The notes beneath the pieces were generated by a model. The model did not search any database. It saw only the letters and a program-made list of their open reading frames with translations, and was not told the DNA's origin. Positions 1 to 64,000 of a stretch of 64,000 nucleotides of DNA are shown here, in pieces. Position numbers and translations under genes: made by a program. Every line of letters starts with the position of its first letter. Position 1 is the stretch's first letter. Source of the DNA: Glycomyces salinus (GTDB lineage: Bacteria > Actinomycetota > Actinomycetes > Mycobacteriales > Micromonosporaceae); the NCBI RefSeq assembly GCF_016428645.1, contig NZ_JAELXW010000003.1, positions 1 to 64,000 of the forward strand. The letters are read 5' to 3'.

Positions 1-1
1 C

Positions 2-343
2 GACCGGGCCGAGCTCGCCGACTGCACCACCGGACTCCGCCAGGCACGACCGGACCTGCGCTGGCGGCGCGCCGAGGCCCTCATCCAGGCCTGCTACGGC
101 GAACCGAGCCGCTATCTCGAGGTGCCGACGAGCGAGCAGCCGGCCCTGATGTGGGCCGTCCTCGCCCGCATCGTCCCGCCCGATGCCGGTGACGACGCCC
201 TCACGGCGTTGTTCGACCGCGCCGACCGCCTCGGCTGCCGGATCGTCGCCGGGGTCTTCGAGACCCAGGGACTCTACGGCTGGGCCGATGAGGACGACCC
301 CGACGATGACGAACCACCGGCGGTAGCCGAAGAACCACGGTGA
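2..343 (+). CDS. C-terminal part of an unknown protein (5' truncated by window edge)
   Basis: The frame is open from base 2 and ends at TGA 341-343, giving about 113 residues of a protein whose start lies outside the window. The visible part has an Arg-rich helical stretch, a hydrophobic LMWAVLARIV segment and an acidic tail (DEDDPDDDEPP). I recognise no domain. An internal GTG at 122 could be taken for a start, but the frame continues unbroken upstream with plausible protein sequence, so truncation is more likely. Function unknown. Confidence 0.55.
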   Translation, partial: DRAELADCTTGLRQARPDLRWRRAEALIQACYGEPSRYLEVPTSEQPALMWAVLARIVPPDAGDDALTALFDRADRLGCRIVAGVFETQGLYGWADEDDPDDDEPPAVAEEPR

Positions 344-444
344 ACGACGCCGAACCCATCCGGGACGCCATGGCGGGCCCGGCCTTCGGCGACCGGGACC
401 GACCCGCACGAGCCTGATGGGCGAAGACTGAATCAGAACCCCGG

Positions 445-465
445 GCCGGGCCGCCGAGGCCCGGC
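445..465. terminator. GC hairpin after the first gene
   Basis: Eight-base arms GCCGGGCC and GGCCCGGC flank a GCCGA loop. There is no T-run, so this would be the stem-only type of terminator often found in actinomycetes. It lies between the first gene and the ABC transporter operon. The role is inferred from position. Confidence 0.35.
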
Positions 466-471
466 TCGGCA

Positions 472-487
472 TCCACCGATCGGTGGA
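472..487. promoter_or_regulatory. Perfect 16-bp palindrome upstream of the ABC exporter operon
   Basis: TCCACCGATCGGTGGA is a perfect palindrome about 95 bp before the ABC ATPase start. A further half-site TCCACCG follows at about 498-504. A dimeric repressor could bind here, but no matching regulator gene is adjacent and no clear -35/-10 pair was found around it. Confidence 0.3.
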
Positions 488-580
488 GGCGCCGAATCCA
501 CCGGAGCCTCCGCCGCGCGCCCGATGCCGTCCCGTCCCGATTCTGTGAGCCTCGACAGCGCACACATCGAGGAGGACGAC

Positions 581-1489
581 ATGCCGGTCATCGAAGTAAA
601 GGACCTGGTCAAGGACTACGGTTCGCATCGGGCCGTGGACGGGGTCTCGTTCACCGTCGACGAAGGCGAGATCTTCGGGATCCTCGGTCCCAACGGCGCG
701 GGCAAGACCACCACCGTCGAATGCGTCGAAGGACTCCGGACCCCCGACTCGGGGCGGATCTCCGTCCTTGGGCTCGATCCCGGACGCGACGGCGCCGAAC
801 TCAAGCAGATGCTGGGCGCCCAGCTCCAGGAGAGCAGCCTGCCCGACAAGATGCGGGTCGAGGAGGCCCTGGACCTCTACAGCTCCTTCTACCGCGACCC
901 GGCCGACGCGAAACGCCTCATCGACATGCTGGGCCTGGGCCCCAAACGCAAGACCCAGTACGCCAAGCTGTCCGGCGGTCAGCGGCAGCGGCTTTCGATC
1001 GCTCTGGCCCTGATCGGCCGCCCCAAGGTCGCCGTGCTCGACGAACTCACCACCGGTCTCGACCCGCAGGCCCGGCGCGACACCTGGGAACTGGTCGAGG
1101 AGGTGCGCGACTCCGGCGTCACCGTCATCCTGGTCACTCACTTCATGGACGAGGCCGAGCGGCTCTGCGACCGGCTCGCCGTCATCGACTCCGGCAAGGT
1201 CGTCGCCATCGACACCCCCGCCGGCCTGGCCGAGCGGGCCGGCGAGGAGCAGCGGGTCCGCTTCCGGCCCTCCGCGCCGCTCGACGACACCCTCCTGCTG
1301 GACCTGCCCGAGGTCACCGGTGTCGAGCATGCCGGAGCCCAGACGGTGGTCACCGGCCGCGGCAATCTCCTGCACGCCGTCACCTCCGTGCTGGCCCGCA
1401 AGCAGATCGTCGCCGCCGACCTGCGGGTCGACCAGGCCAGCCTCGACGACGCCTTCGTGGCCCTCACCGGCCGCGCCCTCGAACAGTAA
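581..1489 (+). CDS. ABC transporter ATP-binding protein, drug-exporter (DrrA-like) type
   Basis: 302-residue nucleotide-binding subunit of an ABC-2 exporter, expected at the inner face of the membrane with the permease encoded next to it. Walker A GPNGAGKTT is at about 36-44, the signature LSGGQ at about 130, Walker B ending VLDE at about 152-155 and the switch His at about 187. After Walker B the sequence is DELTTGLD, with Leu where Pro is usual, a variant I have seen in related exporters. The C-terminal 90 residues are the DrrA-type extension. ATG 581 is chosen because GAGGAGG lies 6 nt upstream; an in-frame ATG at 524 has no ribosome site. First gene of an operon with permease, histidine kinase and response regulator. 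Confidence 0.93.
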   Translation: MPVIEVKDLVKDYGSHRAVDGVSFTVDEGEIFGILGPNGAGKTTTVECVEGLRTPDSGRISVLGLDPGRDGAELKQMLGAQLQESSLPDKMRVEEALDLYSSFYRDPADAKRLIDMLGLGPKRKTQYAKLSGGQRQRLSIALALIGRPKVAVLDELTTGLDPQARRDTWELVEEVRDSGVTVILVTHFMDEAERLCDRLAVIDSGKVVAIDTPAGLAERAGEEQRVRFRPSAPLDDTLLLDLPEVTGVEHAGAQTVVTGRGNLLHAVTSVLARKQIVAADLRVDQASLDDAFVALTGRALEQ

Positions 1490-1514
1490 CCGCGACCGCC
1501 GACAGGAGTCCGCA

Positions 1515-2249
1515 ATGCACAGTTTCTGGAAACTCACCCGGACCGAGGCCCGGCTGCTGGTGCGCGAACCGATGACGTTCGGAGTCGCGCTGCTCCTGCC
1601 GACCGTCCTGATACTGGGGCTCGGTGCCGTCCCGGCGCTCCGCGAGCCCTCCGAGGAATTCGACGGCGTGCGCTTCATCGACTACTTCGCGCCCTCGGTG
1701 GTGGTCATGGTCGTCGCGATCATGGGCCTGACCAGCCTTCCTGCGATCATGGCGACCTACCGCGAGCGCGGCATGCTGCGGCGGATGTGGACCACCCCCG
1801 TCCATCCGGCGAAACTGCTCGGCGCCCAGTTGACCGTCAGCCTCGCCTCCACCGTCGTCTCGGTGGTGGTCGTCATCGCCGTCGGGCGGCTGGCCTACGG
1901 CGTGCCCCTGCCGCAGCATCCTCTCGGATTCGCGATCGCCTTCATCCTGGGCATGGGCGCGGTGTTCGCGATCGGCCTGCTCATAGCGGCGCTGGCGCCG
2001 AACAACCGGCTCGCAACCGGCCTGGCCACGGTCGTGTTCATGGTCGTCATGTTCTTCGGCGGCGTCTACGTGCCTAGGTTCTTCATGCCCGAGGCGATCG
2101 TCCGGATCGGCGAATTCACCCCGCCCGGCGTGCAGTCGCTGCTCGACGCTTGGAACGGGACCGCGCCGGCGGCCGGGCCCCTGCTGATAATGGGAGGCAC
2201 GGCGCTGCTGTTCGGGGCGGTGTCGGCCAAGGTCTTCAAGTGGGAGTGA
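1515..2249 (+). CDS. ABC-2 family transporter permease
   Basis: 244-residue membrane subunit partner of the preceding ATPase. About six hydrophobic segments follow a short cytoplasmic N-terminus. The YRERGMLRRMWTTPV stretch after the second segment is the typical coupling region of ABC-2 permeases, and the last segments end in a short basic tail. AGGAG sits 7 nt before ATG 1515. The gap to the ATPase is 25 bp, and its stop codon overlaps the start of the histidine kinase gene. The substrate cannot be read from the sequence. Coupling to a two-component system suggests an exporter induced by an envelope or drug signal (inference). Confidence 0.9.
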   Translation: MHSFWKLTRTEARLLVREPMTFGVALLLPTVLILGLGAVPALREPSEEFDGVRFIDYFAPSVVVMVVAIMGLTSLPAIMATYRERGMLRRMWTTPVHPAKLLGAQLTVSLASTVVSVVVVIAVGRLAYGVPLPQHPLGFAIAFILGMGAVFAIGLLIAALAPNNRLATGLATVVFMVVMFFGGVYVPRFFMPEAIVRIGEFTPPGVQSLLDAWNGTAPAAGPLLIMGGTALLFGAVSAKVFKWE

Positions 2250-3556
2250 TCGCGGTGGAGGAGGCGACGCGGGTCGTCGACGAGCTCGACGACCACGAGT
2301 CGAGGCTGGACGAGCTCTACGAGCGCATCCTCGGCTGGCTCCCGTACGTCACCTTGGCGCTGAGCACCGTGCTGAGTCTGGTTCTTTCGGACCGGCCGTG
2401 GTCGTACCGGCTCGTCACGCTCGCCGTGGCCCTCGCCGCCGCCACCTGGGTCTACCTGACCTATACCCGGCTGGGGCCGAAGGCCGAGGCTCCGGCGGTC
2501 GCGTTGGCGGTGTACTTCGTGGTCATGCTCGCTTTCGGCGCGTACCTGATGTTTCGGGACGGGTTGTTCTTCATCTTCGTCATCACCGGGTTCATGCACG
2601 CCGGGGTACTGCGGCCGTTCCCGGCGGTGGTCGCCGGGGTCGGAGCGTCTTCGGTCGTCATCAACTCCGGCCTCGCCGGCACCGAGGGCGGCTCCAGCGG
2701 ACTCGAGAGCCTCTTCGTCGGCGACGTCAGCGCCGACGGCGTCGCGACGTTCACGGTCATCGTCCTCATCCAGACGCTCGCGATCAGCGGCGGTTTCCTG
2801 ATGGGCGAGAAGATCTTCCAGCTAAGCAGGCAGCGCAAGGAGGCCCTCGCCGCGAAGGAGGCCGCACTGGCCGAGAATGCCGGGCTCCACATGCAGTTGA
2901 TGACGCAGGCAAGGGAGGCCGGGATGCTCGACGAGCGCCAGCGCGTGGCCCGCGAGATCCACGACACCGTCGCCCAGGGGCTGGCAGGGATCATCACGCA
3001 GCTCCACGCCGCCGACGGGTCCGCGGGCGAGGACGAGCGCCGCCGCCACCTCGACAGCGCCGCCGACCTGGCCCGGCGGAGCTTGGCCGAGGCGCGGCGG
3101 ACCGTCCAGGCGATCGGGCCGCCGACGCTGGCCGAGGCGCACCTGCCCGACGCGCTCGCCGAGGAGTCGTCCAAGTGGTCGGCGAACGGCGGAGTGCCGG
3201 TCGAGTTCACCGCGACCGGGGAGGCCAGGCCCATGCACCCCGAGATAGAGGTGACCCTGCTGCGGACGGCGCAGGAGGCGCTGGCGAACGTCGGCAAGCA
3301 CGCCGAGGCGGGCCGCGTCGGCATTACGCTGTCCTACATGGATGATCAAGTGGCGCTCGACGTGCGCGACGACGGCGTCGGATTCGAGCCGTCCCGCGTC
3401 AAGTCGAACGTCAGCGGCGGGTTCGGGCTGGCCGCGATGCGGCAGCGGGTCGCGCGCCTGGCCGGGAGCGTGTCGATAGAGTCGGCCCCGGGCGGCGGCA
3501 CCGTCGTCTCCGTCAGCCTCCCGGCGGTACCCAAGGCGGTGGTCGATGCCCGATGA
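2246..3556 (+). CDS. NarL/DesK-type sensor histidine kinase
   Basis: 436-residue membrane sensor kinase. Five or six membrane segments at roughly residues 25-195 are followed by a coiled coil rich in Lys, Glu and Ala. The HisKA_3 dimerisation domain has the phospho-acceptor His at about 239 (REIHDTVAQG), and the ATPase domain has an N-box Asn near 348, a DDGVGF box and a GGFGLAAM box. GTG 2246 overlaps the permease stop (GTGA); GTG 2255, with GGGAG upstream, is an equally good start. It should phosphorylate the response regulator encoded next. A kinase of this class beside an exporter usually controls that exporter (family knowledge). Confidence 0.92.
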   Translation: MIAVEEATRVVDELDDHESRLDELYERILGWLPYVTLALSTVLSLVLSDRPWSYRLVTLAVALAAATWVYLTYTRLGPKAEAPAVALAVYFVVMLAFGAYLMFRDGLFFIFVITGFMHAGVLRPFPAVVAGVGASSVVINSGLAGTEGGSSGLESLFVGDVSADGVATFTVIVLIQTLAISGGFLMGEKIFQLSRQRKEALAAKEAALAENAGLHMQLMTQAREAGMLDERQRVAREIHDTVAQGLAGIITQLHAADGSAGEDERRRHLDSAADLARRSLAEARRTVQAIGPPTLAEAHLPDALAEESSKWSANGGVPVEFTATGEARPMHPEIEVTLLRTAQEALANVGKHAEAGRVGITLSYMDDQVALDVRDDGVGFEPSRVKSNVSGGFGLAAMRQRVARLAGSVSIESAPGGGTVVSVSLPAVPKAVVDAR

Positions 3557-4187
3557 GGTGATCAGGCTCCTGGTCGTCGACGACCACCCGGTCGTGCGCG
3601 ACGGGCTGCGCGGCATGTTCGGCGGCGAGGGCATCGAGGTGGTCGGCGAGGCCGCCGACGGCGCCTCGGCCGTGGAGCGGGCGCTCGTCCTGCGCCCCGA
3701 TGTGATCCTGATGGACCTGCGGATGCCGGGCGTGGACGGGGTCGGCGCGATCCGCCGCCTGGCCGAGCGCGGCGTCGAGTCGAAGGTGCTGGTGCTGACG
3801 ACCTACGACACCGATTCGGACGTGCTGCCGGCGATCGAGGCCGGGGCGAGCGGCTACCTGCTCAAGGACGCCTCGCCCGAGGAGCTGCGGCGCGCCATCC
3901 GCACCGCCCACACCGGAGGGACGGTGCTGTCGTCGTCGGTGGCCTCGCTGCTGATGGACCGCATCCGCCGCCCGGCGCGAGGGCCCTTGAGCGACCGCGA
4001 GATCGAAGTGCTGGCGCTGGTCGCGAAGGGGCGCAGCAACAGGGAGATCGCCGCCGAGCTGTTCATCGGCGAGGCCACGGTCAAGACCCATCTGCTGCAC
4101 GTGTACGCGAAGTTGGAGGTCGGCGACCGTGCCGCGGCAGTGGCCTCGGCCTACGAGCGCGGCCTGCTGCAACCGGGCGGGCGCTGA
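3546..4187 (+). CDS. NarL/FixJ-family response regulator
   Basis: 213-residue two-domain regulator. The receiver domain has the acidic pair D12-D13, phospho-acceptor D57 (LMDLRMPG) and conserved K107. A LuxR-type helix-turn-helix occupies about 148-205, with the recognition helix around IGEATVKTHLLHVYAKL. The start ATG lies inside the kinase gene (11-nt overlap), so the two are translationally coupled. All catalytic residues are present. Probable target is the promoter of the upstream ABC genes (inference). It converges on the MerR gene with 7 bp between stops. Confidence 0.93.
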   Translation: MPDEVIRLLVVDDHPVVRDGLRGMFGGEGIEVVGEAADGASAVERALVLRPDVILMDLRMPGVDGVGAIRRLAERGVESKVLVLTTYDTDSDVLPAIEAGASGYLLKDASPEELRRAIRTAHTGGTVLSSSVASLLMDRIRRPARGPLSDREIEVLALVAKGRSNREIAAELFIGEATVKTHLLHVYAKLEVGDRAAAVASAYERGLLQPGGR

Positions 4188-4194
4188 GGGCCCG

Positions 4195-4575
4195 TCACCG
4201 GCCCGGTTCGGCGTCCTCGGGCAGGCGGGCGGTGGCGATGACCTCGTCGAGGATCGCCCGAGTCCGCGTCAGGTCCGCGATGGCGCGGTCGATGCGCTCG
4301 CGCTCGGTCGTCAGGTCCCTGGCGAGGGTATCGGTGGCGACCTCGTTCGGTCCGCCGTCGCTGTCGCGCATGCACGGCAGCATGCGGCCGACGGCCTCGC
4401 TGTTGAGCCCGGCCGCGAACAGGACCTGGATGCGGACGACCCGGTCGACGGCCCATTCGCCGAAGTCGCGGTGCCCGCCGGGGGTGCGGTCGGCTTCCAG
4501 CAGGCCCTGCTGCTCGTAGTACCGCAGCGACCGCTCGCTCACGCCGGTGCGGCGCGCCAGCTCCCCGATGCGCAT
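4195..4575 (-). CDS. MerR-family transcriptional regulator
   Basis: About 126 residues. The N-terminal MerR winged helix (MRIGELARRTGVSERSLRYYE, QQGLL) is followed by a dimerisation helix with many Arg and Glu residues. Two Cys-free effector-domain segments follow, so this is not a metal-sensing MerR with a C-terminal Cys motif; one Cys lies mid-protein (LPCMRD). Start at 4575 is preferred because GAGG lies 6 nt upstream; GTG 4587 is possible. Divergent from the ene-reductase, with a MerR-type stretched promoter between them, so it very likely controls that gene. Related MerR proteins next to oxidoreductases respond to electrophiles or oxidants (inference here). Confidence 0.9.
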   Translation of the reverse strand: MRIGELARRTGVSERSLRYYEQQGLLEADRTPGGHRDFGEWAVDRVVRIQVLFAAGLNSEAVGRMLPCMRDSDGGPNEVATDTLARDLTTERERIDRAIADLTRTRAILDEVIATARLPEDAEPGR

Positions 4576-4593
4576 GGCCTTCCTCACAATTCG

Positions 4594-4625
4594 TTGAACC
4601 TGACACTGGTGTCAACTTCTACGGT
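4594..4625 (+). promoter_or_regulatory. MerR-type promoter/operator with overlong spacer
   Basis: -35 TTGAAC (4594-4599) and -10 TACGGT (4620-4625) are separated by 20 bp, longer than the usual 17. A dyad TGACAC-TG-GTGTCA (4601-4614) fills the spacer. This is the hallmark of MerR-activated promoters, where the bound regulator untwists the spacer. The -10 is 6 nt from the ATG, so the transcript should be leaderless. Confidence 0.65.
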
Positions 4626-4631
4626 ACGCGA

Positions 4632-5765
4632 ATGACGGAGACACGCAAGGCCCCGAGCCTCTTCGACACCGCCTGGATCGGTCGCCTGGAGCTGCCGAAC
4701 CGCCTGGTCATGGCCCCGATGAGCCGTAACCGCGCCACCGCCGACGGCGTGCCGACCCCGATGATGGCCGAGTACTACGCTCAGCGGGCGAGCGCCGGAC
4801 TCATCGTCGCCGAGGCGAGCTCGCCCGCGCAGGTCGGCTTCACCTATCCCGACATCCCCGGGATCTTCGACGACGCCCAGGTCGCCGGTTGGCAGCGCGT
4901 CACGGACGCGGTCGCCGCCGCCGGCGGCAGGATCGTCCTCCAGCTCGAGCACGGCGGCCGGATCGGCCACCCCGACAACGGCGGGCTGGTCCCGATGGCG
5001 CCCTCGCTGGTCGCCCTGCCCGGCGGCATCCACACCCGGAGCGGACACCGGGACGCACCGGTGCCGCGCGAGATGACCGCGGACGACATCAGATCCACTG
5101 TGGAGGCGTTCGTTGCGGCTGCCCGCAACGCGGTCCGCGCCGGCGCCGACGGCGTCGAGGTCCACGCGGCCAACGGATACCTGCTCAACCAGTTCCTGGC
5201 CACCAGCACCAACCGCCGCACCGACGCCTACGGCGGCTCGATCCCGAACCGCCTCCGGTTCGTCGTCGAAGTGGTCGAGGCCGTGGCCGCCGTGATCGGC
5301 CCCGAACGGGTCGGCCTGCGCGTCTCCCCGGACAACCCCGACAACGGCATCGCCATGGACGACGCCGACCGGCTCTATCCGGCGCTGCTCGACGCTCTCA
5401 CGCCGACCGGGATCGCCTACCTCCACGTCGTCTACGCCGACCCGGCAGATCCGCTGTTCGTCGAGCTGCGGCGGCGCTGGGAGGCCGCCCTGGTCGCCAA
5501 CCCGGTCCTCGGCAGGGAGCTGCCGATCCCCGCCGACGGTGGCAGGAGCAGGGCCGAGGACCTCCTGGCGGCCGGCGCCGACCTGATCTCCCTGGGGAGG
5601 CCGTTCCTGGCCAACCCGGACCTGGTCGAACACCTCCGCGTCGACGCGCCGCTCAATCCCGTCCGCGAGGACGTGCCGATGTACGGCGGCGACGAGACCG
5701 GCTACCTGGACTACCCGACGCTCGAGAGCCGCATCCGATCGGATGCGGCTGCCGTAGATAGCTGA
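4632..5765 (+). CDS. Old-yellow-enzyme family alkene reductase (FMN)
   Basis: 377-residue TIM-barrel flavoprotein of the NemA/XenB/OYE class, which reduces activated C=C bonds of enones, quinones or nitro compounds with NAD(P)H. The barrel starts at NRLVMAPM, the substrate-binding pair H178-x-x-N181 and proton donor Y183 are present, and the phosphate-binding end is at ADLISLGRPFLANPDL. The length is normal for the family. No Shine-Dalgarno precedes ATG 4632, consistent with a leaderless message from the MerR-type promoter. The last codons contain a strong palindrome that may act as terminator. Confidence 0.93.
   Translation: MTETRKAPSLFDTAWIGRLELPNRLVMAPMSRNRATADGVPTPMMAEYYAQRASAGLIVAEASSPAQVGFTYPDIPGIFDDAQVAGWQRVTDAVAAAGGRIVLQLEHGGRIGHPDNGGLVPMAPSLVALPGGIHTRSGHRDAPVPREMTADDIRSTVEAFVAAARNAVRAGADGVEVHAANGYLLNQFLATSTNRRTDAYGGSIPNRLRFVVEVVEAVAAVIGPERVGLRVSPDNPDNGIAMDDADRLYPALLDALTPTGIAYLHVVYADPADPLFVELRRRWEAALVANPVLGRELPIPADGGRSRAEDLLAAGADLISLGRPFLANPDLVEHLRVDAPLNPVREDVPMYGGDETGYLDYPTLESRIRSDAAAVDS
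5727..5750. terminator. Perfect 24-bp palindrome at the end of the ene-reductase gene
   Basis: Ten-base arms (AGCCGCATCC and GGATGCGGCT) flank a GATC loop, inside the last codons of the ene-reductase gene and just before the convergent Rpn-like gene ends. A stem of this strength between converging genes is likely a bidirectional terminator. There is no T-run. Confidence 0.5.
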
Positions 5766-5771
5766 TATGCG

Positions 5772-6656
5772 CTACTCGTCGAAGAGGTCCGCCTCCGGGT
5801 CCGTTGACAGGGCCTTGATCCAGGCGTCGAGCCGGCCGAGGTCGGTGCAGGTCTCGACGCGCTCGCGCTGTCGGCGTGTCGGCCCTTCGTGCCGGTTCTC
5901 CAGCAGCATGATCACGATGTTGCGGGCGTGATGCACCGCTCCTTCTTCTCGGCCTTCTTCTCGACCCTCGCTGCGCAGCCGGTCGCTGTATTCGGAGTGG
6001 TAAGGCCGTGACTTCGTTTGCATGAGTGCCTCCAGCAGTTCGGCGGGCTCTCCGGTCAGCACCGTGAGCAGATACATCGTGTAGTCGGCGGCTCGCCCCG
6101 GATCGATCTTACCGAGCCAGTGGTCGAGCGTGGAGATGAAGAGTTCGGCTTTGCGCCCTTTCGGCCTCCTGCCGATGACTGCCGACACCACTGCGGCCCC
6201 CGCTGTCGGCAGGTCGGACGAGTTGATGAGTTGCGGGAAATGCGACGGCCCGAGCGAATGCACTGAGATGGAGTTCTCAGGCCCCAAGTAGATGCCCTCC
6301 CAGTACCTGCGGGCGAGCGAATCAGTCGGGCAGATCAGTACCAGCTCAACCGGCAGCCGGTGATCCTCGAATGCGCGGGCCATGTAGCCGGGAAGCCGGT
6401 AGTACTTCTCGTCCTTCCAGTCGTTCTGGACCTTGCAGATGACGATCCGGTCCTCCTCTCCGGGAAAGGACAACTTGACCACCGCGTCGGCTCGCCGTTC
6501 GGTCAGTCCCGGTGAGCCGACCGCGTTGGCGCGAGTCTCGGCACCGGCGCAGACCTCGGCTCGGCGGTCCATGTCGACGAGGTCCATCAGCCATGCGGCC
6601 GTGAGCGGCTCGTCTTGGATGGCCTTCACGATGATCTCGTGAGCGTCGCCTGGCAT
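5772..6656 (-). CDS. Rpn/PD-(D/E)XK-like nuclease-family protein, putative active-site Glu replaced
   Basis: About 294 residues. Resembles the actinobacterial branch of the Rpn/YhgA family (PD-(D/E)XK nuclease fold, linked to recombination or transposition). The nuclease core is RADAVVKLSF then IVICKVQND; the second copy of the family in this window (31650-32519) reads VIEPQTE at the matching place, so the Glu of the E-x-Q motif appears to be Lys here. The C-terminus carries the family's EGREEGREEG helix. ATG 6656 has AAGGG upstream; ATG 6665 is an alternative. It lies beside the IS5-family element. Whether it still cleaves DNA is doubtful. Confidence 0.7.
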   Translation of the reverse strand: MPGDAHEIIVKAIQDEPLTAAWLMDLVDMDRRAEVCAGAETRANAVGSPGLTERRADAVVKLSFPGEEDRIVICKVQNDWKDEKYYRLPGYMARAFEDHRLPVELVLICPTDSLARRYWEGIYLGPENSISVHSLGPSHFPQLINSSDLPTAGAAVVSAVIGRRPKGRKAELFISTLDHWLGKIDPGRAADYTMYLLTVLTGEPAELLEALMQTKSRPYHSEYSDRLRSEGREEGREEGAVHHARNIVIMLLENRHEGPTRRQRERVETCTDLGRLDAWIKALSTDPEADLFDE

Positions 6657-6746
6657 CGGGGGCATCCCTTCGTGTCAACGGTTCGCATGTGAAACGAGTG
6701 AGTGACGCCGAAGGTGTGCGTTTGTCGGATTTGCGACAGAAAATGG

Positions 6747-6770
6747 GGCTTAAAACTGGTTTCAAGTTCG
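6747..6770. repeat. Left terminal inverted repeat of the IS5-like element
   Basis: The inner 15 bases CTGGTTTCAAGTTCG (6756-6770) match the complement of 8711-8725 perfectly. The outer bases GGCTTAAAA resemble GACTAAAAG at the other end with one insertion or deletion. Confidence 0.7.
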
Positions 6771-6826
6771 CCGGTGATCGGACTGGTTGTGCGCCACGCG
6801 GCTTCGGGTTTGCTCGTTGAACCGGC

Positions 6827-7641
6827 ATGGCGAAGCCCTGGGAGATCGATGAGGAACTCTGGTTCCAGGTGGAGACTCTGCTGCCAGTCCACCGGCCCGG
6901 AACACGCGGTCCGATTCCGCTCGATGATCGGAAGTGCTTGCAGGGCATCTTGTTTGTGTTTTATACCGGGATCAACTGGAAGCACCTGCCGCCTGAGCTT
7001 GGGTTCGGGTCTGGCATCACCTGCTGGCGGCGGTTCCGCCGCTGGTGCGAGGCAGGGGTCTGGGACCGCCTCCACCGGTTCCTGTTGTCCGAGTTGCACG
7101 CGCTTGGCGAGATCAACTGGTCAACGGTTTGCGTCGACGGTTCGCATGTCAGGGCTAAAAAAGGGACGAGGGAACCGGTCCCTCACCAGTAGATCGCGGC
7201 CGCCCTGGCACGAAACACCACATCGCCTGCGATTCGGCAGGCATCCCGCTCGCGATCATCACCACCGCAGGGAATGTGCCCGACATCAAGGCCGCTCAGG
7301 ACCTTGTCGAAGCGATACCGCCCGTGGCCGGACGGGTCGCCCGCCCGCGTCGCAGACCCGAGGTGATCCTGGCCGACGGCGGCTACGACTCCCAAGCGTT
7401 CCGCGACTGGCTGCGCTCCAAACGTATCGAGCCGATCATCCCGCAGCGCGGCCGCAAGAAGATCATCGGGCTCGGGACCATCCGGTGGGTAGTCGAACAA
7501 TCCATCGCACATTTCCACCAGTTCAAACGCCTCGCCATCCGCTGGGACCGTCACCTGCTCATGCATGAAGGCTTCACCAAACTCGCCGCCGCTCTCATCT
7601 GCTGGAGACGCCTCGCCCGAGCTCATAACGCACGCTCATAG
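6827..7641 (+). CDS. IS5-family (IS427-like) transposase made by -1 frameshift
   Basis: Two overlapping frames encode one transposase of about 271 residues. The first (6827-7192) has the N-terminal DUF4096-like domain (PWEIDEELW, WKHLPPELG) and the first catalytic Asp (VCVDGSHVRAKK). The second, read one base back, continues GPSPVDRGRPGTKHH, then the second Asp (LADGGYDS) and the Glu (VVEQSIAHF), completing the DDE triad. The switch falls at six A residues (7157-7162) followed by GGG, a plausible slippery site. Both frames are otherwise intact, which favours programmed frameshifting, known in this IS group, over a dead copy. TAG 7190 ends the unshifted product. Confidence 0.82.
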
Positions 7642-7651
7642 GATCGAGGGC

Positions 7652-8674
7652 ATGTCGCACAATGCAACTGACAGACCTGCCGCTGCACCGTCTTCGTCGG
7701 CCGACGTCGCTCGCCTCTATGCGCGATTCGCCGCAGTGGAAGCCGAGGGCGTCTCGCCGACCTACGAGGAACTGGCCTCAAGGGTCTCCGAGGACGACAC
7801 CATCTGTGACCGCATCGCCGAACTGCCGCCCTCGAAGCGGCAGCCGAATCTCGTGTTCGCCGCCTCGCGGCACCTCGGCGCACCGGTGAGCGACTACCGG
7901 CAGTGGCGGAAATGGCTGCTGGAGCGGTGGGCACTGGTGCTGCCGGTCATCCTTGAGCGCGCGACGCAGACCAACGAAGCGGCGCGTTGCGCGACGCTGC
8001 TCCCTATTCTCGCCGCAATCGAGGGCCCGATCGCGCTGCTGGAAGTCGGGTCCTCCGCCGGCTTCTGCCTGTATCCCGATCGCTACAGTTACCGCTACAA
8101 CACCTCCTCCGGCAGCACCAGACTCGATCCCAAAAACGGACCGAGCAAGGTAGTCCTCGAATGCGAACTGCGCCAAGCGGCAGCGCCGACCCGGCTGCCG
8201 CAGATCGTATGGCGCGCCGGTATCGACCGCAACCCGCTGGATGCAACCGACCCTGACACCCGCTCATGGCTCGAATCGCTCGTCTGGCCCGAACACCACG
8301 ATCGCCGCGAGCGGATAGCGCAAGCGGCCGCAGTCCTTGCCCAGGAACCCCCGCTCCTGGTCACCGCCGACCTGAACGAGGCCCTCTCAGAAGCCGCAAC
8401 CGCAGCGCCGCCCGAAGCGCGCCTCGTGGTGTTCCACTCGGCGGTACTCGCTTACCTCCCCGCCGAACAGCGCGCCCGCTTCCGCCACACGGTCCATGAC
8501 CTCGACTGCACCTGGATCAGCAACGAGGCGCCCGCGGTATTCCCCGACATCACCGCCGAGCTCCCGGAAGGAACCGGCACAGAAGGCCGCTTCCTCCTCG
8601 CCGTCGACGGCATTCCGACCGCCTTGACCTCACCGCACGGTCGCTCTTACGCAGCCATCCCGACTCGCTCGTAA
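7652..8674 (+). CDS. DUF2332 family protein, apparent IS passenger
   Basis: 340 residues of the DUF2332 family, whose function is unknown. The middle segment AIEGPIALLEVGSSAGFCL looks like the glycine-rich motif I of a Rossmann methyltransferase, and VVFHSAVLAYLP resembles the strand-4 region, so a methyltransferase-like fold is possible (inference). ATG 7652 has GAGGG 6 nt upstream. It starts 10 bp after the transposase stop and ends about 37 bp before the right inverted repeat, so transposase and this gene probably share one transcript. Length and frame look intact. Confidence 0.82.
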   Translation: MSHNATDRPAAAPSSSADVARLYARFAAVEAEGVSPTYEELASRVSEDDTICDRIAELPPSKRQPNLVFAASRHLGAPVSDYRQWRKWLLERWALVLPVILERATQTNEAARCATLLPILAAIEGPIALLEVGSSAGFCLYPDRYSYRYNTSSGSTRLDPKNGPSKVVLECELRQAAAPTRLPQIVWRAGIDRNPLDATDPDTRSWLESLVWPEHHDRRERIAQAAAVLAQEPPLLVTADLNEALSEAATAAPPEARLVVFHSAVLAYLPAEQRARFRHTVHDLDCTWISNEAPAVFPDITAELPEGTGTEGRFLLAVDGIPTALTSPHGRSYAAIPTRS

Positions 8675-8710
8675 CACCAACCAGCCGCGTTGGAGGCCCA
8701 CCACCGACAA

Positions 8711-8734
8711 CGAACTTGAAACCAGCTTTTAGTC
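8711..8734. repeat. Right terminal inverted repeat of the IS5-like element
   Basis: CGAACTTGAAACCAG (8711-8725) is the exact complement of the inner left repeat. The outer part CTTTTAGTC ends 3 bp before the stop codon of a truncated gene tail. Confidence 0.7.
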
Positions 8735-8737
8735 GTG

Positions 8738-8820
8738 TCATTCGGTGGCGACGAGCTCGCCCTCGTGGTTGTGGAAGGCCCAGAGCGAGCCCTTGGGTGG
8801 CGCCGCGCCCTTGGGCGAAT
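8738..8820 (-). pseudogene. Truncated copy of the 3' end of a Nudix/phosphatase gene
   Basis: Read on the minus strand the stretch encodes GAAPPKGSLWAFHNHEG then ELVATE and a stop. The intact gene at 9552-10430 ends ALSKGSFWVFHTHEG then KLVATERHD. The DNA is closely similar as well (8741 onward aligns with 9562 onward). Nothing upstream continues the gene; a promoter for the opposite strand begins directly after it. It abuts the right end of the IS element, so a duplication, deletion or IS-linked rearrangement removed the rest. Confidence 0.65.
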
Positions 8821-8827
8821 CATCGTC

Positions 8828-8878
8828 AGGTTGACGTTGTCAACATCATCGACTAATGTCGGTTGACAACGTCAACCT
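8828..8878 (+). promoter_or_regulatory. Promoter framed by two GTTGAC-N3-GTCAAC operators
   Basis: Two 15-bp palindromes, GTTGACGTTGTCAAC (8830-8844) and GTTGACAACGTCAAC (8862-8876), lie 32 bp apart and together form a 17-bp perfect inverted repeat. Between and over them run -35 TTGACG (8831-8836) and -10 TAATGT (8854-8859), spaced exactly 17 bp. The first operator covers the -35 and the second the transcription start. This is how TetR-type repressors usually sit. No TetR-type gene lies nearby. Confidence 0.7.
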
Positions 8879-8898
8879 CAGTGATCGGAAGCTACATT

Positions 8899-9555
8899 GT
8901 GCGCAAGCGACGCGGAACCGACAGGAGAAGGATCTTGCTCTTCGTCATCGCCGGTGTCCTGGTGGCGGCAGTCGTGGCCGCCGTCGGCGTCATGCGGTAC
9001 CTCGCCCCTCCGGAAGAACCGCCGGACTACACCGACCCCGCCCCGGCCCTGGCCGAGGACGGCTACATCAGCCACACCGAGACCGTGTTCATCGACCTGC
9101 CCAGCGAGGACTTCCTTGCGTGGGTGAACCAGCCCGACCTCGAACTGGGCGACCTGATGCAGGGCAACGACGAACTCCCGCAAGTGGTCGGCACCACGCC
9201 GATCACCGGCGACTTCGATCCCGCCGGGGACCGGACCGGCGATCGCCGCCGAGTCGAGTTCGAGGACGGCCACTACCTGGCCGAGGAGGTCCTGCGGGAC
9301 ACCGACGAGACCTTCGAGTACATGATCTGGGGCTTCACCGGCCGCCAGCGGCTGTTCGTCGACCACGGCGTGGCGCGATTCGAGTACGCCGACGAGGCCG
9401 ACGGCACCAGGCTCACCTGGACCTACTCGCTCCAGCCCACCAACGCTCTGGTCCGGCCCCTGCTCCAGAACTACGTCGACGGCGCCCTGACCACCATGAT
9501 GGTCGACACCGTCGATGCGATGCGGAAAGGCGCCGAAGCCGACCTCGCCGACTAA
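8899..9555 (+). CDS. Membrane-anchored SRPBCC-like protein
   Basis: About 218 residues. A basic N-terminus (KRRGTDRRR) and one membrane helix at about residues 9-28 are followed by an outside or periplasm-side domain of about 180 residues with alternating strands and a long C-terminal helix (LQNYVDGALTTMMVDTVDAMRKGAE), the pattern of START/SRPBCC lipid-binding domains. GTG 8899 follows GGAAG by 7 nt; GTG 8881 is an alternative. It is driven by the twin-operator promoter, so likely repressed by a TetR-like protein encoded elsewhere. Ligand unknown. Its stop overlaps the convergent Nudix/phosphatase stop by 4 bp. Confidence 0.72.
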   Translation: MRKRRGTDRRRILLFVIAGVLVAAVVAAVGVMRYLAPPEEPPDYTDPAPALAEDGYISHTETVFIDLPSEDFLAWVNQPDLELGDLMQGNDELPQVVGTTPITGDFDPAGDRTGDRRRVEFEDGHYLAEEVLRDTDETFEYMIWGFTGRQRLFVDHGVARFEYADEADGTRLTWTYSLQPTNALVRPLLQNYVDGALTTMMVDTVDAMRKGAEADLAD

Positions 9556-10430
9556 TCGTGGCGTTCGGTGGCGACGAGTTTGCCCTCGTGGGTGTGGAAG
9601 ACCCAGAACGAGCCCTTGGACAGCGCCGGGTTCTCCGGCGGAGTCGCGCCGAGGCGGTCGCAGAAGTGCTCGACCAGTTCGCCGATGGACTCGCCGTGGC
9701 CGCAGACCACGGCGGGCTCGGCGGCGTCGAGCAGGCGGTCCACCCGATCCAGGGCCTGGCCGGGCTTGGCCGTGCCCGCGGTGAGCTCGGGCAGCCCGGT
9801 CAGCGGCACGCCCTCGGCCGCGCAGTAGGGCAGCAGGGTCTCCAGGCAGCGGGCGCTGTTGGAGCTGTAAGCGACCCCGGCCGGGTAGCTGGAGAGCAAC
9901 ACCTCCAGTTCGGACGCCCGCTCGCGGCCGCGCAGATTCAGCGGGCGCAGCTCGTCCAGGTCGAACCAGTCCGCCTTCGAGGTCGCGATGCCGTGCCGGA
10001 CGAAGATGTAGGGCACCGTCCCGCGCACGGCGCTGCCGGCGAAGTCGGCCAGGACCGGCTGGTCGCGCTCGTGGGTCAGCCGCTGCGCGGCCCGACTCAT
10101 CGGCACCCACTCCAGACCGTCCACTTCGCGCGGATCGACCGCCTGGTCCACCGCCTCGGCGGCGGCGGTCGCGCACCAGTAGTCGACCCGCTTGAGGCGG
10201 CCCTCCTTGTCGTAGAACGACGGCGCCAGCGGCCGACCGAGCACCGGGCGGATCCCGGTCTCCTCGAAGACCTCCCGCTGGGCCGCGGCCAGCAGGTGCT
10301 CGCCCTTCTTCAGCTTCCCCTTCGGGAAGGACCAGTCGCCGTACTTGGGTCGGTGGATCAGGGCCAGTTCGGGTTCGTCCGGGCCCGGACGCCACAGAAC
10401 CGCGCCCGCGGCGAAGATCTCCGGTTGCAT
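9552..10430 (-). CDS. Nudix hydrolase fused to histidine phosphatase (MutT1-like)
   Basis: 292 residues. The N-terminal Nudix domain has a complete box at 38-60 (GKLKKGE, then REVFEETGI). The C-terminal histidine-phosphatase domain has the catalytic RHG at 145-147 and GHGES near 245. The arrangement matches mycobacterial MutT1, which hydrolyses 8-oxo-dGTP and diadenosine polyphosphates. Its ATG overlaps the ppk1 stop (ATGA), so it is translated with polyphosphate kinase; ppk1 and mutT1 are also neighbours in mycobacteria. A duplicated tail of this gene lies at 8738-8820. Confidence 0.9.
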   Translation of the reverse strand: MQPEIFAAGAVLWRPGPDEPELALIHRPKYGDWSFPKGKLKKGEHLLAAAQREVFEETGIRPVLGRPLAPSFYDKEGRLKRVDYWCATAAAEAVDQAVDPREVDGLEWVPMSRAAQRLTHERDQPVLADFAGSAVRGTVPYIFVRHGIATSKADWFDLDELRPLNLRGRERASELEVLLSSYPAGVAYSSNSARCLETLLPYCAAEGVPLTGLPELTAGTAKPGQALDRVDRLLDAAEPAVVCGHGESIGELVEHFCDRLGATPPENPALSKGSFWVFHTHEGKLVATERHD

Positions 10431-12478
10431 CAACGGTGCTCCTGCATGAGTACTTCCTGGTGGTCGATGCCGGTGCGCGGCCGCGTCCACAGGCCCAGCG
10501 GCCCCAGCCGCCAAGTGCGCGTTCCATCTTCCATACCGCGGTCGATCACCGAGATCAGCTGCGCCCGGTGGGCGTCGCCGGTCACCCTCACCAGCACCTC
10601 GACACGCCGATCGAGATTGCGGTGCATCAGGTCCGCAGAGCCCAACCATACTTCCGGGTCCCCGGCGTTCTCGAACACGTACACCCGTGAGTGTTCGAGG
10701 AAGCGGCCCAGGACACTGCGAACCCGGATGTTCTCGGACAAGCCCGGCACGCCCGGGCGCAGCGCGCAGATGCCGCGCAGCAGCAGGTCGATCTCGACGC
10801 CGGCCCGCGAGGCCCGGTAGAGCGCGTCGATCATGTCCTCGTCGGTCAGCGAATTGCACTTGAGGCGGATGCGCGCCGGCAGCCCCCGCTCGGCGTTGGC
10901 GGCCTCGCGCTCGATCCGGTCGATCAGGCCCGGGCGCAGCGAGTGCGGCGCGGCCAGCAGCCTGGAGTGCTCCTCTGAGTGGGAGTAGCCGGTCAGGTGG
11001 TTGAACACGGCGTTGACGTCCTCGCCGACCACCGGATCGGTCGTCAGCAGCCCGAAGTCCTCATAGAGCCTGGCGGTCTTGGGGTGGTAGTTGCCGGTGC
11101 CGATGTGGCTGTAGCGCAGCAGGGAACCGTCGTTCTCCTGGCGCACGACCAGCGCCAGCTTGCAGTGCGTCTTGAGGCCGACGATGCCGTACATGACATG
11201 GCAGCCGGCCTGCTCGAGCTTCTGGGCCCAGTCGATGTTGGCCTGCTCGTCGAAGCGGGCCTTGATCTCGACCACGACCACGACCTGCTTGCCGGCATCG
11301 GCGGCCTTGATGAGGGCGTCGACGATCGGGGACTTGCCGCTGGTGCGGTAGAGGGTCTGCTTGATGGCCAGCACCTGCGGGTCGACCGCGGCCTCCTCGA
11401 TGAGCCGCTCGACCGAGGCGGTGAACGAGTCGTAGGGGTGGTGCAGCAGCATGTCCTGCTCGCGCATGACCGCGAACAGGTCGGCGTCCGGCGGCAGCAC
11501 GGCCTCGGAGGGCCGGAACGGCGGGTACTTCAGCTCGGCCCGCTCCAGGTCGGCGATGGCACCCAGGCCCTCCAGGTCGAGCGGGCCGGGCAGCCGGTAG
11601 ACGACCTCGTCGCCGACGTCGAGCTCGGTGGTCAGCCGATCGAGCACCCCCGGGTCGATGGTGTCCTCGACCTCGAGCCGCACCACCGGCCCGAAGCGGC
11701 GGCGCAGCAGCTCGCGCTCCAGGGTCTGGAGCAGGTTCTCGGTGATGTCCTCGTCGATCTCCAGGTCCTGGTTGCGGGTGACGCGGAAGGTGTGGTGGCT
11801 GAGCACGTCCATGCCGGGGAACAGCTGGGCCAGGTGGGCGGCGATGACGTCCTCGAGGGGCACGAAGCGGCCGTCGCCCACCGAGATGAACCGCGGCAGC
11901 AGCGGCGGGACCTTGACGCGCGCGAAGCGGATGACGCCCTTGCGGGGGTCGCGGACCTGGACGGCGAGGTTGAGCGACCGGCCCGAGATGTAGGGGAAGG
12001 GGTGGGCCGGGTCGACCACGAGCGGGGTGAGGACCGGGTAGACGCTGGTGCTGAACAGCTCGTGCATCAGCGCTCGCTCGCTCGGGGCCAGCTCCTCCCA
12101 GCGCAGGATCTCGATGCCCTCCTTGGCCAGCAGCGGGGCGATCTCGTCGCGGAAGTACGCGGCGTGCTCCAGACTCAGCTGGTGCGCCAGGCCGGCGATG
12201 TGGCTCAGGACCCGGTGGGGCGAGCGCCCCGAGGAGGTGCGCACCGGCAGGCCGGTGGCGATGCGGCGCATGAGGCCGGCCACGCGGACCATGAAGAACT
12301 CGTCGAGGTTGGACGAGAAGATCGACAGGAAGCGGACCCGTTCGAGCAGCGGCAGCTCCGGGGACTGCGCCAGGCGCAGCACGCGGCCGTTGAACCGCAG
12401 CCAGCTCTCCTCGCGGTCGAGGAACCGGTCCTGCGGCAAATCGGCCCCAACGAGGGGAACAGGCTCACTATTCGTCAT
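10430..12478 (-). CDS. ppk1: Polyphosphate kinase 1
   Basis: 682 residues, full length for PPK1, the cytoplasmic or membrane-associated enzyme that makes polyphosphate from ATP. The N domain starts [18 protein letters not shown]; the phospho-acceptor His is H438 ([14 protein letters not shown]), followed by [16 protein letters not shown] and the second His region [13 protein letters not shown]. The downstream Nudix/phosphatase gene overlaps its stop. Upstream is a PhoP-type direct repeat and a -10-like TAACAT 8 nt before the ATG, so induction by phosphate starvation is likely, as reported for streptomycete ppk. Confidence 0.96.
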
Positions 12479-12486
12479 ACATCACA

Positions 12487-12519
12487 ATGTTATCGAGAAA
12501 AGTGAACGGTTGGTGAATC
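12487..12519 (-). promoter_or_regulatory. PHO-box-like promoter of ppk1
   Basis: On the minus strand two 11-nt units, ATTCACCAACC and GTTCACTTTTC, stand head to tail with exact 11-bp spacing, matching the GTTCACC direct repeats bound by PhoP in actinomycetes. They cover the -35 position of a promoter whose -10 is TAACAT (12492-12487), 8 nt before the ppk1 ATG. Confidence 0.6.
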
Positions 12520-12583
12520 CGCCTTGAAAATCGCCTCGGCCGCCGCGGTGCACCGAAGCCTCGCGGACGCGTCGAGTTCGCCG

Positions 12584-13102
12584 CTACTCCCCTGTGGCGC
12601 CGTCGATGCGCTCGCGGATCAGGTCGGCGTGCCCGTTGTGGCGGGAGTACTCCTCGATCATGTGGACGTAGACCCACCGCAGCGTGGACGGTCCGCCCTG
12701 GGGGTGCTCGAAGGTGTCGTCCAGGTTGCGAGAGGCAGCGGCCTCCTTGCATGCGGTTATGGCCGTCCGGTGCAGTTCGAGGACCGCGGCCGGGTCGGCG
12801 TCGGAGACGGCCTCGAAGGCCCTGTCCGGTTCCTCGTCGCGGTGGTACTGGTCGAAGTCGGTATCGCCCAGCAGAAGTTCGCGGAACCACCAGTTCTCCA
12901 CATCGGTCAGGTGCCGCACCAGCCCCAGCAGGCTCATGTTCGACGGCGGCACCGAAGCGAGTCTGAGCTGGTCCGCGCTCAGTCCGGCGCACTTGAGACG
13001 CAGGGTCTCGCGGTGGAAGTCGAGGAAGCCCTCCAGCGTCGCGCGCTCGCCGCCGGTCAGATGGGGATCTTCACGTTTCACGTCAGGTGCTGTCCAAGTC
13101 AC
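12584..13102 (-). CDS. DinB-like / DUF664 family protein
   Basis: 172 residues of a four-helix DinB-fold protein. The metal-site helix LGLVRHLTDVENWWFRELL carries the first His, and IEEYSRHNGHADLIRERIDG near the end carries the rest, as in DUF664 proteins. Many DinB relatives use mycothiol or bacillithiol as co-substrate; whether this one does is unknown. GTG 13102 is preceded by TAGCCT and 6 nt without a Shine-Dalgarno, so it may have its own leaderless promoter inside the stop region of the upstream gene, 9 bp away. Confidence 0.85.
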   Translation of the reverse strand: MTWTAPDVKREDPHLTGGERATLEGFLDFHRETLRLKCAGLSADQLRLASVPPSNMSLLGLVRHLTDVENWWFRELLLGDTDFDQYHRDEEPDRAFEAVSDADPAAVLELHRTAITACKEAAASRNLDDTFEHPQGGPSTLRWVYVHMIEEYSRHNGHADLIRERIDGATGE

Positions 13103-13111
13103 CGGTCGAGG

Positions 13112-13582
13112 CTAGCTCGCGGCTGCGACGATCTCCGGATCGGCGCACGCCCGTGCGAAGGCGTCGATGCGGCGCTCGATGTCCCGGCGCAGCAGCCACA
13201 GCCCCACCGGCTCGGCCACCGGGCGCAGGAAGTCCGGCCGGCAGGTGAAGGTGTACTTCCACACCGCGACGGTGCGATCGGGCGTCTCGGCGGTGAACCG
13301 CCACCCGCCGCCGAAGACCCGGAAGAACCACGGGCCGGAGACCATCGTCATCCCCACGTTCCCCGGCGGCCGGTACGACACGTACTCGCTGACCATCCGC
13401 CATCCGAGTCGGTGCCTGGTGAGCGTCCGCACCCCTTTGCCGGGTCCGGCGGCGCCGTCCAGCAGCGACTGCGACCGGATGAACGGATCCCACCGCGTAC
13501 GCACAGCCCCGGTCGTCTGCGACACGGCGAACGCGACCTCGATCGGCGCCTCGACGACCCGGCGCGCCTCGACCTGCGGCAT
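13112..13582 (-). CDS. SRPBCC family protein (polyketide cyclase/START-like)
   Basis: 156 residues. Starts MPQVEARRVVEAPIEVAFAV, the usual first strand and helix of SRPBCC ligand-binding domains, and ends in the long helix GLWLLRRDIERRIDAFARACA. ATG 13582 has AGAAGGG 6 nt upstream; the longer open frame upstream reads through the tRNA-Asp gene and is not coding. Probably co-transcribed with the DUF664 gene downstream. Ligand unknown. Confidence 0.85.
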   Translation of the reverse strand: MPQVEARRVVEAPIEVAFAVSQTTGAVRTRWDPFIRSQSLLDGAAGPGKGVRTLTRHRLGWRMVSEYVSYRPPGNVGMTMVSGPWFFRVFGGGWRFTAETPDRTVAVWKYTFTCRPDFLRPVAEPVGLWLLRRDIERRIDAFARACADPEIVAAAS

Positions 13583-13646
13583 GGTGACACCCTTCTGGCC
13601 CCCGCCCCCGAATTCCTGAGCAATGTGGACCGAAACAAGTCCCCGA

Positions 13647-13680
13647 ACGACAAAAGAACCCGCTGGTGAACCAGCGGGTT
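13647..13680 (-). terminator. Intrinsic terminator after tRNA-Asp
   Basis: On the minus strand AACCCGCTGG, loop TTCA, CCAGCGGGTT form a ten-base stem followed by CTTTTG. It ends the tRNA-Glu/tRNA-Asp transcript before the SRPBCC gene. Confidence 0.8.
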
Positions 13681-13687
13681 GAAACTG

Positions 13688-13762
13688 CGGTCTCGACGGG
13701 ATTTGAACCCGCGACCTCCGCCTTGACAGGGCGGCGAGCACTCCTGGCTGCTCCACGAGACC
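13688..13762 (-). tRNA. tRNA-Asp (GTC)
   Basis: Acceptor arms GGTCTCG and CGAGACC pair fully with discriminator G. D stem GAGC/GCTC, anticodon stem CCGCC/GGCGG with loop CTGTCAA (anticodon GTC) and T arm GCGGG-TTCAAAT-CCCGT are all present. CCA is not encoded. Confidence 0.95.
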
Positions 13763-13838
13763 TTGAATCGCTATCAAGGTCGCAAGACCTCTTTAGTTAT
13801 ACCAGGCGCTTCCGTGTGACCGGTGTCGCGCCTAGGCG

Positions 13839-13911
13839 TACCCCCAACGGGATTCGAACCCGTGTTACCGCCTTGAAAGGGCGGCGTCCTAGGCCTCTAG
13901 ACGATGGGGGC
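13839..13911 (-). tRNA. tRNA-Glu (TTC)
   Basis: Starts GCCCCCATCGTCTAGAGG. Anticodon stem CCGCC/GGCGG encloses loop CTTTCAA, anticodon TTC; T arm ACGGG-TTCGAAT-CCCGT. Discriminator A, CCA not encoded. Same strand as tRNA-Asp 76 bp downstream, the Glu-Asp order common in actinobacteria. Confidence 0.95.
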
Positions 13912-14114
13912 CCACAGCGATATTGACAGGAGGCGCATTGTGCCGCATCTCGATTTCGCTGGGCTTTACCACCGCGGAATTCCGCTTGGGCCCGACAAGC
14001 ATACGTGACCGCGACCGTCCCGTCCACGCCGGGGCGGTGTTGAGACCGCCGTCTCATCCAGGCCGATTCGCGGCTCGCGGGACTCGCCGCGGTCGCCTTG
14101 CTAGCGTTGCCTCC

Positions 14115-15032
14115 ATGGAGTTCGCCTACCTGGGGCCGCGCGGCACGTTCACCGAGGCCGCGCTGCGGCGCCTGCCCGAGGCCAAGGGGGCCCGTACCAC
14201 CCCGAAGTCCTCGGTCGCCGAGGTCCTCGACGCGGTCAGGCGCGGCGAGGTCGACGCCGGATTCGTGCCGCTGGAGAACTCCCAGGAGGGCACGGTCACC
14301 GTCACCGCCGACGAGCTCGCCGGCGGCGACCCGCTCGTCATCGCCGGGGAGGTGGTCCTCCCGGTCACCTTCGTGCTGGCCTCCGAGCGGCCGGCCGACC
14401 GGATCACCTCGGTCGCCTCCCACCCGCACGCCCTCGCGCAGGTCCGCCGCTACCTGCGGCGCGAGCTGCCCGAGGCGCGCGCGACCGAGGCGCTGTCGAC
14501 CGCCGAGGCCGCCGAGCGCGTCGCCCGCGGCGAGGTCGACGCGTGCGTGTGCGCCCCGTTCACCGCCGAGGCCGCCGGACTGACCGTGCAGGACTTCGAC
14601 ATCGGCGACAACCCCTCGGCCGAGACCCGCTTCGTGCACGTCGTCAGGCCCGGGCCGCCGCCCGAGCCGACCGGGAACGACATCACCTCCCTGGCCGTCT
14701 ACATCGACTACGACCGGGTGGGCGCGCTGCTGGCGGTGCTGACCGAGTTCGCCATCCGCGGCATCAACCTCATCCGCATCGAGTCCCGCCCCACCGGGGA
14801 GGGCCTGGGCCGCTACGCGTTCTTCCTGGACTGCAACGGCCACCTGGCCGACGCCCGCATGGGCGAGGCGCTCAAGGGCCTGCACCGGATCTGCGCCGAC
14901 GTGAGGTACCTCGGCTCCTACCGCCGCGACCGCTCCGACGACCCGGTCAGCCCGCCGCCGGGTCAGACCGACGCCGACTTCGCCGACGCCGCCGCCTGGT
15001 TGGACAGCCTGCGGGAGCGCGGACACCGGTAG
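14115..15032 (+). CDS. pheA: Prephenate dehydratase
   Basis: 305 residues; converts prephenate to phenylpyruvate in phenylalanine synthesis. The catalytic domain opens MEFAYLGPRGTFTEAAL and contains the ENSQEG and ETRFVHV motifs. A C-terminal ACT domain with the IESRP motif binds phenylalanine for feedback control. The length is that of the monofunctional actinobacterial enzyme. TAGCGT lies 7 nt before ATG 14115 and there is no Shine-Dalgarno, so the transcript is probably leaderless. Confidence 0.95.
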   Translation: MEFAYLGPRGTFTEAALRRLPEAKGARTTPKSSVAEVLDAVRRGEVDAGFVPLENSQEGTVTVTADELAGGDPLVIAGEVVLPVTFVLASERPADRITSVASHPHALAQVRRYLRRELPEARATEALSTAEAAERVARGEVDACVCAPFTAEAAGLTVQDFDIGDNPSAETRFVHVVRPGPPPEPTGNDITSLAVYIDYDRVGALLAVLTEFAIRGINLIRIESRPTGEGLGRYAFFLDCNGHLADARMGEALKGLHRICADVRYLGSYRRDRSDDPVSPPPGQTDADFADAAAWLDSLRERGHR

Positions 15033-15056
15033 CCTTCCGGAGTTATCTTTGGCCGC

Positions 15057-15722
15057 ATGACTTCGCTGCTCGACGAACTCCTCCTGCTGGCCTATGACGA
15101 CCGGTCCGGGTTCAACCGGGCCGGAAGCCATGTCGAGACCGCCCTCGGCGGCGCGATCCTGCTCGAGCTCGTTCTCGCCGAGCGGGTCGGGATGGAGGAC
15201 GGGACGGTGCGCGTGACCGACCCGTCTCCCCTCGGCGACCCGATACTCGACGGGGGCCTGCGCCAGATCGCGGCCGATCGGCCGCGCAAGCCCAAGCAGG
15301 TGGTGCAGCGGACGGCCAAGGGCCGCCTCAAGCTCGTCCGCGAATCGCTGGTCGAGCGCGGGGTCCTGCGCCACCACCGTGACAAGGCGCTCGGGCTGTT
15401 CCCGTACTCCCGGTATCTGCCGGGCCAGCCGACCGTCGAGGCCGACGCCCGATCGCGCCTGCGCACCGCCGTCGACGCGGGACGGGCGTTCGACGCCCGC
15501 ACCGCCGCGCTCGCCTCCCTGGTGTACGCGTTGCACATGGAGAAGCTGGCGGTGCCTGACCGTCGTCCGCGCGATGTCCGCAAGGCGCTCAAGGTGATCG
15601 CCGAAGGCTCGTGGGCCGGGGAGGCCGCCCGCAAGGCCGTGGAGGAGACCCAGGCCGCGGTGATGGCCGCGGTCGTGGCCGCGACCGCAGCCTCCGCCGC
15701 CGCCTCGTCCTCGGGAGGATGA
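15057..15722 (+). CDS. GPP34 (GOLPH3-like) family protein
   Basis: 221 residues. The N-terminal LLDELLLLAYDDRSG followed by GGAILLELVLAERV, and LVRESLVERGVLRHHRDKALG in the middle, are characteristic of the GPP34 phosphoinositide-binding fold, widespread in actinomycetes with unknown bacterial role. The C-terminal 35 residues are Ala-rich low complexity. TATCTT 7 nt before ATG 15057 suggests a leaderless start. Follows pheA by 24 bp. Confidence 0.88.
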   Translation: MTSLLDELLLLAYDDRSGFNRAGSHVETALGGAILLELVLAERVGMEDGTVRVTDPSPLGDPILDGGLRQIAADRPRKPKQVVQRTAKGRLKLVRESLVERGVLRHHRDKALGLFPYSRYLPGQPTVEADARSRLRTAVDAGRAFDARTAALASLVYALHMEKLAVPDRRPRDVRKALKVIAEGSWAGEAARKAVEETQAAVMAAVVAATAASAAASSSGG

Positions 15723-15767
15723 TCGGAGGCCGGACTGTTCCGGAGCGCGGCGTGGTTTGCTAGAGGT

Positions 15768-16475
15768 ATGCCTGAAGGATTTGCTTCGAATTCGGAGTCC
15801 GAGCTGCCGGTGCCGCCCGTTCCACCGGTTCCGCCGGAGCCTCCCGTGCCCCCGGAACCGCCGATGGAGCCGGAGCCCGAACCTCCGATCGCACGGGAGC
15901 ACATCACCGACCCGGAGCGGATGCGCGCGCTCGCCCACCCGGCGCGGATGGCTGTGTTCGATTTCCTCGGCGCCCGCCGCGTCCAGGGATTCGACGGTGC
16001 CACGGCGACCGAGATCGCCGAGGAGGCGGGCATGAGCCCGAGCGCGATGAGCTACCACCTGCGGACCCTGGCCAAGGCCGGATTCATCGAAGAGGCGCCG
16101 AGCCGCGGGGATGCCCGGGAGCGGGTGTGGCGGCTCAAGGTCCACAAATTCAACATCGAGGCCGAGGAGGACGCCTCCGAGTCCGACCTGGCGGTCGAGC
16201 GCACCATGACCGCGACCTTCGCGGCGCAGAGCGAGAAGGAGTTCCTGCGGTACCTCGAGAGCGGACGGCGGGACGACCCGGCGCTTCGGAACCTCAGCAC
16301 GGTCTCGGAGGGCAGGTTCCGGCTGCGGCCCGAGGAGGTCGAGGAGTTCAAGCGGCGGGCCCACGAGCTGATCGAGGAGTACGCCCGGCGTTCGCTCGCC
16401 TATGTCGAGAACGGCGACGCCGAGGACGGGACCGTGATCGTGAGGCACCTGCTGCGCCTCTATCCCTTGCCTTAG
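15768..16475 (+). CDS. ArsR-type winged-helix transcriptional regulator with proline-rich N-terminus
   Basis: 235 residues. A Pro/Glu/Val-rich tail (PPVPPVPPEPPVPPEPP, about 15-40) precedes an ArsR/HTH_20 domain at about 50-120 (RMRALAHPARMAVFDFL, then MSPSAMSYHLRTLAKAGFIEE). The C-terminal helical region probably dimerises. There is no clear metal-binding Cys cluster. It lies directly upstream of an MFS transporter with two palindromic sites between them, so it probably represses that transporter and perhaps itself. Confidence 0.88.
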   Translation: MPEGFASNSESELPVPPVPPVPPEPPVPPEPPMEPEPEPPIAREHITDPERMRALAHPARMAVFDFLGARRVQGFDGATATEIAEEAGMSPSAMSYHLRTLAKAGFIEEAPSRGDARERVWRLKVHKFNIEAEEDASESDLAVERTMTATFAAQSEKEFLRYLESGRRDDPALRNLSTVSEGRFRLRPEEVEEFKRRAHELIEEYARRSLAYVENGDAEDGTVIVRHLLRLYPLP

Positions 16476-16495
16476 CGGCGGAAAAATCGAGAAAA

Positions 16496-16542
16496 TATGA
16501 AAAACCTCTTTCATACCTGGATGTGAAAGAGTACTTTCGAAA
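16496..16542 (+). promoter_or_regulatory. Two ArsR-type operators over the MFS promoter
   Basis: Site 1 (16496-16515) is a perfect dyad, TATGAAA-N6-TTTCATA. Site 2 (16522-16542) is an imperfect copy, TGTGAAA-N6-TTTCGAA, 26 bp downstream. The -10 TACTTT (16532-16537), 6 nt from the MFS ATG, lies in site 2; site 1 covers the -35 position. The spacing fits steric repression. Confidence 0.65.
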
Positions 16543-16543
16543 T

Positions 16544-17797
16544 ATGTCTTTCACATCCTTCCTCGAGGGCACCCGCTGGACCGACGTCTACGCCGCCGCG
16601 GCCTGCTCGTTCCTCACCGGCACCGCCATGTTCACCGCCGAGTTCACCCTCGCGCTGCGCCTGCAGACCGACGGACACGGCGGTATCGCCGTCGCGTCCA
16701 TGATCATCTGCGCGATCCTGCCGCTGGTCGTGCTCGCTCCGCTGACCGGCCGCATGGCCGACCGTTTCGACAGCCGCATCCTCCTGCTGGGAGCCGGAGC
16801 CTTCCAGGCCGCCGCCATATCGGCCATGCCCTTCACCGACGCGGTCCCGGCGCTGCTGGTGCTGGCGTTCGCGACCTCCTCGGCGAACGCACTGATCCGG
16901 CCCACGATCAGCGCGCTCGTCCCCAACATGACCACCGAGGACGACCTGCCCCGGGCCGTGGCGATGATCCAGACCGGTCTGCTCATCGGCATGGCGGCCG
17001 GCCCGGCCTCCGCGGGCTTCGTGATCGCCCACCACGGCTCCGGCACGGCCCTGATCGCCGCGGCCTGCGGCGCGGGACTGGCCGCGCTGCTCGCCTGCGA
17101 CATCCGCACCCGTCGCGGCGGCGTCAGGGCCACCGAGCCCGAGCACCGGGAATCGAGGCGGCAGCCGTGGACGCTGCGCGCCGACCGGCTCCTGCTGGTG
17201 ATGGTCATCGGCACCGGAGCCGCCGTCGCGGCCCTGGCCGCCATCAACGTGCTCGAGGTCTTCCTCGTCAGGGAGACGTACGGCGCCAGCGAGAGCACCT
17301 ACGGACTCATCAACGCCTGCTGGACGTGCGGCATGGCCGCCGGCGCCTGGGTGGCCGCCGCGGTCTTCCGCCGCGTCACCGACGCCGGGACCGTCGCCTG
17401 GATCCTCATGGGATGCCTGGGTCTGACCGGAGCCGTGGTCATGGCGATGGGAGCGCCGCTGCCGACGGTCGCGCTGCTGGTCCCGCTCTACCTGCTCGGA
17501 GGTGTCCTCAACGCCACCGAGAACTCCTCGATGCAGATCTCGGTGGCCCGGCGGGTGCCCGAGCGGTACCGCGGCCGGGCCTCGGCCCGCATCAACGGCC
17601 TGGTCAACGGCGCCTCGCTCATCGGGCTCGCCATCGGCGGCGTCCTCGAGACGGCCGTGGACGTGCGGACCGCGTTCATAGCGGCCGGCCTGGCCACGAT
17701 CGCGGTCGTCTCCGCCTGCGTGCCGATGCTGCGCCGCGGAGTCCGGACCGAGAAGGCGCGCGTGACCGAGCCCGAGCCCGAACTGGCCTCGGTGTGA
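16544..17797 (+). CDS. MFS transporter
   Basis: 417 residues with about 12 membrane helices in two halves separated by a charged loop (TEPEHRESRRQPW, about 200-212). The conserved loop after helix 2 reads GRMADRFDSRILLL. The overall style is that of the MFS-3/drug efflux or enterobactin-exporter-like group; substrate unknown. ATG 16544 follows TACTTT by 6 nt with no Shine-Dalgarno, so the earlier in-frame extension is not coding. Probably repressed by the upstream ArsR-type protein. Confidence 0.9.
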   Translation: MSFTSFLEGTRWTDVYAAAACSFLTGTAMFTAEFTLALRLQTDGHGGIAVASMIICAILPLVVLAPLTGRMADRFDSRILLLGAGAFQAAAISAMPFTDAVPALLVLAFATSSANALIRPTISALVPNMTTEDDLPRAVAMIQTGLLIGMAAGPASAGFVIAHHGSGTALIAAACGAGLAALLACDIRTRRGGVRATEPEHRESRRQPWTLRADRLLLVMVIGTGAAVAALAAINVLEVFLVRETYGASESTYGLINACWTCGMAAGAWVAAAVFRRVTDAGTVAWILMGCLGLTGAVVMAMGAPLPTVALLVPLYLLGGVLNATENSSMQISVARRVPERYRGRASARINGLVNGASLIGLAIGGVLETAVDVRTAFIAAGLATIAVVSACVPMLRRGVRTEKARVTEPEPELASV

Positions 17798-17802
17798 GGC
17801 CG

Positions 17803-18858
17803 CTAGGCCGGGTAGACGCGGATCTCGGTGGCCTTGACCGCCGCCCAGACGCGCTGGCCCGGTCCTAGGCCCAGGTGGGCCGCCGAGGCCGGAGTGACGT
17901 CGGCCGCCGCACGGAGCGGGCCGTCGAGCTGTACCCGCAGGTTGTCGCCGTGGCGGTGCACGCCGGAGACCGTCGCGTGCCAGGTGTTGCGGGGACTGCC
18001 GTCGGGCCGGTCGCGGTACAGGGCCACCGCGGTCGGCGCGAAGGCCGCGAACGCGTCGCCGTCGAGCGGGTCCGCCGCCGTCAGTTCCCGACCCCCTTCC
18101 AAGTGGACGGTGTGACCCGCTGCCCGGCCACGGTACAGGTTGAGTCCGACAAGACGGGCGACATAGTCGGTCCGGGGCCGCGCGGTGATCGCCTCGGCGT
18201 CGCCGGTCTGGACGGCCCGGCCGTCCTCGACGACGATGAGCCGGTCGGCGAGCATGAGCGCGTCGATCGGGTCGTGGGTGACCAGGACGGCCGCCCCGGC
18301 GTGCTCGGCCAGGTGCCGGTGCAGTTCGGCGCGGGTGTCCAGGCGGGTGCGGGCGTCGAGGGCCGCCAGCGGCTCGTCGAGCAGCAGCAGCGTCGGCTCG
18401 ACCGCGAGGGCCCTGGCCAGGGCCACTCGCTGGGCCTGGCCGCCCGAGAGGCGTCCGGGGCGGCGGTGCGCCAGCTCCTCCAGGCCGACCCGCCCCAGCC
18501 ACGCCGCGGCCGCCGCGCGGGCATCGGCGCGCCGCGCGCCGCGCCTGCGGGGTCCGAACGCGACGTTGTCGAGGGCGCTCAGGTGCGGGAACAGCAGGTA
18601 GTCCTGGAAGACCACGCCGATGCGGCGGCGCTCGGCCGGAACCCACGTCCTGTCCGCGGGGCGGTCGAGGTCGCGGCCGTCGAGCCGCACGTGCCCGCCG
18701 CCGAGCGCCTCGAGGCCGGCCAGGGCCCGCAGCGCGGTGGTCTTCCCGGCCCCGTTGGGGCCCAGCAGTGCGACGGTCTCTCCGGGCGCGGCGTGCAGCG
18801 GCAGGTCGAGGCGGAAGGCGCCGCGGTCGACCACGAGGTTCGCGTCCAGGAGGGTCAT
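17803..18858 (-). CDS. modC: Molybdate ABC transporter ATP-binding protein
   Basis: 351 residues; energises molybdate import. Walker A GPNGAGKTT, signature LSGGQAQRVALARAL, Walker B LLLLDEPLAALD. A C-terminal TOBE/Mop domain (about 285-350) should bind oxyanion and may inhibit uptake at high molybdate. Start ATG 18858 overlaps the modB stop (ATGA). Last gene of a four-gene operon, convergent with the MFS gene. Confidence 0.93.
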   Translation of the reverse strand: MTLLDANLVVDRGAFRLDLPLHAAPGETVALLGPNGAGKTTALRALAGLEALGGGHVRLDGRDLDRPADRTWVPAERRRIGVVFQDYLLFPHLSALDNVAFGPRRRGARRADARAAAAAWLGRVGLEELAHRRPGRLSGGQAQRVALARALAVEPTLLLLDEPLAALDARTRLDTRAELHRHLAEHAGAAVLVTHDPIDALMLADRLIVVEDGRAVQTGDAEAITARPRTDYVARLVGLNLYRGRAAGHTVHLEGGRELTAADPLDGDAFAAFAPTAVALYRDRPDGSPRNTWHATVSGVHRHGDNLRVQLDGPLRAAADVTPASAAHLGLGPGQRVWAAVKATEIRVYPA

Positions 18859-19655
18859 GGCGCGGCCGTCCACCGGTCGCGGAGCCCGGCCAGGACGACC
18901 ACGGAGACGGCCAGCAGGATCAGGCTGAGCACGATCGCGGCCTCCAGATCGGTCTCGAGGGCCAGGTAGACGGCGATGGGCATGGTCTGCGTCCTTCCGG
19001 GGAAGTTCCCCGCGAAGGTGATGGTGGCCCCGAACTCGCCGAGCGCCCGCGCCCACGACAGCACGGCCCCGGCCGCGACCCCGGGCGCGATGAGCGGGAG
19101 TGTCACGCGGGTGAAGGCGGTCCAGCGGCCCGCGCCGAGGGTCGCGGCGGCCTCCTCGTAGCGCTCGTCGGCCCCGCGCAGGGCCCCCTCGACCGAGACG
19201 ACCAGGAACGGCATGGCCACGAACGCCATCGCCACCACCACTCCGGCGGTGGTGAACGGCAGGCCGATCCCGAAGGTGTCCTCCATCCAGGACCCGATCA
19301 GTCCGCCGCGGCCGAACACGAGCAGCAGCGCCACGCCCCCGACCACGGGCGGCAGGACGAGCGGGACGGTGACCAGGGCGCGGACGAGTCCGCGGCCGGG
19401 GAAGTCGACGCGCGCCAGCAGCCAGGCGATGGGGACGCCGAAGACCAGGCAGACGGCGGTCGCGGCCGTGGCGGTGCGCAGCGAGAGCCAGAGCGCCTGG
19501 AGTACTTCGGGTTCGGCCAGGCGCTGCGGCATGGTCGACCAGGGCGCGCGCACGAGCAGCCCGATCAGCGGCAGCACCAGGAACGCCAGGCCGGCGATCG
19601 CCGGGACCAGCAGTGCCGCCGGGACCCGCCGGCGCCGGCGCGGCGCGGCCCTCAT
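18855..19655 (-). CDS. modB: Molybdate ABC transporter permease
   Basis: 266 residues with a basic N-terminus (RRRRR) and about six membrane helices. The EAA-like loop for contact with ModC reads EEAAATLGAGRWTAFTRVTLPLIAPG. ATG 19655 overlaps the modA stop by 4 bp. Confidence 0.93.
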   Translation of the reverse strand: MRAAPRRRRRVPAALLVPAIAGLAFLVLPLIGLLVRAPWSTMPQRLAEPEVLQALWLSLRTATAATAVCLVFGVPIAWLLARVDFPGRGLVRALVTVPLVLPPVVGGVALLLVFGRGGLIGSWMEDTFGIGLPFTTAGVVVAMAFVAMPFLVVSVEGALRGADERYEEAAATLGAGRWTAFTRVTLPLIAPGVAAGAVLSWARALGEFGATITFAGNFPGRTQTMPIAVYLALETDLEAAIVLSLILLAVSVVVLAGLRDRWTAAP

Positions 19656-20392
19656 GAGGGGGCCTCGAATCCGGCGTCGATGAGGACGGCGAGCGCGGCC
19701 TCCGAGCCGAGGTAGGCGACGAATTCGGCCGCGGGCGCCCCGGCGCCGTCGAGGGCGGCCGCTTCGTAGTCGTTGACCGCGGCGGCCGCTTCGGGGAAGT
19801 CGACGGCCTCGACCTCGTCGTCCGCGGCGAGGGTGTCGGTGCGGTAGACCAGGGCGGCGTCGACCTCGCCGAGGGTGACCTTCGCGAGGGTGGCCTTGAC
19901 GTCGGACTCGTAGGTGGCCGGGGTCAGTTCGATTCCGGCCTCGGCGAGGGCGGTCTCGGCGGCGGCGCCGCAGGGGACCGCGGCGGCGCACACGGCCACC
20001 CGCAGCGCCGGGTCGGCCAGGTCCGAGAGCGATGCGATCCCGGCCGGGTCGCCGGCGGGCACGGCGATGACGAGCCGGTTGCGGGCGAACGTGACCGGGT
20101 CCTCGGCGTACCCGGCCTCGACGACGGAGCCCATGTTGACCGGCGAGGCGGAGGCGAAGACGTCGGCGGGCGCGCCCTGCTCGATCTGGGCGGCAAGGGA
20201 GGAGCTGCCGGCGAAGTTGAACTCGACGTCGGCGCCGGGGCGGTCGGCCTCGAAGTCGGCCCCGATCCGCTCGAAGGTCTCGGTCAGGGAGGCGGCGGCG
20301 AAGACGTGGATCGTCTCGGAGTCGTCCCCGCCGCCGGAGCAGCCGGTCAGGGCGAGCGCGAGGGCGGTGAGCGCGGCGGCGGTGCGTTTCAC
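19652..20392 (-). CDS. modA: Molybdate-binding lipoprotein
   Basis: 246 residues. Signal peptide with lipobox LTGC (Cys about 18), so a lipid-anchored extracytoplasmic binding protein. The ModA-type core is VFAAASLTETFERI, then NFAGSSSLAAQIEQGAPADVFASA, with Ser residues expected to hold the oxyanion. GTG 20392 overlaps the stop of the regulator gene (GTGA). Confidence 0.93.
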   Translation of the reverse strand: MKRTAAALTALALALTGCSGGGDDSETIHVFAAASLTETFERIGADFEADRPGADVEFNFAGSSSLAAQIEQGAPADVFASASPVNMGSVVEAGYAEDPVTFARNRLVIAVPAGDPAGIASLSDLADPALRVAVCAAAVPCGAAAETALAEAGIELTPATYESDVKATLAKVTLGEVDAALVYRTDTLAADDEVEAVDFPEAAAAVNDYEAAALDGAGAPAAEFVAYLGSEAALAVLIDAGFEAPS

Positions 20393-20799
20393 GGGACCTC
20401 CTTGTCTCCGGGGGCGCGCTCGACGACGACGGCGGTCGACTTGACGACGGCGACGGCCGCCGAGCCGACCCGGAGGTCGAGCTCGTCGACCGCTTCGCGG
20501 CTCATGAGCGAGACGACGCGGAACGGGCCGACCTGGAGGTCCACCTTTGCCATGACGGTGTCCTTGACGACGTCGGTGACGATGCCGCGCAGGCGGTTGC
20601 GCGCGGAGGACGACTCGGACCCGGACTCGGGCGCGGCGGCCCGGGAGCGCGCGAACGCGGCCAGGTCCGCGCCGCCGACGACCCGCCGCCCGGCCTCGTC
20701 GCGGGCGGCGGCGAGCCGCCCGGAGTCGATCCAGCGCCGCACGGTGTCGGGGCTGACCCCGAGCAGCTCGGCGGCCTCCCCGATCCGAAACTCAGTCAC
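20389..20799 (-). CDS. HTH-TOBE molybdate-responsive regulator
   Basis: 136 residues. An excisionase/MerR-like HTH at 1-50 (FRIGEAAELLGVSPDTVRRWIDSGRL) is joined to a single Mop/TOBE domain (RNRLRGIVTDVVKDTVMAKVDLQVG to the end) of the molbindin type. This is a one-component design analogous to ModE. GTG 20799 has TACGAT 6 nt upstream and no Shine-Dalgarno (leaderless). It heads the operon regulator-modA-modB-modC in which every junction overlaps by 4 bp. Likely senses molybdate or tungstate and controls its own operon (inference). Confidence 0.87.
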   Translation of the reverse strand: MTEFRIGEAAELLGVSPDTVRRWIDSGRLAAARDEAGRRVVGGADLAAFARSRAAAPESGSESSSARNRLRGIVTDVVKDTVMAKVDLQVGPFRVVSLMSREAVDELDLRVGSAAVAVVKSTAVVVERAPGDKEVP

Positions 20800-20964
20800 T
20801 ATCGAATCGTATCCTCGCGGATGCGAGGAGAAAACCGGAAACGGCTCGTATTCACGAGACTGCAATGCCGATTCGCGCGCACTTGCGGTGTCGAATCGTC
20901 GGACCCGCGAGCCAGAGTTGAAAAAGGGGCCCCGGGGGTCCGATTTGAAGGCTTTGGCCCGGAA

Positions 20965-21318
20965 TCAGCCCCAGCCCAGCTCGTGGAGGCGCTCCTCCTC
21001 GATCCCGAAGTGGTGGGCGATCTCGTGGACCACCGTCACCGCGACCTCCTCGACGACCTCCTCGGCCGAGGAGCACATCCGCAGCGTCGGCCCCCGGTAG
21101 ATCGTGATCGTGTCCGGCAGGACCCCGCCGTACTCCCAGCCGCGGTCGGTCAGGGCCGTCCCTTGATACAGCCCCAGCAGTGTTCGATTCGGACCGTCCG
21201 GTTCCTCCTCGACCAGGATCGCCACGTTGTCCAGCATCGCCATCAGCTGCTGCGGCACCGCGTCCAGCGCGTCGGCCACCGCCGCCTCGAAATCCTCGAC
21301 ATTCATCTCTACCGCCAC
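20965..21318 (-). CDS. Metallopeptidase family protein (zincin, DUF1025-like)
   Basis: 117 residues. HEIAHHFGIEEERLHELGWG at the C-terminus is a zinc-protease HExxH motif with a downstream Glu, as in the small actinobacterial zincin-like family. No signal peptide. GTG 21318 is chosen because TATCGT lies 6 nt upstream, the leaderless pattern; ATG 21306 is an alternative. Divergent from serS. Substrate unknown. A GC-rich stretch followed by TTTTT on the minus strand (about 20919-20945) may terminate it. Confidence 0.85.
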   Translation of the reverse strand: MAVEMNVEDFEAAVADALDAVPQQLMAMLDNVAILVEEEPDGPNRTLLGLYQGTALTDRGWEYGGVLPDTITIYRGPTLRMCSSAEEVVEEVAVTVVHEIAHHFGIEEERLHELGWG

Positions 21319-21372
21319 ACACCCACGATATGGCTTTGACTCGTGGATAAGTCAGGCCGGTAATCTATGGCG

Positions 21373-22629
21373 GTGATCGATCTGCGTGCATTGCGAGAGA
21401 ATCCGGACCTGTTCCGCGCCAGCCAGCAGAAGCGGGGCGCCTCCACCGAGGCCGTCGACGCGCTGCTGTCCGCCGACTCCGACCACCGCAGTGCCCTCCA
21501 GTCCTTCGAGAGCCTCCGCGCAGAGCAGAAGGGCCTGGGCAAGCAGATCGCCAAAGCTTCCGGTGACGAGAAGCAGGCCCTGCTCGACCGCACCAAGACC
21601 CTCGCCGAAGAGGTCAAGGCCGCCGAGGCCCGCGTGACCGCCACCGCCGCCGCCTTCGAGGCCGCCGGGCACGCCATCCCCAACCTGGTCGCGGACGAGG
21701 CCCCCGCCGGCGGCGAGGACGACTTCGTCGTGCTCAAGGAGGTCGGCGAGACCGCCGTCCCCGAAAACGTCCGCGACCACCTCGAGATCGGCACGGCCCT
21801 GGGCCTGCTCGACACCGAGCGCGGCGCCAAGACCTCCGGGGCCCGCTTCTACTACCTGACCGGCGACGGCGCCATGCTCCAGCTCGCCATGCTCAACCTG
21901 GCCATCCAGCAGGCCGTCGAGACCGGGTTCACCCCGATGATCCCGCCGGTCCTGGTCCGGCCTGAGGCGATGGAGGGCACCGGCTACCTCGGCGAGCACG
22001 CCGACGAGGTCTACTACCTCGAACGCGACGAGATGTACCTGGTCGGGACGTCCGAGGTGCCGCTGGCCGCCTACCACTCGGGCGAGAACCTCGGGGAGCT
22101 GTCGCAGCCGGTGCGCTACGCGGGCTGGTCCTCGTGCTTCCGCCGCGAGGCCGGCTCCTACGGCAAGGACACCCGCGGGATCATCCGCGTCCACCAGTTC
22201 GACAAGGTCGAGATGTTCGTCTTCTGCCGTCCCGAGGACGCCGAGGCCGAGCACGAGCGGATGCTGGGCTTCGAGGAGCGGATGCTCCAGAAGCTGGAGC
22301 TGCCCTACCGGGTCATCGACACCGCGGCCGGGGACCTCGGCAGCAGCGCGGCCCGCAAGTTCGACTGCGAGGCGTGGGTGCCCAGCCAGGGCCGCTACCG
22401 CGAGCTGACCTCGACGTCGAACTGCACCACGTTCCAGGCCCGCCGCCTCAACGTCAAGTACCGCGACGAGAGCGGCAGGAACGCCGTGGCCGCCACCCTC
22501 AACGGGACCCTGGCGACCACCCGCTGGCTGGTCGCGATCCTGGAGAACAACCAGCGGCCGGACGGCTCGGTGGCGGTGCCGGCCGCGCTGCGGCCGTTCC
22601 TCGGCAAGGACGTCATCGAACCGAAGTGA
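21373..22629 (+). CDS. serS: Seryl-tRNA synthetase
   Basis: About 418 residues; charges tRNA-Ser. The N-terminal coiled-coil arm (about 25-105) is followed by the class II catalytic core with motif 2 ([22 protein letters not shown]) and motif 3 ([16 protein letters not shown]). GTG 21373 gives the family-standard opening (V/M)IDLR and lies 6 nt after TAATCT, with TTGACT 19 bp further upstream, so the mRNA is probably leaderless. ATG 21367 two codons earlier is the alternative. Confidence 0.96.
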
Positions 22630-22630
22630 A

Positions 22631-22990
22631 CTACAGCTGCTCCTCGCACCAGGTTTTGAGTACGGCGGCGTGGTTGACCTGCGGGTCTTTGGCTGCGTAG
22701 AGGAGTGTCACCGGCCCCGAGCGGGCGGCGGCGAGGATCGCCTCGGCGTGCTCGGGGCGGGAGTCGAGCTCGGCCCGGTAGCGCCCGGAGAACTCCTCGA
22801 AGCGCTCGGCGCTGTGCCCGAACCAGATCCGCAGGTTCGGGGAGGGCGCGGCGTCGGGCGCCCACTCGACCCCGTCGAGGTCGGCCTTGCTGACTCCGCG
22901 CGGCCACAGCCGGTCCACCAGGAAGACCGCGCCGGCGCGGTCCGGGTCGCGGCGGTAGTCGTATACGCGCTCAATCGTGATGTCGGCCAT
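22631..22990 (-). CDS. DUF488 family protein
   Basis: 119 residues. RVYDYRRDPDRAGAVFLVDRLWPRGVSKADL is the DUF488 signature; related proteins are small cytoplasmic proteins of unknown activity. ATG 22990 is preceded by TACGGT and 6 nt (leaderless pattern). Convergent with serS, one base between stops. Confidence 0.88.
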   Translation of the reverse strand: MADITIERVYDYRRDPDRAGAVFLVDRLWPRGVSKADLDGVEWAPDAAPSPNLRIWFGHSAERFEEFSGRYRAELDSRPEHAEAILAAARSGPVTLLYAAKDPQVNHAAVLKTWCEEQL

Positions 22991-23106
22991 GAGGGAACCG
23001 TATGCCCCGGCGGGCGTCAATGGGTAGTTTCGGGGCGATTTCGCTTCGACGTGAGTTCAGACGCGGGCACCCATGGCGTTCACCTTCGACGGGATACTGT
23101 TGCATG

Positions 23107-23955
23107 GTGCGCGCTCACGCCCCGTCGACTCTCAAGCAGACTCCGCCCAAGTTCGTAGCCGTCGACCTCGACAACACCGTCGTCGACTACCACTACGGCG
23201 TGGCCACGAAGCCGACCAAGCGCGTGATCAAGGCCCTGCGGGCCGTCCGCGAGGCCGGCGTCCCGGTCGCGGTGGTCACCGGCCGGGCGGTCTGGGGCGC
23301 CGAGCGCACCGCCGACGACCTGGAGCTGATCGAGGGCTTCGCGTCCGCCTCACACGGAGCCAGCGAATACGACCTCGGCGACCGGCGCATCACCTACCAG
23401 GCCACGGTCGACCCCGGGCCGGCGATCGATGCCTTCCGCGCCGCCGACTCCACCGTGGAGTTCGCCGTCGCCCGGGACCTGGACGGCTGGTACCACACGA
23501 GCGGGTTCGCGACCGACTTCCACGGCAAGTTCGCCGGTCCGATCGGCCTCGACGAGGCCGCCGAGCGGCCGGTGCCGCGCCTGATCGCGCGCGTGGCCTC
23601 CGACAACGGCCGCGACCCCGGCACTCAGGATCCCAAGGCGCTGCGCCTGGCCGCGGCGGCCGCGCTCGACCCGGCCGACTACCACGTCGAGGTGGGCTTC
23701 AACGGCTGGATCGACATCGGACCACCCGGAGTGACCAAGGCCACCGGAGTCGCCAGGATCGCGCGTCACTACGGCGTATCATCAGCCGACACCGTCGTCT
23801 TCGGAGACGCGCACAACGACCTGACCATGTTCGAGTGGGCCGGCTACTCGGTGGCCATGGGCCAGGCGGTCCCGCGAGTGCGGGCCGCCGCCGACGAAGT
23901 CGCCCCCTCGGTGTGGGAGGACGGCGTGGCCGAAGTCCTGGAGCGGTGGTTCTGA
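23107..23955 (+). CDS. HAD-superfamily hydrolase (Cof-type)
   Basis: About 282 residues. Motif I is VDLDNTVVDYH near residues 19-24 (nucleophile Asp in D-x-D-N-T), motif II VVTGRAVWG, and motif IV GDAHNDLTMF near 240, with the Cof-type cap between. It probably dephosphorylates a sugar or small metabolite. GTG 23107 is 6 nt after TACTGT; ATG 23104 just before it is the alternative. A second, different HAD gene follows by 45 bp. Confidence 0.87.
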   Translation: MRAHAPSTLKQTPPKFVAVDLDNTVVDYHYGVATKPTKRVIKALRAVREAGVPVAVVTGRAVWGAERTADDLELIEGFASASHGASEYDLGDRRITYQATVDPGPAIDAFRAADSTVEFAVARDLDGWYHTSGFATDFHGKFAGPIGLDEAAERPVPRLIARVASDNGRDPGTQDPKALRLAAAAALDPADYHVEVGFNGWIDIGPPGVTKATGVARIARHYGVSSADTVVFGDAHNDLTMFEWAGYSVAMGQAVPRVRAAADEVAPSVWEDGVAEVLERWF

Positions 23956-24000
23956 ACGAACGGGACCGGCGGGCCGAAGCCAGCAAACGAGGAGGACGCA

Positions 24001-24830
24001 TGATCAACCTTTCGAAAGCGCCCCGGCTCGTCGCCACGGACCTGGACGGCACCCTCGTCCGGTCCGACGACAGCGTCTCGCCGCGCAGCATGGCCGCGCT
24101 CAAGCGCCTGGCCGCTTCCGGCGTCATCGTCGTCGGCGCCACCGGCCGCGGCCCGCGGCTGCTGGACCTGTGCCGCCGCGACATCCCATCGGCCGACTTC
24201 CTGGTGCTCGGGCAGGGCGCGTTCGTCTACGAGTGCCGCTACGACGACTCGGTGGTCGAGATGACCAACCGCTCGGTGGCCGGGGAGGTCCTGCACGAGG
24301 CCGTGGCGCGCATCGAGGCCGAGGTCGGGCCCCTGCGGGCCCTGGCCGAGCCGGCCGACCCCGTCCGCGACATCACCGGCGACCACTGGCCGGACTGGCC
24401 GTGGCCGGCCGTGCGCCTGGAGACCCTCCCCAGGGAGCTGGCCTTCACCGGCCCCATGGTCAAGGGCTATTTCGTCTCCGATGCGATCTCCGGGACCGAA
24501 CTGCTGGAGGCCGCCATGGGCGTGGTCGACCTGGAGAAGGTCGTCATCACCGAGTCCGGCGTGGGCATGCTCGAGGTCTGCCCGGTCGGGGTGGACAAGG
24601 CCGCCGGGCTCCAGGTCGTCCTCGACAAGTTCGACATCGGCTGGGAGGACGTGCTGGCCTTCGGCGACGCCACCAACGACCTGCCGATGCTCAAGACCGC
24701 CGGCCACGCGGTGGCCATGCCGAACGCCCACCCGTGGGTCAAAGAGGTGGCCGACGAGATCGCCCTGGACTCCAACGACGACGACGGCGTCGCCCAGTAC
24801 CTCGAGTACGTCCTCGACGAGCTCGTCTGA
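24001..24830 (+). CDS. HAD-superfamily hydrolase (Cof-type)
   Basis: 276 residues. Motif I ATDLDGTLV (D14, D16), motif II VGATGRG, motif IV FGDATNDLPML, with a type IIB cap in the middle. GAGGAGG sits 7 nt before ATG 24001. Likely co-transcribed with the preceding HAD gene; the two share little beyond the motifs. Substrate unknown. Confidence 0.9.
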
Positions 24831-24894
24831 GACCGGCTCCCGCACCGACGCGGCCGTCTCCCTGCTTCCGAGTTCATCCGAGCACGCCCGCGAC

Positions 24895-24943
24895 TTGACA
24901 TTATCTATCGAATATCGATATGTTCATACCGTAGGTCGATAGA
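24895..24943 (+). promoter_or_regulatory. Promoter with ATCGATA-type repeats before the DUF2975/YozG operon
   Basis: -35 TTGACA (24895-24900) and -10 TATGTT (24919-24924) are 18 bp apart. TCTATCGA (24904-24911) and TCGATAGA (24936-24943) are inverted copies, with the palindrome TATCGATA (24913-24920) between. These AT-rich sites are a likely operator for the small HTH protein of the operon. Confidence 0.6.
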
Positions 24944-24953
24944 AGGAGTCTCG

Positions 24954-25448
24954 ATGGGAACACTGGCCGTGCTCGCTCTGCGCATCGTCCTCACCGTGGC
25001 GATGGGCGGAGCACTGTTCATGCAGACTGTGATGATCCCGATGGTGGCCGCCGACGGGGCCGACTCGGACGGGCTGAGCGGTCTGGGCGTGGCCTACGTC
25101 GTCGTCCTCGAGCTCAGCCTCACGGCCTTCCAGGTGTTCGCGGTGTGCGTGTGGAAGCTGCTAACGCTGGTGCGGAAGGGCAACGTGTTCTCCCCGGCCG
25201 CCTTCCGCTACGTCGACATCGTGATAGGTGCCTGCGTGGCGGCCTCACTGCTGGTGTTCACTCTGGGCTTCCTGGCAGCCCCCGGCGAGGACGTGGCGCC
25301 CGGCGTCGTGCTGCTGATCGTCGGGATCGCCGTGGTCATCGCCTGGATCGCCCTCATCGTCCTGGTGCTGCGGCAACTGCTGGCCCAGGCGATCGACCGC
25401 GACACCGAGGCCGACCGCCTCCGGTCCGAGCTGGACGAGGTGATCTGA
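24954..25448 (+). CDS. DUF2975 membrane protein
   Basis: 164 residues with four membrane helices (about 5-27, 42-66, 85-105, 118-140) and a charged cytoplasmic tail, the DUF2975 layout. AAGGAG sits 7 nt before the ATG. Its stop overlaps the start of a YozG-like HTH gene (TGATG). Pairs of this kind are common in Gram-positive bacteria; the function of DUF2975 is not known. Confidence 0.88.
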   Translation: MGTLAVLALRIVLTVAMGGALFMQTVMIPMVAADGADSDGLSGLGVAYVVVLELSLTAFQVFAVCVWKLLTLVRKGNVFSPAAFRYVDIVIGACVAASLLVFTLGFLAAPGEDVAPGVVLLIVGIAVVIAWIALIVLVLRQLLAQAIDRDTEADRLRSELDEVI

Positions 25449-25681
25449 TGCCGATCATCGTCGACATCGACGTCATGCTCGCCAAGCGCAAGCTGTCCGT
25501 GGGCGCCCTGGCCGAACGCGTCGGGATCACCCCGGCCAACCTCTCGGTGCTCAAGAACGGCCGCGCCAAGGCCGTCCGCTTCACGACCCTCGATGCGCTG
25601 TGCGAGGTCCTCGAATGCCAGCCCGGTGATCTCCTGCGCTGGGAGCCCGACGCCCGCCCCGAGCCGCCGGCCGGGGAATGA
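25448..25681 (+). CDS. YozG-like XRE-family helix-turn-helix regulator
   Basis: 77 residues; a compact HTH protein (VMLAKRKLSVGALAERVG, TPANLSVLKNGRAKAVRFTTLD, ALCEVLECQPGDLLRWEPD). Start ATG overlaps the DUF2975 stop by one base. Probably autoregulates the pair through the ATCGATA repeats upstream (inference). Confidence 0.9.
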   Translation: MPIIVDIDVMLAKRKLSVGALAERVGITPANLSVLKNGRAKAVRFTTLDALCEVLECQPGDLLRWEPDARPEPPAGE

Positions 25682-25716
25682 CACCGGGACCGCCGCGAGG
25701 ACGGCCCCGGTCTCGC

Positions 25717-26052
25717 TCAGGCGGTGACGAGCAGGACGATGCCGCCGACGGCGGCGGCGCCGTACAGGTACGGGAAGAACCGCATGGGGATGAAGAAGAG
25801 CGAGTCCCGGCGCTTGACGGCGACCTGCTGGCCGGTCTGCTGGTCGACCAGGGTCCGCGGCGGGTTCCGCCGCTCCAGCCAGCGGTCGAACCACCAGATG
25901 AGCGCCCCTCCGGCGATGCCGCCGAGAAGGAGCCCGCCACCGGTCGCCACGTCTCTGTTCGAGGAGACGACCACCTCGGTCAGGGAGGCGAAGACCGCGA
26001 ACAGGATGGCCGGGAGGAGGACGAGGATGCCTTTGCCTTGCCAGATCAACAT
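25717..26052 (-). CDS. Small membrane protein of unknown function
   Basis: 111 residues: two helices near the N-terminus (about 8-28 and 38-55), a basic loop containing DQQTGQQVAVKRRDSLFF, and a C-terminal helix. The DxxTGQ...RDSLFFIPM stretch looks conserved-protein-like, but I do not recognise the family. Convergent with the YozG-like gene. Confidence 0.7.
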   Translation of the reverse strand: MLIWQGKGILVLLPAILFAVFASLTEVVVSSNRDVATGGGLLLGGIAGGALIWWFDRWLERRNPPRTLVDQQTGQQVAVKRRDSLFFIPMRFFPYLYGAAAVGGIVLLVTA

Positions 26053-26125
26053 GTGTTTCGAGTCGCTTTCAGATGATTCGGGGTCCTAATTCGGACGGGC
26101 GAGAGAGAACGGTATGCGACCGCGC

Positions 26126-26231
26126 TTGCCATTCGATTGCCACTGGAGTGCCGTGCCGCTCGGACCGAGGACGGCGCCGAGTGAGGCCGCCGGGACGAGG
26201 TCGGCAAGCCAACGGCAAGCGAACGGCAATC
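26126..26231. promoter_or_regulatory. 11-bp-spaced GGCAA/TTGCC repeats
   Basis: TTGCC occurs at 26126 and 26137, and GGCAA at 26203, 26214 and 26225: every neighbouring pair in each set is exactly 11 bp apart. The three downstream units read CGGCAAGC, CGGCAAGC, CGGCAATC. Direct repeats at one helical turn are the usual binding pattern of OmpR/PhoB or SARP regulators. They end about 20 bp before the start of the propeller lipoprotein gene. Confidence 0.5.
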
Positions 26232-26252
26232 GGAGTCGGCCAGTATCGCCGT

Positions 26253-27575
26253 GTGAAAAAAGCCGGATCGATCCTCGCCCTGTCCAGCCTGCTGCTCGCG
26301 GCCGGTTGCTCCGCCTCCGCAGACGACGGAACCATCGAATCCGATGACTCGCAGTCCACGGAGGCGGCCGAACCGGAGGAGGCCGAAGCGGCGGCGCTGC
26401 CCGACATCGACCCGCCGCTCGAGTTCGGCGAGGTGCACGAGGTCCCGAGGCCCTCCCTCCACCAGACCCGCGACGGGCTCCTCTACGGCGCCTACCTGGT
26501 AGAGGACAATTCGATCCAGCCCCGAGACGAGGACACGGTCGTCTCCTACTCCCTGGCCACCGGCGAGACGGTCACCGAAGCCGCGCTCGACGACGCATCG
26601 GTCCCGGCAGACGCCGAAGCATCGTCGCACTTGGAGACCGTGTTCGCGCCGTCCGAAGACGGCATGCTGCTTGTGCGAATCTTCTCGTACGTCCCTCCGG
26701 TCACCGGGTCCGAGGCCGAGCAGGAGACCATCCTCGTGCAGGCGTTCCACGCCGAGGACGGCTCGGTCGCCTGGACCCAGGAGCTGGAGTCCTGGAATCG
26801 CGGGGTCAACCCGTTCCTGACGGTGCATGAAACCGACGCGGAGCACATCGTGCTGGCCTGGGGCGCCCACAACGAGCAGACGCGCTCGCACGTGCTGGAC
26901 ACTTCCACCGGGGACTCGGTGTGGATCTCCGACGAGATCAGGGCGGTCGCGGCGGAAGGCGAGATCCTCGCCGCATTCGAGGCCGGCGACGACCTCGACC
27001 GCGACGGCGACCACCCCGCCGGGATGCTCGTGAATCTGAACACCGACGAGACCCTCTGGAGCCACGAGTTCGAATCCGGCATCAATATCGAGAGCCACAA
27101 CTTCGGAGACGGGCTCGTGAAATTCACGGCCGACATCACCGGCCAGTACGGGGACGAGTCCGACGAATACGTAGTGGTCGACGCGGCCGCCGGCGAACCC
27201 GTGTTCGAGTCGACCCAGTCGGCAGGGGCGCTGTTCTGCAAGTTCGATCGGGAATCGCCGATGGTCTGCTACGACAACCAAGGCACCGTGTTCGCGATCG
27301 ACTCGACGACCGGTGAGGTGCTCTGGGACGACGAGTCGATCGGAGCGGAGCGCGAACTCCCCAGCCGGATCAACCTCTTGTACAAGGGCGTGATCTACGC
27401 CGAGTACACCGGCGGCGCCCGCCCGCCGCTGGCGCTCGACGCCCGCACCTCCGAGGATTTGGCCTTCGAACTGCCGACTGACCTCCTCGAAGTGGGTCCC
27501 GGCTACGCGCTCGCCGAGGGCTACGACGACCTCGAGCAGAAGGCGTTCCTGGAGATCCACCTCGCCACCGGCTGA
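26253..27575 (+). CDS. PQQ-like beta-propeller lipoprotein
   Basis: 440 residues. Signal peptide with lipobox LLAAGC (Cys about 17), an acidic linker, then repeated strand motifs such as YSLATGETV, AFHAEDGSVAWTQEL, LDTSTGDSVWISDE and IDSTTGEVLWDDE, the repeat of PQQ-like eight-bladed propellers. It should sit on the outer face of the membrane. PQQ binding itself is not implied; such domains often scaffold proteins. GTG 26253 is chosen as it opens the signal peptide. A second propeller protein is at 57681. Confidence 0.85.
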   Translation: MKKAGSILALSSLLLAAGCSASADDGTIESDDSQSTEAAEPEEAEAAALPDIDPPLEFGEVHEVPRPSLHQTRDGLLYGAYLVEDNSIQPRDEDTVVSYSLATGETVTEAALDDASVPADAEASSHLETVFAPSEDGMLLVRIFSYVPPVTGSEAEQETILVQAFHAEDGSVAWTQELESWNRGVNPFLTVHETDAEHIVLAWGAHNEQTRSHVLDTSTGDSVWISDEIRAVAAEGEILAAFEAGDDLDRDGDHPAGMLVNLNTDETLWSHEFESGINIESHNFGDGLVKFTADITGQYGDESDEYVVVDAAAGEPVFESTQSAGALFCKFDRESPMVCYDNQGTVFAIDSTTGEVLWDDESIGAERELPSRINLLYKGVIYAEYTGGARPPLALDARTSEDLAFELPTDLLEVGPGYALAEGYDDLEQKAFLEIHLATG

Positions 27576-27596
27576 CCGCCGCGGCCTGGGGCGTGC

Positions 27597-29243
27597 TCAG
27601 CGCACATCCCAGACCGGCTCGTCGGATTCGACGACCTCGCCGTCGCTCCGGAAGACCAGGTACCGGTCGAAGCCGCGCGCGAACCAGCGGTCGTGCGTGA
27701 CCGCCAGGACCGTCCCCTCGAAGGAGGCCAGGCCCGCCTCCAGGGCCTCGGCGCTCTCCAGGTCGAGGTTGTCGGTCGGCTCGTCGAGCAGCAGCAGCGT
27801 CGCGCCCGACAGCTCCAGCAGCAGCACCATGAACCGCGCCTGCTGGCCCCCCGAGAGCGTCTTGAAGTCCTGTTCGGACTGGGCGGTCAGCTCGTAGCGG
27901 TTGAGCGCGCTCATCGCCCGCTGCCGGTCCAGGCTGGGGCGGTCCTCGCCGCCCTCCCACAGGATCTGGCGCAGTGTCCGGCCGTCGAACTCGGGATGCT
28001 CGTGCGTCTGCGAGAAGTGCCCGGGGCGGACGCGGGCGCCCAGTCTCGCGTCCCCGTCGTGCGCGACCGCCTCCAGTCCCCGCCCGGCCGCCGTCTCGGC
28101 CTCGGGGTCGGTCCCGCCCCGGGCCAGCAGCCGCAGGAAGTGGCTCTTGCCGGTCCCGTTGGCGCCCAGGACCGCGACCCGGTCGCCGTACCAGACCTCC
28201 ACGTCGAACGGGAAGGTCAGGTCCTCCAGTTCGAGCGCGGAGCAGACCACGGCCTTCTTGCCGGTGCGACCGCCGGCCAACTTCATCCGGAGGTTCTGCG
28301 GCCGCGGCGGCAGCGGCGGGGGACCGGCCTCCTCGAACTTGCGCAGCCGCGTCTGCGCGGCCCGGTACCGGGAGGCCATGTCGGAGTTGTAGGCGGCCTT
28401 GTTCTTGTACATGAGCATCATTTCGCGCAGCTTGTGGTGCTCCTCGTCCCAGCGCCGCCGCAGCTCCTCGAACCGCTCATGCCGGGCCGCGCGGGCCTCA
28501 TGCCAGGTCGCGAAGCCGCCGCCGTGGGTCCAGGTCGTGCCCGCCTCCAGAGTCACGATCGACTCGGCGACGCCCGCCAGGACCTCGCGGTCGTGCGAGA
28601 CGAACAGGATCGACTTGTCCGATTCGCGGATCGACCGCTCCAGCTCGCGTTTGGCGGGGACGTCGAGGAAGTTGTCGGGCTCGTCGAGCACCAGCACCTC
28701 GTCGGGGCCCCGCAGCAGCAGTTCGAGCGCGAACCGCTTCTGCTCGCCGCCCGAGAGGGTGCGCAGCGGCCGCGACTTCGCCGTCTCCCAGGTCGAGCCG
28801 AGCAGCGCGACCGAGACCGTGTCGCACAGGACCTCGAACTCGTAGCCGCCGGCCTCGCCCCAGTCGGCCATGGCCTGCGCGTAGGCCAGCTGCGCGGACT
28901 CGGTGCCGTCGCCGGACATGACCCGTTCGGCCCGGTCGTAGCGGTCGGCGACCTTGCGGAGGTTCGGCGGCGCGAGCGAGAGCGCCAGGCTCTGGAGCGG
29001 CCGCAGGCCCTCGCGCATGCCGACCAGCTGGCGCATGACGCCCAGGCCGCCGCCGTGCGCGACCGTCCCCGCGTCGGGGGTCAGGTCGCCGGTGAGGATG
29101 CGCAGCAGCGTGGTCTTGCCGGTCCCGTTGGCGCCGATCAGGGCCGTCTTCCGGCCCTCGCCCACTCTGAAGGAGACCTCGGAGAACAGCGTTCTGCCGT
29201 CGGTGAGGCGGTAGCCGACCCCGGCCAGTTCAACGAAGCCCAT
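27597..29243 (-). CDS. ABC-F family ATP-binding protein
   Basis: 548 residues with two ABC domains and no membrane segments: Walker A GANGTGKTT and GANGTGKSH, signatures LSGGEQKRF and LSGGQQARF, Walker B VLVLDEPDNFLD and LLLLDEPTDNLD. The linker (about 225-320) is a long charged helical pair as in ribosome-acting ABC-F proteins. Such proteins protect or regulate ribosomes, including against antibiotics; the specific role here is not evident. Note DEPDNFLD in the first half. Confidence 0.92.
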   Translation of the reverse strand: MGFVELAGVGYRLTDGRTLFSEVSFRVGEGRKTALIGANGTGKTTLLRILTGDLTPDAGTVAHGGGLGVMRQLVGMREGLRPLQSLALSLAPPNLRKVADRYDRAERVMSGDGTESAQLAYAQAMADWGEAGGYEFEVLCDTVSVALLGSTWETAKSRPLRTLSGGEQKRFALELLLRGPDEVLVLDEPDNFLDVPAKRELERSIRESDKSILFVSHDREVLAGVAESIVTLEAGTTWTHGGGFATWHEARAARHERFEELRRRWDEEHHKLREMMLMYKNKAAYNSDMASRYRAAQTRLRKFEEAGPPPLPPRPQNLRMKLAGGRTGKKAVVCSALELEDLTFPFDVEVWYGDRVAVLGANGTGKSHFLRLLARGGTDPEAETAAGRGLEAVAHDGDARLGARVRPGHFSQTHEHPEFDGRTLRQILWEGGEDRPSLDRQRAMSALNRYELTAQSEQDFKTLSGGQQARFMVLLLELSGATLLLLDEPTDNLDLESAEALEAGLASFEGTVLAVTHDRWFARGFDRYLVFRSDGEVVESDEPVWDVR

Positions 29244-29313
29244 GCGATGAGTGTGGGCGCACGGCACCTGGGCGTCAAAGGCATTTCGCGTTCGTGCCAG
29301 TAGGCTTCGAGAC

Positions 29314-29976
29314 ATGGAACTCATCGGCGCCGGGCGCGCCTCCCAGGTGTTCGCACTGGACGAAGGCCGGGTGCTGCGGCGCGCGGACTTCGACGTGTCC
29401 GACGAGGCGCGGACCATGCGCCATGTGCGCGAGGCCGGATACCCAGTCCCGGAGGTCCTCGAGGTCTCCGGCGGCGAGATGACCATGGAACGCCTCCACG
29501 GCCCCACCCTTGCGGCCGAACTCATCGCCGGGCGGATCGGCGGCACGCAGGCCGCCGCGATCCTCATCGACCTGCACGAGCGTCTCCACCGCATTCCGGC
29601 CCCCGAATGGCTCCCGGGCGCCCCGCGCGGCGTCGACCTGGGCGGAGACAGCCTGCTCCACCTGGACCTGCACCCCGAGAACGTCATCGTCACCGACGAC
29701 GGACCCCGTCTGGTCGATTGGACCAACGCGGCCCGCGGAGCCGACGCGGCCGACTTCGCCGTCTCATGGGCGATCCTGGCCGGCGTCGAACCCGACGACT
29801 TCGGGGCCGAGGCCGACCGGATCGCCACCGAACTCGGCGGACTCTGCGCGGCACTCGCCGAGCGGGCCTCGGCGGAAGCCATCGAGGCCGCGATCGCCTA
29901 CCGCGAAGCCGACACGAGCGTCGAGGCCGCCGAGATCAGCAGGGCCCTGAAGAAGGCCGCCGCAGCCTCAAACTAG
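29314..29976 (+). CDS. Aminoglycoside phosphotransferase/kinase-like family protein
   Basis: 220 residues, smaller than typical APH enzymes (about 260). The catalytic-loop motif LLHLDLHPENVIVTDDGPRLVDWTNAARG contains the Asp and Asn of the APH fold and the metal-binding D-W. The N-lobe begins GAGRASQVFALDEGRVLRR. ATG 29314 follows TAGGCT by 7 nt (leaderless pattern). Substrate unknown. Tail-to-tail overlap of 9 bp with the flavodoxin-like gene. Confidence 0.82.
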   Translation: MELIGAGRASQVFALDEGRVLRRADFDVSDEARTMRHVREAGYPVPEVLEVSGGEMTMERLHGPTLAAELIAGRIGGTQAAAILIDLHERLHRIPAPEWLPGAPRGVDLGGDSLLHLDLHPENVIVTDDGPRLVDWTNAARGADAADFAVSWAILAGVEPDDFGAEADRIATELGGLCAALAERASAEAIEAAIAYREADTSVEAAEISRALKKAAAASN

Positions 29977-30627
29977 GCCCAGGAACTTGGCGACGTGGTC
30001 GCGCGCCCGGCGGTCGAGTTCGGCGTAGTGGGCCCGGCGGGCCTCGCCGGACATGGCCTCGCCGACGACCAGGTTGCCGTGCTCGTCGATCGTCTGCGGC
30101 TGGGCCTCGGCGTTGAGGAGCATCTCCACGGCCGCTTCGTCGATCCCGCAGTAGCGGGAGACGCCGTCGCGCAGGGTCGTGTCCATGGCCTCCTGCATGG
30201 CCGGGACGGACTCGTCGTCGTCGTCGGCGGCGCCGCCCAGGCCGAGCCAGAGCATCTTCTTCCCGGCCAGTCGCGGCTTGCTGCGCCCGTAGGCGAAGCC
30301 GTAGCCCCACACCCGGTCGATCCATCCCTTGAGGACCGCCGGGACGCTGAACCAGTAGATCGGGAAGACCGGGATGATCGCGTCCGCGGCCAGGATCCGC
30401 CGCTGGTGGGCCTGGGCCGGTTCGGAGTAGACCTTGTCGCGGTCGTCCCAGTCGGGCTGGTCGGCGACGGTCATGAGCGGGTCGAAGTCCTCGGCGTGCA
30501 GGTCGAGCACGTCGACGGCGTAGCCGGCCTCTTTCAGGCGCGCCGTGACCTGATCGGCGATGTGGACGGTCAGCGAGTCGCGGCGGTGGTGGGCGACGAC
30601 GACCAGTGCGGTGGGGTTCTCGTTCAT
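29968..30627 (-). CDS. Flavodoxin-like NAD(P)H oxidoreductase (quinone reductase family)
   Basis: 219 residues. Flavodoxin fold of the NQO1/KefF group: VVVAHHRRDSLTVHIADQV at the N-terminus binds FMN/FAD phosphate, and PIYWFSVPAVLKGWIDRVWGYGFAYG is the family motif. Expected to reduce quinones or electrophiles with NAD(P)H. GAGGAG sits 7 nt before ATG 30627. Divergent from an AraC-type regulator that may control it. Confidence 0.9.
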   Translation of the reverse strand: MNENPTALVVVAHHRRDSLTVHIADQVTARLKEAGYAVDVLDLHAEDFDPLMTVADQPDWDDRDKVYSEPAQAHQRRILAADAIIPVFPIYWFSVPAVLKGWIDRVWGYGFAYGRSKPRLAGKKMLWLGLGGAADDDDESVPAMQEAMDTTLRDGVSRYCGIDEAAVEMLLNAEAQPQTIDEHGNLVVGEAMSGEARRAHYAELDRRARDHVAKFLGLV

Positions 30628-30734
30628 GCTGCTCTCCTCGCAATTCGGTTGACCAGTCGAGTACACCCCCCGAATCCGTGGACGGACTATGGCCGTGGAT
30701 CTCGATTCCATGTGAGAGCGTCTACGCTTGCGGT

Positions 30735-31574
30735 ATGGATCCATTGAGCGTGCTCCTGAGGGGCATCCGTGCCGAGGGCGCGGAGTTGTGCAACGAGGAG
30801 ATGGAGCCGCCTTGGCTCATTCACTGCGACGACCAGGCGCCGCTGACCATGGTCACGGTGGTCACCGGCGGGGTCACGATCATGTTCGGCGACGGCGGCG
30901 AGGCCGACGTCGCCAGCGGGCACACCGCGGTGTTCCCCGACCGGGGACCGGTCCGCTTCGTCGACAACGCCCCCGGCCCGACCTCGGCGTTCTTCGGCTC
31001 CTACTGGCCCTCCGGCCGCCGCCACGAACTGCTGCTGCGGGTGCTGCCGGAGCTGATCGTCGTCGACGACAACCCGACCGTGTGCGCCTGGCTCGAGGCC
31101 GCCTCCCGCGACATCGCCGATCGTCGCCCCGGCACCCAGGCGCTGATCGACCGGCTCTTCGACTGGGGCCTGGTCTGCACCCTCCGGTCCTGGTTCGACC
31201 AGGAGGGCGAGGCCGCGCCCGGCTGGTACCGCGGCTTCGCCGATCCGGTGGTCGGCCCGGCCCTGGAGGCGATCCAGAGCGAGCCGGCCCGCGCTTGGAC
31301 GGTCGCCTCGCTGGCGGCCGAGGCCGGGGTTTCGCGGGCGCTGCTGGCCAAGCGCTTCAACGAGGTCGTCGGCGAGCCGCCGATGTCCTACCTCGCGTCG
31401 TGGCGTATGGAACTGGCCGAGGACCTCCTGGCCGACCCGTCCAGGACGATAGCGCAGGTCGCCAGGGTCGTCGGCTACGCAGACCCGTTCGGGTTCAGCT
31501 CGGCCTTCAAGCGCCGCAAGGGCGTCAGCCCCACCGAGTTCCGCGCCGGACTGCGACGTCCAACGGCCGCATAG
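30735..31574 (+). CDS. AraC-family transcriptional regulator
   Basis: 279 residues. An AraC_binding/cupin_6-like N-terminal domain (WLIHCDDQAPLTMVTVVTGGV) is followed by the double HTH at about 190-275 (TVASLAAEAGVSRALLAKRFNEVVGEPPMSYL, then IAQVARVVGYADPFGFSSAFKRRKGVSP). ATG 30735 follows TACGCT by 6 nt, no Shine-Dalgarno. Divergently placed to the quinone-reductase-like gene, its likely target. Confidence 0.9.
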   Translation: MDPLSVLLRGIRAEGAELCNEEMEPPWLIHCDDQAPLTMVTVVTGGVTIMFGDGGEADVASGHTAVFPDRGPVRFVDNAPGPTSAFFGSYWPSGRRHELLLRVLPELIVVDDNPTVCAWLEAASRDIADRRPGTQALIDRLFDWGLVCTLRSWFDQEGEAAPGWYRGFADPVVGPALEAIQSEPARAWTVASLAAEAGVSRALLAKRFNEVVGEPPMSYLASWRMELAEDLLADPSRTIAQVARVVGYADPFGFSSAFKRRKGVSPTEFRAGLRRPTAA

Positions 31575-31649
31575 CAGTGTCGGACACCCGACATCTGGTG
31601 CGAGACGTCAATGCCGCGATTCGCCTGCACCGATTCATATCCTCAGTTC

Positions 31650-32519
31650 ATGGCGAAGATCCCCCATGAAGCGCTGCATCGCATCTTCCGCGACGAACCG
31701 GGCTTGTTCACGCGCACCCTGAGGCGAGTCCTGGCCGTCGACTTCCCCGAAGTCGAAGAGGTCGACGTCCTCGATACCGATCTGACGACGATCGAAGCGC
31801 TCGAGAGGCGCGTCGACACCGTTCTCAAGGCCGAGACCGCGGCCGGAGGTCGCCTGCTGGTCATCGAGCCGCAGACCGAGCCGTCGGACGAGAAGATCCC
31901 GGGATGGGCGTACTACCTCAGCTACCTGGAGAGCAAGTACGCGATCCCGGCCAGCCTGCTGGTGCTCACCCCTAAGCGGAGCACCGCCGACTGGGCTCGA
32001 CGCTCGCTCGCCCTGGGCCCGCCCGAGCGGCCCTCCTTGAGGGTGTTCCCGCATGTGGCGGGCCCCGACAACATGCCGCTCATCACCGACCCCGCGGAGG
32101 CGGCCGAAGACGTGGTGTTCGCCGTCCTCGCCCTGCTGACCCACCGACTCGATGCGGATGTCGAAAAGGCCATGCGGCCACTGGTAGGAGCGATCGAAAC
32201 GCTCGAGCCCGAGACGGCTAGGTATTGGTTCGAGTTCACCGAGGGAGGTCTCGGCGAAGGTTGTACCCGACAGAACTGGAGGAACATAATGAAGACCATG
32301 AGCTACGGATACGTCTCTGAATTCCGCCGCGAGGGCCGTGCCGAGGGCCGTGTCGAAGGGCTGGCCAAGGCAGTATTGGCATTCTTCGAAGACCGGGGGA
32401 TCGACATCGACAGAGCCGATCGGGAACGCATCATGAACTGCGACGATGAGGATCTGTTGATGCGATGGCTGCTGCGGGCGCCGTCCGCGAGCAGCGCGGC
32501 CGGCCTGTTCGTGGACTAG
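31650..32519 (+). CDS. Rpn/PD-(D/E)XK-like nuclease-family protein
   Basis: 289 residues. Second family member in the window. The core RRVDTVLKAE, then GRLLVIEPQTEPSDEKIPGW, retains the Asp and the E-x-Q expected of the Rpn-type PD-(D/E)XK fold. The C-terminus has EGRAEGRVEGLAK, the family's repeating helix. ATG 31650 follows TATCCT by 6 nt (leaderless). These proteins are associated with recombination, transposition or phage defence; the role here is open. Confidence 0.75.
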   Translation: MAKIPHEALHRIFRDEPGLFTRTLRRVLAVDFPEVEEVDVLDTDLTTIEALERRVDTVLKAETAAGGRLLVIEPQTEPSDEKIPGWAYYLSYLESKYAIPASLLVLTPKRSTADWARRSLALGPPERPSLRVFPHVAGPDNMPLITDPAEAAEDVVFAVLALLTHRLDADVEKAMRPLVGAIETLEPETARYWFEFTEGGLGEGCTRQNWRNIMKTMSYGYVSEFRREGRAEGRVEGLAKAVLAFFEDRGIDIDRADRERIMNCDDEDLLMRWLLRAPSASSAAGLFVD

Positions 32520-32546
32520 CCCGAGACGGTCCGCGGCCGCGCCCCG

Positions 32547-33488
32547 TCATCCCCGCGACCGGTGACGGCGGGCGATCATCCACCAGTGCGCGCCCAGGCC
32601 GGTCGGATCGGTCAGGCGCGCCGAGGCCGAGGACCTGGCAAGGCCGAGGGCGTAGGCGGTCGGGTCCCGGTAGGCCTCGGCGATGTGCGGGCGCTCGACC
32701 GGCAGGCCCAACTCGGCCAGCGCCTCGCGCTGGCGGACCAACCGGTCGCATTCGAGCGCGTCCACGGCCACGTGCGCGGTGATGTCGCATGTGCCGTCGG
32801 GGACCGGCCGGACCGACCGGCCGTCGCGGAAACCGGTCATCGTGCCCGCCTCGGGTCGGCGCTCCATGGTGTGCCCGTAGTCGATCGCCACGACCGTGCC
32901 GGCCAGGACCCGGTCGGACAGGGCCTTCCAGGCGGCCTCGCGCGGCCTGCCGATCTCGGCCCGCTCGCCCGGGACGCGCAGCGGCCACCACTGGGCCAGC
33001 CATTTGGCGTCCTCGTCCTCGACCGGGTCGCCGGGCCGGGTGCGGCCGCTCTCGTCGACCTCCTCGTAGCGGACCCGGCCGGCCGGGTCCATGACCGCGA
33101 CCTCGCAGGGCACGTTGTCCAGCAGCTCGCAGGCGATCACCAGGCCGGTGACGGACTCGGGGGGCTCGGGGCGCCACTCGATCCGCCCGGGCAGATCGGC
33201 GGGCCGGGGCCGCAGCTCGACCGCGGCCAGGCGGGCCCGCTCGTCGAGGTGGGCGGCGAGGTGGCCGATCAGCTCGCCGTTGCCCGCGCCGACGTCGACC
33301 ACGTCGAACACCGGCGGGTGCCCCAGCATCTCGTCGACCGCCTCGGCCAACCGCGCGACCGCCTCGGCGAACACCGGCGTCTGGGCGCTGGTGGCGAAGT
33401 GGTGCGAAGGCTTCTCCCTGCGGTAGAAGCCTCCGGGCCCGTACAGGGCCCGCTCCATCGCGGCGCGCCACCGCTCGAACCCGTGCAT
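32547..33488 (-). CDS. SAM-dependent methyltransferase, MidA (DUF185) family
   Basis: 313 residues. [30 protein letters not shown] is the DUF185/MidA opening, [15 protein letters not shown] the SAM-binding motif I, and [12 protein letters not shown] the family motif. Human NDUFAF7 of this family methylates an Arg of complex I; the bacterial target is unknown. ATG 33488 follows TAGGGT by 6 nt. Divergent from the DUF2520-panC cluster. Confidence 0.9.
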
Positions 33489-33614
33489 CCACCGACCCTA
33501 ACCGGCGAGTGAATCTTGCCACTCCCAGGCTCCCGGGCTGGCGTCCGCGTACTGGCGAAGCACAATTAATCAGTAAGCAACGACCGGTACCTCGTAAAGG
33601 ACTGGATCAACATC

Positions 33615-34508
33615 ATGGATCGCCCCAGCGCCGGGAGCCGTCAGGCCAGCAGGCTCGCCGTCGGCATCGTCTCCGCCGGACGGGTCGGCTCCGTAGTCGG
33701 AGCCGCGCTCGCGCGCGCCGGCCACCGCGTCGTGGCGGCCAGCGCCGTCTCCGAATCCTCCCGCGCCCGCGCCGCCCGGCACCTGCCCGGAGCCGAGATC
33801 CTCCCGCCGCCCGACGTGGCCGCCGCGGCCGAACTGCTCGTCCTGGCCGTCCCCGACGACGCCCTCGCGCCCCTGGCGCGCGCCTTGCCCTACCGGAGGG
33901 GCCAGATCGTCGTGCACACCTCGGGCGCCAACGGGGCCGGCGTCCTCGCCTCCGCGGCCGAGGCCGGGGCCCTGACCGCCGCGATCGCCCCCGCCATGAC
34001 CTTCACCGGCGGCAACGAGGACCTCGACCGACTCACCGGCATCTCCTGGGCCGTCACCGGCGAGGCCGACGCCCGCTTCATCGCCGAGGCCCTGGTCGTC
34101 GAGATGGGCGGCGAGGCCGAGCACCTGGCCGAGGCCGACCGCACCCGCTACCACGCGGCGCTGGTCTACTCGGCCAACCACCTGGTCACGCTCGTCAACG
34201 ACACCGTCGACCAGCTGCGCAGCATGGGCGTCGACGCGCCGGAGCAGCTGCTGGCGCCCCTGGCCTCGGCCGCGCTCGACAACGCCCTGCGCCACGGCGA
34301 CGCCGGGCTGTCCGGCCCGGTCTCCCGCGGCGACGCCGGGACCGTCGCCGCCCACGCGGCCGCCCTCGACGGCGGCGAATTCGGGCCGACCTACCGGGCC
34401 GTGGCCCGCCGCACCGTACAGCGCTCGCTCGCGTCCGGCCGGATCGGACCGGCCGAGGCCGAGAAACTGCTCGCAGCACTCGCCCACCCCGAGGAGAACC
34501 CCCGATGA
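33615..34508 (+). CDS. Rossmann/DUF2520 protein upstream of panC
   Basis: 297 residues. An N-terminal NAD(P)-binding fold ([26 protein letters not shown]) and a C-terminal helical DUF2520 domain (about 145-280) give the architecture of 6-phosphogluconate-dehydrogenase-like and ketopantoate reductases. This gene precedes panC in mycobacteria and many actinobacteria. The stop overlaps the panC ATG (ATGA). A redox role in pantothenate synthesis is suggested by context only. Confidence 0.9.
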
Positions 34509-35350
34509 CGAGGATCGTCCACTCAAGATCCGAACTGGCCGCCGCCCGGGCCGCCATGACCGGGACCGTCGCGGTCGTGCCCACCATGGGCGCCCTCCAC
34601 GACGGCCACCGCGCCAACATCAGGCGGGCCCGCGAGGCCGCCGACGCGGTCATCGTCACCGTCTTCGTCAACCCCCTCCAGTTCCGGCCCGGCGAGGACC
34701 TCGACCGCTACCCGCGCACGCTCGAGGCCGACGCGGCCGTGTGCGAGGAGGAAGGCGTCGACCTCGTGTTCGCGCCCAGCGAGAGGGAGATGTACCCCGA
34801 AGGCCGAGATGGACTCACCACCGTCCACGCCGGACCCGGCGGCGACATCCTCGAAGGGGCCTCCCGGCCCGGGTTCTTCACCGGAGTCCTCACCGTGGTC
34901 GCCAAGCTCTTCGCCCTCACCCGGCCCGACCTCGCCTGCTTCGGCGAGAAGGACTTCCAGCAGCTGGCCATGGTCCGCCGCATGGTCCGCGACCTCGACA
35001 TGGGCGTCGAGATCCTCTCGGTGCCCACCGACCGCGAGGCCGACGGCCTGGCCCGGAGCAGCCGCAACGTCTACCTCTCCGACATCGAGCGCGCCGCCGC
35101 ACTGGCCATCCCCCACGCCCTCCGCGCCGCCCAGGACTCGACCGATCCGCTCGCGGCCGCCGAGAAGGTCCTGGACGCCGAGCCCGGACTCGAGGTCGAC
35201 TACATCGCCGTCCGCTCCCCGGAGCTCGGCCCGGCCCCCGAGCAGGGCCCGGCCAGGCTCCTCATCGCCGCCAGGGCGGGCACCACCCGCCTCATCGACA
35301 ACGCCCCGGTCTCGATAGGGGCCAGCATGATCGGAGATCCCGATGCTTAG
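34505..35350 (+). CDS. panC: Pantothenate synthetase
   Basis: 281 residues; joins pantoate and beta-alanine using ATP. Motifs [11 protein letters not shown] (HxGH-type nucleotide site), [16 protein letters not shown] and the KMSKS-like [11 protein letters not shown] are all present. Overlaps the DUF2520 gene by 4 bp and panD by 8 bp. Confidence 0.96.
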
Positions 35351-35765
35351 GACCATGTTCAAGTCCAAGATCCACCGCGCCACGGTCACCCAGGCCGACC
35401 TGCACTATGTCGGATCGGTCACGGTCGACGCCGACCTGCTGGAGGCCGCCGACATCCTCGACGGCGAGCAGGTCTCCATCGTCGACATCACCAACGGCGC
35501 CCGCCTGGAGACCTACACGATCGCCGGAGAGCGCGGCAGCGGCGTCATCGGCATCAACGGCGCCGCCGCCCACCTGGTCGACCCCGGCGACCTGGTGATC
35601 CTCATCTCGTACGCCCAGCTGGAGGACGCCGAGGCGCGCTCGTTCACCCCGCGCGTGGTCCACGTCGACGAGAACAACGAGATCATCGAGGTCGACGACG
35701 ACAAGGCCCACCCGGCCCCGGGAACGGCCGGCAACGCGGTGGCATCGCCACTAGCCGAGCGGTAA
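35343..35765 (+). CDS. panD: Aspartate 1-decarboxylase
   Basis: 140 residues; makes beta-alanine for PanC. The self-cleavage site G24-S25 (HYVGSVTVD) that yields the pyruvoyl cofactor is present, as are the YAPR-region equivalent ([17 protein letters not shown]) and an acidic C-terminal extension. Start overlaps panC by 8 bp. Confidence 0.96.
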
Positions 35766-35776
35766 GTTTCTTGACC

Positions 35777-37246
35777 ATGACCGAAGAGAAGAAGACCGAG
35801 CCGGCCGACGACCCCAAGAAGGCCGACAAACCGGAACCGGCCGACGACCTCAAGACCACCCACCACACCCTCGGCGACCTCAGCTACGCCGCCACCACCG
35901 GGCGGATCGTCCTGCACGAAGAGGTCACCGAGGACGAGAAGTACAACGGCCGCAAACCCAAGGCCGAGGTCTCGATCACCTACTACGAGCTCGACGGCGC
36001 CGACGTCACCACCCGACCGATCACCTTCGCGTTCAACGGCGGGCCCGGCTCGTCCTCGATCTGGCTGCACCTGGGCCTGCTGGGGCCGCGCCGGGTCGAC
36101 TCCGGCGACGTCGGGAACCTCACCCCGCCGCCGTACGGGCTGCTCGACAACCACGAGACGCTCCTGCGCCACACCGACCTGGTCTTCATCGACCCGGTCT
36201 CGACCGGGTACTCGCGCGCGGCCGAAGGCGAGAAGGCCGGCCCGTACCACGGCTTCACCGGCGACATGGAGGCCGTCGGCGAGATCATCCGGCTCATGAC
36301 CACCCGCCACAACCGCTGGCTGTCGCCGAAGTTCCTGATCGGGGAGTCCTACGGCGGCACCCGAGGCGGGGCCCTGGCCGAATACCTCCAGACCCGCTTC
36401 GGCATGTTCCTCAACGGCGTCATATTCCTGGCCCCGGCGTTCAACATGGAGACGCTGTACCACGCCAAGCGCTCGGACCTGCCGAACCCGCTGTTCCTGC
36501 CGACCTACGCGGCGACCGCCCACTACCACGGGCTGCATCCGGACCGCGAACTCGACGACCTGGTGGCCGAGGCCCGCGCCTACGCCGACCAGTACCGCAC
36601 GATCCTGGCCAAGGGCCAGAACCTCGACCCCGAGGAGCGGGCGGCGGCCGTGGCCAAGATCGCCTCGCTGGCCGGGGTCAGCGAGGAGTACGTCGACCGC
36701 GCCAACCTGCGCCTGGAGCACACCCGCTTCTACGCCGAGCTGCAACGGCACCGCAAACTCGTCACCGGCCGGCTCGACACCCGCTTCACCGGCCCGGTGG
36801 ACAACGCCATCCACGAGGTCATGCCGTACGACCCGTTCCTGCACGCCATCGACGGGCCCTACACCGCCGCGCTCCAGTACTACCTGCGCACCGAGCTGGA
36901 GTACGAGAACGAGGCGGTCTACGAGACCCTCTCCCGGGCGGTGCACCCGTGGTCGTACAAGGAGTTCGAGGGCGACGCGGTCGACGTCGTCGACCGGCTT
37001 GCCGGCGCCATGCGCATCAACCCCGACCTGAAGGTGCACGTGTCGATGGGCCGCTACGACGGCGGCGTCCCGATCGAGGCGATCGAGTACACACTCGACC
37101 ACCTCGAGATCCCCCTCGAAGCGCGCGAGCGCATCGAGACCGCCGAATACCCGACCGGGCACATGATGTACGTGCACGGACCCTCGCGCGTCCAGCAGTC
37201 GGCCGACCTGGCCGACTTCGTCCGGAGAGCCTCCGGGCGGAGCTAG
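35777..37246 (+). CDS. Serine carboxypeptidase-like protein (peptidase family S10)
   Basis: 489 residues. ITFAFNGGPGSSSIWLHLGLLGP is the oxyanion-hole region and LIGESYGGTRGG holds the nucleophile Ser; an Asp near VHVSMGRYDGGVP and a His in YPTGHMMYVH complete the triad. No signal peptide is seen; the first 25 residues are Lys/Glu/Pro-rich, so it may be cytoplasmic. TAAGTT lies 8 nt before ATG 35777. It sits between panD and nadB, an unusual place for a peptidase. Confidence 0.9.
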   Translation: MTEEKKTEPADDPKKADKPEPADDLKTTHHTLGDLSYAATTGRIVLHEEVTEDEKYNGRKPKAEVSITYYELDGADVTTRPITFAFNGGPGSSSIWLHLGLLGPRRVDSGDVGNLTPPPYGLLDNHETLLRHTDLVFIDPVSTGYSRAAEGEKAGPYHGFTGDMEAVGEIIRLMTTRHNRWLSPKFLIGESYGGTRGGALAEYLQTRFGMFLNGVIFLAPAFNMETLYHAKRSDLPNPLFLPTYAATAHYHGLHPDRELDDLVAEARAYADQYRTILAKGQNLDPEERAAAVAKIASLAGVSEEYVDRANLRLEHTRFYAELQRHRKLVTGRLDTRFTGPVDNAIHEVMPYDPFLHAIDGPYTAALQYYLRTELEYENEAVYETLSRAVHPWSYKEFEGDAVDVVDRLAGAMRINPDLKVHVSMGRYDGGVPIEAIEYTLDHLEIPLEARERIETAEYPTGHMMYVHGPSRVQQSADLADFVRRASGRS

Positions 37247-37274
37247 GGCACGGAATCAGGAGAGCATCGAACCG

Positions 37275-38966
37275 GTGACACCATCGCTCACGCCGCCGCC
37301 GCGGATGCACGGTCACGCTGACGCTTGCGGAAGCGTGAATCTGCCCCGTCTGCCGCGGCGGCTGCGGGCCGACGCCCCGTCCTGGACCGAGACCACCGAC
37401 GTGTGCGTCATCGGCTCCGGCGTCGCGGGCCTGACCTGCGCCCTCAACCTCCGGCAGGCCGGATTCCACGTCACCGTCGTCACCAAGGTCCACATCGACG
37501 ACGGCTCGACGCGGTGGGCGCAGGGCGGCGTGGCCGCCGTGCTCGACCCGCTCGACACCCCCGCCGCGCACGCGGTGGACACGCAGGTCGCCGGGGTGGG
37601 CCTGTGCGACCCGGCCGCGGTCGAGGTGACCGTCACCGAAGGCCCCGGCCGGGTCGCCGACCTGATCCACCTCGGCGCCGAGTTCGACCGCCACGCCGAC
37701 GGCTCGCTCCAGCTCACCCGCGAGGGCGGGCACCGGGCCCGGCGGATCGTCCACGCCGGCGGGGACGCCACCGGCGCCGAGATCCAGCGCGCCCTGCACT
37801 CGGCGGTCCTGCGCGACCCGTGGATCCGCATCATCGAGAACGCCATGGTGCTGGACCTGCTCACCGACTCACACGGCCGCGCGGCCGGAGTGAGCCTCCA
37901 CGTCCTCGGCGAGGGCGTCGAGCACGGCGTGGGCGGCGTCGAGGCCCGCGCGGTCGTGCTCGCCACCGGCGGCATGGGACAGATCTTCCAGTCGACCACC
38001 AACCCCTCGGTGTCCATCGGGGACGGCGTGGCCCTGGCGCTGCGCGCCGGGGCCGACGTCACCGACCTCGAATTCGTTCAGTTTCACCCGACGGCCCTGT
38101 ACCTAAAAAATAGCGAGGGGGACCGACAACCCCTGATCACCGAAGCGATCAGGGGCGAGGGAGCCCACCTTCGCGACCACGGCGGCGAGCGTTTCATGGT
38201 CGGCGCCCACGAGCTCGCCGAGCTGGCCCCCCGCGACGTGGTCGCCAAGGCCGCCACCGCCCGCATGCGCGCCGAAGGCGAGCCGCACGTATGGCTCGAC
38301 GCCCGCCACCTGGGCCGGACCATGCTCGAGGAGCGCTTCCCGACCGTCACCGGCTTCTGCCGGGCCTTGGGGATCGACCCGGTCACCGACCTCGTCCCGG
38401 TCGCCCCCGCCGCCCACTACGCCTCCGGCGGCGTGCGCACCGACCTGCACGGCCGCACCACCGTCCCCGGCCTCTACGCCGCCGGCGAGGCCGCCTGCAC
38501 CGGCCTCCACGGCGCCAACCGGCTCGCGTCGAACTCCCTGCTGGAGGCCCTGGTCTTCACCCACCGGATCGCCGCCGACCTGGCCGAGAACAAGCCCAGC
38601 CCCGGCGACCCCGAGATCGGGCGGGGCGAGAGCTGGGTCTGCTCTACGACCTCCCGGGCCCCGCTCCAGGAGGCCATGACCGCCGGGGCCGGAGTCCTGC
38701 GCTCGCAGACGAGTCTCGAAGCCACCGCCGAGGCCCTCACCGGCTTGGGGGACAATGTGTCCGGAAGTCCCCGGCCGGCCACCTGGGAGGCCACGAACCT
38801 CCTGACCGTGGCCACCGCCCTGACCGCCGCCGCCCACCGGCGGCGCGAGACCCGCGGCAGCCACTGGCGCGAGGACCACCCCGAGGCCTCCGACGACTGG
38901 CTGGGCCACCTCCACCTGTCGATCGGACCCGAAGGGGACCTCGACACCACCTGGGAGAGCGCATGA
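37275..38966 (+). CDS. nadB: L-aspartate oxidase
   Basis: 563 residues; FAD enzyme oxidising L-aspartate to iminoaspartate in NAD synthesis. FAD-binding CVIGSGVAGLTCALNL near 44, STRWAQGGVAAVL, catalytic region EFVQFHPTAL and VAPAAHYASGGVRTD, and the C-terminal helical domain are present. GTG 37275 has AGGAGAG about 10 nt upstream. NadC start overlaps its stop. NadA is not in this window. Confidence 0.95.
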   Translation: MTPSLTPPPRMHGHADACGSVNLPRLPRRLRADAPSWTETTDVCVIGSGVAGLTCALNLRQAGFHVTVVTKVHIDDGSTRWAQGGVAAVLDPLDTPAAHAVDTQVAGVGLCDPAAVEVTVTEGPGRVADLIHLGAEFDRHADGSLQLTREGGHRARRIVHAGGDATGAEIQRALHSAVLRDPWIRIIENAMVLDLLTDSHGRAAGVSLHVLGEGVEHGVGGVEARAVVLATGGMGQIFQSTTNPSVSIGDGVALALRAGADVTDLEFVQFHPTALYLKNSEGDRQPLITEAIRGEGAHLRDHGGERFMVGAHELAELAPRDVVAKAATARMRAEGEPHVWLDARHLGRTMLEERFPTVTGFCRALGIDPVTDLVPVAPAAHYASGGVRTDLHGRTTVPGLYAAGEAACTGLHGANRLASNSLLEALVFTHRIAADLAENKPSPGDPEIGRGESWVCSTTSRAPLQEAMTAGAGVLRSQTSLEATAEALTGLGDNVSGSPRPATWEATNLLTVATALTAAAHRRRETRGSHWREDHPEASDDWLGHLHLSIGPEGDLDTTWESA

Positions 38967-39844
38967 GCGAAGACCTGAACGCCGAGGCCCGGCTCGTCGC
39001 CGGCGGCCTCGACCCGCAGGACGTGTACGTCGCCGTCGAGGAGTACCTCGACGAGGACCTCTCGCCCGCGCGGCGCGACGTCACCTCCGAATCGATCTTC
39101 GGCCCAGACCACACCTCGACGGTCGTCATGTCCGCCCGCGCCGACGGCGTCCTGGCCGGCCTGCCGGTCGCGCACACCGTCTTCAACGCCATGCCGGGCG
39201 AGATCGAGTTCACCTACCTGGCCGGCGACAGCGCCCGCGTCCGCGACGGGAAGGCGCTGGCCCGCATCACCGGCCACACCCGCGCCCTGCTGGCCGCCGA
39301 GCGCACCGCCCTGAACCTGCTCTCGCGCCTGTCGGGGATCGCCACCCACACCCGCCGGTTCGCCGACCTGCTCGCCGACTGGAACACCACCGTTCTCGAC
39401 ACCCGCAAGACCACGCCCGGCCTGCGGGCCCTGGAGAAGTACGCCGTGCGCGTCGGCGGCGGCGAGAACAAGCGCTTCGGCCTGTTCGACGTGGCCATGA
39501 TCAAGGACAACCACAAGGAGGCGGCCGGCTCGATCACCGCCGCCTTCCGCGCCGTCCGCTCCTCCGAACCGGACATCGATATCCAAGTGGAGGTCGAGAC
39601 CCTCGAAGAGGCCCTCGAAGCGGTCGCGGCCGGAGCCGTGTTCCTGCTGTGCGACAACATGAGCCCCAAAGAGCTGGCCGAGGTCGTCGAGACCGTCGGC
39701 GACCGCGCCGAACTCGAGGCCACCGGCAACATCACCCTCGACAACGCCGTCGACTACGCGGCCACCGGCGTCCACTACGTCTCGGTCGGAGCCCTCACCC
39801 ACTCCTCGCCCATTCTCGACATCGGCCTGGACTTCGAGGAGTAG
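38963..39844 (+). CDS. nadC: Nicotinate-nucleotide (quinolinate) phosphoribosyltransferase
   Basis: 293 residues; converts quinolinate and PRPP to nicotinate mononucleotide. DTRKTTPGLRALEKYAVRVGGGENKRFGLFD is the family's active-site stretch, followed by IKDNH and a C-terminal VEVETLEEALEA barrel strand. Overlaps nadB by 4 bp, and coaX begins 3 bp after its stop. Confidence 0.96.
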   Translation: MSEDLNAEARLVAGGLDPQDVYVAVEEYLDEDLSPARRDVTSESIFGPDHTSTVVMSARADGVLAGLPVAHTVFNAMPGEIEFTYLAGDSARVRDGKALARITGHTRALLAAERTALNLLSRLSGIATHTRRFADLLADWNTTVLDTRKTTPGLRALEKYAVRVGGGENKRFGLFDVAMIKDNHKEAAGSITAAFRAVRSSEPDIDIQVEVETLEEALEAVAAGAVFLLCDNMSPKELAEVVETVGDRAELEATGNITLDNAVDYAATGVHYVSVGALTHSSPILDIGLDFEE

Positions 39845-39847
39845 CAC

Positions 39848-40609
39848 ATGCTGCTGTGCGTCGACATCGGCAACACCAACACCGTCCTGGCAGTGTTCGA
39901 GGACGACAAACTCGTCCACTCCTGGCGCATCCGCACCGACCCGCACGCCACCGCCGACGAGCTCGGCCTGACCTTCCGGGCCCTGCTCGACGGCGACGGC
40001 GTCGACCTCACCGGGATAGCGTTGTCCTCAACGGTGCCGCAGCAGGGCGCCGAGGTCGCCAAGATGGCCAAGCGCTACTATCCCGACGCCAAGCTCGTCA
40101 CCATGGGCCCCGGCGTCAAGAGCGGGGTTCGCCTGCTGATCGACAACCCGCGCGAGGCCGGACCCGACCGCATCGCCAACACCCACGCGGCCTTCCACCT
40201 GTTCGGCGGCCCGTGCATCACCGTCGACTTCGGCACCTCCACCAACATCGACGTCATCTCCGAGCACGGCGACTTCCTCGGAGGCGCCTTCGCCCCGGGC
40301 ATCGAGATCTCCATCGACGCCCTCGCGTCCCGCGCGGCCAACCTGCTCAAGATCCCGCTGGTCAAACCCCGCAGCGTCATCGGCAAGAACACCGTCGAAT
40401 GCCTCCAGTCGGGCATGGTCTACGGCACCGCGGCCCAAGTCGACGGCCTGGTCCGCCGCATCACCGCCGAACTGGGCGCCGAACCGACCGCCGTGGTCGC
40501 CACCGGCGGCCTCGCCTCGGTCGTCGCCGAGCAGTGCGAGACCATCACCAACTTCGAGCCGAACCTGACCCTCCACGGCCTGCGGATGATCTGGCACCGC
40601 AACGTCTGA
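39848..40609 (+). CDS. coaX: Type III pantothenate kinase
   Basis: 253 residues; first step of CoA synthesis. The ASKHA-fold phosphate motif DIGNTNT is at 6-12, GPDRIANTHAAF binds pantothenate, and DFGTSTNIDVI and GGAFAPGIEIS follow. Completes a cofactor cluster panC-panD-nadB-nadC-coaX. Its stop and the convergent gene's stop lie in a small hairpin (CTGAGG-CCG-CCTCAG, 40606-40620). Confidence 0.95.
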   Translation: MLLCVDIGNTNTVLAVFEDDKLVHSWRIRTDPHATADELGLTFRALLDGDGVDLTGIALSSTVPQQGAEVAKMAKRYYPDAKLVTMGPGVKSGVRLLIDNPREAGPDRIANTHAAFHLFGGPCITVDFGTSTNIDVISEHGDFLGGAFAPGIEISIDALASRAANLLKIPLVKPRSVIGKNTVECLQSGMVYGTAAQVDGLVRRITAELGAEPTAVVATGGLASVVAEQCETITNFEPNLTLHGLRMIWHRNV

Positions 40610-40616
40610 GGCCGCC

Positions 40617-42017
40617 TCAGCGGGCGGCGCCCCAATCGCGGTCCTCGCGCTCGCTCTCGACCTCGGCGTACCAGCTGCGCGTGGTCACGTCCTTCGAAGG
40701 CCCGCCGTCCGACCCCGAACCCTCGGAGTACTGGGACTCCCACTCCTCCTTGCCCTCGCCGGAGTCGTAGTCCTCGATCGCGTGCTCCATCTCCGGGGTC
40801 ATGTGCTCGGCCAGCTCGGGGTCGAAGACCGCGAACGGCACGGGGTTCCCGTCGGGATCGAGCGGAGGCTCCCAATCCGGATCGTTGCAGGGGAAAGAGT
40901 CGAACAGGTGCTCGGGCGCGTGCTTTGCCAGCTCCGGCGGGATCGACTCGGGGCTCTGGGCGGCCAGCCGCTCCCACAGCTCCGGCGGCATGGAGCGGGC
41001 CATCCGCTCCCATTCGTCGCCGGGGATCGTCGCGATCAGCCACGGGTGGAGCGCCACGTCGTCGTTCGGCAGCTCCAGGATCGGCCGCTCGCCGTCGCGG
41101 AACTCCTCGCGCTCTCCGGGGTCGGGGCGCGGCGGCCCGAGCTCGCCGGAGTCGACCCCGTCGGAGGGGTCCTCGCCAAAGTCCCCGCCGCCCGTCGGCG
41201 GCGGCGGGGAGGGCGGCATGCCGCCGGTCCCCGGTCCGCTCCCGCCGCCCGAGCCCGTCCCGGGCGGCACGTTCGAATCGGGGATCCGCGTCCCCGGGCC
41301 CAGGTCGACCTCGGGAGCCTCGGTGGTGTCGTCCAGCAGCGGCGAGGTCGGCTGCGGGGCCGGGTGCCAGTTGCTCGAAGCGATCGTCATCGCCTGGACC
41401 CCGTAGGTCATCGCGCCGGTCATGGCCCGGCGCTCCTCGCCGTAGAGGGTCCGGTCCCTCCACTCGTAGTAGGTCCCGCCGAACCAGGAGTCGGTGCAGA
41501 TCGCGTGGGGGCACTCGCCGCCCCTGGCCTGCCACTCGGCGAACTTCTCGCCCTCGGTCAGCGCCCGGGATCCGGGGCCGGTCAGCGGGATGCTCCCGGG
41601 GAAGCACTGCTCGGGGTAGGGGGCGAAGTGCTCGGCCTCCCCCAGCTTCTCGTGCACGTACGGCAGGATCACGCTCGCGTTGTGCTTCAGCCCCTCGGCG
41701 ATGTCCCGGCCGAACTCGACCAGGCCCTCGACGCGCGAGCGGAGCTGCTCGGCGTCGTCGCCCTCCCACTCGGACAGGATCTCGTCCAGATCGGACTCGA
41801 TGTCGCCCGGAATGGACTCGAAGGCGTCGTGGACGCTCGCCCACGCGTCGGCGGCGGCCGTGACGGTGCCCAGGTCCGCATTGCGGACCAGGTCGGTGCG
41901 CATCGTGCCCACCGGAGAACCGGAGGCGTACTCGCCCGCGATCTGGTCGTGGTCGGGAAGGAGGTCGACGTGTCCGACCCGCACGCCCGGTCCGGTCGGG
42001 ATTCCAGGTTCATCCAT
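40617..42017 (-). CDS. Large WXG-type (ESX/T7SS-like) protein with cysteine-containing central region
   Basis: 466 residues. The first 140 are helical with a WXG-like turn (ILSEWEGDDAEQLRSRVEGL) in place of the usual W-x-G hairpin. A central part contains Cys residues (PEQCFPG, GGECPHAICTD) and W/Y-rich SWFGGTYYEWRD. Then come a Pro/Gly-rich linker (about 235-300) and an acidic C-terminal domain of about 160 residues that I cannot assign. No signal peptide. ATG 42017 lies 10 bp after a smaller WXG100-like gene. Probably a substrate of a type VII secretion system encoded elsewhere; a toxin-like role is possible but no immunity gene is seen. Confidence 0.72.
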   Translation of the reverse strand: MDEPGIPTGPGVRVGHVDLLPDHDQIAGEYASGSPVGTMRTDLVRNADLGTVTAAADAWASVHDAFESIPGDIESDLDEILSEWEGDDAEQLRSRVEGLVEFGRDIAEGLKHNASVILPYVHEKLGEAEHFAPYPEQCFPGSIPLTGPGSRALTEGEKFAEWQARGGECPHAICTDSWFGGTYYEWRDRTLYGEERRAMTGAMTYGVQAMTIASSNWHPAPQPTSPLLDDTTEAPEVDLGPGTRIPDSNVPPGTGSGGGSGPGTGGMPPSPPPPTGGGDFGEDPSDGVDSGELGPPRPDPGEREEFRDGERPILELPNDDVALHPWLIATIPGDEWERMARSMPPELWERLAAQSPESIPPELAKHAPEHLFDSFPCNDPDWEPPLDPDGNPVPFAVFDPELAEHMTPEMEHAIEDYDSGEGKEEWESQYSEGSGSDGGPSKDVTTRSWYAEVESEREDRDWGAAR

Positions 42018-42027
42018 GGCGGGCCCC

Positions 42028-42369
42028 CTACAGCTGGCCGTCGTAGTCGGCGGTGAGCGCGGAGTCGAGCCGATCGAAGTCGGCCTCGCCGGCGGCGTCG
42101 GCCTCGTCCCAGTTGGCGATGACCGTCTGGACGCCAGCCTCCAGGCCCGCGAGCGCGTCCACATACTGCCGCAGCCGGTCCTCGTAGTCCACGGCACTGT
42201 TCGCGTGCATGGTCCTGAACTGCTCGGCCGCGGCGAAGGTCCCGGGCCGCAGCTCCTGCATGCACACCTCGGAGGCCATCTTCTCCTGAGCGGCCCTGGC
42301 CTGCTCCAGCCTCGTTCTGACCCGCCGCAGATACGTCTCCAGGTCTGCGGTGCTTACTCGGACGGCCAT
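42028..42369 (-). CDS. WXG100-like small protein
   Basis: 113 residues, all helical, with a central turn and W at VIANWDEADAAGE rather than a classic WxG. GAGGAG sits 8 nt before ATG 42369. Size, lack of signal peptide and pairing with a longer WXG-type protein 10 bp downstream match EsxA/EsxB-type partners, which form helical hairpin dimers before secretion. Family assignment is by architecture, not by strong motif. Confidence 0.65.
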   Translation of the reverse strand: MAVRVSTADLETYLRRVRTRLEQARAAQEKMASEVCMQELRPGTFAAAEQFRTMHANSAVDYEDRLRQYVDALAGLEAGVQTVIANWDEADAAGEADFDRLDSALTADYDGQL

Positions 42370-42495
42370 TCGTGCTCCTCGGGGGTGGGAGGGCGGATGT
42401 CGGTTGCGTCTCCTCGTCTCAGGCTATCAACGCGACACCAACGCGAGGACCTGCCGATTCGCCCGGTCCCGAAGCGGCCGTGGCGCTCCGGCGCC

Positions 42496-43428
42496 TCAAG
42501 CGGCCGGGCCCGCCACCGGCCCCTCGGCGAGGTGGACGCTGCGGGCCCCGCCCCGCATGCGGAGCCTGCGCGCCAGCGACACCGCGTGCGGCTTGTCGCC
42601 CACCAGGAACAGGATCGTCGGACCCGAACCCGACACGTGCGCGGCCAGCGCGCCCTCCTCCAGCCCGGCGTGCATGAGCGAGGCCAGCTGGGGACGCAGG
42701 CTGACGGCGGCGGCCTCCATGTCGTTGACCAGCAGGCGCGACAGCTCGTCGGCGCTCGCCCCGGCCTCGAAGGCCTTCACGATCGCGTCCACGTCTTCTG
42801 AGAACCGGCCGATCCTCTCCCCGCGGAGCCGGTCGACCTCCGCGAAGCACTCCGGCGTCGAGATCTGGGTGTCGGTGGTCGCCACGACCCAGTGCCAGGT
42901 CCCGGCCGCCTCGACGCGGACCAGCTCTTCCCCGCGGCCCGAACCGACCGCGATCCCCCCGGCCAGGCAGAACGGCACGTCGGAGCCGAGTCCGGCGGCC
43001 AGGCGGCGCAGCTCGGCGTCCCCGATCTCGATGCCCCACAGCCGGGCGCACGCCACCAGCGCCCCGGCCGCGTCGGCCGAGCCCCCGGCCAGGCCCCCGG
43101 CGACCGGGATCCGCTTGAACAGGTGCACGTCCACGTCCGGCTCGATGTTCCCGTACAGCGCCATCAGCTTCGCGGCCTTCGCGGCGAGGTTCGTCTCGTC
43201 GGCCGGGAGCGTGTCGGCGCCTTCGCCGGCGATCGAGACCGCGATCCCGCTCTCACGGCGGCGCGTGACGGTGACCGTGTCGTACAGCGAGATCGCCTGA
43301 TAGACGGTGGACAGCGAGTGGTATCCGTCGGGCCTGGCGTCGCCCACCCCCAGGTGCGGGTTGATCTTGGCGGGCACGTCTACGGTGACGGCGGCTTCGG
43401 GCAGCTCTGGCGCGGTCTGTCCGCTCAA
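42496..43428 (-). CDS. ispE: 4-(cytidine 5'-diphospho)-2-C-methyl-D-erythritol kinase
   Basis: 310 residues; GHMP kinase of the MEP isoprenoid pathway. Opens [24 protein letters not shown]; the ATP loop is [15 protein letters not shown], followed by LGSDVPFCL and a C-terminal VSGSGPTIL. It starts with TTG at 43428, overlapping the rsmA stop (TTGA), with AAGGAG just upstream. Confidence 0.95.
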
Positions 43429-44270
43429 CGGGTCTCCTTGGCTGTAGCGAGGGCGACGAACTCTCCGATGTCCAACGATTCACCCCGTCTTGTGGGTTCG
43501 ATCCCGGCGCGGCCGAGGATCTCCTCGGCGGCGTCGACCGAGCCCGCCCAGCCCTTGAGGGCCTGCCGGAGCATCTTGCGGCGCTGCCCGAACGCGGCGT
43601 CGACCGCGGCGAAGACCTGGGCCCGGTCCGCGTCCGGGGACGCTCTCCGCTCGAAGGCGACCAGGCCGCTGGCGACATTGGGGACCGGCCAGAACACGTT
43701 GGCCGACACCGATCCGGCCCGCCTGGAGGAGGCGTACCAGGCCAGCTTGACCGAGGGGCCGCCGTAGATCTTCGACCCCGGGCCGGCCGTGAGCCGGTCG
43801 GCGACCTCCTTCTGGACCATGACCAGCCCCTTGACCAGGGTGGGGAACGTCTCCAGGGCGTGCAGGACCACCGGCACGGCGACGTTGTACGGCAGGTTCG
43901 CCACCAGTGCGGTCGGCGGCTCGGGCAGGGCCTCGGGGGCGATGCGCGCCGCGTCGGCCTCCACGACCGTCAGGCGGTCGTGCTCGTCGGGGGCCCGGTG
44001 GGCGACCGTCGTGGGCAGCGCGAGGGCCAGCTTGGGGTCGATCTCGACGGCGACGACCCGCCGGGCGACCTCGATGAGCCCCAGGGTCAGCGAGCCGAGC
44101 CCCGGGCCGACCTCCATCACCACGTCGTCGGGCCCCAGGCCGGCCGCCGCGGTGATGCGGCGGACGGTGTTGGCGTCGACCACGAAGTTCTGGCCCCACT
44201 TCTTGGTGGGCTGGATGCCAAGTCCCCCCACCAGGGTCCGGATGTCGCCGGAGGTCAGCTGGCGGGCCAT
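43425..44270 (-). CDS. rsmA: 16S rRNA dimethyladenosine transferase
   Basis: 281 residues; dimethylates two adjacent adenines in helix 45 of 16S r[20 protein letters not shown] motif [15 protein letters not shown], and catalytic [11 protein letters not shown] are present. Its end overlaps ispE; the rsmA-ispE order is conserved in actinobacteria. One base separates it from prfC. Confidence 0.95.
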
Positions 44271-44271
44271 G

Positions 44272-45876
44272 TCAGGACTGTCCCCCGGCCAGGAGCGGTT
44301 CGAGCTTCACACCCGGGTAGTCGTTCACGATGGTCTGGATGCGGTACTTGTTCGGCAGCGCCACCAGGTGCGCGCCGTCGCGCGGCCGCGAGAACACCTC
44401 GACGCCCGGGGCCGTGGCCAGCCGCTTGGCACCTTCGGCGTCGGTCAGGCGCGCCAGCCGGTACGGCAGGTGGTCGATGGCGGCCGGGACGTCGAACTCG
44501 GCGGCCAGGCGCGCCAGGGTCACCTCGAACTGGAGCGGTCCGACCGCCGCCAGCACCGGCGTGGCCTCGCCGCGCCGGTCGGAGTAGAGGACCTGGACCA
44601 CGCCCTCGGCGTCGAGCTGCGAGATGCCGCGCCGGAAGCGCTTGGCCTTGGAGGTGTCGTGCATCTGGAGCGCCCCGAAGTGCTCGGGCGCGAACGCCGG
44701 CAGCGGCGGGAACTCGACCTGCCTGCCCGCGTAGATGCTGTCGCCGACCGACAGGCCCGAGGCGTTCACCAGGCCGATGATGTCGCCCGGCCAGGCCTCC
44801 TCGAGAGTGCCGCGGGAGGATCCGAAGAGGGTCTGGGCGTACTTGGTGGACATGGTGCGCTTGCCCTGGGCCTGCGTGACCTGCATGCCGCGCTCGAAGT
44901 GCCCGGAGCAGACGCGGACGAAGGCGAGCTGGTCGCGGTGGGAGGCGTTCATGTTGGCCTGGGACTTGAAGACGAAGCCGGAGAAGCCTGCCTCCAGCTC
45001 GCGGGGCTCGCCGTGGACGTCCTCGCGGGCGAACGGGGAGGGCGCGATGTCGACCAGCAGGTCCAGCAGCTGCCCGACGCCGAAGTGCACCAGGGCGGCG
45101 CCGAAGAGCGTGGGCGTGGTCTGGCCGGCCTCGAAGGTCTTCTGGTCGAAGTCGGCCTCGACCTCGGAGAGCAGCTCGGACTCCTCGACCGCGCGGGTGA
45201 AGTCCTCGCCGAAGCGGGACTCGGCCTCGTCGGCGTCCAGGGCCTCGGTGACGGCGAGCTGCTGGCCTCCGGGGGAGCGCTCGTAGCGGACCATGCCCGG
45301 GGCCTTGGACCCCGCGATGGCCATCCGCTCGACGACGCCTCGGAACTCGCCGCCGATGCCGACCGGCCAGGTGACGGGCGTGGGCTTGATGCCGATGCGC
45401 TCCTCGATCTCCTCGAGCAGGTCGAGGGCGTCCTTGGCCGGGCGGTCCCACTTGTTGATGAAGGTGATGACCGGGATGCGGCGGGCGCGGCACACCTCGA
45501 AGAGCTTGAGGGTCTGGGGTTCGAGGCCCTTGGCGGCGTCCAGGAGCATGACGGCGGCGTCGACGGCGGTCAGGACGCGGTAGGTGTCCTCGGAGAAGTC
45601 GGCGTGGCCGGGCGTGTCGAGGAGGTTGACGACGCAGTCGCGGTATTCGAACTGGAGGGCCGCGGAGGTGATGGAGATGCCGCGGTCCTGCTCCATGGAC
45701 ATCCAGTCCGAGACCACGCCCTTGCGGTCGCCCTTGCCGTGGACGGCGCCGGCCGAGGCGATGGCCTGGCCGTGCAGGGCGATGGCCTCGGTGATCGTCG
45801 ACTTGCCGGCGTCGGGGTGGGAGATGACGGCGAAGGTGCGACGACGGGCGGATTCGGCCTTGATCTGGCTGGACAT
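44272..45876 (-). CDS. prfC: Peptide chain release factor 3
   Basis: 534 residues; translational GTPase that recycles release factors. G1 [10 protein letters not shown]2/G3 with [13 protein letters not shown] and [13 protein letters not shown]4 NKWDRPAKD, then the RF3-specific C-terminal domains. GAGGA sits before ATG 45876. No motif is missing. Placement upstream of rsmA-ispE with a 1-bp gap suggests one operon. Confidence 0.95.
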
Positions 45877-46155
45877 GGATTCCTCATGGTGTGGCGCGCG
45901 GATCGTGTCGGGCTCGGCGGGCGCGGTGTGACGAACGGATCGGCCCGCCGCTCAACGATAGCCGTGAATGCCACCGCGCCCGAACCCGCGCGCCGCGCCT
46001 CACAGGCGTATTCGCCCGGGCCGGGCCACACTTTCGGGTGTTTCCAGCCACTCGGCGGCCTTCTCACCCGGGTTCCTGTCGGTCCCGGTCGCCAAGCTGG
46101 CCGGGTACTTTCTTCCCCTTAACGGGTGGGTGGGGGATGTGGACGGCTCCAGCCG

Positions 46156-46611
46156 TTACGAGGACAGCTCGCGCTTGACGATGTCGGCCACGATCTTCCC
46201 GTCGGCCCGGCCGGTGACCTTCGGCTTGACCGCCTTCATGACCTTGCCCATGTCCCCCGGGCCGGAGAATCCGCCGTCGGCGATCGTCGTGCGCACCAGC
46301 TCGGTGATCTGCTCCACACCCATTTGCTCGGGCAGGTAGCGCTTGATCACGGCCTCCTCGGCCAGCTCGGCCTCGGCCTGCTCGGCGCGCCCGCCCTCGC
46401 GGAATGCCTCGGCCGCCTCGCGGCGCTGTTTCGCCTGCCTGGTGAGCACCTTGATGATCTCGTCATCGTTCAACTCGTGGGCGGCGGAGCCCGAGACCTC
46501 CTCGTTCTTGACGGCCGTGAGCACCATCCGCAGCGTGCCCAGCGTCACCTTGTCCTTCGACTTGAGGGCGGCTCGCATATCCGTTTCCAACTGGGTCTTT
46601 AGCTCACTCAT
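46156..46611 (-). CDS. GatB/YqeY domain protein
   Basis: 151 residues; an all-helical YqeY protein (MSELKTQLETDMRAALKSKD, then VIKRYLPEQMGVEQITELV). Related to the tail of GatB, which binds tRNA; the free-standing role is unclear. TAGATT lies 8 nt before ATG 46611. Divergent from the metallophosphoesterase gene; the two promoters overlap in 25 bp. The 279 bp downstream, up to prfC, hold no gene that I can support. Confidence 0.92.
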   Translation of the reverse strand: MSELKTQLETDMRAALKSKDKVTLGTLRMVLTAVKNEEVSGSAAHELNDDEIIKVLTRQAKQRREAAEAFREGGRAEQAEAELAEEAVIKRYLPEQMGVEQITELVRTTIADGGFSGPGDMGKVMKAVKPKVTGRADGKIVADIVKRELSS

Positions 46612-46635
46612 ATCTCGACAATCTACCGTTGGGGT

Positions 46636-47532
46636 ATGAAGATGAGCCGTGGCCTTGCCGCAGCAGCCGGGATCGGGGTCGGCGCCGGCGCGCTGGCCCT
46701 CGCGTATGCCTCCCTATACGAGCGTGTCCAGTACACGCTCCGCCACTTCGCGGTCCCGGTCCTGCCGCCGGAAGCCGAACCGATCCGAGTCCTCCACATC
46801 TCCGACCTCCACATGACGCCCGGCCAGGTCCGCAAGGCCCACTGGGTGGCGTCCCTGGCCGCGCTCGACCCGGACCTGGTGCTGCTGACCGGCGACAACC
46901 TCGGCCACCCCGATTCGATCGAGCTCGTCTCCAAGACGCTGCGGCCGCTGTTCCGCGCCCCCGGCGTGTTCGTGTTCGGGTCGAACGACTACTACGCGCC
47001 GGTGTTCAAGAACCCGCTCCAGTACTTCAACCCGAACCACGAGCACAAGTACGGTGAGCCGCTCCCGACCGAGGACCTGCGCAAGGTCCTGGTCGACGGC
47101 GGCTGGACCGACCTGAACAACGCCGACGCCGACGCCCGCATCTCGGGGTTGAACGTCCACTTCGCCGGCGTCGACGACCCGCACTTCGACCTGGACGACT
47201 ACGAGCTTGTCGCCGGCGGCGTCCCGTCCGATGCCGACCTGTCGATCGGTCTGACCCACACGCCCGAACCGCGCGTCCTCGACGCCTTCGCCTCCGACGG
47301 CTACGACTTCGTCGCCGCCGGCCACACCCACGGCGGCCAGGTCTGCGTGCCCGGCGTCGGCGCACTGGTCACCAACTGCGGCATCGACCGCGCCCGCGTC
47401 AAGGGCCTCCACGACTGGGACGACATGTGGCTCCACGTCTCGGCCGGCCTCGGCACCTCGCCGTTCGCGCCCGTCCGCTTCGCCTGCGCACCCGAGGCCA
47501 GCCTCCTGACCTTCGTCCCGAGCGAACTCTGA
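46636..47532 (+). CDS. Metallophosphoesterase
   Basis: 298 residues. N-terminal membrane or signal helix (about 5-28), then metal-site motifs ISDLHM, TGDNL, GSNDYY and AGHTHGGQV of the calcineurin-like fold. Probably attached to the membrane with an outside-facing catalytic domain. ATG 46636 follows TACCGT by 6 nt (leaderless). Substrate unknown. Confidence 0.92.
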   Translation: MKMSRGLAAAAGIGVGAGALALAYASLYERVQYTLRHFAVPVLPPEAEPIRVLHISDLHMTPGQVRKAHWVASLAALDPDLVLLTGDNLGHPDSIELVSKTLRPLFRAPGVFVFGSNDYYAPVFKNPLQYFNPNHEHKYGEPLPTEDLRKVLVDGGWTDLNNADADARISGLNVHFAGVDDPHFDLDDYELVAGGVPSDADLSIGLTHTPEPRVLDAFASDGYDFVAAGHTHGGQVCVPGVGALVTNCGIDRARVKGLHDWDDMWLHVSAGLGTSPFAPVRFACAPEASLLTFVPSEL

Positions 47533-47620
47533 ATCCCGGTGTGACGGGGCCCGGCCCGCCCGGACCCCGTTCGACACCCGGACCCCACCTCGGGTAGCAT
47601 TTCTTCTCGGTCAAGTACCT

Positions 47621-47697
47621 CGGGTTGTGGCGCAGCTTGGTAGCGCACCTCGTTCGGGACGAGGGGGTCGCAGGTTCAAATCCTGTCAACCCGACCA
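47621..47697 (+). tRNA. tRNA-Pro (CGG)
   Basis: Acceptor arms CGGGTTG/CAACCCG, D arm GCGC-AGCTTGGTA-GCGC, anticodon stem CCTCG/CGAGG with loop TTCGGGA (anticodon CGG), T arm GCAGG-TTCAAAT-CCTGT. The 3' CCA is encoded, unlike the two tRNAs near 13.8 kb. TAGCAT about 21 bp upstream may be its -10. Confidence 0.96.
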
Positions 47698-47720
47698 TTG
47701 TGATGTATCAAGACATAGGA

Positions 47721-47759
47721 AACGGTCCGGACCTGTGAGGTTCGGGCCGTTCTTGTTTT
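47721..47759 (+). terminator. Intrinsic terminator after tRNA-Pro
   Basis: A 13-bp stem (AACGGTCCGGACC with GGTTCGGGCCGTT, two G-T pairs) and a TGTGA loop are followed by CTTGTTTTC. Confidence 0.85.
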
Positions 47760-47848
47760 CTGGCGGGCAAGTCCATGGTGGGATGCGGGCTGTTCGCGGG
47801 CGGGGCGGGGTTGAGTTCGGCGGTTCTCGGGGATTTTTTCCGGGGCGA

Positions 47849-47876
47849 TGTCGATTCGGCGGACGTTCGTTCGTAT
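47849..47876 (+). promoter_or_regulatory. Predicted ECF42-dependent promoter
   Basis: TGTCGA (47849-47854), a 16-nt spacer and CGTAT (47872-47876) match the ECF42 promoter as I recall it from work in Streptomyces venezuelae (TGTCGA at -35, CGA/TC at -10). It lies about 60 bp before the first gene of the operon that ends in the ECF42 sigma gene, so it would be autoregulatory. Confidence 0.5.
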
Positions 47877-47936
47877 GGGTGGTGAAGGCCGGCAAGGAGC
47901 CGGCGGGATTCATCTGATGCGATCGGAGGTGTGGCG

Positions 47937-48524
47937 ATGCGCAAGGTATTCGTCATCAACCACCTGACTCTGGACGGGGTCATGCAGGCGCCGGGGCGTG
48001 CCGATGAGGACGTCCGGGGCGGTTTCGAGCACGGCGGCTGGGCCGCGGGCGGTCAAGACCAGGTCATGGGCGAGCGGCTCGGCCGTTCGATGGAGGCGGG
48101 CGGGCCGATCCTGCTGGGGCGGCGCACCTACCAGGACTTCGCCTCGTTCTGGCCGCGCCAAGGCGACAACCCGTACACCGAGGCGCTGAACCGGGCCGAG
48201 AAGTACGTGGCTTCCAACACTCTGTCGGAGCCGCTGCCCTGGCAGAACTCCGTCCTGCTGCCCGGCGACGCGGCGAAGTCGGTCGCCGAGCTCAAGGCGG
48301 AACCGGGAGGCGACATCTGCGTCATGGGCAGCGGCGTTCTCGTCCGGAGCCTGCTGCGGTCCGGTTTGGTCGACGAGCTGCTGCTGATGATCCACCCGCT
48401 CGTGCTCGGCACCGGGAGCCGCCTGTTCGACGACTCGATCGACCGGATTCGGCTGGTCCTCGTTGATAGCATCACGACCACCACCGGGGTGCTCCTGGCG
48501 ACCTACCGTCCGGAGGAGGTCTGA
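47937..48524 (+). CDS. Dihydrofolate reductase-like (RibD C-terminal/YyaP) family protein
   Basis: 195 residues. KVFVINHLTLDGVMQAPG, LLGRRTYQDFASFW and the C-terminal DELLLMIHPLVLGTGSRLFDD are the YyaP/RibD_C signature; such proteins may be NADPH-dependent reductases. CGGAGGT sits about 9 nt before ATG 47937. First gene of the ECF42 operon. Confidence 0.9.
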   Translation: MRKVFVINHLTLDGVMQAPGRADEDVRGGFEHGGWAAGGQDQVMGERLGRSMEAGGPILLGRRTYQDFASFWPRQGDNPYTEALNRAEKYVASNTLSEPLPWQNSVLLPGDAAKSVAELKAEPGGDICVMGSGVLVRSLLRSGLVDELLLMIHPLVLGTGSRLFDDSIDRIRLVLVDSITTTTGVLLATYRPEEV

Positions 48525-48528
48525 TCCG

Positions 48529-48882
48529 ATGAAGCGGTATCTGCTTTCCATCCAGCAGCCCGACGGCCCACCGCCGCCGCCGGACGAGCTGACCCGCATC
48601 ATGGGCGAGCTCGACCGGCTCAACGCCGAGATGCGGAGGGCCGGCGCCTGGGTCTTCGCCGACGGCCTGCACGAGCCGAGCACGGCCACCGTCGTCCGCC
48701 ATAGTGAAGGACGGACCCTGATCACCGACGGGCCCTACGCCGAAGGCAAGGAGCACTTGGGCGGTATCACCATCATCGACGCCGCCGACCTCGACGAGGC
48801 CCTTGCCTGGGCCGACCGGCTCGCCGCCGCCACGACCCTGCCGATCGAGGTCAGACCGTTCCAGACCGACCCCGGAACATAG
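48529..48882 (+). CDS. YCII/DGPF-domain protein
   Basis: 117 residues. LITDGPYAEGKEHLGGITIIDAADLDEALAWADRL is the DGPFAETKE-type motif with a conserved Asp-Gly-Pro and His. GGAGGAGG precedes ATG 48529. DGPF proteins accompany ECF42 sigma factors; they may be small ligand-binding or enzyme modules of unknown activity. The stop is directly followed by the sigma gene ATG (TAGATG). Confidence 0.92.
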   Translation: MKRYLLSIQQPDGPPPPPDELTRIMGELDRLNAEMRRAGAWVFADGLHEPSTATVVRHSEGRTLITDGPYAEGKEHLGGITIIDAADLDEALAWADRLAAATTLPIEVRPFQTDPGT

Positions 48883-50181
48883 ATGCCGCACGCGACCGAC
48901 GCCGCGCGGATCGAGGCGGTATTCCGCGCCGAGTACGGCCGCGCAGTGTCGGTGCTCATCCGATCCGTCGGCGACATCGACCTCGCCCAGGACGCCGTGC
49001 AGGAGGCGTTCACCAAGGCCGTGCGTTCCTGGGCGGACGGCGGCATCCCACCCAGCCCGGCGGGCTGGATCATCACCACCGCCCGGAACTGGGCGGTCGA
49101 CCGCCACCGCCGCGAACAGACCCGCGGCCGGCGGCACACCGAGGCGGCCCTTCTGCGGGCCGCCGACCCGCCGCGCGAGGAGGGCCCCGTGCACGACGAA
49201 CGACTGCGCTTGATCTTCACCTGCTGCCACCCCGCGCTCGCCCAGGTCTCGCAGGTCGCGCTGACGCTCCGGCTCCTCGGCGGGCTGACGACCGGCGAGA
49301 TCGCCCGCGCGCTCATGTCCAAGGAACCGACGGTGGCCCAGCGCCTGACCCGCGCCAAGGGCAAGATCCGCGACGCGGGCATCCCCTACCGCGTCCCGCG
49401 AGAGGCCGACCTGCCCGACCGGCTCCGGTCGGTGATGGCCGTCGTCTACCTGGTCTTCAACGAGGGGTACCTCGCCACCGGCGGCGAGGACGCCGACCGG
49501 CCCGACCTGGCGCGCGAGGCGATCCGGCTCGGCCGAGCGCTGCGCGAGCTCATGCCCGACGAGCCCGAGGTCGACGGCCTGCTGGCGCTGATGCTGCTCA
49601 TCGACGCGCGCCGCCCGGCCCGCATCGGACCCGACGGGGGACTGGTCCTCCTGGCCGACCAGGACCGGAGCCGGTGGGATCGCGGGCAGATCGAGGAGGG
49701 CCACACCATCGTCCGGGGCTGCCTGCGCCGCGACCAGCCGGGCCCGTACCAGATCCAGGCGGCGATCAACGCCGTCCACGACGACGCCCCGACCGTCGCC
49801 GACACCGACTGGGCGCAGATCCTCGCCCTGTACGACCAGCTGCTCGCCCGCACCGCCAACCCGGTCGCGGCCCTTCACCGGGCCGTGGCGCTGGCCGAGG
49901 TCGAAGGGCCGGAGCCCGCACTGGCTGCGGTCGACCGGCTCGACCTCGAACCGCACTACCTGTTCCACGCGATCCGCGCCGACCTCCTCCGCCGCCTGGG
50001 CAGAGATGAGGAAGCCCGAGCCTCTTACCGGCGGACGCTCGACCGCACCGGCAATCCCGCCGAGCGGTCGCTTCTCCGGGACCGGCTCGACCGCCTGTTA
50101 CCCGCGTCCCGGGACCGCATCGGGGTACTTGTCCGGTTCTGGAACTTTGAGCCTTCTCCAACACTGTTCACAGCGCGCTGA
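48883..50181 (+). CDS. ECF42-group RNA polymerase sigma factor
   Basis: 432 residues. Sigma region 2 (about 15-80, [37 protein letters not shown]) and region 4 (about 110-170, [36 protein letters not shown]) are followed by a C-terminal domain of about 250 residues with TPR-like helices ([29 protein letters not shown]), typical of ECF42. The group lacks a classical anti-sigma factor; the C-terminal part is thought to control activity. The last 25 residues ([21 protein letters not shown]) run beyond what I expect for the family. Confidence 0.92.
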
Positions 50182-50230
50182 CGAGGATCCCCTGGAATAT
50201 TGGCGTCCTCGACGAGAGAGGAGTGCCGCA

Positions 50231-51202
50231 ATGAAGACGCGGAGCGAGAGGACGCCGACCTACGAGGGCCGCCCCTACGACCGACCCGAGGAGGAGCTGG
50301 TCGACCAGGGGCTCGCGTTCGACATCGGGACGCTGCTGAGCCGCCGGGGCGTCCTGCGGTACGCCGGGGTCGGGGCGGCCGCCGTCGGGCTGGCCGCGTG
50401 CGGTTCGAACTCCGACACCGGTGCCGCCGACTCGACCGGCGCCGACGACCTCACCGAGATTCCCGAGGAGACCGCGGGCCCCTACCCGGGCGACGGCTCC
50501 AACGGCGTCAACGTGCTCGAGGAGAGCGGCGTCGTCCGCAGCGACATCCGCTCCAGCTTCGGCACCGGCGGTGCCATCGCCGAGGGCGTGCCGATGACGC
50601 TCGAACTGACCCTCTACGACATGGCCGACGGCAACGCCGCCTTCGAGGGCGTCGCCGTCTACGTGTGGCACTGCAACCGCGACGGCGAGTACTCCATGTA
50701 CGCCGAGGGCCTGGAAAACGAGAACTACCTGCGCGGTGTCCAGATCGCCGACTCGGACGGCGTCGTGCGCTTCACGAGCATCTTCCCTGCCTGCTATTCC
50801 GGTCGCTGGCCGCACATCCACTTCGAGGTCTACCCGGACGAGGACTCGATCACCGACAGCTCGAACGTCATCGCGACTTCGCAGATCGCGCTGCCCGAGG
50901 ACGTATGCGACACCGTTTACGCCGAGGACGGCTACGAGCAGTCGGTCGAGAATCTCGCGCAGACCTCGCTCGATTCCGACAACGTCTTCAGCGACGACGG
51001 CGGCGAGTCCCAGATCGCGGCGGTGACCGGCGACGTCTCGAGCGGGTACACCGTGACTCTGCCGGTCGGCGTCGACACCGAGACTGAGGCCGGAGGCGGC
51101 GGGGAGGCGCCCTCCGGAGGGGGAGACGGCGGCGGGCCCGGCGGCGGCGAGATGCCCTCCGGCGAGCCGCCGTCGGGCGGACCGGGAGACGGCGACGCCT
51201 AG
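50231..51202 (+). CDS. Secreted lipoprotein with intradiol dioxygenase-like domain
   Basis: 323 residues. Twin-arginine signal SRRGVLRYAGVG overlaps a lipobox (GLAAC), so export by Tat and lipid anchoring are likely. The domain at about 80-280 resembles intradiol ring-cleavage dioxygenases: VYVWHCNRDGEYSMY and GRWPHIHFEVYPDE contain the Tyr and His iron ligands expected. The last 40 residues are Gly/Pro/Ser-rich (EAPSGGGDGGGPGGGEMPSG). Secreted homologues occur widely in actinomycetes; substrate unknown. GAGAGGAG precedes the ATG. Confidence 0.88.
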   Translation: MKTRSERTPTYEGRPYDRPEEELVDQGLAFDIGTLLSRRGVLRYAGVGAAAVGLAACGSNSDTGAADSTGADDLTEIPEETAGPYPGDGSNGVNVLEESGVVRSDIRSSFGTGGAIAEGVPMTLELTLYDMADGNAAFEGVAVYVWHCNRDGEYSMYAEGLENENYLRGVQIADSDGVVRFTSIFPACYSGRWPHIHFEVYPDEDSITDSSNVIATSQIALPEDVCDTVYAEDGYEQSVENLAQTSLDSDNVFSDDGGESQIAAVTGDVSSGYTVTLPVGVDTETEAGGGGEAPSGGGDGGGPGGGEMPSGEPPSGGPGDGDA

Positions 51203-51442
51203 GACGAGCGCTCGGTCGGGCCCGGTCAGGCGGCACGGCGACATGGCAGGCGGCCCTGATCTCCCGGGCCGCCGCCGCTCGCCGACACGAATCAAACTTT
51301 ACTCACGAGAAACCAAGTGGTCGGGTTCTGCTCCGATACTGCACATGCACTCCGAACCGGTTGAGCCTGGCATCATGTCCGAAGACCCCTCATTCACCGG
51401 GTTCGGTTGCGACAGCAGTGAAACCAGAGACGGAGCGTCAAC

Positions 51443-52234
51443 ATGGACATCTCTGAGCAGCGTGGACGGTATGATCGCGGGCTGGCGATCCTCCGGCGGC
51501 TCGGCGGCGAGGAGGAACCGGCTCTCCTGCGCGACCTGGCCGACATCGCCCCCGACCTCGGTCGACTCATCGTCGAATTCCCCTACGGCGACGTCTACTC
51601 CCGCCCGGCGCTGAGCCTGCGGCACCGCCAGCTCGCCACCATCGGCGCGCTCACCGCCCTCGGCCACGCCGCGCCCCAACTGCGATTCCACATCGGCGGC
51701 GCGCTCAACATCGGATGCGGCCGCACGGAGGTCGTCGAGGCGATCATGCACGTGGTCCCCTACGCCGGATTCCCGGCCTCCATCAACGCCCTCGGCGAGG
51801 CCAAGCGGGTCTTCGGCGAGCACGACGGCGATGCCGCCGCCGATCACCAGAGCCCCGGCACCTCCGAGGAGCGCTACGCGCGCGGCTGGAAGGCCCTGCG
51901 CGAGATCGACGGCGAGGCCGGCGAGGCGGTCATCGCGAGCCTGGAGGACATCGCGCCGGACCTGGCCCGCTACATCATCGAGTTCACCTTCGGCGACATC
52001 TACGTCAGGCCCGGGCTCGACCTTCGCGCCCGCGAGGTCGTCACCATCGCCGCCTGCACCGCCCTCGGCAGCGCGCTGCCCCAATTGAAGGTCCACGTCC
52101 ACGGACTGCTCAACGTCGGCGGCACCAAGGACGAGGTGGTCGAGACGATCATGCAGATGGCCGTCTACGCCGGATTCCCGGCCGCGATCAACGCCATGAA
52201 CGCCGCCCGGGAAGTCTTCGCAGCCCGGGAATGA
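51443..52234 (+). CDS. Fused double carboxymuconolactone decarboxylase (CMD) family protein
   Basis: 263 residues made of two CMD domains in tandem (about 20-125 and 145-255). Each has the helix RPALSLRHRQLATIGALTALG or RPGLDLRAREVVTIAACTALG followed by QLRFHIGGALNIG or QLKVHVHGLLNVG. No Cys-x-x-Cys is seen, so it is not an AhpD-type peroxidase; single-domain relatives act as gamma-CMD. GGAG is upstream. The 240 bp before it contain no gene that I can support. Confidence 0.88.
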   Translation: MDISEQRGRYDRGLAILRRLGGEEEPALLRDLADIAPDLGRLIVEFPYGDVYSRPALSLRHRQLATIGALTALGHAAPQLRFHIGGALNIGCGRTEVVEAIMHVVPYAGFPASINALGEAKRVFGEHDGDAAADHQSPGTSEERYARGWKALREIDGEAGEAVIASLEDIAPDLARYIIEFTFGDIYVRPGLDLRAREVVTIAACTALGSALPQLKVHVHGLLNVGGTKDEVVETIMQMAVYAGFPAAINAMNAAREVFAARE

Positions 52235-53082
52235 TCGAGCCGGGAAATGTCGGTCCCGTCCGTACCCTCGAAAGCACACTGCGTAGCCAGCGGGAAACCG
52301 AAAGGGAGGAGAGCGGAATGGGCGCACCGACACTGTCCGACCGCCGACAGGCCGAACTGATCGCGAAGGAGCTGGCCTTCGAAGCGATGAAGTGGCTGCT
52401 GCGCTGCGGCGGGGATGCCACGAGGCTGTCCGAGCTCGGCCGGGCGGCCCTGGCCGCGGAGGGGTGGCAGCAGTGGCTCCAGAAGTCCCTGCGCCGCCGC
52501 GGCACCACCATGCGGGAGCTGGCCGAGACCGACGACGAGGACTTTCGGGGCAGGCTCGACGCGGTCCAAGCGGCCATCGACGCCTACCTCCAGGCGAAGA
52601 TCGCGCGCCGCAGCGGCCGGGAGGGGGTGATGCCCGGATAACCTGGCGGACTTGCTCAGCGAGGGCAGGTAGACCGACCCGCCGAAACTCCGGGCGCGAA
52701 GCGCGGACTGGAGTCGGGCGCCTGCACCGTCGGAAAGGAGGTCGATAGCCTCGGACGGACCGACGAACCGGTACGTACCGAACTCGTCCATCGGGAGCTT
52801 GATCATCGCGTCCGCTTCGATGTTGCCGCATTCGAAGACGATGTGGATCGCCGCCTTGGCGCGTTTGCGGGCCGGCGCCTCCCAATCGACGCTGAGCATT
52901 CGCCCCACGGCGAGCGTCAGCGCGGTGTTCCGAAGGATCTGGTCGCCGAGCGCGCAGTCCGGGCGCTCCTCTTCGCCGGCCTCGCCGCCGACGAGTGTCC
53001 AGGACGCGTTGCGGAGCGGCTTGAGGATGAGCACGCGCCCGGCACGGTCCGTAATAAGCGCTTCAACGCTCACCGATGGCAT
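52165..53082 (-). CDS. Degenerate Nudix-like protein with run-on C-terminus
   Basis: Starting at 53082, the first 145 or so residues have the Nudix fold order (MPSVSVEALITDRAGRVLILK, WTLVGGEAGEEERPDCALGD, IHIVFECGNIEADAMI). The Nudix box is broken: the Arg-Glu and Glu-Glu of REx2EExG read as Gly-Asp and Arg-Asn. After about residue 145 (near 52650) the frame continues to 52165 antisense to another gene, with low-quality composition. Probably the native stop was lost, or the gene is decaying. If functional it would be a non-catalytic Nudix protein. Confidence 0.5.
   Translation of the reverse strand: MPSVSVEALITDRAGRVLILKPLRNASWTLVGGEAGEEERPDCALGDQILRNTALTLAVGRMLSVDWEAPARKRAKAAIHIVFECGNIEADAMIKLPMDEFGTYRFVGPSEAIDLLSDGAGARLQSALRARSFGGSVYLPSLSKSARLSGHHPLPAAAARDLRLEVGVDGRLDRVEPAPKVLVVGLGQLPHGGAAAAQGLLEPLLPPLRGQGRPAELGQPRGIPAAAQQPLHRFEGQLLRDQFGLSAVGQCRCAHSALLPFGFPLATQCAFEGTDGTDISRLDHSRAAKTSRAAFMALIAAGNPA
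52318..52641 (+). CDS. Small helical protein of unknown function
   Basis: 107 residues, helical throughout (RQAELIAKELAFEAMKWLLRC, WQQWLQKSLRRRG, LDAVQAAIDAYLQAKI). AAAGGGAGGAG lies 7-12 nt before ATG 52318, a strong ribosome site. No family recognised. It overlaps the run-on antisense part of the Nudix-like frame and is the better-supported of the two there. Follows the CMD gene by 83 bp. Confidence 0.65.
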   Translation: MGAPTLSDRRQAELIAKELAFEAMKWLLRCGGDATRLSELGRAALAAEGWQQWLQKSLRRRGTTMRELAETDDEDFRGRLDAVQAAIDAYLQAKIARRSGREGVMPG

Positions 53083-53133
53083 GGCACGGGATTCTATTGC
53101 ACCCCGGCCCGGCCGTGGCGGCGGCGTTGAGCG

Positions 53134-53796
53134 CTAGGACAGCACGAAGCCGGCCGCGACCGCCAGCTCGCCGGCGATCTCGACGGCCTGGTCGGCGGTG
53201 ATGAGCGAGCCTTTGAGGCTCATCAGGCCTTGGACTCCGCCCAACTCCGAGCGCCGGAAGTCGCATCCGCGCGCATTGGAGACGCGAGTGAAGTCGGCGC
53301 CCGGGAACGTGCAGTCGATGAAGACGGCCTTCGAGAGGTCGCCGAGGAACGTCGCCTCGGCGAAACGGCACCGTTCGAACACGACCGGACCCTTGGCGGT
53401 GCCGATCGAGAACCCGGCGAAGTCGGCGCGGCAGTCGGCAACGTACACATCGCTCGCCAAGGAGAACTGCGCCTGCAGTCCGACCAGCTGGCAGTCGGTG
53501 ATCTCCAGCCGCCGCGCCGTCACCTGCTCCAGACGCGCGTTCGAGAGCACCGAGTGGTCGATGCCGGTGTCCACGATCTCCAGGGGAGACAGGACGGTCC
53601 CCGAGAAATCCGAGTTGCGGACGAGGCTCGACTCCAGAACGCCGTCCCCGATCCCCTCGGACCAGTCGACGCCGTCGAGCAGCCGCTCGCCGAACTCGAA
53701 ATCGTGGTCGAGCTCCTCGTCGAGCGCCTCCAACCGCTCGGCTTCGATGTCCGGGCTCCGCATGGACCGGTCTTCGTCGATCTTCCTGAACTTCAC
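53134..53796 (-). CDS. Pentapeptide-repeat-like protein
   Basis: 220 residues. A charged helical N-terminus (1-55) is followed by loosely repeating five-residue turns such as LVRNSDFSG, CRADFAGF, CRFAEATF, CTFPGADF and GCDFRRSEL, the right-handed beta-helix of pentapeptide proteins. GAGGAGG sits 4 nt before GTG 53796. Some members mimic DNA and protect gyrase from quinolones; nothing here proves that. Confidence 0.85.
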   Translation of the reverse strand: MKFRKIDEDRSMRSPDIEAERLEALDEELDHDFEFGERLLDGVDWSEGIGDGVLESSLVRNSDFSGTVLSPLEIVDTGIDHSVLSNARLEQVTARRLEITDCQLVGLQAQFSLASDVYVADCRADFAGFSIGTAKGPVVFERCRFAEATFLGDLSKAVFIDCTFPGADFTRVSNARGCDFRRSELGGVQGLMSLKGSLITADQAVEIAGELAVAAGFVLS

Positions 53797-53882
53797 GCGA
53801 CCTCCTCGACTGTGATCAGCCGAAGCCTAGGCCAGACCGCCGACATCCGCCGGGCGTGAGGTCCTCGCCGGGCACGAGGCCG

Positions 53883-55340
53883 TCAGTCGAGATTCCGCCT
53901 GCGTCGTGCCGCGAACATGACGACCGCGCCCACGGTCAGCAGGGCCCCGGCCACTATGGCGGGTACGACCAGCGAGGTTCCGGTGATGGGCAGTCCTCTG
54001 GTGGAGTAGTGGCTCCCGCCTGCGGCGTCCGTGCCGGTTGTGCCGTCACTAGTGGGTCCGTCAGACGTTGGACCTTCGCTCGTCGGCCCGTCGGAAGTCG
54101 GTCCATCGCTGGTGGGTCCGTCGGAAGTCGGCCCGTCGGAAGTCGGGCCATCTGAGGTCGGGTCGTCGCTGGTCGGCCCGTCGCTCGTCGGCGATTCGGA
54201 CGGGGTCGGGTCTACCTCGGTTTCGCAGCTCAGTTCCGCCGCGAACGGGAAGTGGTGCACCTCCCCGGAACTGGCGGCCGTCGTGCCGAGTACGGCGTTC
54301 GCCGCCACGATCTGGCCTTCGACGTTGGAGATGCTGAGGTCGGTGAAGTCGGCGTTCGGAGTGTAGACGCTGCCCTCGACGGTGTCGCCGCCCACGAGCG
54401 TCAGCTCGGCGGTGTCGCCGAAGTTCCACAGGATGTACGGCGCGTCCACCCCCGAGACCCCGGCCTGGCTCGCGACATCCCAATCGAGTACGCCATCGGT
54501 GGAGGAGGTGTCCACGTTGATCAGGATCGGCGTATCGGCCGTCGGCTTGTTGACGAAGGTCAGGTCCGACATGTTGTTGAGGTCGTCACCGGTCACGTTC
54601 AGGACGTTCGTCTCGCCCTCGGTCAGGGTGATGAATATCTGCCGACCCGGTTCGACCTCCCCTTTGGCGACCTCCGAGCCGCCTTCGCGGCTGTCGAACA
54701 TGGTCACGGTGTTCGCGCAGCCGGCGAGCAGCTCCGCGTCGGCCTTCATCTCGGAGAAGGCCGTGGCGAAGTCGATCGGCGAGGACTCCACGGTGTCGGC
54801 GGGCTGCCTCACGGTCAGTTCCACGCGCGGCGCCGAGTCGTATCCGGCCCCAGAGGGAACGAGCCGGGTCGGCTGGCTCGCTCCGTTGGCGTCGGTGGTC
54901 TCCACGTCGGTGCCGGTGAGATCGCCGACTTTCGCGTACCCGTTGCTGTTGAGCACCTGGGCCGTCCCGGCAGAGGTGCTCTGCTCCCAGTCGACGGAGC
55001 CGCCGACGACCAGAGAGCTCGGGTTCGTGTCGTCCCCGTCGTAGAAGGTGGCCCTGCTGTGGATGTCGATCCTGTACGGGCCCTGCACGGCCAGGTCGCC
55101 GCCCGTCGCGAGCGGGCCCTCCATCTCGCTCTCGGTCAGGACCGTGTCGCCCTCGATGAACGCGTTGAAGCCGAGCGCCGGTGAGAGCGGATCGACCGTC
55201 ACCTCCTGCGCGAGCGCCTGCGAGTTCATCATCGAGGCGGCCACCGCGATCGCCGTTGCGCCCACTGCGGCGCCGACGATGCCGGCGCGGGCGGCGAGTC
55301 TCCGATGGCGCGCGGTCATCGCGGCCGCTTGCTTCTTCAC
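53883..55340 (-). CDS. Choice-of-anchor A surface protein with LPxTG-type sorting signal
   Basis: About 485 residues. N-terminal signal peptide (KKQAAAMTARHRRLAARAG, then a hydrophobic run ending ALAQE), a choice-of-anchor A domain (LGFNAFIEGDTVLTESEMEGPLATGGDLAV), a stalk of about ten SDGPT repeats (54046-54195) and a C-terminal LPITG, hydrophobic helix and RRRR tail: a full sortase signal. It should be linked to the cell wall. GTG 55340 has AGGGGG 4 nt upstream; GTG 55364 is an alternative. No sortase gene is in the window. Confidence 0.87.
   Translation of the reverse strand: MKKQAAAMTARHRRLAARAGIVGAAVGATAIAVAASMMNSQALAQEVTVDPLSPALGFNAFIEGDTVLTESEMEGPLATGGDLAVQGPYRIDIHSRATFYDGDDTNPSSLVVGGSVDWEQSTSAGTAQVLNSNGYAKVGDLTGTDVETTDANGASQPTRLVPSGAGYDSAPRVELTVRQPADTVESSPIDFATAFSEMKADAELLAGCANTVTMFDSREGGSEVAKGEVEPGRQIFITLTEGETNVLNVTGDDLNNMSDLTFVNKPTADTPILINVDTSSTDGVLDWDVASQAGVSGVDAPYILWNFGDTAELTLVGGDTVEGSVYTPNADFTDLSISNVEGQIVAANAVLGTTAASSGEVHHFPFAAELSCETEVDPTPSESPTSDGPTSDDPTSDGPTSDGPTSDGPTSDGPTSDGPTSEGPTSDGPTSDGTTGTDAAGGSHYSTRGLPITGTSLVVPAIVAGALLTVGAVVMFAARRRRNLD
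54046..54195. repeat. 15-bp tandem repeats encoding the SDGPT stalk
   Basis: About ten imperfect 15-bp units encode (S-D/E-G/D-P-T)n on the minus strand. Third-position differences between units show the array is not a recent pure expansion. Length variation between strains is likely. Confidence 0.85.
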
Positions 55341-55449
55341 AGGTCCCCCTAATCGGACTATCACTTCAGGCAGGGGGAGCGCAGACCATATTAGAGGCGT
55401 TCCGGAAGTTTTTCGGCGGACCGGCGGTGTTGCGCCGAAATTCGTTCGG

Positions 55450-56514
55450 TCAAGCCGGGCGGCAGTCGGCCCAGACCTCCTCCGGATAGTCGAACTCGAA
55501 CCGCCCGCCGGGCAGGAGCACGGGCTCCAGGCCCGCCAGGTCGATCGCGCAGTAGGCCGAGAACGGACCCTCTTCGTCCTCGAAGAGGTCGTAGGCCGTG
55601 GCCGTCAGGTGGACGCGGCCGGGCTCGACGGTCTCCACGGTGTACGAGCCGCCGTAGGCCGGATTCGTCGCGAACCGCACCCGCGGGTAGACGTCGACCT
55701 CCCAGGCAAGGTCGGTCGGGTCGAGGTAGTCGTCGGCGCCGTCGGTCAGGCCCCAGTCGGTCTCGGCCGAGAACGGGCAGCCCGCGGGGGACGGATCGGC
55801 GTTCTGGGCGCACACGTCGATCCAGTCGGCCAGGTCGGCGTTCAGCCGCTCCTCGACCGCGTCGTCGCCGATCAGGGCCTCGGCGAGCACCGGATCGAAG
55901 GAGTTCGCGAGCCCCGTGCGCTCGTTCGGCGCAGCCAGGAAGACCGGGGGCTCCGGATCGGACAGCAGGTCGTTGCTCTCGCCGATGGTGTAAGCGCCCG
56001 GGAACAGGGCGAACTCGGTGACGCCGGATTCGCCGGAGGAGGTTGGCTCCGCGGCGTGCCCGTTGAGCTCGAGTTCCGAGAGCCCGAAGCCGCCTCCGCC
56101 GCCTCGGGGCGTCATCGACAGGTGCGCGTACGGGTTGGTGATCAGGGCCTCGTCCTCGGACACCTCGAGTTGGAAGACCGCCTCGGCACTCTGGCCGCCC
56201 GCGGTGATCTGGGCGTGGACGCGGGTCCGCGAACGCGTCGGCTGCTCCACTGTGAACTCCCAGTCCGAGGACATGGCCTCGGCCGTCAGCCACGAGCTGT
56301 CGGCGGTCGAGTCGGGCTCGCGGATGTATTCGCGGGCCAGGTCGACGTCGCCGTCCCGCAGCGCGTCGAGGTAGGCGGTGACGACGTCGACCGGTTCGGT
56401 GTCGCCGTCGAGGGCGAGCACGGGCACGCCGATCGCCGCCACGAGGGCCGCCAGGACCGCCTCGGTCAAGATCGACCAGCGCCGGGGCCGGGCCCAGGCC
56501 AGGACGCGTCTCAT
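55450..56514 (-). CDS. Membrane-anchored four-cysteine protein, paralog 1
   Basis: 354 residues. Basic N-terminus (RRVLAWARPRRW), one membrane helix (about 15-35), an NTF2/DUF4878-like domain (VVTAYLDALRDGDVDLAREYI), a LFPGAYTIG motif and then C-x10-C-P-F (VCAQ...AGCPF). It has exactly four Cys, the third in a late strand (AYCAIDL) and the fourth four residues from the end (DCRPA). Two neighbouring genes (56511-57566 and 59313-60446) share all of this. ATG 56514 overlaps the upstream paralog's stop by 4 bp. Function unknown; the Cys probably form two disulfides outside the cell. Confidence 0.75.
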   Translation of the reverse strand: MRRVLAWARPRRWSILTEAVLAALVAAIGVPVLALDGDTEPVDVVTAYLDALRDGDVDLAREYIREPDSTADSSWLTAEAMSSDWEFTVEQPTRSRTRVHAQITAGGQSAEAVFQLEVSEDEALITNPYAHLSMTPRGGGGGFGLSELELNGHAAEPTSSGESGVTEFALFPGAYTIGESNDLLSDPEPPVFLAAPNERTGLANSFDPVLAEALIGDDAVEERLNADLADWIDVCAQNADPSPAGCPFSAETDWGLTDGADDYLDPTDLAWEVDVYPRVRFATNPAYGGSYTVETVEPGRVHLTATAYDLFEDEEGPFSAYCAIDLAGLEPVLLPGGRFEFDYPEEVWADCRPA

Positions 56515-57566
56515 GCGGTCCCCCTGCAGCTGTCGGTCTCGGGCGTGCCGAGCGGGGCGAGTCCGACCTCGTCGTCGCCTGAGAGGACCACGAGCAGTTC
56601 GCTGCCGACGAAGCGGCACGGCGTGGTGAACTCGATCCACTCGTCCCGGTCCTCGGTGCCGGTGCCGTGCAGTTCGAGCCGGCCCGGCTCGGTGAACCGC
56701 AATTGGAGCAGGTTCTGTCCGACCAGTTCGGGGTCGGCCTCGACGACGGCCGCCAGCGGGTATTCGACGAGGGTCCACTCGATGTCCTCGAGCTCCTCGA
56801 GCCGCTGGCCCTCGGGGGTGTCGACGTAGCCGTCGGTCGAGAAGGGGCACCCGGGCGGGGCCTGGAGGCGGTATTCCAGGCAGCGGTCGATCAACTCGTT
56901 GACCCGCGTCTGCACCGCCATCGCCTGTTCGGGAGTCGGCTCCGGGGCCGGGGGACTGACCGTGATCGCCTCGCCGTCGGCGTGGGCCTCCAGCACCGCG
57001 GTCGGTTCGCCGCCGTAGAACCGGTACACCCCTGGCAGCAGCTCGTAGGTCCACGGCTGGCCGACCAGCGTGGTGAGCATGTCGGTCGAGGTGCGGTCGT
57101 CGACCCGCTCCCCGATCCGGACGCTCAGCTGCGAGCCGGGCGTGACGGCGACCTTGACCAGTGGATCGGACAGGACCAGCTCCTCGTCGAAGCCCTCCCG
57201 GACCGTGAAATGCCCGACCGCGGTGCCGCCGTCCCGCCCGATCGTGGCCGTGACGTCGGTCTCCGAGGAGTAGCGGCCCTCCCGCTCGGTCACCTCGAGC
57301 ACGTCCCAGCCGCCGTCGATCGCGTCCGGGTGCAGGAACGCCGCCGCCTCGCCGGTCGGGACGCTCGCGTCGGTGTAGCTCAGCGCCCGGTCGACCTCGC
57401 CCTCGCTCACCGCTTCGAGGAACGCCGCGACCAGCTCCGAAGGGCTGTCGGGCTCGTCGACGCCGTTCCAGACGGCGATAGGCACGAGCGAGAGGAGCGA
57501 GAACAGCACCACCCAGCCCAGGCGAGCGCTCTCGCGGCGGCTTCTCGGTATACCGGGATCGGGCAT
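56511..57566 (-). CDS. Membrane-anchored four-cysteine protein, paralog 2
   Basis: 351 residues. Helix at about 19-38, the NTF2-like opening LVAAFLEAVSEGEVDRALSYT, motif LLPGVYRFYGG, then RCLEYRLQAPPGCPF (C-x10-C-P-F), a third Cys in FTTPCRFVG and a fourth five residues from the end (SCRGTA). No other Cys. ATG 57566 is preferred with GAGG upstream; GTG 57575 is an alternative. Operon with paralog 1 (ATGA overlap), divergent from the propeller gene. Confidence 0.75.
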   Translation of the reverse strand: MPDPGIPRSRRESARLGWVVLFSLLSLVPIAVWNGVDEPDSPSELVAAFLEAVSEGEVDRALSYTDASVPTGEAAAFLHPDAIDGGWDVLEVTEREGRYSSETDVTATIGRDGGTAVGHFTVREGFDEELVLSDPLVKVAVTPGSQLSVRIGERVDDRTSTDMLTTLVGQPWTYELLPGVYRFYGGEPTAVLEAHADGEAITVSPPAPEPTPEQAMAVQTRVNELIDRCLEYRLQAPPGCPFSTDGYVDTPEGQRLEELEDIEWTLVEYPLAAVVEADPELVGQNLLQLRFTEPGRLELHGTGTEDRDEWIEFTTPCRFVGSELLVVLSGDDEVGLAPLGTPETDSCRGTA

Positions 57567-57680
57567 GTCGGGCACCTCGGGCTCGGGGGCGGGGATCTGC
57601 TGCCGATGCTAGAGCGGCCCCGCAATATTGACGGGTCCGACTATGGTTCGGAATCGGAACCGCCGATCCGGGAGGAATCG

Positions 57681-59156
57681 ATGAGCGAGGAGCGACCTTG
57701 GGGCCTGTGGCCGGAGCTGCGCAGCTGGCCCGTGCCGGTCCAGATCGGTGCCGGCGCGCTGGCGCTCGCCATGATCGGTACCTCCTTCGCGCTGCCGGAG
57801 CTGGTCGGGCACGGCGACGTCGACGAATCGGACTGGCCGGACGGGGAGCTGCCCGCCGCGGAGGGGGCCATAGCCGCCGAAGCGGAGTCCGGAGGCTCCC
57901 CCGGCTCCGACGAATCGGCCCCCGACGGCGTCGAGCCCTATGGCGGCGATCCGCTGTGGTCGACGGAGCTGGGGACGGACGGCGGCACGGTCGTGCACCT
58001 CGACCAGGGGGCCCTGTTCCTCACCGACGAGGGGCTGCGCCTGGAGGACGGCGGCGAGAGGGTGTGGGAGCATCCCGTCGAGGAGTTCGGGCCCGAGGTC
58101 GGCGTGGCCGACGAGGTGGTGGTCGTCTCGGTCTCGATCGACAGCCTCTTCGAGGACGAGGACTACGAGTGGCCCGGCCGCGAGGACACCGTGGCGCTCG
58201 ACCTGGAGACCGGCGAAGAGGTCTGGCGCGACCAGGACGCCTCGTTCGTGTCGGTCTACTCCGACGCGGTCCTGATGACCGAGTGCACCGGCGAGCAGGA
58301 CGGGAACATCGGCGACTGCATCCTCTACGCGCGCGACCCACAGAACCTGGCGACCCTGTGGTCGACGCCCACCTACGCCAGCGCCCAGGCCGTCGGCGGC
58401 GGCACCTGGACCGGGGAGCCGGTGCCCGACCCGCTCCTGATCGAGTCCTACCCGAACGGCCACGAGGACCGGACGGTCACCGCCTACGAGGACGGGAACG
58501 CGCTGGCGAGCGTCCAGACCCACGACGGCTCCTTCGTCGCCGGGGACACGCTGGTCTTCTACGACGACTACGACGACAACCCCGCCGACGAGTGCACCGC
58601 GACCCTGACCGGCTACGGCCTGCGCGGCGGCGAACGGCTCTGGCAGATCGAGGCCGAGACCGCCAAGACCGAGGACCTGGTCAGCTGCGGCGGACTGGCC
58701 ACCGTCCGGCCGCGCGACGGGATGCTGCCGCTGACCATCGGCGGCGAGGCCGCCCTGGTCGACCTCGCGACCGGCGAGACCGCCTGGACCGCGCCCGAGG
58801 CCGGGCGCGCAGTCGGGCTCGGCCCAGGAGCCGACGTGCTGGCGGTCGCCGTCGAAGGCGAGACCGACAACCTGGTCGCCTACGACGTCGAGTCCGGGGA
58901 CGAACTGTGGACGGCCACCGCCTCGATCGGCGCCTCGACCCGGACCTCCGCGGTCGGGTCCACGCTGTGGGTCCACGGCTCGGCGAGCATGTGGGGCTGG
59001 AGCGACTACGGCGTGGTCGCCTACAACCTGGAGACCGGCGAGGGCCTGGCCCTGCCGGGGTCCGCCAAGGAGTTCCGGCCCGGCCAGATCGTCACCGTCC
59101 TCGACGACATCGACAGGACCACCCTCAGCGCCTGGCCAGCCGACCTGTGGGGCTGA
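57681..59156 (+). CDS. Membrane-anchored PQQ-like beta-propeller protein
   Basis: 491 residues. A single helix (about 20-38) follows a short Trp-rich N-terminus, then an acidic linker and propeller repeats (ALDLETGEEVWRDQD, LVDLATGETAWTAPE, AYDVESGDELWTATA, AYNLETGEGLAL). Four Cys lie in two pairs of loops (TECTG..GDCILY, DECTATL, VSCGGLA). GGGAGG sits 6 nt before ATG 57681. It is flanked on both sides by the four-cysteine paralogs, suggesting a shared envelope function (inference). Confidence 0.83.
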   Translation: MSEERPWGLWPELRSWPVPVQIGAGALALAMIGTSFALPELVGHGDVDESDWPDGELPAAEGAIAAEAESGGSPGSDESAPDGVEPYGGDPLWSTELGTDGGTVVHLDQGALFLTDEGLRLEDGGERVWEHPVEEFGPEVGVADEVVVVSVSIDSLFEDEDYEWPGREDTVALDLETGEEVWRDQDASFVSVYSDAVLMTECTGEQDGNIGDCILYARDPQNLATLWSTPTYASAQAVGGGTWTGEPVPDPLLIESYPNGHEDRTVTAYEDGNALASVQTHDGSFVAGDTLVFYDDYDDNPADECTATLTGYGLRGGERLWQIEAETAKTEDLVSCGGLATVRPRDGMLPLTIGGEAALVDLATGETAWTAPEAGRAVGLGPGADVLAVAVEGETDNLVAYDVESGDELWTATASIGASTRTSAVGSTLWVHGSASMWGWSDYGVVAYNLETGEGLALPGSAKEFRPGQIVTVLDDIDRTTLSAWPADLWG

Positions 59157-59162
59157 CCGGGC

Positions 59163-59250
59163 TCATTCCTCGGCCAGGACCTTGAGCACGACCGGGCGGG
59201 ACAGGGTGCCGGCGACCCGGCGGGCGAGTGTCAGGTCGACGCGCCGCTAC
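59163..59250 (-). pseudogene. Possible 3' remnant of a lost gene
   Basis: The minus strand reads RRVDLTLARRVAGTLSRPV then VLKVLAEE and a stop, about 27 residues of good codon quality with a TAG just before. No start or ribosome site. It may be the tail of a gene cut away when the surrounding genes were inserted. Weak evidence. Confidence 0.2.
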
Positions 59251-59312
59251 TGTTCAGGACAACGTCCCCGGACACCACACCTGGGCGAACTCTGATCGGG
59301 TCTGAATCCGGC

Positions 59313-60446
59313 TCACGGTTCGAAGCCGATGCAAGTGGTGTAGGGGACCTTCTCCATTCCGGAGGACTCATCGAAGGCGAACGCCACGGTCCCGTCCTCG
59401 GGCACCAGGGAGAGGCTCCAGATCGAGAAGTCGAACTCGCAGGTCGTCTCGAAGTCGACGCCGTCGCCATACATCACGGCGGTGAGCGTGTCTTCCGGGT
59501 TCACGGGTACCAGCGCGAACCCGTTTTCGGCCCAGGGAGACAAGACCATGATCTCGACCAGCGGGGTGGGGCCGGCGAGGCTCCACTCGGCTTCGTCGAA
59601 GTGCTCGACCGGACCTTCGTCGAGGTAGACGGGCGTTCCGTCGGGGATCCCGAACGGGCAGCCGGACGGATCGGGCTGCATAGCCTCCAAGCAGGCGGCG
59701 ATCCGCTCGTCGACGAGCTGCTGCACCGCCGCGTTCCCGTCGGGTCCGGCGAACGCGCCGTCGAACTTGTAGGGCTCGGTCGAGGAATAGGCGTTGAACA
59801 GGTACGCCGTCCTGGGCTCGGTTCGGTCCTCGATCCCGGGCCATTCGAGGTCCAAGATTCCGGGCACGTCCTGGTAGAAACGGTACGAGCCCGGGAAGAG
59901 CCAGAAGTGGTCCCGAGCGTCCCTCGGAGCGATCACATCGTTCACTTGGAGATAGTCGAGGGCATCGGGGACGCCCGACGTGTTCACCGCCACGAAGGGG
60001 TCCTGAAGTTCCCAGTCTCCGCTCGACTGGTTGCGCACGACGGTGTACTCGTACTCGAACATGCCATCGAGGGTCGAGAATTCCGCAGTCACGTCAATGG
60101 TGGCCTCGTCGCTGTGGGTGCGCTCGGTGCCGGTGAGTTCCCAGCCGCCGCCGAGGGCCTCGGGCGCCTGGAATTCTGACCGCGGTGCGTTGTCGAGACC
60201 GTCCGGTGAAATCAGTTCCAGTGCGGCCTCAGCGTCCTTGTCCCGCAACGCGGCGAAGAATTCCTTCACGACCACCTGGGCAGGGTGCTCGCGAACGGAG
60301 TACCAGGCCATCCCGGCCGCGACGATGGAGGCGACCGTGATCGCGACCGTCCAGAGAACACGGCGTCTGCGTCGATCGTGGTCACCGTCGATTCGGCCCG
60401 CTTCTTGCTCACCGACTCCCGTCGGTGCACTTGGGTCGCTGCTCAT
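59313..60446 (-). CDS. Membrane-anchored four-cysteine protein, paralog 3
   Basis: 377 residues. A longer basic N-terminus (DGDHDRRRRRV), helix at about 30-48, an NTF2-like start (VVVKEFFAALRDKDAEAALELI), LFPGSYRFYQD, then ACLEAMQPDPSGCPF (C-x10-C-P-F), a third Cys in TTCEFDFS and a fourth six residues from the end (TTCIGFEP). Exactly four Cys, in the same order as paralogs 1 and 2. Separated from them by the propeller gene. Function unknown. Confidence 0.75.
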   Translation of the reverse strand: MSSDPSAPTGVGEQEAGRIDGDHDRRRRRVLWTVAITVASIVAAGMAWYSVREHPAQVVVKEFFAALRDKDAEAALELISPDGLDNAPRSEFQAPEALGGGWELTGTERTHSDEATIDVTAEFSTLDGMFEYEYTVVRNQSSGDWELQDPFVAVNTSGVPDALDYLQVNDVIAPRDARDHFWLFPGSYRFYQDVPGILDLEWPGIEDRTEPRTAYLFNAYSSTEPYKFDGAFAGPDGNAAVQQLVDERIAACLEAMQPDPSGCPFGIPDGTPVYLDEGPVEHFDEAEWSLAGPTPLVEIMVLSPWAENGFALVPVNPEDTLTAVMYGDGVDFETTCEFDFSIWSLSLVPEDGTVAFAFDESSGMEKVPYTTCIGFEP

Positions 60447-60598
60447 GGCGTCTAGGCTCCTGGCGTGGGGTGTTCGACCCCATGCTAGGAAACGGACGCA
60501 AACCGCCGCAGGTGACGCCATCGGTCATCGATGAGCCGCGACAGGGCCATGAGAGAACGAGAACAGCGCCTGAACTGCGCCGAAGGTTGAGAATCGAA

Positions 60599-61744
60599 CT
60601 AGATGTACTGGCCGACCGGCTGCTGCGGGATCGCCGCCTCGGACACGGTCGGGTCGGTGCCGCCCCGCCGGGCGTACAGCTCGGCCAGCGTCATCGGCTC
60701 GCCGACCGCCTCCCCGCCCAGCCAGTCGCTCGACTCCTCGGGCGAGAGCGCGTCGACCTCGATCTGCGCCAGGCACCTGCCCGGCCGCACCACCGCCGGG
60801 TGGAGCCGGTCGAGCCGTTCGTTCGTGGTGATCGCGACCATGATCTCCCGGCCCTGGCCCAGCAGACCGTCGGTCAGGTTCAGCAGCCTGGCCAGGGACT
60901 GGCCCGAGGCCTCCTTGGCCTCGCCGCGGATCAGCTCGTCGCAGTCCTCGAGGATCATCAGCCGCCAGCCGTCGCCCCGCTGCGAATCCTCGCCCAGGTG
61001 CAGGTCCATCTCCGAGCCGATGATGACCTCCATCAGGTAGGAGGGGTCGGCGAAGAACGCCTCCGGGTCGAGCACCGTGTCCACCTGGCACCACTCGGCC
61101 CATTCGCGGGCCAGCGCGCGCAGCGCCGTGGTCTTGCCCGTCCCCGGCGGGCCGTGCAGGAGTACCAGGCGGCCGACCACGTCCGAGGGCTGGGTCGACA
61201 TGAGCTTGCCGAGCGCCGACCCGGCGTTCGAGGAGTAGTTCCGCTCGATCCCGCCCCAGTCTGGAGCCGTGATCGACCGCGTCGACCGGAATGGGCCCCG
61301 CGCCGACCGGTACCAGAACCCCATGTCCACCTTGTCGTCGCGTGGCTCCTCGGGCACTCCGGCCTGGTCGACCACGAACGAGGCGATCTCCTCGGCCCGC
61401 TCGCGGGTGGCGGCGGTCACCACCGCCTGGCCCGAGCCGTCCCGCCACCGCTGCGTCCGCAGCGTCCAGCCGTCCCCGCGCACCAATTGCAGGAACGACG
61501 AGCCGGAGATCGAGCGCACCAGTTCCCCGCCCTCGGGGATCAGCTCGAGATCGTCGCCGACCGCCTCCAGCGCGCGGACCACCGCGTGCGGCTGCGTCCC
61601 GGCCAGATAGGCGTCCAGGCTCATGAGGTTGAGCACGTTCGACGGGTCGTCCGATCCGTCGAGCGTGAAGTGCATGTTCCCGAGCGAGCCGCCCGTGCCC
61701 TGCAGCAGATTCATGATGTCACCGCGCTGTTCGATGATTCCCAT
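60599..61744 (-). CDS. AAA ATPase, DUF5925 family
   Basis: 381 residues. An N-terminal DUF5925-like domain (about 1-150) is followed by an AAA core with Walker A LLHGPPGTGKTTALRAL, Walker B LMILEDCDELI and sensor region VAITTNERLDRLHPAVVRPGRC. Cytoplasmic. Actinobacterial relatives are uncharacterised. Divergent from the CopD-CtaG gene. Confidence 0.85.
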   Translation of the reverse strand: MGIIEQRGDIMNLLQGTGGSLGNMHFTLDGSDDPSNVLNLMSLDAYLAGTQPHAVVRALEAVGDDLELIPEGGELVRSISGSSFLQLVRGDGWTLRTQRWRDGSGQAVVTAATRERAEEIASFVVDQAGVPEEPRDDKVDMGFWYRSARGPFRSTRSITAPDWGGIERNYSSNAGSALGKLMSTQPSDVVGRLVLLHGPPGTGKTTALRALAREWAEWCQVDTVLDPEAFFADPSYLMEVIIGSEMDLHLGEDSQRGDGWRLMILEDCDELIRGEAKEASGQSLARLLNLTDGLLGQGREIMVAITTNERLDRLHPAVVRPGRCLAQIEVDALSPEESSDWLGGEAVGEPMTLAELYARRGGTDPTVSEAAIPQQPVGQYI

Positions 61745-61863
61745 TGCGTTCCAGCCTGCCTTACCCCCCTGACACGCCGGCTGCCCGGGCCAATGGGCCT
61801 CGCCAGGGAGTCCTATGAGATGAACGGCCCCACCCGGTGGGGCGTGAGCTGGAGCATTCAGCC

Positions 61864-63906
61864 ATGCTGGGGTACGTGACCACGTCGACCGAGACCAGCG
61901 AAAACACCGCCGTCACCATACCCGATCCGGCTTCGCGCGGGCGCTCGGGATGGCGTGCGGCCGCGGTGCTGGCGGCGGTCGCGGCGGGCGCTGTCGCGGC
62001 CGTCATCGCGCTCGACGCCGGCGGGGCGATCCAACTGGAGGCCATCCCCGGTCTCAGCGCCGCCGACCCGGCCGTGACGTGGGCGGCCGGCCTGCTCAAG
62101 TACGCCTACGACCTGCTGATGCTCGCCTCGGTCGGCTGCACGGTCGCGGCCGCGATCTTCCTTCCCGGACGCGCCGAGGACCGCTCCAGGCTCTCGGCCC
62201 AGGCGTGGCGGTGGCTGCGGATCGGCTCGGTCGCGACCGGCCTGTGGGCCCTGGTCGCGCTCGTGCGGGTTCCGGTCGAATACGCCAACACCTTCGCGCT
62301 CGGATTCGACGACCTCACTCTTTCGGGTGCATGGTCGTACCTGACCCAAGCCGATCAGGGGACGAGCCTGGGAGCGACCGCGGCCTTGGCGCTCGCGGCC
62401 GCGGTCGTCGCGGCCCGCTCCTTCAAGGTCTCCTGGGCCGCCGCTGCCGCCGCGGCGGCGATCGGGGCGGCGCTGCCCCCGATCTTCACCGGCCACTCGG
62501 CGGCCAACGGCAACCACCAGATCGCCGTCGACGGCCTCATCATCCACGTCGTGGCCGCCTGCTTCTGGGCAGGCGGGCTGCTGGCGCTGTTCATCGCCCG
62601 CGCCGACCCGGCCGTGGCGGTGCGCCGGTACTCGGCCGCGGCCGCCTTCGCCTACCCGGCGGTCGGGGCCAGCGGCCTGATCGTGTTCGGGGCCAACGTC
62701 GACTTCTCCGACCTGTGGACCTCCGACTACGGGCGCATCGCGCTGGCCAAGGCGGCGCTGCTGGCGGTCGGCGGCCTCATCGGCTGGGCGCACCGGAGGC
62801 GCACCATCCCGGCGGTGAACGCCGGGGACCGGCGGGCCTTCTGGCGCCTGGCCGCGGTCGAGCTGGCGGTCATGGCCGTCGCGTTCGGCCTGGCCGCGTC
62901 CCTGTCGGTGACCCCGCCGCCCTCCGGCGAGCTGCCCGACCCGAACGCGGCATTCCTCGGGTTCGCCACGCCGGGCCCGATCACGTTCTCCTCGCTGATG
63001 CTCGACTGGTACCCGGCGGTGCTGGTGTGCACCGCTGCGGCGTTCGGCGTGGGCTTCTACATCGCCGGGGTGGTGCGGCTGCGGCGCCGCGGCGACGCCT
63101 GGCCGTGGATCCGGACGGCCATGTGGATCGCCGGGTGGGCGGTGGTGGTCCTGGTGACCTCGACCGGACTGGGCAAGTACGGACTGGTCCTGTTCAGCGC
63201 CCACATGGTCCAGCACATGGCCCTGAACATGCTCGCGCCGGTGTTCCTGGTCCTCGGCGCGCCGGTCACGCTCGCGCTGCGCGCGATCCGGCCGCGGCGC
63301 TCCGGCGGCCCCCGGGAGTGGCTGCTCGCGTTCGTCCACTCCCGCTTCGCCCGGCTCGTCTCCCACCCGGTCGTCGCCCTGGTCATCTACCTCACCAGCC
63401 TCTACATCATGTACTTCACCGGGATCTTCGAGTGGGCGATGAACTCCCATTTCGGGCACCTGCTGATGACCGGGCACTTCCTGGCCTCGGGGAGCCTGTT
63501 CTTCTGGATCGTCCTCGGCCCCGATCCCAAGCCGCGGCAGCTGTCGTACCCGGCGAAGGTGCTGCTGTACTTCGTGTCGATCGTCTTCCACGCCGTGTTC
63601 GGCCTGGCGCTGATGATGGGCACGGGCCTGATCGCCGAGACCTGGTACACCGGCCTGGCCGTCCCGTGGGTCGGCGACCTGCTGGCCGACCAGCGCACCG
63701 GCGGCGGCATCGCTTGGGCGTTCGGGGAGATCCCCAGCCTGATCATCATCGCCGTCCTCATCGGGCAGTGGACCCGCGCCGACGAGCGCGAAGGGCGCCG
63801 CCTCGACCGCATGGCCGAGCGGGCCAGCGCCTCCGGCCACCCCGAGGACGACCCCCACGAGGTCTACAACGCGTACCTGGCGAGCCTCGACCAGGAACGG
63901 CGCTGA
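61864..63906 (+). CDS. CopD-CtaG fusion: copper transport / cytochrome oxidase assembly membrane protein
   Basis: About 680 residues with about 15 membrane helices. The N-terminal half is CopD-like (VDGLIIHVVAACFWAGGLLALFIAR). The C-terminal half is caa3_CtaG (LFSAHMVQHMALNMLAPVFLVLGAP, LLMTGHFLASGSLFFWIVLGPDP) with His residues expected to bind copper. Such fusions supply copper for cytochrome c oxidase assembly in actinobacteria. Start uncertain: ATG 61864 or GTG 61876; no good ribosome site before either. Confidence 0.88.
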   Translation: MLGYVTTSTETSENTAVTIPDPASRGRSGWRAAAVLAAVAAGAVAAVIALDAGGAIQLEAIPGLSAADPAVTWAAGLLKYAYDLLMLASVGCTVAAAIFLPGRAEDRSRLSAQAWRWLRIGSVATGLWALVALVRVPVEYANTFALGFDDLTLSGAWSYLTQADQGTSLGATAALALAAAVVAARSFKVSWAAAAAAAAIGAALPPIFTGHSAANGNHQIAVDGLIIHVVAACFWAGGLLALFIARADPAVAVRRYSAAAAFAYPAVGASGLIVFGANVDFSDLWTSDYGRIALAKAALLAVGGLIGWAHRRRTIPAVNAGDRRAFWRLAAVELAVMAVAFGLAASLSVTPPPSGELPDPNAAFLGFATPGPITFSSLMLDWYPAVLVCTAAAFGVGFYIAGVVRLRRRGDAWPWIRTAMWIAGWAVVVLVTSTGLGKYGLVLFSAHMVQHMALNMLAPVFLVLGAPVTLALRAIRPRRSGGPREWLLAFVHSRFARLVSHPVVALVIYLTSLYIMYFTGIFEWAMNSHFGHLLMTGHFLASGSLFFWIVLGPDPKPRQLSYPAKVLLYFVSIVFHAVFGLALMMGTGLIAETWYTGLAVPWVGDLLADQRTGGGIAWAFGEIPSLIIIAVLIGQWTRADEREGRRLDRMAERASASGHPEDDPHEVYNAYLASLDQERR

Positions 63907-63985
63907 CGGCCCGGCGGCGGGACGTAAGCGGAACTTAAGGTCGTTTTCTGGACCGTCCCCTCGGAGCGGTCGTAGCCTCACAAAG

Positions 63986-64000
63986 ATGAGCGACGCACAC
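63986..64000 (+). CDS. First codons of a gene running off the window
   Basis: ATG AGC GAC GCA CAC follows TAGCCT by 7 nt with no Shine-Dalgarno, the same leaderless pattern as other starts here. Only five residues (MSDAH) are visible, so nothing can be said of its product. Confidence 0.4.

Follow-up and report, generated by a model that had tools for sequence, protein, structure and literature searches.

A fast-evolving actinobacterial family of predicted membrane proteins with a conserved cysteine pair and a divergently encoded propeller partner

The window analysed here, a 64,000-nt stretch of the Glycomyces salinus genome, encodes three members of what sequence comparison indicates to be an actinobacterial family of membrane proteins, for which no curated model was found in Pfam or NCBIfam. 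The family evolves fast, its cysteine pattern is under strong constraint, and a PQQ-like beta-propeller gene is a genuine partner of two of the three window genes, B and A (Table 1). We give roughly even odds (about 50%) to the reading that B, A and the propeller form a disulfide-stapled, fast-evolving complex on the outer face of the cell, recognising some ligand either of the envelope or from outside, and that paralogues do likewise with another partner, cl1. Of the 120 genomes sampled from one actinobacterial family (f22), 92 gave a match; the hosts of the family are a group of soil bacteria. The invariant first cysteine pair provides a clean signature for annotation, and the conserved head-to-head partners make the function of the family directly testable.

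Table 1. Positions of the family genes and the propeller locus in the window
Feature	Coordinates	Strand	Description
Gene A	55450..56514	minus	354 aa; Cys 235, 246, 322, 351; predicted membrane-anchored family member
Gene B	56511..57566	minus	351 aa; Cys 229, 240, 317, 347; family member
B/propeller intergenic stretch	57567..57680		between divergent starts
Propeller gene	57681..59156	plus	491 aa; N-terminal hydrophobic helix and PQQ-like beta-propeller; PF13360
Gene C	59313..60446	minus	377 aa; Cys 252, 263, 336, 372; other subfamily than A/B

Three divergent paralogues and their predicted layout

The original prediction of three paralogues with a shared cysteine layout proved correct in its coordinates, and the translations bear out the motifs it described. 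Genes A, B and C each encode an exact Cys1-x10-Cys2-Pro-Phe and an L(F/L)PG(A/V/S)Y motif, their ectodomain cysteines are confined to four fixed places, and Cys4 lies 4-6 residues before the C-terminus. A is ~25% and C ~30% identical to B, and the start of gene A overlaps the end of gene B by four bases. For gene C, an alternative in-frame start upstream, at 60521, would put one extra cysteine ahead of the membrane helix. Since the proteins called in Glycomyces family loci have a mean cysteine content of 0.85%, corresponding to ~2.8 cysteines anywhere per 330 residues, the recurrence of cysteines at four fixed places is not a matter of chance. Two additional family members of similar length were found in the source genome (contigs C159 and C9), the former carrying C-x8-CPF.

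As anticipated, the three proteins belong to no described family that we could find: none reached the cut-off of a Pfam or NCBIfam model, and the titles and abstract beginnings of open PubMed Central texts held no recognisable description. The AlphaFold2 model of B (pLDDT 86.5) has a membrane-proximal part that looks NTF2-like, and its top Foldseek matches were TcpC and OrfG, with many NTF2-like chains among the matches listed; the model of C (pLDDT 67.8) was too weak for structure search. These results support the expected single-helix anchor and a putative NTF2-like ectodomain part through a weak fold match, the best PDB hit being TcpC at E 6e-4 with a poor superposition (rmsd 21.9). Among the 50 matches listed, those of high probability were mostly NTF2-like chains, the single-domain ones having E values of at least 0.04 and TM at most ~0.5 of the target, and the family profile matched PDB sequences weakly. 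The layout we propose derives from the one good model: family members would cross the membrane once, with a short tail on the inside and, on the outside, a large ectodomain made up of a membrane-adjacent NTF2-like domain, a small strand module that bears PGxY, and a C-terminal part of alpha/beta type.

Cysteine conservation across the family

The family profile was made from four cysteine-bearing proteins, so that relatives without cysteines could escape it, and the many matches covering the NTF2-like part alone were excluded from membership. Three of 83 profile matches were removed before cysteines were counted (two short NTF2-only proteins, and the C-terminal fragment of a B gene that is split between two reading frames), leaving 80 aligned members. 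Cys1 and Cys2 are present in all 80, including three in which Cys2 fell off the main alignment column and was counted by reading the sequences. A second survey, covering 40 of the 92 f22 genomes and 20 of 25 f8 genomes, mostly those with the highest scores, recovered 61 further members at 60 loci; every one keeps the pair, and 60 have no other cysteine after the membrane helix. Genes in the loci of both surveys were called by script, with approximate start positions. The proposal that the cysteine pattern is under selection was therefore upheld, by a pair kept in 80/80 and 61/61 members, and the 80 ectodomains have no cysteine outside the four places.

Two parts of the proposed signature were narrower than assumed. 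The x10 spacing, called invariant and indeed exact in A, B and C, occurs in 34 of the 80 members within a range of 6-18, and the profile search of actinobacteria found Cys1-Cys2 in every member but Cys3-Cys4 absent from most relatives outside Glycomyces (16 of 18 aligned, and the 61 further members, have the first pair alone). It is thus the first pair, rather than four cysteines with x10, that marks the family. Cys3 and Cys4 occur together in 63 of the 80 aligned members and are both missing from 16, with Cys3 alone in one (an A orthologue with Ser at the Cys4 position). This joint presence and absence agrees with the suggested Cys1-Cys2 and Cys3-Cys4 pairing; against it stand the member with Cys3 alone and the tree, on which the joint change is a single event (one informative pair). 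Because it is a single event, the association is statistically weak, and a tree-based search for phylogenetic independence of the Cys3-Cys4 link gave no statistical support.

We infer that Cys1-Cys2 is an ancestral disulfide, which would close the loop that follows the helix in the C-terminal part, and that Cys3-Cys4 is a second one, which would fix the C-terminus in place and owes its distribution to a single gain or a single loss. VKOR, a disulfide-forming protein, was found in 22/22 Glycomyces genomes. Both putative disulfides would be structural staples rather than reactive sites, a reading for which we counted the variable Cys1-Cys2 spacing, in contrast to a catalytic CxxC. A thioredoxin/Dsb oxidoreductase was rejected, since the spacing in the 80 members is not C-x2-C and A, B and C have no such Pfam match.

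The cysteines might instead be functional, in thiol-disulfide exchange or as a copper or zinc site for envelope metal handling, an idea raised by gene neighbourhoods. At the 40 f22 loci a CopD-CtaG fusion gene lies convergent to the family gene, immediately adjacent in 28 and within the stretch in 31, and the same stretches hold genes for HU (25), S14 (22), L28-like (17) and L33-like (16) proteins, a FUR-family protein (12) and ABC-3 metal transport (12). A CopD-CtaG gene also lies near A, B and C in the window (61864-63906). In Glycomyces, the C-x8 paralogues are found close to ribosomal protein genes that bear Zur-box-like dyads; such dyads occurred in 13 of 19 stretches scanned. In the three loci that were mapped (L080, L083 and L090), however, the dyads sit at ribosomal/CobW genes and not at the family gene, for which reason we rejected zinc regulation as the principal explanation, and no dyad was found in the scanned stretch of the window. 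Given also the varying spacing, the lack of any further conserved cysteine, and a conserved gene order that may be old synteny, we consider functional cysteines improbable and retain structural staples as the preferred reading.

Divergent partners and rapid evolution

The propeller protein matches PF13360 at 51.9 bits (Pfam cut-off 27.6) and has two conserved cysteine pairs, 202/213 and 305/336. Genes B and A lie next to each other in the source and nine other Glycomyces genomes, and the propeller is divergent from them in 10/10, whereas none of the 12 Glycomyces genomes without B-A has a propeller orthologue at the threshold of E 1e-80 (one orthologue scored 2.7e-90). Among the latter, one genome (G014) has a weaker relative that is a C-terminal piece with 47% identity, and another (G010) a distant full-length relative facing another family gene. 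The partnership first suggested by the position of the propeller is confirmed by this conserved neighbourhood and co-occurrence. The intergenic stretch probably serves as a shared promoter region of B and the propeller; a search of 55300-60800 found no sigma-70-type promoter.

The neighbourhoods also bear on an assembly scaffold like VirB8, TcpC and OrfG, in which NTF2-like domains would keep the parts of a transport or secretion machine that spans the envelope in place, without recognising a ligand. This alternative owes its interest to the VirB8-like proteins topping the Foldseek list, and we judge it unlikely: the fold match is weak, Pfam gave no secretion or conjugation annotation among the window genes at 53134-63906, and plasmid records contained no match to B or to one f22 member. 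Clustering of the ten B-A loci found, apart from the propeller, no neighbour common to more than five, the neighbours of the other nine loci being mostly clustered and few of them annotated.

Pairing extends beyond B-A. Among the 62 family genes in Glycomyces, the divergent neighbour is cl1, a mostly cysteine-free partner, for 34 and the propeller for 20, while seven face neither; gene C and its relative in genome G013 have no divergent partner. Thirteen cl1 members searched against Pfam gave two single weak matches and nothing else. Mean within-genus identity is 54% for B, 49% for A and 57% for the propeller, against which four other genes in the vicinity of family loci reach 78-93%. B and the propeller diverge in parallel (r 0.91, confounded by the species tree). 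Many Glycomyces genomes hold several family copies; a single genome can have as many as a dozen or so profile matches, some of which are pieces.

In the preferred reading, B and A would be co-produced and would act with the propeller as one outer-face complex, which may recognise an envelope or external ligand, as paralogues may with cl1. This reading is weakened by the partnerless gene C, the seven unpaired genes, the weaker propeller relatives in the two genomes that lack B-A and the neighbours in f22, which differ from those of the Glycomyces loci. A broader form of it, which we hold to be quite doubtful, would have Glycomyces use a modular, duplicating system of surface recognition, in which units of a stapled NTF2-like anchor and a head-to-head propeller or cl1 are copied, diverge fast and swap partner type; such behaviour is expected if the external ligands that the units recognise keep changing, as the surfaces of rivals, kin or phages might.

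Cell-wall enzymes and comparison with known systems

At 13 of the 40 f22 loci the stretch contains a cluster with a beta-lactamase-family protein (PF00144) as its tested member; wall transpeptidases belong to this superfamily. The profile of the family studied here weakly matches the N-terminal part of PBP5/PBP2a PDB chains (E 0.0046 or worse). By analogy, family members could regulate or adapt a cell-wall enzyme, as section 9 of PMC3924330 proposes for other extracellular NTF2-like families found with NlpC/P60 enzymes. The PF00144-type gene is, however, present in a minority of f22 loci, and none was seen beside Glycomyces members among partly annotated neighbours, which leaves this role rather unlikely beside the ligand-recognising complex that we favour.

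Extracellular NTF2-like domains such as DUF4878 (PF12870), DUF4829 (PF16111) and SnoaL_2 are membrane-proximal and extracytoplasmic, like the putative NTF2-like part of the family, but their matches in B and C are weak, below curated cut-offs, and span the N-terminal part of the ectodomain only. For PF12870, B scored 11.8 bits against a gathering cut-off of 24.1, with A and C unmatched at E up to 1. The portion of PMC3924330 that treats DUF4878 and two other such domains regards them as likely extracellular ligand binders. The model for Rv0361 family membrane proteins (NF051431) has its cut-off of 37 bits passed by 2/10 distant members, in the NTF2-like part, but spans ~140 residues, unlike the full family ectodomain, and in NCBIfam left A, B and C unmatched at E up to 1. 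TcaA/YvbJ-like proteins presumably have a comparable layout; none of the 14 families matched by 18 members at E 0.1 is TcaA-named, a comparison by family name. TcpC and OrfG have NTF2-like domains, as B probably does, but are conjugation proteins, and the annotated window neighbours of A, B and C include no conjugation gene. The partner gene has propeller repeats like those of BamB; it scores 19.2 bits against the cut-off of 285 for the BamB equivalog TIGR03300, which places it outside BamB, and it differs from BamB in its actinomycete host and its two conserved cysteine pairs.

Sequence, layout and spread of the family

The family to which genes A, B and C of the window belong is real: its NTF2-like membrane proteins share a strict cysteine signature and have conserved divergent partners, and it is described neither in Pfam and NCBIfam nor in the papers searched. 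All three were found where the original prediction had placed them, on the minus strand of contig C135 in a 5.37-Mb genome, and the overlap of A with B resembles that of a co-translated pair. At its start each protein has a short tail rich in arginine and then a single hydrophobic helix; the sequences confirmed that exactly four cysteines lie beyond this helix and that each protein carries both Cys1-x10-Cys2-Pro-Phe and L(F/L)PG(A/V/S)Y, at identities of about 25% (A versus B) and 30% (C versus B). Against Pfam and NCBIfam the three gave nothing over the cut-off and weak matches only, some of them NTF2-like.

The AlphaFold2 model of B (mean pLDDT 86.5, pTM 0.73; the C model was weak, at pLDDT 67.8) predicts the layout of the family proteins given in the table. 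Its N-terminal part is read as the NTF2-like domain that had been proposed, on a weak best Foldseek match in the PDB (TcpC, 3ub1; E 6e-4, rmsd 21.9) followed by OrfG and many NTF2-like chains; no clear PDB match was obtained outside this part.

Table. Coordinates of features in the window, in the B model and at related loci
Feature	Position	Strand	Description
A	window 55450-56514	minus	four-base overlap with B
B	window 56511-57566	minus	four-base overlap with A
C	window 59313-60446	minus	third paralogue
Propeller	window 57681-59156	plus	PQQ-like beta-propeller partner
Adhesin	window 53883-55340		downstream of A; putative, ice-binding-like (PF20597, 172 bits), LPITG-like sorting end; cluster also near B-A in four further Glycomyces loci
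B model, helix	residues 8-36		
B model, helices and strands	residues 42-141		
B model, strand module	residues 148-203		PGxY at 178-181
B model, helix	residues 212-230		Cys229 close to helix end
B model, coil	after helix 212-230		contains Cys240
B model, strands	up to residue 338		Cys317 at strand end
B model, tail			Cys347
A orthologue	L128:9048-10079		Glycomyces sp. NRRL B-16210
B, split frame	L071:7266-10028		N- and C-terminal parts out of frame with each other, through gene breakage or a sequencing error; contig shared with L131 (G. xiaoerkulensis)
Array	L078:5360-10451		three family genes alternating with cl1 partner genes
Array	L073:7590-17591		five family genes, two cl1 genes among them
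cl9 genes	L083:7825-8016; L088:5991-6182		two of 15 loci
f8 locus	L113:5400-9961		three family genes directly before moxR
f8 locus	L114:6911-10154		one family gene directly before moxR, four-base overlap

B orthologues occur in named Glycomyces records. At E 1e-10, a profile led by orthologues of B and A detected the family in 21 of the 22 genomes belonging to the genus; each gave between 1 and 9 matches, some of which are pieces of a single gene, and a looser limit gave as many as 12 in one genome. With a broad profile (E 1e-20), 92/120 genomes sampled from family f22, which we take to be Microbacteriaceae, and 25/121 from f8, presumably Mycobacteriaceae in the broad sense, had a match. Across the phylum sample (E 1e-8) 36/296 genomes matched, many of the matches spanning the NTF2-like part alone.

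Conservation of the two cysteine pairs

Once three partial sequences were removed from 83 profile hits, 80 members were counted, 62 of them from Glycomyces. Cys1 and Cys2 occurred in all 80, and none had an ectodomain cysteine beyond the four places, each defined as a range of the alignment. Only Cys1 and the Pro of PGxY were shared by 80/80. The Cys1-Cys2 spacing was x10 in 34, x8 in 22 and 6-18 over the whole range; Pro-Phe directly followed Cys2 in 61. Cys3 and Cys4 were both present in 63 members and both absent from 16, Cys3 standing alone in one. This one, the A orthologue of Glycomyces sp. NRRL B-16210, keeps Cys3 and has Ser at Cys4 (end ...NTSV), a natural exception to the joint occurrence of the two. 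In a quick unrooted tree built with the cysteine columns excluded, the 16 members lacking both are split from all the rest by a well-supported branch, so that Cys3-Cys4 was gained or lost once, a change for which such a tree gives no direction. This agrees with pairing of the two residues but amounts to a single event. The second pair is carried by two long-branched members from lineages beyond the window's own family (L107, L108) and is missing from one in another genus of that family (L109).

The first pair was also found in all 61 members from 60 further f22 and f8 loci (x10 in 47, x14 in 12, x9 in 2). Past the membrane helix, 60 of these have no other cysteine and one has four close together. 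The proposed signature of exactly four cysteines therefore holds mainly for the Glycomyces form of a two-cysteine family.

Divergent partners and other neighbours

The propeller gene noticed among the paralogues (matching PF13360) has a counterpart head-to-head with B in all ten genomes holding B and A (the window and L063-L071). Outside these units the neighbours form at least four different sets, and no cluster other than the propeller is common to more than five of the ten loci. With a limit of E 1e-80, the propeller was matched in 10/10 B-A genomes and 0/12 remaining genomes of the genus. Two of these 12 contain other propeller sequences: a C-terminal piece in G014 (47% identity, 4e-30), and in G010 a full-length but distant relative (28%, 5e-27) that faces another family gene. 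All ten full-length propellers keep four cysteines in two pairs of their own, spaced x10 and about x30 (one has a fifth), and an eleventh sequence, cut by a contig end, shows two; from these conserved pairs, the propeller, too, is probably disulfide-bonded.

Many other Glycomyces paralogues are head-to-head with a different partner, cl1, mostly 250-305 residues long with a hydrophobic N-terminal stretch; 30/34 cl1 proteins have no cysteine, and Pfam gave no meaningful match. Of 62 Glycomyces family genes scored, 34 were opposite cl1, 20 opposite the propeller and 7 opposite something else, and the remaining one has cl1 in the same orientation. Such a divergent partner is lacking for gene C and for its closest relative. 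Arrays in L078 and L073 show local duplication.

In 40 f22 loci (L199-L238; one member per neighbour cluster checked by Pfam, L28 and L33 being our own reading), a PIF1-like helicase is encoded divergently from the family gene, directly beside it in 35, and a CopD-CtaG fusion convergently with it, directly beside it in 28 and within the stretch in 31. The stretch also contains genes for HU (25), S14 (22), L28-like (17), L33-like (16), beta-lactamase-family (13), FUR-family (12) and ABC-3 (12) proteins. A CopD-CtaG gene is also near the window's module, and the C-x8 paralogues of Glycomyces have ribosomal protein genes with Zur-box-like dyads in their vicinity. The dyad TGAAAACGATTGTCA or a near copy occurred in 13/19 stretches scanned, lying in L080, L083 and L090 between ribosomal protein genes and a CobW-like gene. 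Since the mapped dyads are away from the family gene, we regard this neighbourhood as ancient synteny or else as a weak hint at metals.

Beside ribosomal protein genes (S14-, L33- and L28-like by our reading), 15 Glycomyces loci carry cl9 genes (53-95 aa, end ...ITHT...W(I/V)DC(x)CVI), whose products could be a zinc chaperone or a peptide precursor. Family genes stand directly before moxR in two f8 loci, three of them in L113 and one in L114.

Divergence and a possible outer-face complex

B, A and the propeller diverge faster (mean identity 54%, 49% and 57%) than other genes near family loci, namely CopD-CtaG (78%), DUF5925-AAA (86%), glyS-like (93%) and cluster cl2 (88%), the genome sets compared being different. 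VKOR, a disulfide-forming oxidase family, is encoded in all 22 genomes of the genus.

Beyond the established fixed cysteine positions, gene pairing, co-occurrence and faster divergence, we propose that the cysteine pairs would form structural disulfides, that B, A and the propeller may assemble into one complex on the outer face, and that this complex might recognise an envelope or external ligand. We give this statement as a whole a probability of 0.5, ligand recognition being its weakest step. For the ligand-binding reading we draw on PMC3924330, in which recognition of small molecules outside the cell is proposed for other families of NTF2-like domains.
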